Below are positions 1-25,547 of a DNA stretch of 25,547 bases, piece by piece (the stretch's first letter is position 1; the number at the start of each line of letters is the position of its first letter). Where the stretch lies: the IMG/VR virus record IMGVR_UViG_3300005515_000054, positions 1 to 25,547 of that record; one strand, given 5' to 3'. A model generated the notes under the pieces. That model saw only the letters and a list, made by a program, of their open reading frames with translations. It was not told the DNA's origin and did no database searches. The position numbers and the translations under genes were made by a program. This DNA is from a virus.

Positions 1-70
1 AACGCAACCAGGATATGCGCACTGCCCCTCGTGCCGTCCGAATGAGTTCGAGCACTCTCTAGGACGGCAT

Positions 71-823
71 CTACTGGGCCGCTGCGAGCAGCTTGTCCGT
101 CTCGATCGCGTCGGCCTGGTCGAATAGGTCGGCGGGCGTAGGACGGATCAGTTCGCGGGCGCCGTCGACCGGCCCCGTAAGCCACGTGGCCCAGTCATCG
201 GGCTCGACGTGCACCACCGCCCGCTTGTCCTGCTTTTCGGCGGGCAGCCTCGGGTCCGGCTTGTGCAACCTGGCCAGCAGGGGGTGCCCGTCGCAGTTGC
301 AGGTCAGCATGGTGTACGACGGGACGATCTCGCCCGTCTGCGGGTCGGTCCAGTGGTTCCAGATGCCGGCCAGCATCCATGGCAGGCCGTCGGCCCGCCG
401 CAGCTGCCACCAGATGTTCTTCCCCGTCTCCCAGTTCGGCTCCTGGTACCAGGTGGCGGGGATCAGGCAGCGGCGACCTTCGTTCCAGGCAGCCCGGAAA
501 GTCGGCGACGTCGCGACGGTTTCCGATCGCGCGTTATTGGTGCTGCGCGCCCGGGGCGCGGGTGGCTTCTTCCCTGGCGCGGCCGGCTTGCCCGGGATCA
601 TGTCCTTGCGCGCCGGTGCGCCCGGGCGGATCAGTCCCCACTGGCCGAACTCACCGACCGCCCCGCCCTCGCCGTCCGCTCGCAGGAACAGCCCTGCGTC
701 GAAGGGCCCCACAGTGGGCTTGATGCCCTCGGGCGCCGCCTCGGGCAGCCACAGCTTGCCGAGGTGCCGGCGGACGAAGATCTCGAAGTCGTCCTTCGGC
801 GCCATGTGGTAGAGGTTGCACAT
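71..823 (-). CDS. SRAP (HMCES/YedK-type) abasic-site crosslink protein
   Basis: This 250-residue protein belongs to the SOS response-associated peptidase family. Family members bind single-stranded DNA and form a covalent thiazolidine crosslink between the N-terminal cysteine and an abasic site, shielding it from strand breakage. The key residues are present: Cys2 directly after the initiator Met (exposed once Met is removed), Asn97 in NARSET, Glu128 in the segment after CLIPATWYQEP, and His187 in LARLHKPDPRLP. Length is typical of bacterial members. Phages often carry this family, where it may protect replicating or damaged phage DNA. It sits at the left edge, on the same strand as the late operon but separated from it by the plus-strand zincin gene. 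I see no strong ribosome binding site before the ATG. The stop codon is TAG at 71-73. Confidence 0.9.
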   Translation of the reverse strand: MCNLYHMAPKDDFEIFVRRHLGKLWLPEAAPEGIKPTVGPFDAGLFLRADGEGGAVGEFGQWGLIRPGAPARKDMIPGKPAAPGKKPPAPRARSTNNARSETVATSPTFRAAWNEGRRCLIPATWYQEPNWETGKNIWWQLRRADGLPWMLAGIWNHWTDPQTGEIVPSYTMLTCNCDGHPLLARLHKPDPRLPAEKQDKRAVVHVEPDDWATWLTGPVDGARELIRPTPADLFDQADAIETDKLLAAAQ

Positions 824-888
824 TCGGCGACTCTAGCCTACGCTGCGCCGTCGCATTGGCTCTTCACGGCGCCATCCCACGCGACATT

Positions 889-916
889 GCCCGGCCACGT
901 GCCGGGCATTTTTATT
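889..916 (+). terminator. Candidate rho-independent terminator, plus strand
   Basis: GCCCGGC (889-895), a five-base loop, and GCCGGGC (901-907) make a perfect 7-bp stem followed by ATTTTTATT. The T-rich side lies on the plus strand, so it would stop rightward transcription. No plus-strand gene precedes it in this window, so it may block readthrough from beyond the left edge or antisense transcription across the SRAP gene. Apart from it, the 142 bases between SRAP and the next gene show nothing I can support. Confidence 0.45.
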
Positions 917-965
917 CCGCCTTGCGCGCTGCCGACGTCGATCTTGCGCCGCCTCACTGCCGGGG

Positions 966-1184
966 TCAGGTCTTCAAGTCGGGCTCGACGGGATCCGCCG
1001 GATCGGTCGAGCTGCTCGAAGACAGCGCGATGAACAGGTACGAGGCCCCCAGCATGACGGCCGCGAAGACGACGTGTCCGAACACGTCGCCGTGACCGGC
1101 TCGCCAGTGCGAGATTCCCAACGCGATGCCACCGCCCGCCAACACCGAATGCGCCATCCCGACGACTCGCCAAAGCACTGTCAT
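966..1184 (-). CDS. Small two-helix membrane protein, unknown function
   Basis: This 72-residue protein has two predicted membrane segments, roughly residues 8-26 and 35-54, joined by a short His/Gly-containing turn, then a Ser-rich, acidic, Pro-containing tail (residues 55-72). The ATG at 1184 is preceded on the minus strand by GAGGGCAGGGAA, a plausible Shine-Dalgarno region. I do not recognise the family. A holin or superinfection-exclusion protein is possible from the topology alone, but nothing specific supports either, and the convincing holin is at 15039-15296. A longer overlapping minus-strand frame (838-1356) has the composition of a GC-rich shadow and I do not call it. Confidence 0.55.
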   Translation of the reverse strand: MTVLWRVVGMAHSVLAGGGIALGISHWRAGHGDVFGHVVFAAVMLGASYLFIALSSSSSTDPADPVEPDLKT

Positions 1185-1199
1185 TCCCTGCCCTCAGAC

Positions 1200-1225
1200 C
1201 CTTTATCTTGTATCCACAATGTAAC
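1200..1225. promoter_or_regulatory. AT-rich divergent intergenic control region
   Basis: Between the divergent starts at 1184 (minus) and about 1362 (plus) there is an AT-rich island in otherwise very GC-rich sequence. It contains an inverted repeat TTGT-ATCC-ACAA at 1208-1219. A promoter or operator is plausible for one or both divergent genes. I could not assign convincing -35 and -10 boxes with normal spacing. The remainder of the gap (1226-1361) shows only a bulged CCCCCAG/CTGAGGGGG hairpin without a T-tract. Confidence 0.3.
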
Positions 1226-1361
1226 GGCGAAGACCCCCAGCCCGACCCGAGACTGAGGGGGATGTGAGACGCCTGCAACGCCCGCGCGAGACTTCCGCAC
1301 GGTTCCGACCGGGGCTCCCGGTACGATCGACGCCCGACGTCGCGCATTGACCCCACCTCAC

Positions 1362-2204
1362 ATGACCGCTGAACAGCAAGGGACCTCTACCGGTCGCATC
1401 GATGCGATCGCGGAGCGCTTCGCCTCGAGGTGGCGCGACTGCCCGCCGATCCATGTCGTGGCCACGGCTGCCGACCTGCCCTTCCCCGCTCCCGCCGATG
1501 CCGAGGGCGCCTTCCGGCGCGGCGAGACCTACCTCGTCGCTGGAGCACTGGACCAGCACCGCGCCGTCGAGGTCATCGCTCACGAAGTCGTCGGTCATCA
1601 CGGCCTGCGCCGGACGCTCGGCAGCACCTGGCGGTCCTTCCTGGCCAGCACGCTTGCCGGCACCCGACGCGACCCAGAGCTGCGGGCGGCGCGCCGGCAC
1701 ATCGAGCAGATCTACGCGGCCGACGGCGACACCATCGCGCTGTCCCCGCTCCGCCTCGCCGACGAGATCGCGGCCACGATCGCGGAGCGCTCGGTCGACC
1801 CGAGCACCGGTGCGATGGCGGTGGCGCGGCCGCTGCAGAAACAGGCTGCCGCCGTCGCTGGCCACGTTGCGCGCGAAGTGCTGCTGATGGACCGGCCGGT
1901 GTGCGCCGACCAGTTGCAGGGCACGGTGCTGCTAGCTGAGCGACAGCTCCGCGTCGGTGGGACTTTCTTCGGCTGGCGGCGCCGAGTGGCCCACTGGTAT
2001 GCTGGATTCATGGCGTACAAGTTCGATCCCAACGCCCGCCCGATGAGCCTGCAGGAGGCTCAGGATCTGCTGCGCGCCGAGAACACGCGCCTGCAGACCA
2101 AAGAGGACAACAAGGTGATGGCGCACCTCGGCCTCGCCGCCCTGCTCTTTGCGGTGTTCGGCGGGTCGGTCATCCTCATGATCGTGCGGGGCCTCAGCTC
2201 GTAG
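1362..2204 (+). CDS. Zincin-like metallopeptidase-type phage protein with C-terminal membrane segment
   Basis: This is the only rightward gene in the window (280 residues from the ATG; a TTG five codons upstream at 1347 is an alternative, and neither has a clear ribosome binding site). It carries AHEVVGHHGLR, a HExxxH-type motif that I recognise from zincin-like domains of phage and plasmid polyvalent proteins, where variants such as HEAVGHYGLR recur. The two histidines and Glu would be the metal ligands and catalytic base. An Ala-rich helical region follows, and a hydrophobic segment fills the last 25 or so residues, suggesting membrane anchoring. An internal in-frame ATG at 2010 could start a 64-residue membrane-only product. 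The 3' end overlaps the convergent minus-strand gene by 11 bp (2194-2204). Substrate unknown. Confidence 0.7.
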   Translation: MTAEQQGTSTGRIDAIAERFASRWRDCPPIHVVATAADLPFPAPADAEGAFRRGETYLVAGALDQHRAVEVIAHEVVGHHGLRRTLGSTWRSFLASTLAGTRRDPELRAARRHIEQIYAADGDTIALSPLRLADEIAATIAERSVDPSTGAMAVARPLQKQAAAVAGHVAREVLLMDRPVCADQLQGTVLLAERQLRVGGTFFGWRRRVAHWYAGFMAYKFDPNARPMSLQEAQDLLRAENTRLQTKEDNKVMAHLGLAALLFAVFGGSVILMIVRGLSS

Positions 2205-3537
2205 CCGAGACCTCTGCGCTGGGGAACTGCTTGGCTTCTTCGAGCAGCTGATTCAGCGGCGCCGCGAACCTGATGACGCGCACCGGCTCTTCCTTCGCGA
2301 GCGCGGCCAGCCACTGATGGTGTCCATCCAGGACGTGCCCATCCGAAGAGACCAGAATCGAGCGCTCGCCTCCCTCACGGCTCGCCGCTTCGGCGACCTT
2401 GGTCCGCGACCAACAGGCCTGCGTGGGCTTCAGGTCTTCCGCCGCGATCTCGGCCTGCTCGTGCGGGATGCCGCGCGCCAGCAGGAACTGCGTCAGCGCG
2501 CCGCGATGCTCGGCGCGGATCTGCGGCATGTCCTCGCGCGCAATGCCCCGGTGACCACTCTCGGCAGGAAAGTCGTGCCAGTCGTCCTCTACCCCGCCAG
2601 GCCCTCCGCCCTGGCCCGGATCGCCCTGATCACCGCCGCTACCGCGCGCCGCAGCCGCGGGTTCGATTCCAGGGTCGTCGCCAGCTTCTTGGTCTTGGCC
2701 AAGGTATCGCCGGACGGCGTCTTCTGCAGGTAGGCCATCGAGCACGCTCCTCGCCGCGGTCATGATGTCGCTGATCTCGTCGGGGCGGTCCGCGCTGCCC
2801 GCCAGGAACGAGAAAATGTCCTTGGTCTCCGGGCTGATCCCTTCCTCGGCATCGAGGTCCAGCTCGCCGCCAGCGATCGCCCGCGCCAGTTCGGCGGATG
2901 ACTCCAGCATCACCGGCGCCAAGTCGACGTCGGCGAGCTTGCGTCCCACGGCGGCCCGGTCGGTCGGCGTCGTGCGCACCCTCACCAGCACCGGCTTGCG
3001 CAGCTCGTCGACGACCGCAGGATCGATGCCCAGCCCGGGCGCCTGCTCGCGCAGGAACTGCCGGTAGTCCTCTGCCTTCTGACCGTCGGCCAGGAAGATC
3101 CGCGCCAGCGCGATCGCTCGAGCGTTTCCGTCCTCGACGTGGCCGTCCTCGCCGACGACCGGCGCGCCCTCGCCCGCGGTCTCGGCGGGGCCAAGCCGCG
3201 TCGGATCGAAGTTGCGCACGATGCCGCCCACGCGCTGCTCAAGGTCGGCCCGCTCGCGCTCCGGCGTCGCGATGCCAGCATCGTGCGCGTCGCGCGCATG
3301 GAGATCGGCGTCGTGGGAGGCCGTGATGTCGCCGAGGTCGACGACGGCGAACTGGCCGGCGAGGCCGTCGCCGTCGGCGTCGTTGAACCAGGTCACCGCG
3401 CCCGGGGCGCTGCCGGCCCGCGGCGCTGCCGGCGCGAAGACGTCGGCATCGGTGAGCACGCTCGGCGCCGGCGACTCGCTGGCCGGCTCGACAGCGCCGA
3501 AGACCTCGGCGTCGGTCAGAGGTTGCATGTCGCTCAT
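2194..3537 (-). CDS. DdrB/ParB-type polyvalent protein
   Basis: This 447-residue protein is the last gene of the late operon. The start overlaps the upstream stop as ATGA, which fixes it against the much longer in-frame reading to 4365. The N-terminus has two copies of LTDA[ED]VF (residues 7-13 and 28-34). Residues about 60-190 resemble the DdrB-like ParB-superfamily domain of phage polyvalent proteins, including GHVEDGNARAIALARIF and a following KPVLVRVR strand. A Gly-rich low-complexity linker (298-315) leads to a second ParB/sulfiredoxin-like module at about 355-430 with HVLDGHHQWLAAL. Polyvalent proteins with such domains are often delivered with phage DNA, and the position after the internal virion genes fits that, but delivery is inferred. 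Nuclease or nucleotide-binding activity cannot be decided from sequence. Confidence 0.65.
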   Translation of the reverse strand: MSDMQPLTDAEVFGAVEPASESPAPSVLTDADVFAPAAPRAGSAPGAVTWFNDADGDGLAGQFAVVDLGDITASHDADLHARDAHDAGIATPERERADLEQRVGGIVRNFDPTRLGPAETAGEGAPVVGEDGHVEDGNARAIALARIFLADGQKAEDYRQFLREQAPGLGIDPAVVDELRKPVLVRVRTTPTDRAAVGRKLADVDLAPVMLESSAELARAIAGGELDLDAEEGISPETKDIFSFLAGSADRPDEISDIMTAARSVLDGLPAEDAVRRYLGQDQEAGDDPGIEPAAAARGSGGDQGDPGQGGGPGGVEDDWHDFPAESGHRGIAREDMPQIRAEHRGALTQFLLARGIPHEQAEIAAEDLKPTQACWSRTKVAEAASREGGERSILVSSDGHVLDGHHQWLAALAKEEPVRVIRFAAPLNQLLEEAKQFPSAEVSATS

Positions 3538-5723
3538 TGGGCCGGTCCCCATCCGTTGCCGAGCCAGACGAAGCGGCCGCGAGGCGTCATGTAGACCTCC
3601 CCAACGGCCCTTTGGCTGGGATCGATGTCGCTGGCCTGGTCCATGCGCGCCGCGGCGCTGGCGCCAACGGCCGCCGCGCCCTCGGGGACCGGCGTCTTCG
3701 TCGCGGCGAAGTTGAGCAGCTTCGGCGACGTCACCGCGCGCGCCAGCACGTTGGAGCCCGCGATCGGCGCAGTCGCCGCGATCAGCGGCAGCACATCGCC
3801 ACTGGCCATCGCATGGACGCCCGCAGCGCCGACGCCGGTACCGACCGCGATCTGCGTGCCGGCGGCAGCGGTGCCGCTCGGGTTCGCGAAGACCTTGCCG
3901 CCCTCGCGCCGGGTCTCCGAGATCTTGGCGATCTGGCCAAGACGCTTGAGCAGGTCGTCCGAGCTGGTTGCCCCGAAGATTGTCTGCCGCGCCGGCGGGC
4001 TCATCTTGGCCAGGCTGGTCAGGAAGGTCTCCGGCGAGAAGGCGTCGCCCATCGCGTTCTGCTGGCCGGCGGTGGCACGGCCCATGCGCTGCAGCACGGC
4101 GGCCGCGACCTGGTTGCGCTCCTCCTGCGGCAGCGCCGACATCACGCGCTTGATCACGGTGTCGCCCTCGGCGGTACCGGAGATCGCTGCCGAGAAGACC
4201 TTCTCCGGCGCGTCGCGGCCCACGATGCCGGACAGCTCCTCGAGGCGCTGCATGTGCTGGGAGGTGTACTCGTTGGCCTTCGCCCAAGCCTCCTCCGCGC
4301 GCGGGCCCGCCGCCTTGGCGGCGTCGCCGAGATCCTCGGACAGCGCACCGTAGAGCGCCTTCCACTTCGATCGCGGGACGTCCGACACCAGCGAGCCGTC
4401 GGTGATCTCTTTCCCGACCAGCGTGCGCAGCTTCTTGATGGCCTCATACGGGAGCGCCGGCGGCGGCGACGCCAGCGGCATCACGGAGTTCTGGCCAGGC
4501 ACCTGCGTCGATAGCGTGAGGTCGTCGCCGAGCGCCTTTTCGATGCCCTGCATCTTCGCGTTCTTGAACCACTTCGACAGGTTCGGCGCGCCGTCGATCC
4601 CGGCATTCATCTCCGCCAGGGCCTGACGGGTGCGATCGACGGTGATCGGCTGGCCCTTGGGAAGTAGTTCGCCGAGTTCCTTGTAGAGCCCTGCCTGCAC
4701 CTCCTGGAACCCGCTCTTGAAGGTCTCGACACCGCGCTTGATGGCCTCACCGGCCGTCACCGCGCTCGCGCCCGGGGCGAGGTCGTCGGACAGCTTCTGC
4801 ACCGCGGCCTGCATGTCGTCGGCTTGCCGCTGGGCAAACTTCGAGATCACGCCGGCGCCGCCGGGCACCTTGGCCAGGCCCGACTCGATCGCGCTGGCGA
4901 GACGTCCCTGCGTGGCCTGTGCGAGGCTCGGCGTCGTGCCCGCGGCCTCGTCGAACAGCTGAACGGCCTGCTCGACGCGCTGGCGCCCTTCCTCGCCGCC
5001 GCGCAGCAGCCGCCGCGTCCCCTCGCGCGCCAGCGCCGGGGCGCCGCCGGGCAGCAGCGAGCCGATGATGCCCGCCGCGATCTGCGCGCCGATGCCGCCG
5101 CCGTTCTCACGCGTGACGCCGGCGGCGGTGCCACCGCTGGCTGCCGCTGCGGTCTGCGCGCCCATGCCCTGCTGGAGCTTCGTGCCGACGTTGGCCGCCA
5201 CACTGCTCGCCGATCCGGACAAGACCTTGCCCAGCGCCGCCGATGCACCTGCGCCTGCCATGGCGCCGGCGGCATCGCCGACGACGCGCTCCGTCGCGCT
5301 CTCCGGTGCCGGCAGCCCGACCTTGCTCATGTTCTGCTGCAGCGCGGTCGACGTCGGGATGAAGCGGAAGCCGTTGTTCTCGCCGGCGACGGCATCCGCC
5401 GTCTTGTTGTACGCGGCGCCGAGGACGTCAGCGGCCATGCCGGGCAGCGCCGCGAGGCCCGCGATGCTGTGGCGCACCGTGAGCCCGAGCTGGCGCGCGA
5501 TCTCCTGGCCGGTGCTGCGCGGCGGCGCGGCGGGCGCTTGGACCTGCGAGCCGCCGATCCCGTATTCCGCGTCGAACTGCGCCCGCGCCGCGTCGACCTG
5601 GTCCTTCGGCACCTGCGGTGCGACGACCTGCGTGAAGTACTGGGCGCGCGCTGCCTCCTGGTCCTCGGGCTTCAGCGCGCGGAACTCCGGCGACGCGATG
5701 ACCTCGGTCCACTTCTTGGTCAT
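3534..5723 (-). CDS. Large putative internal virion / DNA-ejection protein
   Basis: This 729-residue protein begins with a short module (residues 1-40, SPEFRALKPEDQEAARAQYF) of a kind common at the N-terminus of large podovirus virion proteins. Ala/Gly-rich hydrophobic segments follow at about 85-115, 150-240 and 615-665, separated by long helical stretches. The alternation of helical and membrane-active segments, the size and the position next to another ejection-type gene suggest an internal head protein that enters the host envelope during DNA injection. The ATG at 5723 follows GGGGAGGCAAGCC, a good ribosome binding site, and overlaps the upstream stop as ATGA. It also overlaps the downstream gene as ATGA. 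No transglycosylase catalytic motif is evident. Function is inferred from context. Confidence 0.6.
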   Translation of the reverse strand: MTKKWTEVIASPEFRALKPEDQEAARAQYFTQVVAPQVPKDQVDAARAQFDAEYGIGGSQVQAPAAPPRSTGQEIARQLGLTVRHSIAGLAALPGMAADVLGAAYNKTADAVAGENNGFRFIPTSTALQQNMSKVGLPAPESATERVVGDAAGAMAGAGASAALGKVLSGSASSVAANVGTKLQQGMGAQTAAAASGGTAAGVTRENGGGIGAQIAAGIIGSLLPGGAPALAREGTRRLLRGGEEGRQRVEQAVQLFDEAAGTTPSLAQATQGRLASAIESGLAKVPGGAGVISKFAQRQADDMQAAVQKLSDDLAPGASAVTAGEAIKRGVETFKSGFQEVQAGLYKELGELLPKGQPITVDRTRQALAEMNAGIDGAPNLSKWFKNAKMQGIEKALGDDLTLSTQVPGQNSVMPLASPPPALPYEAIKKLRTLVGKEITDGSLVSDVPRSKWKALYGALSEDLGDAAKAAGPRAEEAWAKANEYTSQHMQRLEELSGIVGRDAPEKVFSAAISGTAEGDTVIKRVMSALPQEERNQVAAAVLQRMGRATAGQQNAMGDAFSPETFLTSLAKMSPPARQTIFGATSSDDLLKRLGQIAKISETRREGGKVFANPSGTAAAGTQIAVGTGVGAAGVHAMASGDVLPLIAATAPIAGSNVLARAVTSPKLLNFAATKTPVPEGAAAVGASAAARMDQASDIDPSQRAVGEVYMTPRGRFVWLGNGWGPAQ

Positions 5724-7507
5724 GGCTTGCCTCCCCAGAGGTTGCTGTAGTCCGTCGACGCGCCGGATGCAGCGGGAGCGGCCGCTGGAGCTGCGGCGGG
5801 CTTCGAGGCTGCGCCGGCAGGCGCCGGGAGGTTGAACTCCTGCGCGATCGCGGTCTCGCGACGGTCCAGCGCCTTGCGGACCTCGCCGAGCTGCGCGTAG
5901 AGGCCCTCGCGGCCGAAAGACGCCCCCTGGAGCGACGTGGGGCTCGCGAGGGCCTTGTTGATGAGCTCGATGTCGGGGCCGGCCAGCGCGCCCAGCGCCT
6001 GGGCTTCCTTGAACTGCAGCTGCAGGTCGGCGACCAGCGACTGGATCCGGGCACGCGCCTCGGGCGAGATCTGGTCGCCGGGGTTGCGCGGGTTGAAGCG
6101 CCGCAGCTCGGTCTCGTACTCGTTCAAGCCCTGCTTGAGCGAGCGCATCGCGATGTTCATCCGCTGGACCTCGGCAGGGATCTTGCCGGGCCCGCCGCCG
6201 GCCGCAGCGGACTTGTCGCCCGGTCCGCCGGGGATCGCCTCGAGGTGACCGCTGCCGTCCGCCTTCCAGCGATACCCGGTCGGCGGTTCCTTCTTCGCCC
6301 CGAACGCCCCCGCCGTCACAGCGCTGAGCTTGTTGGAGATGGCGGCGCGCTCCTGCGGGTCATCGGTGTTGCCGAGGCCGAGCTGCATCGTGGCGACCGT
6401 GCTCGCGAGCTGGCGCTGCGGCGCCTGGGCGTCGAACGCGGCCTGCTCGCGGCTGTTGGCAGCCGCGGCTCGGTTGTCGGCCCGGACCGCCAGGTTGTTC
6501 CGGAACTCGTTCTGCGCGTAGTTGTAGATCGCCATCGGGTCCTTGAACGCGGTCAGCGCCGAGGCCAGCTGGCCGGTGTCCTTCATGACCGTCGACGGCA
6601 GCTTGCGGCCGTCCGAGGTCTCGCGCTCGATCACGATCTGGCCGCCCTGGCCGCGGGTGACGCTGGTGACGTGGGCACCGTCGGGGATGAAGTGGTTGTA
6701 GAAGTCCTTCACGCCGTCCAGGTCCCCGGCTGCCAGCGCAGCCGAGGCCTTGCCCAGCGCCTGCTCGCGCTCGGCGCCCTCCATCTGCAGCTTGATCATG
6801 GACTGCGCCGCGTAGTCGCGGTAGACCTGGCTCGCCTCGTTGAGCCGGCCGGCCTCGGCCAGCTTCATCGCGCGGAAGCTGGAGGCCGCGAGGTGGTCAT
6901 CCACCGTTCCCGCGCGGGTCGTGCCGTCCTCGCCGCGCAGCCGGTTCTGCAGCCATTCCGAGGTCGCGGCATCGGCGCCGCGGATGGCCTCCTCATCGGC
7001 GTCGGCCTGGTTCGCCTTGAGCAGCGCGCGCTCGTTGGAGGCCTTCTCCCAGGCGAAGCGCTGGTCGTCGCGCTGGCCCTGCTTGATGCTGTTCAGCATC
7101 TGCATGCCGGCCACGGGGTTGCTGCGCGAGATCACGCCGGCCATGGCTTGCTGGCGCGCCGACGTGACCTGGTCTTCGGTCAGCGCGCCATCCGTGCGCT
7201 GGCCCAGGAAGTCGGTGACGCCGCGCTGCGCGATCGTGCCTCGCATCGAAGGGCCGGCAGCCGAGGCGACGTCGTAGCTGCCGTCCTCGTTGGCGGTCAG
7301 CGTGTAGAGCGGCTTGCCGTCGGCGTCCTTCGCGTTCGCGATGGCTTCGAGCTGCTTGCCGTCTTCCGCGGTGAAGCCCTGCGACTTCTCGGGCGTGGCA
7401 CGGGCGATCTTGGACAGCTCCATGTCGTCGAGCACGCGCCCCGTCGTGTCGTAGCCCTGATTGAAGCCCTGGAAGAAGTCCAGGACCGCGTTTCGGTTGC
7501 GTGCCAT
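5720..7507 (-). CDS. Putative internal virion protein
   Basis: This 595-residue protein starts MARNRNAVLDFFQGFNQGYDT, a type of N-terminus I associate with podovirus virion proteins encoded next to large ejection proteins. The body is predominantly helical and rich in Ala, Gln and Glu. A Pro/Ala-rich tail (about 555-585) precedes the end. No enzymatic motif is visible. The start codon follows AGGACTGAA, with the upstream gene's TGA embedded, so the two are translationally coupled. The downstream gene begins inside its stop codon (ATGA). It probably works with the 3534-5723 and 8110-9240 products in genome ejection. That role is an inference from order and composition. Confidence 0.55.
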   Translation of the reverse strand: MARNRNAVLDFFQGFNQGYDTTGRVLDDMELSKIARATPEKSQGFTAEDGKQLEAIANAKDADGKPLYTLTANEDGSYDVASAAGPSMRGTIAQRGVTDFLGQRTDGALTEDQVTSARQQAMAGVISRSNPVAGMQMLNSIKQGQRDDQRFAWEKASNERALLKANQADADEEAIRGADAATSEWLQNRLRGEDGTTRAGTVDDHLAASSFRAMKLAEAGRLNEASQVYRDYAAQSMIKLQMEGAEREQALGKASAALAAGDLDGVKDFYNHFIPDGAHVTSVTRGQGGQIVIERETSDGRKLPSTVMKDTGQLASALTAFKDPMAIYNYAQNEFRNNLAVRADNRAAAANSREQAAFDAQAPQRQLASTVATMQLGLGNTDDPQERAAISNKLSAVTAGAFGAKKEPPTGYRWKADGSGHLEAIPGGPGDKSAAAGGGPGKIPAEVQRMNIAMRSLKQGLNEYETELRRFNPRNPGDQISPEARARIQSLVADLQLQFKEAQALGALAGPDIELINKALASPTSLQGASFGREGLYAQLGEVRKALDRRETAIAQEFNLPAPAGAASKPAAAPAAAPAASGASTDYSNLWGGKP

Positions 7508-7508
7508 T

Positions 7509-8126
7509 TCAGTCCTCTTGCATGGAGCGGATCGCGTTCATCAGGCCGGGCCCGTTCGGCGCGCGCCCGATGAGCTTGCCCTGCCGGTCGTACAGCAGCG
7601 CCTCGTCGCCGTTCACGCTGATCTGGTGGCCATCGTCGAAACGACCTTGGTTGGCGTTGTACTGGGCCAGGGTGTCGTTGTCCGAGAGCTGGACGTCGGC
7701 GTCGACCGGCTTGATCTCGGTCTGGAGCACCGGGCGCTGCTGGCCGCCGCTGCCTCCGCCGAGCCCGATGTCGCCGAGCATGTCCGTGAAGCCGGTTCCC
7801 GGCGTGCTGGACTGGCCGGCGCCAAGCTGAGACGTGCCGTAGTTGCCGGCGATCGAGCCGGCGATCGTCCGGGCAATGCGGTGCATGTTGTGGCCGGCCT
7901 CGGTGTCGATGCCGGCGGCTTCCGCCTTGCGGTAGGTGTCGGCGCTGGCGCCGCCCCACTGGTCGACGAGCGGCTCATCATCCTTGCCGAGCACCTTGTT
8001 CCAGACCTTCGTGCTCGCCGGGTCGATCCCGCCGTACAGCAGGCGCAGCGGGTTGTCCTTGATCTTGCCGGCGATGCCCTTGAGGTTGAAGCCCTCGAAC
8101 TTCAGGACGTCACTGAGCTTGCTCAT
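7509..8126 (-). CDS. Conserved podovirus virion-associated protein, unknown
   Basis: This 205-residue protein has a conserved-looking N-terminus (DNPLRLLYGGIDPASTKVWNKV, residues about 25-46), then Gly-rich sequence at 98-127 and a C-terminal beta-rich segment (GDEALLYDRQGKLIGR). I remember similar proteins between tail and ejection genes of podoviruses but know no function. I chose the ATG at 8126 over the GTG one codon upstream because GAGGTCCGTG gives good Shine-Dalgarno spacing. It overlaps the upstream S74-domain gene by 17 bp and ends two bases before the next start, so it is coupled on both sides. Confidence 0.55.
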   Translation of the reverse strand: MSKLSDVLKFEGFNLKGIAGKIKDNPLRLLYGGIDPASTKVWNKVLGKDDEPLVDQWGGASADTYRKAEAAGIDTEAGHNMHRIARTIAGSIAGNYGTSQLGAGQSSTPGTGFTDMLGDIGLGGGSGGQQRPVLQTEIKPVDADVQLSDNDTLAQYNANQGRFDDGHQISVNGDEALLYDRQGKLIGRAPNGPGLMNAIRSMQED

Positions 8127-9240
8127 CACGGACCTCGATCATGGGGAAGCCGAGCACGCGGTAGTCGATGCGGCCGTAGCCATCCGGCGTGAAGGACACG
8201 GCCTGCGGGTGCGTCTGCTGGACCTCATGCACCATGGCGCCGACGAAGCGCTGGTGCAGCCCGTGGTAGCGGAAGCTGTAGAGCCGCACGCCGGTGGCGG
8301 CGTCTCGGCCCGCGGGCCGGATGTCGGTCTTGAGCCGGATGTCGGAGAAGGCACCCCACAGCTTCAGACCGGTGCCGACGAGGGAGCCGATGCCGCCGGC
8401 GGTGTCGCCGAAGCTGGAGCCGCCGGATTCGGAGTTCGCCTTGTAGTTGGCCTGCGCGCCCCACATGCTGGTCGCGTTGGTGCCCATCTGCCCGGCCACC
8501 GCCGCGGCGGAGCCGTAGCCCGCGTTCCGGCCGGCCAGCGACGCGGAGGTCAGCCCGACGCCGTTGCCGCCCAGCGCCGCGCCGGTGGTCGTCGCCTGCG
8601 TGCCCATGGCCGGGTAGCCGGCCAGCGCGTTGACGGCACGATCGGTCAGCGCGCGGCCCTCTTCGCGCGCCGCTGTGCGCGCGTTGTTCGCCGCGCCGGC
8701 GCCGGCCACCGTCTGCGTGAGCTGCAGCTGCTGGTCCATGGCCGCCGCGCGGCCGCTCGCCGGGTTGATGCCCATGCGCGCCAGGCTGCGCGCGGACTGT
8801 TCGCGCGCGCTCGATGCCGCCGCATTGACGTCGGCCATCGCCTGGCCAGCGAGTTCCTCGCGGCGGGCCTCGGTGTTGAAGTCCTTGGCTTCCTTGACCA
8901 GCGAGTCCTGCATGCCGCTGAGCTGGTCGCGGCGCGACAGCAGCCACTGCCGGTCGGACTGGGACTGCTCGTAGGCGGTCTTGCTGCTGTCCAGCGCGAA
9001 CTGCAGCTGCTGCTTCTGCAGCGGCGCCAGCTCATTGCTGTTGGCCAGCATCTGCTGGATCGCGTTGTCCTGGATGCCCATGGACTTGATCTGCGCCTCG
9101 ACTAGGCGCGGATCCGGCGCGGGCGCGGTGCTGCCGCCCTTGCCGCCACCCTCGAGCGTCATGCCGCCTCGGCGGCCGGCCCGCGGCCGGAACGCGTGTT
9201 CCGGCAGCAGGTCGAAATCAGTTCGGTGAAACCGTCCCAT
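8110..9240 (-). CDS. Virion protein with C-terminal S74 intramolecular chaperone domain
   Basis: This 376-residue protein has a helical Gln/Ala-rich body (about 40-250) resembling head or ejection proteins rather than a beta-helical fibre. It ends in a compact S74 (endosialidase-type) intramolecular chaperone: SDIRLKTDI at 299-307, then LYSFRYHG, FVGAMVHEVQQTHPQAV, and IDYRVL near the end. In this family the Ser of SDxRLK is the self-cleavage residue and the Lys assists it. Both are kept (Ser299, Lys304), so autocleavage releasing a domain of about 78 residues is plausible. AGGATTGCCGCT precedes the ATG at 9240 and supports it over the internal Met27. It overlaps the GNAT gene's end by 23 bp. 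Calling it a fibre instead is possible, but the N-terminal composition argues against that. Confidence 0.6.
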   Translation of the reverse strand: MGRFHRTDFDLLPEHAFRPRAGRRGGMTLEGGGKGGSTAPAPDPRLVEAQIKSMGIQDNAIQQMLANSNELAPLQKQQLQFALDSSKTAYEQSQSDRQWLLSRRDQLSGMQDSLVKEAKDFNTEARREELAGQAMADVNAAASSAREQSARSLARMGINPASGRAAAMDQQLQLTQTVAGAGAANNARTAAREEGRALTDRAVNALAGYPAMGTQATTTGAALGGNGVGLTSASLAGRNAGYGSAAAVAGQMGTNATSMWGAQANYKANSESGGSSFGDTAGGIGSLVGTGLKLWGAFSDIRLKTDIRPAGRDAATGVRLYSFRYHGLHQRFVGAMVHEVQQTHPQAVSFTPDGYGRIDYRVLGFPMIEVRDEQAQ

Positions 9241-9646
9241 AGCGGCAATCCTCTCGACGCATCACATAGAGAATCACATCACCGCCATCCTCTGCGGCGC
9301 CCTTCAGGCGTGCCTCTTCCTTGAACCCCAGCGCCTCATCGAAGCGCCGCGCATCCGCATTGCTGGCGTCCACGTAGCCCGTGATCCGCTGCACCCCACA
9401 GACCTCGAACGGGTACCGGAAGCACGCATGCAGGTACTCCCGATTCAGCCAGTGCCGCCCGGGCACCGCCGCAACGTGCATCCAGACGTTGGACCCGTTG
9501 AAGCCCTCATAGATGACCCCGGCGACGAGCTCGCCGTCGCGCCGCAGCCCGATGGCCCGGGCACCCTCGCAGAGGCGGAAGCCCGGCAGGCGGGTCCGCA
9601 CGAAGTCGGCGACCTCAGTGAGGTTGAAAACCAGCTCTGCGCTCAT
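9218..9646 (-). CDS. GNAT-type acetyltransferase
   Basis: This 142-residue protein fits the GNAT fold: an N-terminal helix and strand (RAIGLRRDGELVAGVIYEGF), a central strand with WMHVAAVPGR and a following helix, and the C-terminal pattern ITGYVDASNADARRFDEALGFKEEARLKGA typical of the acetyl-CoA-binding and terminal strand region. The substrate is unknown; candidates are a virion protein, host protein or toxin-like target. I place the start at ATG 9646; the longer reading to 9736 runs through the repeat and the upstream gene's end. The only Shine-Dalgarno-like AAGGA lies 15 bases upstream inside the palindromic repeat at 9657-9670, an unusually long spacing that suggests translation is controlled there. 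Confidence 0.75.
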   Translation of the reverse strand: MSAELVFNLTEVADFVRTRLPGFRLCEGARAIGLRRDGELVAGVIYEGFNGSNVWMHVAAVPGRHWLNREYLHACFRYPFEVCGVQRITGYVDASNADARRFDEALGFKEEARLKGAAEDGGDVILYVMRREDCRYGTVSPN

Positions 9647-9656
9647 CGCGCCAGCC

Positions 9657-9670
9657 TGCCATCCTTGGCA
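9657..9670 (-). repeat. AGGA-loop palindrome, copy 1 (before the GNAT gene)
   Basis: The minus strand reads TGCCA-AGGA-TGGCA, a perfect 5-bp stem with loop AGGA. It lies between the stop of the 96-residue gene (9684) and the GNAT start (9646). The following bases (GGCTGGCGCG then ATG) closely resemble those after copy 4, so the similarity to that copy extends over about 25 bases. Confidence 0.8.
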
Positions 9671-9683
9671 CGCTGACCCGGCA

Positions 9684-9974
9684 TCAGCCGGCGGGCTGCT
9701 CCTCAGGCGGGGCCGGCGGCGGCAGGATCTGCGCACCTTCCAGCGGCCCGGCGTTCAGCGCGCGCAGCAGCACCGTCCCGAGCTCGACTGGATCGCCGAT
9801 GGAGACCAGCACGTGGGCCCGGTGCGGCGGCGAGCCAGAGTCGGCCGCGGCCTGGCTGAACCAGCTCTGCACGCGCAGCGACACGACGGCGCGCAGCAGG
9901 TCGACCTCCATGGTCTCGACCCGGTGGTAGGTGAGCGGCAATCCGTTGAGGGTGATTTCGTGGACGAGTTCCAT
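9684..9974 (-). CDS. Small tail-region protein, unknown
   Basis: This 96-residue protein has a beta-rich N-terminal half (MELVHEITLNGLPLTYHRVE...) and a Pro/Glu-rich C-terminal tail (LPPPAPPEEQPAG). I recognise no domain. The start overlaps nothing but is two bases from the upstream stop (TGAAATG), so translation is probably coupled to the preceding tail gene. The palindromic repeat copy 1 follows its stop by about 12 bases. A tail-fibre accessory or assembly role is possible from position only. Confidence 0.5.
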   Translation of the reverse strand: MELVHEITLNGLPLTYHRVETMEVDLLRAVVSLRVQSWFSQAAADSGSPPHRAHVLVSIGDPVELGTVLLRALNAGPLEGAQILPPPAPPEEQPAG

Positions 9975-9975
9975 T

Positions 9976-11001
9976 TCAGAGCCCCGTGTGACGTGTGACG
10001 AAGAGAGGCGCGGCGTACTGCAGGCTCGAGGTCTCGTTCGAGTCCGCGAGGTATGAGAAGGCCGCGACCTCGTTGGAGATCAGGTTGCCGTCGCTGGTGC
10101 GGTTGAACATCCGGTGGAGCTCACGCATCCGCCAGGTGGCGCCGGAGACGGTGCCGGTGCGCCGGAAGCCGCCGTTCGGTCCGATCACCCCCCAGGTCTC
10201 GCCGGCGTTCCCGACGCCGAAGCTCTGCGATCCAGCCGCCGACGAGATCGTGGGCGTCGCCAGCGCACCGAGTAGCGAGTTCGCGCCGGCCATGAGGTCC
10301 CATGCGAGCTCGCCGTTCTCGCGCTTGACGTAGAAGTACGGCGGCCCGCTGGGCGTCGTCTTGCGGCCGTAGCAGAGGATCCTCGGCGCCGAGAGCGTGG
10401 CGTAGCCAGTGGCGTCGGTCGTCGACTGCGAGCACCGGCGGGCGCGGAAGCGGTACACGGTCGATGATGGCTTCGTGACCTCCAGCAGCTGGGTGTGGAA
10501 GCCAGGGAGCACCTCCAGGACCGGGACGATCGGGATCGACGTCGTGAACTCGAGCGTGTGGTAGCCCATCGACCCGGCGCCAGTGAGGAGCCCGGAGTTC
10601 GCTGTCGTCCCGACGACCGACGCGCTGCCGAGGTAGTAGAGGCCGGTGCCGCCGGGCGACAGCACCAGCGACGACTGGTCGACGCGAGTGGCGGTGATAC
10701 CCGGCACGCCCGTGGAGAGCGATGGCTTCGTCATGGCCCACACGCTGACCGAGTACCGGTCGCCGCCGACCGCCGGCGAGGTCACCCTCGGGTAGCCTAG
10801 GTCGTTGTCGACGGTGTAGCCCCACCCCGGCTCGCCTCGGGCGCCCAGCACCCGGATCGTCGAGCCCGTGTAGCCCGGGAAGCCCTGCGAGAACGCGACA
10901 CCCGAGGGGATGTCGAAGACGCCCAGGCACACGCCCGCCGTCGGAATGTTGTCGGCGTCGAAGATGATGTTCCCGCTCGGGTCGCGACAGATCAGGGTCA
11001 T
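9976..11001 (-). CDS. Tail-associated structural protein
   Basis: This 341-residue protein starts at an ATGA overlap with the long tail fibre gene, which rules out the longer out-of-register upstream reading to 11727. It is rich in Gly, Ser, Thr and beta-strand-like segments. It has a central run ending FRARRCSQSTTDATGYATLSAPRILCYGRK and a C-terminal SNETSSLQYAAPLFVTRHTGL. No catalytic motif or S74-type end is visible. Its position directly after the repeat-bearing fibre gene suggests a receptor-binding tip or fibre accessory, but I cannot assign a family. Confidence 0.55.
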   Translation of the reverse strand: MTLICRDPSGNIIFDADNIPTAGVCLGVFDIPSGVAFSQGFPGYTGSTIRVLGARGEPGWGYTVDNDLGYPRVTSPAVGGDRYSVSVWAMTKPSLSTGVPGITATRVDQSSLVLSPGGTGLYYLGSASVVGTTANSGLLTGAGSMGYHTLEFTTSIPIVPVLEVLPGFHTQLLEVTKPSSTVYRFRARRCSQSTTDATGYATLSAPRILCYGRKTTPSGPPYFYVKRENGELAWDLMAGANSLLGALATPTISSAAGSQSFGVGNAGETWGVIGPNGGFRRTGTVSGATWRMRELHRMFNRTSDGNLISNEVAAFSYLADSNETSSLQYAAPLFVTRHTGL

Positions 11002-12839
11002 GACGAGGAGATCCGGACGGCCTCGGCGTCGTTCCAGTAGAAGACCTGGATCAGGTTGTCGCGGATCTCCACGCGCGCGCCCGACGGCGCGGTGCGCAGC
11101 ACGCCGATCGTGGTCGACACCACCGACAAGCTGCCAATCGACGCGGTGTTGATGTTGGCCAGGTTGACCTGCGCCGTGCCGATCTTGGCGTTGGTGATCG
11201 CGCCATCCTGGATCTTGGCCGTCGTGATCTGCCCGTCCGCGATCTTGGCCGAGGTGATGTTGGCGTCGGCAATCTTTGCGGCCGTGATCTGCGCATCGCC
11301 GATCTTCGCGGTGCTGATGGCGCCGTTGGCGATCTTGGCGGTGTCGACCGCGAGGTTTTCGATCAGCGCACTGCGGATGGCACCGTCCTGGATCGCGGCC
11401 GAGCCAACCGCGATGGCGCCGGCGGCGATCTTGCCGGCCGTGATCGACCCATCGACGATGAGCGACGCGTCGTTGACCTTCTCGACGTTGAGGTTCGTGA
11501 ACCACGGGTTGCCAACGAAGACCGGCTTGTCCGTCCACGGGGCGATCATTAGGCCGACAACGCCGGCGGGGATGGCGAGCGTGGCAACGCAGTATTGCCA
11601 GCCTGCGGCTGTGGTGTTGGCGAAGCCGAACGCGTTCACGATGGTGTTTGACGCGTCGTAGAAGTAGCAGAGCAGGCCCGCCCCGCCCCCGCCGGCACCG
11701 CCAGCGAGGTTCAAGAACACCGAGCACTTGTACTGTTCACCGGCCTGCACGTTGAGCGGTGGCCCAGTCCATGAGTTGTCCCGGTATGTGAACTGTGCGG
11801 CCGTGGGAAACGGACAACCGGCAGGCACAGCGGGGTTGCTCGACGGAAGCCGCTGCACGAAGCCGTTCCACATCGTCGAGCCACCCTCGAAGAAGGGATC
11901 GACGATGAGCGACTTCGGCGCGATCAGCATGTGCTGGGCCCGAATGGCGCCAGCCGCGATTTCACTCGCACGGATCGCACCAGCGGCGATCTTGCCGGCC
12001 ACGATGGAACCGGCAACGATGTCGGCACCGTCCACGTCCTTCGTGTAGGCGGTCCCATTCCAGCGGTAGATCTTCCAGTCCGCGGTGTTGACGATCGTGC
12101 GGGTGCTGAAGGCGCCGGGCACCGAGGTCACGATCGTCACCGGCTCGATGCCGTTGGCGAACTTCGTGAGGTCCACCGCCTGGGCGGCGAGCTTCGCGGC
12201 AGAGACGGCGCCATTGGCCAGGTTCGCGGCCTCGACGATCAGCGGGCCGAGATCGCTGTTGCCGACCTTGCCCGTGGTGCGCGCGATCCCGTTGGTGCCG
12301 CCGGCCGGGACCGACGACTCGACGCCGTCCTCGCTGACCCACTTCAGCCAAATGTGCCAGGTCGTGCCCAGCGTGGTCGGGTGGGCGAAGACGGTGCCGG
12401 TGAACTCGGTGATGAGCTGGGCGGACGAGAACGTCGGCAGCGGGCCGCTCACCCACTGCGCGCCATAGACGCGGGTGCGGGCGTGGCCGTGCCCCTGCGT
12501 GTACGTCGGCAGGTCGTGCTCGATGATCAGGTTGTTGAAGGTGGCCGTGACGTCGACGCCGGTGGGCATGGGGGGCGGTGTCAGGTCGGGCTCCACGGGC
12601 TCACCGCTGCCACCGCCGCCGATGCCGGGCGCCGGCCCCTTGATCGGTGCCTTCCCGCCGCTGCCCACCAAGTAGCCCGCGTTCAGCTCGACCAGGCCGG
12701 CGTCGACGAGGTCGCGCACGGTGACGCCCCGATCAAGCTTGTCGCCCAGGTTGCCGAGGTAGGTCGAGAGCGCCTCCCGGACCTTCTGCTGAAAATTCGG
12801 GCTGTTGACGGTCGGGATGTCCTTTCGGCGGTCAGCCAT
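10998..12839 (-). CDS. Tail fibre protein with J-like region and AKI-repeat shaft
   Basis: This 613-residue protein has an N-terminal anchoring region, a Gly/Pro linker (about 55-75), then sequence like the central/C-terminal parts of lambda J-type host-specificity proteins: EAANLANGAVSAAKLAAQAVDLTKFANGIEPV followed by a TADWKIYRWNGTAYTKDV segment. A carbohydrate-binding-like beta domain sits near residues 340-460. The C-terminal 130 or so residues hold about ten degenerate 10-residue repeats of the type ITxAKIADGx, which probably form a trimeric beta shaft. AGGAGCTCCGCG precedes the ATG at 12839, which lies within the end of the tail hub gene (8-bp overlap). It likely contacts the host surface. 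J-like sequence in an otherwise short-tail virion is a mosaic trait. Confidence 0.7.
   Translation of the reverse strand: MADRRKDIPTVNSPNFQQKVREALSTYLGNLGDKLDRGVTVRDLVDAGLVELNAGYLVGSGGKAPIKGPAPGIGGGGSGEPVEPDLTPPPMPTGVDVTATFNNLIIEHDLPTYTQGHGHARTRVYGAQWVSGPLPTFSSAQLITEFTGTVFAHPTTLGTTWHIWLKWVSEDGVESSVPAGGTNGIARTTGKVGNSDLGPLIVEAANLANGAVSAAKLAAQAVDLTKFANGIEPVTIVTSVPGAFSTRTIVNTADWKIYRWNGTAYTKDVDGADIVAGSIVAGKIAAGAIRASEIAAGAIRAQHMLIAPKSLIVDPFFEGGSTMWNGFVQRLPSSNPAVPAGCPFPTAAQFTYRDNSWTGPPLNVQAGEQYKCSVFLNLAGGAGGGGAGLLCYFYDASNTIVNAFGFANTTAAGWQYCVATLAIPAGVVGLMIAPWTDKPVFVGNPWFTNLNVEKVNDASLIVDGSITAGKIAAGAIAVGSAAIQDGAIRSALIENLAVDTAKIANGAISTAKIGDAQITAAKIADANITSAKIADGQITTAKIQDGAITNAKIGTAQVNLANINTASIGSLSVVSTTIGVLRTAPSGARVEIRDNLIQVFYWNDAEAVRISSS
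11155..11460 (-). repeat. Degenerate 30-bp tandem repeats coding the fibre shaft
   Basis: About ten imperfect 30-bp units (plus-strand pattern like GCCGTGATCTGCGCATCGCC then GATCTTGGC) encode the ITxAKIxDGx peptide repeats of the tail fibre. Such arrays can expand or contract by recombination and change fibre length. Confidence 0.75.
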
Positions 12840-14475
12840 CGCGGAGCTCCTCCAGCGAGTGCGCGAGCGAGACGCCTTGGACCGCGCCGGTGGTCTCCAC
12901 CTCGATCTGCGTCGTGAAGGTCCGGAAGCCGCTGGGCAGCCGCACGGGCTCCGTGCTGGGCACGCTGATGTCGGCCACCTGGCCGGCGTCGCCGAAGACT
13001 CGCAGCGCCACCGGGTAGGCGTCGGCGACGACCTTGGCGCAGGTGAAGCCCGGCACCGGCGCGAGGTGGTCGAAGACCTTGCTGCGGAAGCGTGCCGACA
13101 GCGCGGCACCGGCGTCCCAGCGCTGCACGCTTGTGCCGTTCAGGATGAACATCGCGTCCTGCAGGTCGTCGACGTAGACCGCGTCGGCGCCGACATCGGA
13201 GAAGAAGATGCCGTCCGGGTAGCTGGGGTCCACCATGAACGACGCCTTGACGCCCTCCGCCGGCGAGTAGAAGCCGTAGTAGCGGCCCTCGAAGAAGGCG
13301 CCGATGATGGTCTCCGGTCGCAGCGCCTGCCAGTCGTCGCGGGTCATCGATTGGGCCGTGAGCAGGCGCGGCCCGGCCGAACCGAGGTAGGCCAGACCGT
13401 CAGGCGACGCCCAGGCCACGCCGTGCCCGACGCTCACCATCGATGCCGCCGCGACGCAGGCCTGTAGGAACTCGACGGGCTGCTCGTCCATGCTGTCCGG
13501 CGCGCCGCCGGTGCATACCAGGGGTCGGCCGTTCGTCCCGACCACCAGCGTCTGCCCGAACGCGGCTAGCGCGATCGGCGTGACGTCGGAAGGGGTCAGG
13601 CCGTACTGCATCGGCCACGCCGACGGGGTGTTGGGCTCGCAGAAGCGGATCTCCTGGCCAGAGATTCCAGCGAGCATGCCGTTCCACAACGGCGTCAGCG
13701 AATGCAGGGGCGGCTCGGTGATGTTCAGCGCCCCGCCCTGCGGCACACCGGGCGCCGGGACCCAGGTCAGCGACGGAAGCACCTCGCCGAGCTTGCGGTT
13801 GTCGTCCGTGGTGCCCGTCGCCGTGGAGAGAATCTCTCGCAGGAAGAAGAGGGTCGTGCTGCTCGAGCTGCCGGTCTCGGTGCGGTAGACGCGGATCCGG
13901 TTGATGCCGTAGCTGCCCGCCGGTGGCGCCGAAAGCGCGCTCAGCGTGACCGTGTCGTCGGCCTTGCAGGTGATCGTCGCCCCGGGCGATGGCCAGCCCT
14001 CCTCCCCGATGTCGTTGACATAGGTGTAGGCGTAGATGCGGGTCTCCAGCTCGGTGCTGGTGCCGCCGGCGGCGGCCAGCGTCGGTGCCGCGGCTGGCGC
14101 CGGCAGGCCAAGCGCGCGCCACGCCGTGGGCGGGTTCGCGCCCAGCGCCATCGTCGTGTCCGTCCACTTCGGGAAGCCGTCGCCGGTGTAATAGGTCCGC
14201 TCGCCGCTGTCCGCCGTATTGAAGCCGCGCACCACGCTCGTCGGCGTCGCCCAGCTCAGCCAGTAGTTGGTGTCGCTGACGACATCGCGCCCCATGCGGT
14301 ATATCGACTTCCGGCCCGCTGGCACGACGGCGCGCGCGGCCGGCGCCTTCAGCGGCCGAAGGTCACCGCGGCCCGGCTTCTGGTTCTGCGAGACGACGCC
14401 GATCGCGTCGGGCAGCAGCTTCGGGTGCGGCGCCTTCGCGGCGCCGGCGAAGGTGGCGAGACGGATCCGGGCCAT
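12832..14475 (-). CDS. Putative tail hub / nozzle-type structural protein
   Basis: This 547-residue protein is nearly all beta-strand in character. The N-terminal 60 residues are basic and linker-like. An FN3-like stretch at about 135-215 contains LETRIYAYTYVNDIGEEGWPSPG, a motif type I associate with beta-sandwich domains in phage tail proteins. The central part (about 225-430) has repeated short strands with Gly and Trp, as in propeller-like hub proteins. It lies between the lysis genes and the tail fibre, where podoviruses often encode the tail nozzle or hub. The ATG directly abuts the lysozyme stop (TGAATG), so it is coupled. I do not recognise a named family with certainty; the hub role is inference. 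Confidence 0.5.
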   Translation of the reverse strand: MARIRLATFAGAAKAPHPKLLPDAIGVVSQNQKPGRGDLRPLKAPAARAVVPAGRKSIYRMGRDVVSDTNYWLSWATPTSVVRGFNTADSGERTYYTGDGFPKWTDTTMALGANPPTAWRALGLPAPAAAPTLAAAGGTSTELETRIYAYTYVNDIGEEGWPSPGATITCKADDTVTLSALSAPPAGSYGINRIRVYRTETGSSSSTTLFFLREILSTATGTTDDNRKLGEVLPSLTWVPAPGVPQGGALNITEPPLHSLTPLWNGMLAGISGQEIRFCEPNTPSAWPMQYGLTPSDVTPIALAAFGQTLVVGTNGRPLVCTGGAPDSMDEQPVEFLQACVAAASMVSVGHGVAWASPDGLAYLGSAGPRLLTAQSMTRDDWQALRPETIIGAFFEGRYYGFYSPAEGVKASFMVDPSYPDGIFFSDVGADAVYVDDLQDAMFILNGTSVQRWDAGAALSARFRSKVFDHLAPVPGFTCAKVVADAYPVALRVFGDAGQVADISVPSTEPVRLPSGFRTFTTQIEVETTGAVQGVSLAHSLEELRDG

Positions 14476-15042
14476 TCACTGCACCGCCATGCACCGTTCG
14501 TAGCGCGCGAGCTGCCGCGTCCAGACGCCCATGCAGACCTTGTTGCCGGGCGTCGAGCAGTCGAATCGCCAGGACACGGCGCGCCCGGTCTCATCGCGTC
14601 GCGCGACCTCCCAGCCAGCATGCGGCTCGGACGACGTCATGAAGCGGAACTCGCGCAACTTCTCGCAGGCCTGCGCGTACCGCCCGGCGTTGAGCAGCGG
14701 CGCGAAGTTGCGGCAGGTCGCGCTCATCCCGTACTGGTAGCTGAAGTCCAGGTAGAGGTCGAACTCCTCCTGATGCAGCGGCGCCCGCACGCACCCCTTG
14801 AAGCTGGCCTCGGCCTTCTGCGTGTAGGCAAGGGTGCGCTGCAGCGCTTTCACCGGCGTCGTCCGGTCACCCTCGCGCACCGGGCTGCCGTCGGCATGCG
14901 TGATTGACCCGAAGCCCAGCGTCGGCACGTCACCCTTCACCGGGATCACCGCGGTGTCGGTGTAGCCCTCGTCGGTCGCGAGCCCGACCAGGGCGGCCGC
15001 GCTGAGCACCAGCGCGCCGATGGCGATGCGGATCTTGTTCAT
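14476..15042 (-). CDS. GH24 lysozyme, SAR-type endolysin
   Basis: This 188-residue muramidase hydrolyses peptidoglycan in the periplasm at lysis. An N-terminal Ala/Gly-rich hydrophobic segment (about 5-22) follows MNKIR and runs directly into the catalytic region, as in signal-anchor-release endolysins that are exported by Sec and held inactive in the membrane. Visible motif: EGYTDTAVIPVKGDVPTLGFGS, with Glu25 as the probable general acid, then Asp38 and Thr41. The Glu-Asp spacing is longer than the E-x8-D-x5-T of T4 lysozyme; the usual Asp position is Pro34, as I recall from a proteobacterial phage subfamily. Several Cys residues (66-150) could form regulatory disulfides. GGAG lies 8 bases before ATG, which overlaps the holin stop (ATGA). 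Confidence 0.85.
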   Translation of the reverse strand: MNKIRIAIGALVLSAAALVGLATDEGYTDTAVIPVKGDVPTLGFGSITHADGSPVREGDRTTPVKALQRTLAYTQKAEASFKGCVRAPLHQEEFDLYLDFSYQYGMSATCRNFAPLLNAGRYAQACEKLREFRFMTSSEPHAGWEVARRDETGRAVSWRFDCSTPGNKVCMGVWTRQLARYERCMAVQ

Positions 15043-15296
15043 TCGTCGAGCTCCATGTCGGCGGTGTCCGCGACGGGCCGGCGCGAGAAGCGGCGCTTGA
15101 GCTTCTGGCCCCAGTCCGACTCCTCCCTCCACCACTTGCGCAGCAGGTAGAGGATCTGCAGCACGACGAGCAGGCCGGACAGCACCGCGGCCCAGTTGAG
15201 GCTCTGCCACCACGGCGCCGAGGCCAGCGTCAGTCCGCCGGCGGGCGCGGTCCGCGTCGCCAGCTCGGTGACGATGTCCTTCATCTCTTGCTTCAT
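15039..15296 (-). CDS. Type II (T7-like) holin
   Basis: This 85-residue protein has one membrane segment at about 33-53 (LNWAAVLSGLLVVLQILYLL), a short N-terminal region containing APWWQS, and a long basic C-terminal tail (RKWWREE... KLKRRFSRR) ending in acidic residues. This layout matches T7 gp17.5-type class II holins, which permeabilise or depolarise the inner membrane. Depolarisation would also release the adjacent SAR endolysin. The gene overlaps the endolysin start (ATGA) and begins two bases from the upstream stop, so holin and endolysin are made together. Confidence 0.75.
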   Translation of the reverse strand: MKQEMKDIVTELATRTAPAGGLTLASAPWWQSLNWAAVLSGLLVVLQILYLLRKWWREESDWGQKLKRRFSRRPVADTADMELDE

Positions 15297-15297
15297 C

Positions 15298-15972
15298 TCA
15301 GCCCGCCTCCCCGGGTCGATTGGTCTTCGGTGCGACGGTCAGCGAGGTGCTGACGTCGATGCCGAGCGAGTTCGCGAAGGCGCCGTAATGGGCCTGCGCG
15401 CGTGCGCCGTTGCCGGCGTATTCGGTGGCCTTGCTGTAGGACCGGTAGAGGACGTAGTCCACGAGCGCCGACTGGTAGATGTCGGCGACGGCGATGTTCC
15501 CGGCGACGTCGTCCCAGGTCTGGCCCGGGTTCGGCACCACGATGTCCGTCGGGTAGACCGAGACCAGCGCATCCACCGAGGCGCCCTCGGCGGCGGCCGG
15601 CGGGTAGACCTCGAAGAGGCGCGGCGCCCGGGGGTCATGCATGAAGTGCTGGATCGACGTGACGCCGGCGAGCTGGCGCCAGCCCGACTCGATCTCGTCG
15701 AGCTCCCGGCGCTCGGTCTGGCGGACCGGGCCGCCGCCGGTGTTGCACGGGACGTCGAGCAGCTTCACGGCCGTCGCCGGCAGCGACTGCCGGAAGCCTG
15801 CGATCAGCGGCACCGCGACGATCGCCGCGGTGGCGTCCGGACGCTGGATCACGATCTCGCGCTGGCCGTCGTTGAGCCAGCGCACGAGCTCGTCGATCTT
15901 CCAGGCCACGGACCCGACGTCGACCAGGATGTCGACGACGCGCCGGATGACTTGCTTGGCTGCGACCGCCAT
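15298..15972 (-). CDS. DUF6682-family head-tail connector-type protein
   Basis: This 224-residue protein matches the pattern I know for DUF6682. It has an N-terminal helix with VDILVDVGS and WLNDGQREIVIQRPDA (residues about 12-45), then a VPLIAGFRQSLP strand region, LDVPCNTGGG, and a C-terminal helical part with YQSALVDYVLYRSYSKA. Members sit next to an adaptor gene in phage head-tail modules. The start at 15972 is supported by being just after the upstream stop (TGACATG); the longer in-frame reading to 16074 runs into the previous gene. A role in joining portal and tail is inferred from neighbours. Confidence 0.65.
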   Translation of the reverse strand: MAVAAKQVIRRVVDILVDVGSVAWKIDELVRWLNDGQREIVIQRPDATAAIVAVPLIAGFRQSLPATAVKLLDVPCNTGGGPVRQTERRELDEIESGWRQLAGVTSIQHFMHDPRAPRLFEVYPPAAAEGASVDALVSVYPTDIVVPNPGQTWDDVAGNIAVADIYQSALVDYVLYRSYSKATEYAGNGARAQAHYGAFANSLGIDVSTSLTVAPKTNRPGEAG

Positions 15973-15973
15973 G

Positions 15974-16591
15974 TCAGCACCACTGCGGCCGCTGGCGCGG
16001 CGTCGAGTTCGTGAAGTTGCGGAAGACCTGCGCCTGGGTCGCGCCGATCGCGGCCTCGTACTCACCCGCGGCAATGGAGGCCAGCTCGGGACTGAAGTAG
16101 TCGGCGCGCGGGTTCAGCAGCAGCCGCTTCTTGGCGCCAGCGACCAGCGCGTCGCGAAACTGCAGCGCCATGTCGTCGGCGATGCCGGTCGCGGTGTCGC
16201 CGGGCTTGAGCGAGGCCTGGAACTGCAGCTTCGAGCCGGCGCCGTAGTCGGTCGCGGTCAGCACGTTCACCCGGTCACGCGAGGCCACTCCTGCGTCAAG
16301 GCCTGCATGCAGCTCCGGATCGGCCTCGAAGCAGTTGAAGTTGAGGATGTCGATCGGGCTGCCGTTGAGGGTTGCGCGCTCGAGGCGCTCCACCACGGCG
16401 CCCGCCGGCAGCGTCAGGGTGTAGGTCCGCTGGCCCGCGACGGTCGCGATCTCCGGCAGCCACGGGCGCCAGGCCCGGGTCCGCTTGAAGAAGTCCTGCG
16501 CTGCGAGCCGCAGGGCCCGCGCGATGGTCGGCTCCGCTGCCCCGGTGACGTGGGGCAGCAGGTCCGGCAGGAAGTAGGACCACTGGGCCAT
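15974..16591 (-). CDS. Head-tail adaptor-type protein
   Basis: This 205-residue protein has an N-terminal helical stretch (LPHVTGAAEPTIARALRLAAQDFFKRTRAW, about 12-40), a beta strand TYTLTLPAGAVVERL, and a C-terminal helix pair with FRDALVAGAKKRLLLNPRADYFSPELA. The layout fits phage adaptor proteins of the SU10 adaptor type that bind the portal ring. GAGGCCCGC precedes ATG 16591, and the upstream stop is seven bases away. It forms a natural pair with the DUF6682 protein downstream. Confidence 0.55.
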   Translation of the reverse strand: MAQWSYFLPDLLPHVTGAAEPTIARALRLAAQDFFKRTRAWRPWLPEIATVAGQRTYTLTLPAGAVVERLERATLNGSPIDILNFNCFEADPELHAGLDAGVASRDRVNVLTATDYGAGSKLQFQASLKPGDTATGIADDMALQFRDALVAGAKKRLLLNPRADYFSPELASIAAGEYEAAIGATQAQVFRNFTNSTPRQRPQWC

Positions 16592-16598
16592 GCGGGCC

Positions 16599-17015
16599 TC
16601 AGCTGCGGCGGCGCGACGGGCGGGCGGCGGCCTGGGCCGGGGCAGCGCCTTCCACCGGAGCGGCGGCGACCACCTCGGCGCCCTCGACCGGCGCGGCGTC
16701 CTCGTCGCCTTCGTCGTCGGGCTCATCCTCGCCTTCGCCCGGCGGCGAGGCCTCCGGGGTGTGGCCGACGGCATCGAGGTCCGTGTCCAGCGTGCCGCCG
16801 ATCGGGGCAACCAGCGTCGACGCGGCCTGGAAGTCGGCCGGATCGATCGGCCCGAAGTCCTCGGAGTTCAGCAGCCGCTCCAGCAGCGCCGGCTCGTTGA
16901 CGTCGCAGACGAGATCACCGTACTCGTCGGGCTTGAAGACGAACGGCGTGCCGTCGCCTCCGCGAACGACGACGGTGCCATCGCGGCGCGGCTTGATCGT
17001 GGTCTGGAGCTTCAT
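16599..17015 (-). CDS. Small head-region protein with acidic tail, unknown
   Basis: This 138-residue protein has a compact beta-rich N-terminal part (about 1-50, with TVVVRGGDGTPFVFKPDEYGDLV) and a long low-complexity C-terminal tail: first acidic (EGEDEPDDEGDED), then Ala/Pro/Val-rich, ending in a basic cluster (RPSRRRS). It starts after a rho-independent terminator with a strong AAGGACCCCGACC ribosome binding site, so it may be the first gene of a separate transcript or receive readthrough. I do not recognise a family. Position suggests a head or head-tail component. Confidence 0.5.
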   Translation of the reverse strand: MKLQTTIKPRRDGTVVVRGGDGTPFVFKPDEYGDLVCDVNEPALLERLLNSEDFGPIDPADFQAASTLVAPIGGTLDTDLDAVGHTPEASPPGEGEDEPDDEGDEDAAPVEGAEVVAAAPVEGAAPAQAAARPSRRRS

Positions 17016-17037
17016 GGTCGGGGTCCTTCAGGGTCGG

Positions 17038-17067
17038 AAGAAAAAAGGGGAAGCGCGCAGCCTCCCC
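17038..17067 (-). terminator. Rho-independent terminator downstream of the capsid genes
   Basis: On the minus strand GGGGAGGC, loop TGCGC and GCTTCCCC form an 8-bp stem (one G-U pair), followed by TTTTTTC. It lies between the decoration protein gene and the small acidic protein gene, so it would separate the highly expressed capsid genes from the tail and lysis genes, acting fully or as an attenuator. Confidence 0.8.
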
Positions 17068-17108
17068 CTGGTGTGGCGATCGGCCGGAGGCGGCCAGGTC
17101 GGTCAGCC

Positions 17109-17576
17109 TCAGGCGGCGCGGTAGAACACCGTGACGCCGACGTTGCCGGCGGCGGCGACGGTTGGCGCCGTGCTGACCTTCAGGCCGATGCGGCGATCGA
17201 CGGCCGCCGGCTGTACGTTGACCAGCGCGTTACCGTTGAAGGTCAGCCGCTGCAGGAAGTCCGTGTTGGCCGCCGTGGTCGAGCCCCAGTTCTTGCCGCC
17301 GTCGGCGGCATCGGTCGACAGGTCGGTGCCGGCCGCGTTCAGGATCCCGACCTGCAGCACCATCGCAGCGGCGCCGGTGTCGACGTCGGTGCCGTCGACC
17401 TGGACGTCCACCGGCACGCAGCCGGCCGGCAGGATGCCGATCTGGCCGGCGTTGTTCAGCGCCAGGTCGGCGGCGAGCACCGCCAGCGGGAAGCGCACGG
17501 CGACGATCTCGGCGCCGGCGGGATAGACCACCGGCTTGCGGCCGGTGATGTAGTCGTTGCTGTTCGTGAAGGACAC
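17109..17576 (-). CDS. Probable capsid decoration/cement protein
   Basis: This 155-residue protein follows the major capsid gene and is mostly beta-strand in character with few charged helices: AGAEIVAVRFPLAVLAADLAL, then LPAGCVPVDVQVDGTDVDTG and a C-terminal GLKVSTAPTVAAAGNVGVTVFYRAA. Size and position match cement proteins that stabilise expanded capsids, such as the Bbp16 type next to the BPP-1 capsid gene. That family link is a guess I cannot test here. It starts with GTG at 17576, supported by AGGAGATCAAC just upstream. Confidence 0.5.
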   Translation of the reverse strand: MSFTNSNDYITGRKPVVYPAGAEIVAVRFPLAVLAADLALNNAGQIGILPAGCVPVDVQVDGTDVDTGAAAMVLQVGILNAAGTDLSTDAADGGKNWGSTTAANTDFLQRLTFNGNALVNVQPAAVDRRIGLKVSTAPTVAAAGNVGVTVFYRAA

Positions 17577-17609
17577 GTTGATCTCCTAGAAGGTTGAGCC
17601 CTGTTGAAG

Positions 17610-17631
17610 ACCGGCCGCCGCGGCGGCCGGT
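17610..17631. repeat. Perfect 22-bp palindrome after the capsid gene
   Basis: ACCGGCCGCCG is followed immediately by its exact reverse complement. It lies just after the stop codon of the major capsid gene and before the decoration protein gene. No T-tract follows, so it is not a classic terminator. As RNA it would be a very stable stem that could protect the capsid mRNA from 3' decay or reduce downstream expression. Confidence 0.6.
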
Positions 17632-17637
17632 GGTCGA

Positions 17638-18756
17638 TCAGCGGTTGGCCGCCGCCGTGTCCAGCGCGAAGACGCCGAAGTCCTGGTCGCCCTGGCCGTC
17701 CACCGTGAAGCGGACCTTCTTGACGCCGAAGATCGAGGACGTGGTGATCACGACCTTGTCGCCGTTGTCGCGGGTCTCTTCGTTCCAGGTGAAGCGCATG
17801 TTGGTGCCCGGGGAACCGAATGCCACCACGGCGGCCTGCGAGCCCAGGAACAGCGCGCGCGCCGCTTCCACGTTGCCGCCGGCACCCGCGTTGTTGAAGC
17901 GGATGACGTTGCGGTGGCTGTGCAGGATGCAGCCGCGGTACATGCCCAGCGAGCCCTTGAACAGCGGGCTGTTGCGCCCCTCGGCCGAGGCCGCCGCCTT
18001 CTGGATGTCCATCCACTGGCCGGTCGACGTGTTGGCGCGCAGGTCGTCTTCCTGGAAGGTGTGCATCACGCACACGAAGGTCTCGTTGCCGTCGATCTTG
18101 CAGGGCTGCAGGACCGGGATACCGGTGGCACCGCCGCCCTGGCTGTCGGCGCGCGTCTTGGCGCGGTCGACCAGGCGCAGATCGAACTTGTCGGCCGCGT
18201 CGATGTTGTTGAACGCGGTGGCGTCGTTGCCGAACAGCTGGTGGTTGCTGTCCGGCGCGAACAGCGCGTTGTTGGCGCGGCCGGCGTAGCCTTGCGGCAG
18301 CAGGAAGTTGGGGTTGATGCCGCGGTTGCCGGACAGGTAGATGAACAGCAGTTCATCCTGCAGGCGCGCCCACCAGTTCGACTGCTGGCGCTTGGCCTTT
18401 TCGCGCAGGTTGTGCAGCGTGCGCTTGCGGGTCATGCGACCGCCGGTGTTCACACCGCACCGGGCCTGATCGATGTAGATCTGGTCGGTGTAGAACTTCT
18501 GCGCTTCCTCCTTGCCCTCGAGCGTGTCCTCGCCCTCGACCGGCGCCATGCGCAGCTCGGCCAGCAGGTCATAGGTGATCTGCTCACCGGCGTCCGACTC
18601 GAGGTCGGTCAGGATCTGGATGGGGACCTCGGCCTCGGCGCCGCGCGCCATGAAGCGCTGGTTCCAGTACGAGGATTGCGAGGTGTCGAGCGCCAGCATG
18701 CCGCCGAATCGCTTGACGGCCTTCGGGTCGTTGACGCCAACGATGGTACGGGCCAT
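17638..18756 (-). CDS. Major capsid protein, N4-gp56 type
   Basis: This 372-residue protein is the shell subunit (HK97 fold expected). Features typical of the N4-gp56 capsid family include the N-terminal VKRFGGMLALDTSQSSYWNQRFM region (about 14-36), a glycine-poor linker with IQILTDLESDAGEQITYDLL, MTRKRTLHNLREKAK, WWARLQDELLFIYLSGNRG, and a C-terminal NAGAGGNVEAARALFLGSQAAVVAFG with FTVDGQGDQDFGVFALDT. GAAGGAGTATCTCC precedes ATG 18756, the strongest ribosome binding site in the operon. Upstream are a second hairpin with AGGAG in its loop and the inserted HNH gene; the scaffold gene lies before them. Confidence 0.88.
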   Translation of the reverse strand: MARTIVGVNDPKAVKRFGGMLALDTSQSSYWNQRFMARGAEAEVPIQILTDLESDAGEQITYDLLAELRMAPVEGEDTLEGKEEAQKFYTDQIYIDQARCGVNTGGRMTRKRTLHNLREKAKRQQSNWWARLQDELLFIYLSGNRGINPNFLLPQGYAGRANNALFAPDSNHQLFGNDATAFNNIDAADKFDLRLVDRAKTRADSQGGGATGIPVLQPCKIDGNETFVCVMHTFQEDDLRANTSTGQWMDIQKAAASAEGRNSPLFKGSLGMYRGCILHSHRNVIRFNNAGAGGNVEAARALFLGSQAAVVAFGSPGTNMRFTWNEETRDNGDKVVITTSSIFGVKKVRFTVDGQGDQDFGVFALDTAAANR

Positions 18757-18780
18757 GGAGATACTCCTTCAGGTTTGAAA

Positions 18781-18797
18781 GAGCACCTCCTGCGCTC
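18781..18797 (-). promoter_or_regulatory. Capsid-gene leader hairpin with AGGAG loop
   Basis: On the minus strand GAGCGC-AGGAG-GTGCTC gives a 6-bp stem (one G-U pair) with AGGAG in the loop. It ends 24 bases before the capsid ATG, just upstream of the true ribosome binding site. It differs in sequence from the four-copy palindrome but has the same design, a GGA exposed in a short hairpin loop. It could bind a CsrA-type protein or form a ribosome standby site. Confidence 0.45.
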
Positions 18798-18818
18798 GGG
18801 CTTGACGTTGCGGCTTGC

Positions 18819-19364
18819 TCAGCCGTGATCGGACTCTGTCATCCTTGGCACGAGATCCGCAGTGACGAGCGGAAGGAAGTTCCGTCGGCCAAACTCTCCG
18901 TGCTCTGCCAGGCTCGCCAAGTCATAGTGATAGGCCGCCTCGACATCAGATGCGAAGTACCCGACATGCACCCGACGACCGTCGGCGCGCCGGATCTTGA
19001 CTTGCCATGGCTTTCGCCGGCCGACCAACTTGCGGTCGATGCAGACGCCCTTGTATCTGGAGGTTGTGGACTCGGGCGTCTTCTTGGCCTGGTTCCAGGC
19101 GTTCTGGTGCTCGCTGACGAAGCGCAGATTGGATCTCACGCAGTTCAGCGTGTTGCCGTCGATGTGGTCAACGATTTGGCCTTCGGCGGCTCGCATGATC
19201 ATGCGATGGAGGTAGCATTCCTCCCCTGTCGGGGCACGCCACTTGACGTAACCGTGCCCACCCCGCGTCCGCTTGTACGAGAAGGAATGCTCTTTCAGAA
19301 GGTGCAGGTCGCACTCGTCAAGCAGCAGCACGCGTCTTTGATTGATCGCAACCTTCGCAATCAT
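18819..19364 (-). CDS. AP2-domain HNH homing-type endonuclease
   Basis: This 181-residue protein combines an HNH nuclease fold and a DNA-binding AP2 domain. The HNH part (about 45-95) has YLHRMIM, IVDHIDGNTLN, SNLRFVSEHQNAWN, giving the His-Asn-His metal and catalytic residues (His67, Asn79 or Asn75, and the His86/Asn88 area). The AP2 part (about 101-153) runs SRYKGVCIDRK, WQVKIRR, RRVHVGYFASDVEAAYHYDLASL. Such genes are selfish and spread by cutting alleles that lack them. It interrupts the scaffold to capsid order, starts inside the CsrA-like gene (47-bp overlap) and ends with palindrome copy 2 in its last codons. Local base composition is less GC-rich than neighbouring genes, consistent with transfer. 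Confidence 0.85.
   Translation of the reverse strand: MIAKVAINQRRVLLLDECDLHLLKEHSFSYKRTRGGHGYVKWRAPTGEECYLHRMIMRAAEGQIVDHIDGNTLNCVRSNLRFVSEHQNAWNQAKKTPESTTSRYKGVCIDRKLVGRRKPWQVKIRRADGRRVHVGYFASDVEAAYHYDLASLAEHGEFGRRNFLPLVTADLVPRMTESDHG
18837..18850 (-). repeat. AGGA-loop palindrome, copy 2 (end of HNH gene)
   Basis: The minus strand reads TGCCA-AGGA-TGACA, one base different from the other copies, leaving a stem with one mismatch. It overlaps the last codons of the HNH gene. The bases after it (GAGTCCG) resemble those after copy 3 (GATTCCG). It is about 80 bases upstream of the capsid start. Confidence 0.75.
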
Positions 19365-19521
19365 TCTCTCGGACCTTCTCGATCTTCAGATCGACGGGGG
19401 CTGTGACGCGCAGCCGCGCGACACGCCCGCTCTTGTGGATGACCTGGACCATGGCGCCGGCGAGCACCAAGGCCTCGCCGGGCTGCAGGTCCATCACGAG
19501 CGACGACTTGCGATCGGACAT
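19318..19521 (-). CDS. CsrA-like small RNA-binding protein (putative)
   Basis: This 67-residue protein resembles CsrA/RsmA, a homodimeric translational regulator of about 61 residues that binds GGA in hairpin loops near ribosome binding sites. Alignment by eye: SLVMDLQPGEAL corresponds to the CsrA start MLILTRRVGETL, and SGRVARLRVTAP to GNQVRIGVNAP, followed by a final strand (VDLKIEKV). The Gly-Glu pair (15-16) and the RLRVTAP strand are kept. The RNA-contacting Arg6 of CsrA is not, and Arg44 appears as Lys, so it is divergent. Its C-terminal tail (about 51-67) is shared with the HNH gene start and probably reflects that insertion. The start overlaps the scaffold stop as TGATG. Function is inferred, not certain. 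Confidence 0.55.
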   Translation of the reverse strand: MSDRKSSLVMDLQPGEALVLAGAMVQVIHKSGRVARLRVTAPVDLKIEKVRENDCEGCDQSKTRAAA

Positions 19522-20558
19522 CAGGTCCCCGCGAGATAGCGCGAGCGCTGGTCCGGCGTCATGCGGGCCAGCTTGGCTTCGAGCTTGTCGCCGTCGAGCG
19601 AGTCGAGCTCGGCAAACTCGTCGCCGGTGTCGCCGGGATGGTCACCGCCGGGGACGTGGGCGAGCGTGGGCGGGGCCGCGGAGACCGGCGGCGTGCGCGG
19701 TGCCGGCGCGGGTGCAGCGGGCGCCTTCGCTGCGGCGGGCGCGGCAGCCGCCGGCGCCGCTGCCGGCGTCGCGGCGACATCGCCGTGCAGCGCCTGCACG
19801 CGCTTATGGGCCTCGCGCAGGAACCAGGTCATGTCCTTGTCCTCGTTGGCCGGGTTCTGCGCCAGCGCGCGGACGAAGCCGTCGAGGTCGTGATTGCGGG
19901 CCTTGTCCGTCGCGTAGTCGACGCCGCCGCTGGAGCGCACCTCCTGGAAGAAGCCCTCCACCGCGTTGATCCACTGCTGGCGCTGCGATTGCTCGCGCGA
20001 CTCGCTGGAGATGTCGGCCTTCACGCGCAGGGCGTTGAGCTCGTCGCGCTCCTCCATGAGCGCGTCGTTCTGCTTCGTGTACTCCTGGATCGTGATCTCG
20101 CCGGCCTCGAGCTTGTCGCCCAGCGCCTTGCGATCGTCGGTCAGCTTCTTGACGCGGGCGTCGTAATCAGCGGGCAGCTCGGCGTGGTAGACGGTCTCGC
20201 GCGGGCGCGGCGCCGGCGCAGGTTCGGCGGCTGCAGGCGCCACCGCGGGCGCTGCGGCGGGCGCAGCGGCGGCGGGTGCTTCGGCCGGGGCCGCCGCGGC
20301 CGGGGCTTCGGCTGGCGCAGCTGCCGGAGCAGCAGCTGGCGCTGCAGGCGCAGCGGCCGGTGCCGGAGCGCTGGCCGCGTCATCGGCTTCGTCCTCGTCG
20401 ACCTCGGCGTTGTCGTTGGCCGCCGCGACGACAGCGGCTAGTGCCGCCTTCTCGTGCTCGGACAGCTCGTCGGCCATAGCCGCGCGCTCTTCCTCGGTCA
20501 GGGTGGACATCGCGTGCTGGACGTCGACGTCTTCGGTGGGTTGGGTGTTCGCACTCAT
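19521..20558 (-). CDS. Capsid scaffold protein
   Basis: This 345-residue protein is acidic and mostly helical. The N-terminal helices (about 15-50) lead to a long Ala/Pro linker (61-118), a helical central domain (about 120-255, with DYDARVKKLTDDRKALGDKLEAGEITIQEYTKQNDALMEERDEL, coiled-coil-like), a second Ala/Pro linker, and a C-terminal helical end LEAKLARMTPDQRSRYLAGT that may bind the capsid subunit. Position just upstream of the capsid gene is the usual place for scaffold. No protease motif is visible. The ribosome binding site before ATG 20558 is weak (GGAGCCTCGCGC). Confidence 0.75.
   Translation of the reverse strand: MSANTQPTEDVDVQHAMSTLTEEERAAMADELSEHEKAALAAVVAAANDNAEVDEDEADDAASAPAPAAAPAAPAAAPAAAPAEAPAAAAPAEAPAAAAPAAAPAVAPAAAEPAPAPRPRETVYHAELPADYDARVKKLTDDRKALGDKLEAGEITIQEYTKQNDALMEERDELNALRVKADISSESREQSQRQQWINAVEGFFQEVRSSGGVDYATDKARNHDLDGFVRALAQNPANEDKDMTWFLREAHKRVQALHGDVAATPAAAPAAAAPAAAKAPAAPAPAPRTPPVSAAPPTLAHVPGGDHPGDTGDEFAELDSLDGDKLEAKLARMTPDQRSRYLAGT
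20205..20375. repeat. Ala/Pro low-complexity linker repeats in scaffold gene
   Basis: About 57 codons encode APA, AAP and EAP units, built from GCN/CCN-rich imperfect repeats. It forms the first linker of the scaffold protein and is prone to length variation. It also explains the many spurious open frames on the other strand. Confidence 0.7.
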
Positions 20559-20592
20559 GCGCGAGGCTCCGTGGGGTGGGTTGGGAAAGGGG

Positions 20593-20790
20593 TCAGGCCT
20601 TGGCCTTGTCGGCTTCGCCGGCGACGCTGGCGAGCTCGATCAGCTTCTGCTTGGCCATGGCGGTGGCTCGGTCGTGGCGCTTGCGATCGCGCTTGATCTC
20701 CTCGGCCTCCATCAGCGTCCGCATGTCGCATTCAGCGCGCCATTCGTCCTCTTCTTGCTTGCTGCCGATCAGCGATGCTCCCTTGGCCAT
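20593..20790 (-). CDS. Small helical charged protein, unknown
   Basis: This 65-residue protein starts MAKGASLIGSKQEEDEWRAECD and is helical and highly charged throughout (Glu, Lys, Arg), ending in a Lys/Ala tail. I recall similar small proteins before scaffold genes in related podoviruses but know no function. GGAGTGAGCC precedes the ATG at 20790; the TGA within it ends the Rz gene, so translation is coupled. Palindrome copy 3 lies about 30 bases upstream of the start. Confidence 0.6.
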   Translation of the reverse strand: MAKGASLIGSKQEEDEWRAECDMRTLMEAEEIKRDRKRHDRATAMAKQKLIELASVAGEADKAKA

Positions 20791-20793
20791 GGC

Positions 20794-21324
20794 TCACTCC
20801 TGTTTGGGTGCGGCGGAATCTGCCATCCTTGGCACGGGCGGCGCGGCCGGGCCGGGCCAGGCCTCGATCAGCGTTCGGACGTCGCTGGCGTGCCGGTCAG
20901 CACGCTCTGCCACTTCGCCATATCGCGCCGCGCACTGGTCGAATACCTCTCGGAAGGCAGCGACTCGGCTGAGACAGGCGCCGTGGGACTCGCCGGACAT
21001 TCGGACGGCAGCGTCGGCCGCGTCGCGCAGGCCGTCGCGCAGAGCGCGAACAGCAGCGACGTCACGCTGCAGCGCCACTTCGCGGCCGCGCGCAGCGGCC
21101 AGGGCTTGATCGACTTGGGCACGTTGGCTCCTTTCCGCCTTGAGGACGTGGCGGATCTGTTCGGTGCGCTGCTCGGCGAGGTCCAAGGCCTGGTCGGACA
21201 TCGCCTTCTGGTGCTTGCCCTTCAGCCCCTCGATCTCGCCGTCATAGCGCCAGCCCTGCACCGTCCACGCCGCGGCGAACGCGAGCACGGCGGCGACCAA
21301 CGACGAGATCAGCAGCGATTTCAT
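20794..21324 (-). CDS. Rz: Rz-like inner-membrane spanin
   Basis: This 176-residue type II membrane protein has an N-terminal signal anchor (about 3-21, LLISSLVAAVLAFAAAWTVQGW) and a long periplasmic helical, coiled-coil-prone region rich in Arg, Gln and Ala (25-110). Cys residues near 115-130 and a Pro-rich C-terminal end complete it. With Rz1 it fuses inner and outer membranes in the last lysis step. I prefer ATG 21324 because the hydrophobic segment starts at once; ATG 21342 and GTG 21351, inside palindrome copy 4, are alternatives. No other Shine-Dalgarno is visible: AAGGA of the palindrome sits 17 bases from ATG 21324. The gene is flanked by copies 3 and 4 and lies far from holin and endolysin. 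Confidence 0.78.
   Translation of the reverse strand: MKSLLISSLVAAVLAFAAAWTVQGWRYDGEIEGLKGKHQKAMSDQALDLAEQRTEQIRHVLKAERSQRAQVDQALAAARGREVALQRDVAAVRALRDGLRDAADAAVRMSGESHGACLSRVAAFREVFDQCAARYGEVAERADRHASDVRTLIEAWPGPAAPPVPRMADSAAPKQE
20821..20834 (-). repeat. AGGA-loop palindrome, copy 3 (end of Rz gene)
   Basis: The minus strand reads TGCCA-AGGA-TGGCA, a perfect 5-bp stem with AGGA loop. It falls within the last codons of Rz, giving the peptide VPRMADS, close to VPRMTES at copy 2. It is about 30 bases upstream of the 20790 start. Confidence 0.8.
20868..21122 (-). CDS. Rz1: Rz1-like outer-membrane spanin lipoprotein, embedded in Rz
   Basis: This 84-residue frame lies wholly inside Rz in another reading frame, the classic Rz/Rz1 layout. 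It starts with GTG at 21122, directly after AAAGGAGCCAAC, one of the best ribosome binding sites in the window. The N-terminus is basic (KSIKPWPLRAAAKWR), followed by a hydrophobic stretch and a lipobox ending in Cys32 (LCATAC). The mature part is short and Pro/Ser-rich (TRPTLPSECPASPTAPV), as in known Rz1 proteins. It would be lipid-anchored in the outer membrane and pair with Rz. It is normally missed by gene finders because it is nested. Confidence 0.8.
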   Translation of the reverse strand: MPKSIKPWPLRAAAKWRCSVTSLLFALCATACATRPTLPSECPASPTAPVSAESLPSERYSTSARRDMAKWQSVLTGTPATSER

Positions 21325-21335
21325 GGCGGGCCAGC

Positions 21336-21351
21336 GTGCCATCCTTGGCAC
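21336..21351 (-). repeat. AGGA-loop palindrome, copy 4 (before Rz)
   Basis: The minus strand reads GTGCCA-AGGA-TGGCAC, a perfect 6-bp stem with AGGA loop, the longest stem of the four. It lies nine bases after the tailspike gene stop and 11 bases before ATG 21324 of Rz. It contains an in-frame GTG (21351) and ATG (21342), so it overlaps all possible Rz starts. Confidence 0.82.
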
Positions 21352-21360
21352 GGCCGTCGA

Positions 21361-23451
21361 TCAGATCCCGTAGGCCTGCTTGTTGAGCCCCGAGAACGTG
21401 ACGACCTGGCAGGTCCCGGCGATCTCCTGCGTGCGGATGTAGTCGCACAGGGAACCGAGCGCAGTCAGCGCCTCACCACCCGCATTGAACTCGCCATGAC
21501 ACGCGAAGACGGCGACGCCCTTGGCAGCGATCGCTTGGTCGACGTGATCCTTCCAGCGGTCGTACACGGTGCCCGCGGTGAAGCCCGACGTCATGTTGAG
21601 GCACCGGATGTTGTACGGGTCACCGTAGGGAACGGTCTCGGCTGAGCGGAACGGATACTGCGCGTTCTGGCCGTTGGCGAAACGTCGCAGCGTCGCCAGG
21701 GCCCGCTTGGCGGCCAGGGTCCGCTCCTCGTCGATGTTGGTCACCGTGCCCGAGCCATAACTGCCGTTCTGCGTCTCGTGGATCCCGATGCGGTTCATCG
21801 CCAGGACCCACTTGCCGACCTGGCGCATCCAGTCCTCGGGCGAAAGGTTGAAGCCGGTCTCGTTCTGGTAGACCTGATAGGCGACCTCCCAGCCGTAGTC
21901 CCGATGCATCTTCGAGATCTGCTCCGGCGTCAGGTAGCCCGTCTGCCCCATCTTCACCGTCGTGTCCATGCAGAGGACGCCGGGATAGTTGAACCTCGAC
22001 ATCAGGGGCAGCGCGTTGTTCCAGGCGCCGTCGTGCAGGTCGTCGAAGGTGAAGATCACCGAGCCCTTGGCCAGCGCGTTGGGCACGAAGTCCAGGCTCA
22101 CGGGCCGCAGCTTGCACCCGTTGGAACTGCCGCCGCCGGTGATCTTGATCCGAGCCCACTTGATCGACGCCAGGTCGGCGCCGGTTCCGGTCGCGGTGAA
22201 GTGGCTGATCGGCAGCGAGAAGCAGCGCAGAAGGTTGTAGCCCAGCACGGACGCGCCCATGAAGCCTTGCCAGAGCCCGTTCAGGTTGGGGCTGGTGTGG
22301 AAGTTGGCGGTCGGCGCCGCCGGCGTTCCTGCGCTGTGCAGTTCGATGTAGAAGCCAGTCGGCCCGTTCACGCCGAAGTTGTTTCCGGCGTTGTCCGGCC
22401 AGCAGTGGGTGAAGTGAATGCTGCCGTTCTGCACGTCGACGCCAGCCGCCAGCGCTGTGCCGGGCGCGATCGAGACCTCGGCGGTCTGCGTCTGCGTGTA
22501 TTCGACGATGGAGGTGCCGAATGCCAGTTCGCCGTTGGCCGCGTTGGCGAAGTCGGCAGCCCGGTTCGTCACAACGTCCGCCGTCGTCAGCCAGCGCGCC
22601 AGCGGCACCGGCTTCTTGCGCAGGCGGTGGACCGGCCGCAGGTTGCCCAGCGTCAGGACGCTCCCGGCGGGCATCAGGTTGGGATAGTTGAACTCGCCGT
22701 TGACGATGTCGGCATCGGCCGAGATCATGTCCGCGCGCTGCGTCAGCAGCATCGAGGAGTTCGGCCCGGCGGTCCAGCACTCCGCCTCCAACGGCCGCGC
22801 TTGCCGCGCGATGCTATCCACGGCCTTCTGCTGGACTTGGTTGGCATTGGTGATGCCCAGGATCAGCGCGGACTCGCCGTGCCGGACCTTGTACTCGATG
22901 CCGGCGCCACCGATGCGGAAGAGGATGTCGTGTTCCGCGGCGTTGTTCAGCTCCATCGCCGTGCAGGCCAGGTTGCCGAAGGCAACATAGGCTCCGCCTG
23001 CCACCGCCAACGACAAGGTGCCGGCGAAGGTGTACGTGTCGGTGCGGGTCACGGCCATCGCCGAGATCGTCGTCGGCTGCGTCCGCCCGCTGACCGCCCA
23101 GTCACTGCGCCGGAATCCGATCTGGTTGGCGTTCGTGATGCCGGCAAACCGACGTCGCTGCCCCGCGAGCAGCGTGATCACCGCTCCAGCGCCATTGCGC
23201 TGGAACTCGATCGGGACCCGCTGGTCGTTGAAGACCTCCAGCTCGGTGCAGGCCTGGTCGGGGAAGACGGCAAAGCTGCCGTCGGTCGGCGTCGCGCTCG
23301 ACGTCGCCTTCACCGCGCCCCGGGCGGTCTGCGATGGCAACGTGCCGCCGCCACCGATCGGACGCTTGTCCCCGGGCCTGACCTGGTAACCGGTGACGGT
23401 CCCGTCGTCATCGACGACCCACTCCACATTGCGATTGACGCGCTCAGCCAT
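21361..23451 (-). CDS. Tailspike-like protein with C-terminal NodB-like domain
   Basis: This 696-residue protein lies between portal and spanins. After a short N-terminal region there are two copies of a domain of about 53 residues (63-115 and 158-209) sharing ACTxxE, GAG and GITNANQ. A beta-rich central part (about 215-460) follows. Residues 464-690 resemble a CE4 NodB polysaccharide deacetylase: VIFTFDD (468-471), then a PYG region (PFRSAETVPYG, 600-610) and VAVFACHG with His652 near the end. The second metal motif, normally His-Thr-x-x-His, appears as QVYQN (526-530), so the usual metal ligands look replaced. It probably binds or modifies host capsule or O-antigen, or is a binding relic. 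GGAGGCCGCA precedes ATG 23451. Confidence 0.65.
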   Translation of the reverse strand: MAERVNRNVEWVVDDDGTVTGYQVRPGDKRPIGGGGTLPSQTARGAVKATSSATPTDGSFAVFPDQACTELEVFNDQRVPIEFQRNGAGAVITLLAGQRRRFAGITNANQIGFRRSDWAVSGRTQPTTISAMAVTRTDTYTFAGTLSLAVAGGAYVAFGNLACTAMELNNAAEHDILFRIGGAGIEYKVRHGESALILGITNANQVQQKAVDSIARQARPLEAECWTAGPNSSMLLTQRADMISADADIVNGEFNYPNLMPAGSVLTLGNLRPVHRLRKKPVPLARWLTTADVVTNRAADFANAANGELAFGTSIVEYTQTQTAEVSIAPGTALAAGVDVQNGSIHFTHCWPDNAGNNFGVNGPTGFYIELHSAGTPAAPTANFHTSPNLNGLWQGFMGASVLGYNLLRCFSLPISHFTATGTGADLASIKWARIKITGGGSSNGCKLRPVSLDFVPNALAKGSVIFTFDDLHDGAWNNALPLMSRFNYPGVLCMDTTVKMGQTGYLTPEQISKMHRDYGWEVAYQVYQNETGFNLSPEDWMRQVGKWVLAMNRIGIHETQNGSYGSGTVTNIDEERTLAAKRALATLRRFANGQNAQYPFRSAETVPYGDPYNIRCLNMTSGFTAGTVYDRWKDHVDQAIAAKGVAVFACHGEFNAGGEALTALGSLCDYIRTQEIAGTCQVVTFSGLNKQAYGI

Positions 23452-23469
23452 TGCGGCCTCCTGGTTCGA

Positions 23470-25547
23470 TTACGCGGCCGTCGCCGCCTTCTCGCCCCGT
23501 GCGTCCTGCGCAGAGCTCCTCTCTTCGATGGCGGCGAGACGGGCTTCCAACACCGCGACGCGCTTGTCACTGGCGGCCTCGATCTCCGCGACGCGCAGCT
23601 TGGTGTCGCGCTCGATGTTGGCGACCTCCAGTTTGACGTCGGCGTCCTTGCGGATCTGCAGCGTCCGGTTCGTGAGCTCGGCCTGTGCCTCGCGCAGTTC
23701 CTCGCTGAGCTGCTCGATCTGCTGGGCGGCCTGCTGCCGGATCTGGCCCAGGGCCTGTTCCAGCGCCGGATCGATGCCCTCCCCGCCCGCGGCGGCGGCG
23801 GCCTCGGTCTCCAGCTTCAGCGCCCGGGCGTTGATCTCGCGGACCTTGGCGCGCTGCTCTTCGAGGGCGGCGATCGCGGTCTCCCGCTGGTACTGGAGCG
23901 CCTCGGCCTGCTGGGCTTGCTGGGCCTGCATGGCGGCCTGCTCTTCGGGCGTCGGTTCCTTGTTGGGGTCGCGGTCGCCGGTCATCTTGCGGATCTGGTC
24001 GGCGATCTCGTCCTTGTTGGGCAGGTCCGAGAACTCGAAGGCCAAGGTCAGCAGGCGCAGCGCGACCTCTGGCGGCAGGCGCTCAGCGATCTTGCTGAGC
24101 GAGTCGAACATGACCTGGCGCAGCGTACCGGCGTAGTCGGCCTCGGTGACGATGAAGTCCGCGATGCTGGCCGTGATGTCGTTGAGGTAGCGCACGGACC
24201 CGTCGGCCTGCTGCTCCGGTTGGTTGATGCGCAGCCACTCGATGGCGCCCTTGGCACCGGTGAGCCGCACCACCTTGGCCTCGGTGTAGAACTGCTCGGT
24301 CAGCGACAGCTGCTTTTCCCCCTGGACCTGCGTCGAGAAGCGCAGGTTGTCGAAGGGCTCGGTGGTGCTGACGCTGCCCTGGATCTGGCGGCGCTCGATC
24401 GCCGCACCGCTGACCGCGTTGGTCTGGCGGCCCAGGTTCTCGTTGTTGACGCCGGCGCTGCGCTGGATGGCCTGCGCGCCGAGCTCCATCATCTGGATCT
24501 GACCGGTCGCGGCATCGACGTCGCGCCGGATGTCGAAGGACTTGTTCGCCTTCTTGATGATCATGCCGTCCGGGCGCCCGACCTCGTCGCGCGTCGCCTC
24601 GATGTCCTCGACGGCGCCCTCGTCCATGATGACCTGGTTGGAGTTCATCAGGAACAGGGCCTTCGACGCACGCTTGTTCAGATCCATCTGAACATCGCGG
24701 ATGCGCCGGACGACGCCATAGGGCTGGCGGGTGCGGCCGAAGCGATAGCACCAAGTCGGGGTCAGGCTGAAGCGGTTGTGCCGCGCGATCGACGGGCCGC
24801 GCGACAGCAGCGCGCCCTCGACGAAGACCGCGACGTGCGTGCGCATCATCATGCGGTCCACGATCATGGAGCCCGAGCTGGCCACGGCGTCGGCCAGCAG
24901 CTGATCGCCCTCGTTCAGGATGGCGCCGGCGTGCGGACCATCGCGCACCACGCGGACCTTGGTCGGAATCCGGTACTGCGCCTCGATGAGGCGCACGCGC
25001 CGGCGCTCGGTGTCGATGGTGGTGCCGCTACCGTAGGCGCGCAGCGTGCCGCTGCGGTTCTCGGCGTCGAGCGGCGACTGCCAGCCGTCTTCCTCCTCCG
25101 GGTCGACGTCACCCCAGAAGGACGTGTCCTCGGCCGCCTTGCGCACCGCATCGGCGCGGTCGGGGAACATCATCACCGCGATGTCCACGTCGACCCATCG
25201 CCAGCGGAACAGGTAGCGACCGTCGTCGATGTCGAGCTCGTAGCTTCCCCGGCTGTCCCAAATGACGTTCCGCCAGTCCTCATACTTGCTGTAGAGGACG
25301 TCCTTCGTCGGGTCGTCGCGCGGCCCGTCATCCTGCCAGCCGACGCCGACCTTGATCGCGTCGGCGAAGGCCCGGGAGCGGTTGAAGACGACGCGGTTGA
25401 CGTCGCTCACGTACTTGAGCACCTTCGTCTTCACGTCGGCGATCTGCACGTCGTCCTCGGTGCGTGGCAGCACCTTCCAGTCGACGCGCGTGCGGCGCTC
25501 GGTGCCGATGAGCCAGTCGCACAGCGGCGCGACCTCGTTGTAGACCA
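23470..25547 (-). CDS. Portal protein, P22-like (5' end outside window)
   Basis: The reading frame is open from its stop at 23470 to the right edge; the internal Met at 25473 is not the start, because TERRTRVDWKV precedes it in frame. The visible 692 residues include ADVKTKVLKYVSDVNRV and SRAFADAIKVGVGW near the visible start, a wing/crown region with RWRWVDVD, and MIIKKANKSFDIRRDVDA mid-protein. The C-terminal 150 residues are a long Gln/Ala/Glu-rich coiled coil. This fits the P22-type portal, a dodecamer at one capsid vertex through which DNA enters and leaves; its C-terminal barrel extends into the head. The tailspike gene starts 18 bases downstream. Terminase should lie beyond the edge. 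Confidence 0.82.
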   Translation of the reverse strand, partial: VYNEVAPLCDWLIGTERRTRVDWKVLPRTEDDVQIADVKTKVLKYVSDVNRVVFNRSRAFADAIKVGVGWQDDGPRDDPTKDVLYSKYEDWRNVIWDSRGSYELDIDDGRYLFRWRWVDVDIAVMMFPDRADAVRKAAEDTSFWGDVDPEEEDGWQSPLDAENRSGTLRAYGSGTTIDTERRRVRLIEAQYRIPTKVRVVRDGPHAGAILNEGDQLLADAVASSGSMIVDRMMMRTHVAVFVEGALLSRGPSIARHNRFSLTPTWCYRFGRTRQPYGVVRRIRDVQMDLNKRASKALFLMNSNQVIMDEGAVEDIEATRDEVGRPDGMIIKKANKSFDIRRDVDAATGQIQMMELGAQAIQRSAGVNNENLGRQTNAVSGAAIERRQIQGSVSTTEPFDNLRFSTQVQGEKQLSLTEQFYTEAKVVRLTGAKGAIEWLRINQPEQQADGSVRYLNDITASIADFIVTEADYAGTLRQVMFDSLSKIAERLPPEVALRLLTLAFEFSDLPNKDEIADQIRKMTGDRDPNKEPTPEEQAAMQAQQAQQAEALQYQRETAIAALEEQRAKVREINARALKLETEAAAAAGGEGIDPALEQALGQIRQQAAQQIEQLSEELREAQAELTNRTLQIRKDADVKLEVANIERDTKLRVAEIEAASDKRVAVLEARLAAIEERSSAQDARGEKAATAA

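Follow-up and report, generated by a model that had tools for sequence, protein, structure and literature searches.

CE4 proteins that lack the metal-binding histidines have been known one by one; the fixation of this loss in a clade of phage virion-type proteins is new. The clade is described here from one member, a 696-residue protein encoded in a stretch of viral DNA of 25,547 nucleotides (the window). In its C-terminal barrel, predicted to have the CE4/NodB fold, a glutamine stands in place of the first motif-2 metal histidine and no histidine stands in place of the second. What the first-pass annotation observed was confirmed, in that the open reading frame (ORF) is genuine, the CE4 fold is clear in the model and both metal histidines are absent; its interpretation is supported in part. 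Our best guess is a non-metallo CE4 barrel that would bind a host glycan.

A full-text search of PMC, covering open-licence papers, turned up no account of a phage protein that is CE4-like yet lacks the metal site. The viral polysaccharide deacetylases reported from mangrove soil all keep their metal sites (PMC6460857), which sets the clade with the glutamine (the Gln clade) apart.

Gene and predicted domain layout

The ORF on the minus strand has an ATG start and no internal stops. Its product is 97% identical to a relative on a Roseateles chitinivorans contig and about 70-72% identical to relatives on two IMG/VR contigs (L003 and L010), and it has weak matches to minor tail proteins of Gordonia phages. 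A DNA-pattern search for YQVYQNET and PYGDPYN found no additional family members, and a search of plasmids for relatives returned only haloarchaeal proteins annotated as polysaccharide deacetylase. The gene product is a modular phage surface protein, presumably carried on the virion, and is laid out with its neighbors as follows.

21361..23451, minus strand: whole gene, phage surface (adhesin-like) protein of 696 aa with a CE4-fold C-terminus (ORF, model, 97% relative)
23092..23316, minus strand: small beta "anchor" domain of phrog_19032 type, first copy, residues 46-120 (profile match, model)
22768..23043, minus strand: second, diverged anchor copy, residues 137-228 (phrog_19032 match, model)
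22081..22623, minus strand: jelly-roll, galactose-binding-like/CBM-like domain, about residues 277-457 (within the match to the turret of a Haloferax virus, HFTV1)
21364..22074, minus strand: CE4/NodB-fold barrel, about residues 460-696 (model, structure and profile matches)
23470..25547, minus strand: P22-like portal gene, directly upstream in transcription (Pfam, profile match)
20794..21351, minus strand: Rz-like spanin gene, directly downstream in transcription (profile match)

The phrog_19032 match to the protein falls into two stretches, and the strand order in the model is alike in both copies. Residues 46-120 superimpose on a model of Erwinia phage S6 gp049 at 1.1 A with 36% identity. 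No solved structure was identified for the anchor domain; its best match, Z 8.6 over 77 residues, lies in the range of common arrangements. In Erwinia phages the homologous small domain (S6 gp049, PEp14_0004) has a gene to itself, and the next gene is a separate and unrelated one, whereas here it occurs twice within one protein. The Erwinia partner genes PEp14_0005 and S6 gp050 were considered as split-off CE4 domains and rejected, as inspection of their sequences found no CE4 motif. The galactose-binding-like domain matches CBM11 at a borderline Z of about 9.

The Pfam family Polysacc_deac_1 (PF01522) matches the C-terminal region below its gathering cut-off of 23.1 bits, with 18.7 bits over residues 461-555 for the whole protein and 21.4 bits for the domain alone; it matches six of the seven members of the Gln clade, with E values up to 1. 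Profile-profile comparison finds CE4 relatives at E 1.6e-26. A first structural model (residues 236-696, from 7 sequences) was poor, with a mean pLDDT of 54, and its best PDB match was the HFTV1 turret, spanning both domains. A second, full-length model from 17 sequences was used instead; it is of medium confidence (mean pLDDT 68.7) and weak at residues 530-535, 566-579 and 604-608. This model, too, is closest to the HFTV1 turret (Foldseek E 9.7e-15; Z 22.9, rmsd 4.8 over 359 residues and two domains), and it also matches 3RXZ (Z 17.4), PuuE allantoinase (Z 16.1) and, at Z 14-16, a large number of CE4 enzymes, pseudoenzymes included. The CE4/NodB fold proposed for the C-terminus is thus supported as far as prediction goes, with matches to CE4 structures at Z 14-17, and the structure prediction that had been suggested as a check gives this fold and not a different one.

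A replaced metal site fixed in one clade

The placement of metal-site residues rests on strand positions in the model together with alignments. The modeled barrel strands span residues 463-470, 492-495, 522-527, 562-565, 587-589, 615-619 and 646-651, so that D470 ends strand 1, Q526 lies at the end of strand 3 and S564-G566 at that of strand 4, and H652 directly follows strand 7. The residues at issue are these.

22039..22044, minus strand: D470-D471, motif 1 (TFDD), invariant (clade alignment)
21874..21876, minus strand: Q526, replacing the first motif-2 metal His; Gln in 7/7 clade members (alignments, tree)
21862..21864, minus strand: N530, aligned with the second metal His under canonical HxxxH spacing; variable in the clade (alignments)
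21853..21855, minus strand: G533, aligned with the second metal His under H-x6-H, the spacing in the nearest phage relatives (alignments)
21754..21762, minus strand: S564-Y565-G566, motif-3 position, Pro to Gly (alignments)
21613..21621, minus strand: D611-P612-Y613, invariant in the clade, loop before strand 6 (alignments, model)
21496..21498, minus strand: H652, motif-5 His, invariant in both clades (alignments)

A profile led by the window protein places Q526 and N530 on the two motif-2 histidines of the solved CE4 enzyme 6dq3, the same pairing results when the Gln clade by itself is profiled against 7ax7, and profile-profile comparison with CE4 relatives sets the Gln column on the His column. 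The assignment of Gln526 to the first metal histidine therefore stands. For the second, the earlier choice of Asn530 holds for canonical spacing only, because the motif-2 histidines of the nearest phage relatives lie seven residues apart, which aligns the second of them with G533; under either spacing no metal histidine is present. The late histidine had been read correctly, H652 being the motif-5 histidine, and in the TFDD motif, which supplies the catalytic base and a metal Asp in CE4 enzymes, D470 and D471 are invariant in the clade. The PYG once taken as a CE4 motif had been misassigned: alignment and its location between strands 5 and 6 rule out residues 608-610 as motif 3, which is the SYG at 564-566, where the canonical motif contains Pro. 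Arg is absent at that position in the window protein, and two clade members (L066 and L067) have an Arg near it. D611 is a possible motif-4 Asp, the residue by which CE4 enzymes tune the motif-5 histidine, in a loop where model confidence is low. An alternative His pair at the metal site, named beforehand as the observation that would count against this picture, was sought in the clade alignment and ruled out, H652 being the only histidine conserved throughout. The protein thus retains the fold, motif 1 and the motif-5 histidine of CE4; it is described here as CE4-like and not as a CE4 deacetylase because motifs 2 and 3 of the enzyme family are lost.

The Gln clade comprises seven proteins, from the window, the Roseateles contig and contigs L003, L010, L066, L067 and L100, the last three of them fused relatives found by a scan with the N-terminal domain. 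Their identity to the window domain ranges from 96 to 26%. In all seven, Gln occupies the first-His position, the second His is missing and the motif-3 Pro is Gly, while D470, D471 and H652 are kept and D611-P612-Y613 and N619 are invariant. In nine of nine phage relatives that share the two-domain plan, these columns hold His, His and Pro. A maximum-likelihood tree, which also took in HFTV1, two haloarchaeal proteins and one Arthrobacter phage protein, gives the clade one origin with support 100/99; sequence counts within it are therefore not independent events, since they reflect one old change that has been kept. The clade is under purifying selection, with domain Ka/Ks values of about 0.06 against the Roseateles relative (Ks 0.326, Ka 0.019) and about 0.2 against the 72% relatives L003 and L010. 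Six of 13 invariant polar or aromatic positions fall at the strand ends of the barrel mouth, where 1.6 are expected (p 0.002, indicative only, as the mouth positions were picked on the model with the alignment already known). The invariant polar set at the mouth consists of D470, D471, Q526, S564, N619 and H652, with D611 and Y613 nearby. On the sequences compared, loss of the metal histidines is a feature of the clade and not of one decayed gene.

Comparable CE4-fold proteins differ in detail. EcCDA (2VYO), a CE4-family protein of Encephalitozoon cuniculi matched by the model at Z 15.1, likewise lacks both motif-2 histidines, but it is a cellular protein and has also lost the catalytic Asp that the window protein keeps; it was judged probably inactive (PMC10967932). 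BA0330 and BA0331 of Bacillus anthracis have the CE4 fold and bind peptidoglycan without deacetylase activity (PMC4505593); unlike the window protein they are lipoproteins of the host cell wall and keep the zinc triad. BoPDA and CtAxeA have an incomplete triad and bind metal through a His-Asp dyad (PMC11713874), and each retains one motif-2 histidine, unlike the window protein. The residue set seen here, with the base Asp and acid His kept and both metal histidines gone, matches none of these.

The HFTV1 turret plan and location on the virion

The turret head of HFTV1 combines a galactose-binding-like domain with a CE4-like zinc domain and was proposed to bind and modify host glycans (PMC12494034). 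The model of the window protein matches this domain plan, and HFTV1 gp31 (PDB 8QPG) is a virion surface protein with the same two domains in which the CE4-like one is C-terminal. The two proteins differ at the metal site, where gp31 keeps HxxxH (HGYNH) with zinc sites and the window protein has Gln, Asn and Gly, and in their attachment, gp31 sitting on a separate turret base, gp30, whereas two phrog_19032 domains are fused N-terminally here. Turret heads of the HFTV1 type are trimers, which a turret base seats on the hexamer of the major capsid protein. Because it has the same two domains, the window protein may, by analogy, work like a turret head or a head fiber.

The HFTV1 plan was described as apparently evolved specifically for that virus (PMC12494034). 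The plan of gp31 (L026:15056-16297) recurs at L020, L021, L022 and L030-L037, in many actinophage-type proteins, and this recurrence speaks against such specific evolution. Proteins of Gordonia and Arthrobacter phages (Orchid gp35, Forza gp90, Eyre gp26 and Gorpy gp36) have the same two-domain order at about 16-25% identity, with both histidines (H-x6-H) and the motif-3 Pro kept. The design had been called uncommon, which holds only in part, since the combination is found in a dozen actinophage-type proteins, several of them annotated as minor tail protein, as well as in HFTV1.

Across relatives the gene is found mostly in head or packaging modules. The portal gene precedes it in the window and in L065, and precedes a stand-alone anchor gene in L099; a large terminase gene adjoins the fused gene in L003, scaffold and neck genes flank it in L066, a terminase/tail-completion neighborhood surrounds it in L067, and in L010 it lies between head genes and an internal-virion gene. 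An intein/Hint domain (Pfam Intein_splicing, Hint_2) lies close to the C-terminus of the L003 large terminase (L003:3882-5726). Within the window, the Rz-like spanin gene (20794-21351) is placed within the head module, with the CE4-like gene on one side and a putative scaffold gene on the other, away from the lysozyme gene (14476-15213), and an HNH endonuclease gene (HNH_3, 18819-19364), possibly a homing endonuclease, separates the major head protein gene from the putative scaffold gene. The window also encodes an SRAP (SOS-response-associated peptidase) protein (71-823), a ddrB-like ParB domain amid large virion-type ORFs (2194-3393) and a virion structural protein (8110-9240) that ends in a Peptidase_S74 (chaperone of endosialidase) domain and also matches a DNA ejection protein family.

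Relatives of phrog_19032 are encoded at 50 loci, in many phages as a stand-alone gene. The gene that follows encodes a GDSL esterase in L106, a GDSL esterase with an F5/8 galactose-binding domain in L101, a Gly-rich domain protein in L099 and an unrecognised product at other loci. The GDSL/SGNH esterase genes (L101:4288-5910 and L106:4264-5568) make the pairing of an anchor gene with a glycan-module gene a repeated one across phages. Gene order suggests a common attachment unit in the N-terminal modules and an exchangeable glycan-handling part in the C-terminal one.

These neighborhoods bear on the earlier description of the protein as a tailspike, which is unproven. Attachment to a short tail instead of the head, a rival on location and not on chemistry, has an appreciable though lesser chance of being correct. 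In its favor, the portal of the phage is P22-like, none of the ORFs examined was recognised as a tape-measure gene, the actinophage relatives carry the minor tail annotation, and in L010 the gene precedes not only the internal-virion gene but also a long putative tail-fiber-like ORF. However, the gene has portal, terminase, scaffold or neck/tail-completion genes as neighbors in the window and in L003, L065, L066 and L067, no solved structure comes closer than a capsid turret, and the window has a separate tail-fiber-like gene (10998-13109). An adhesin resembling a turret or head fiber fits better than a tailspike.

Possible functions of the barrel

We give roughly even odds to a surface protein, displayed on the virion, that does without zinc-dependent deacetylation and whose old cleft holds a host glycan; virion presence, head position, glycan binding and the absence of catalysis are what we infer. 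A short N-terminal attachment stretch and the two anchor copies are followed by the galactose-binding-like domain and then by the barrel, which has lost its zinc site (Gln/non-His for His/His, Gly for the motif-3 Pro) and keeps the polar mouth. From the virion surface, possibly that of the head as in HFTV1, the protein would hold a host surface glycan in the former deacetylase cleft as a first, reversible adhesion step, from which zinc-dependent deacetylation would be absent. Consistent with this, the metal histidines are missing in all seven clade members and in none of the nine two-domain phage relatives, the single origin and Ka/Ks well below 1 go together with the enrichment of invariant polar residues at the barrel mouth, and elsewhere a stand-alone anchor gene directly precedes a gene for a putative adhesin or esterase. 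BA0330 and BA0331, EcCDA and the HFTV1 turret serve as precedents, and the fold matches also count in favor. The first-pass annotation had offered an inactive, glycan-binding domain or an unusual site; a non-catalytic or unusual site agrees with the loss of both histidines, and the conserved, clade-wide swap is what it had not seen. Binding sites of receptor proteins usually vary with the host. The polar set here is invariant down to 26% identity, which also fits fixed chemistry, and the base D470 and acid H652 are kept, whereas EcCDA, judged inactive, lacks the catalytic Asp as well.

Because the polar mouth is invariant, a metal-free enzyme is kept in play, at a probability we consider clearly on the low side. 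D470/D471 and an H652-D611 pair, with Q526 as a substrate ligand and no His-His-Asp zinc site, would carry out metal-independent ester or amide hydrolysis or glycosidic cleavage of a host glycan. The conserved base and acid residues suit this reading, as do the GDSL esterases among partners of the stand-alone anchor gene, but two metal ligands and the motif-3 Pro and Arg are absent from the window protein. We know of no enzyme with this residue set. PuuE allantoinase offers a precedent for metal-independent chemistry on the CE4 fold (PMC10967932). It is a good deal less probable that the clade is, in full, a metal-free glycan-processing (hydrolase- or glycosidase-like) CE4 barrel with invariant D470, D471, Q526, D611, N619 and H652, borne on head turrets whose domain plan is common with an archaeal virus.

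A metallo-deacetylase with an unusual site, in which fewer or other ligands hold the metal as in BoPDA and CtAxeA or as in the second site of PgaB, is more doubtful still. The PgaB site reportedly consists of the motif-1 Asp and the motif-5 His, and D470/D471 and H652 are kept here. Dyad sites are known, and that of CtAxeA is active (PMC11713874), but BoPDA keeps the motif-2 histidine that is Gln in the window protein, and the clade has no other conserved histidine. Simple decay, with the domain retained only as a spacer, is very improbable: motifs 2 and 3 are gone and the Pfam score is below threshold, but Ka/Ks is well below 1, the origin is single and ancient, the same Gln, Asp, Asn and His persist in distant relatives, and a swap shared with other fixed changes by the whole clade speaks against it. 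As the swap is kept in distantly related phages, the barrel gives the impression not of a broken enzyme but of a site that has settled into glycan binding or been re-tooled.

A clade with a conserved replacement site provides a clean test of whether a deacetylase can become an adhesin or a metal-free enzyme in a phage, and the turret-head domain plan described for HFTV1 (PMC12494034) is extended to bacteriophages. Phage "polysaccharide deacetylase" genes are sometimes listed as auxiliary metabolic genes (PMC6460857); such annotations call for caution, as these genes may sometimes encode non-catalytic parts of the virion.
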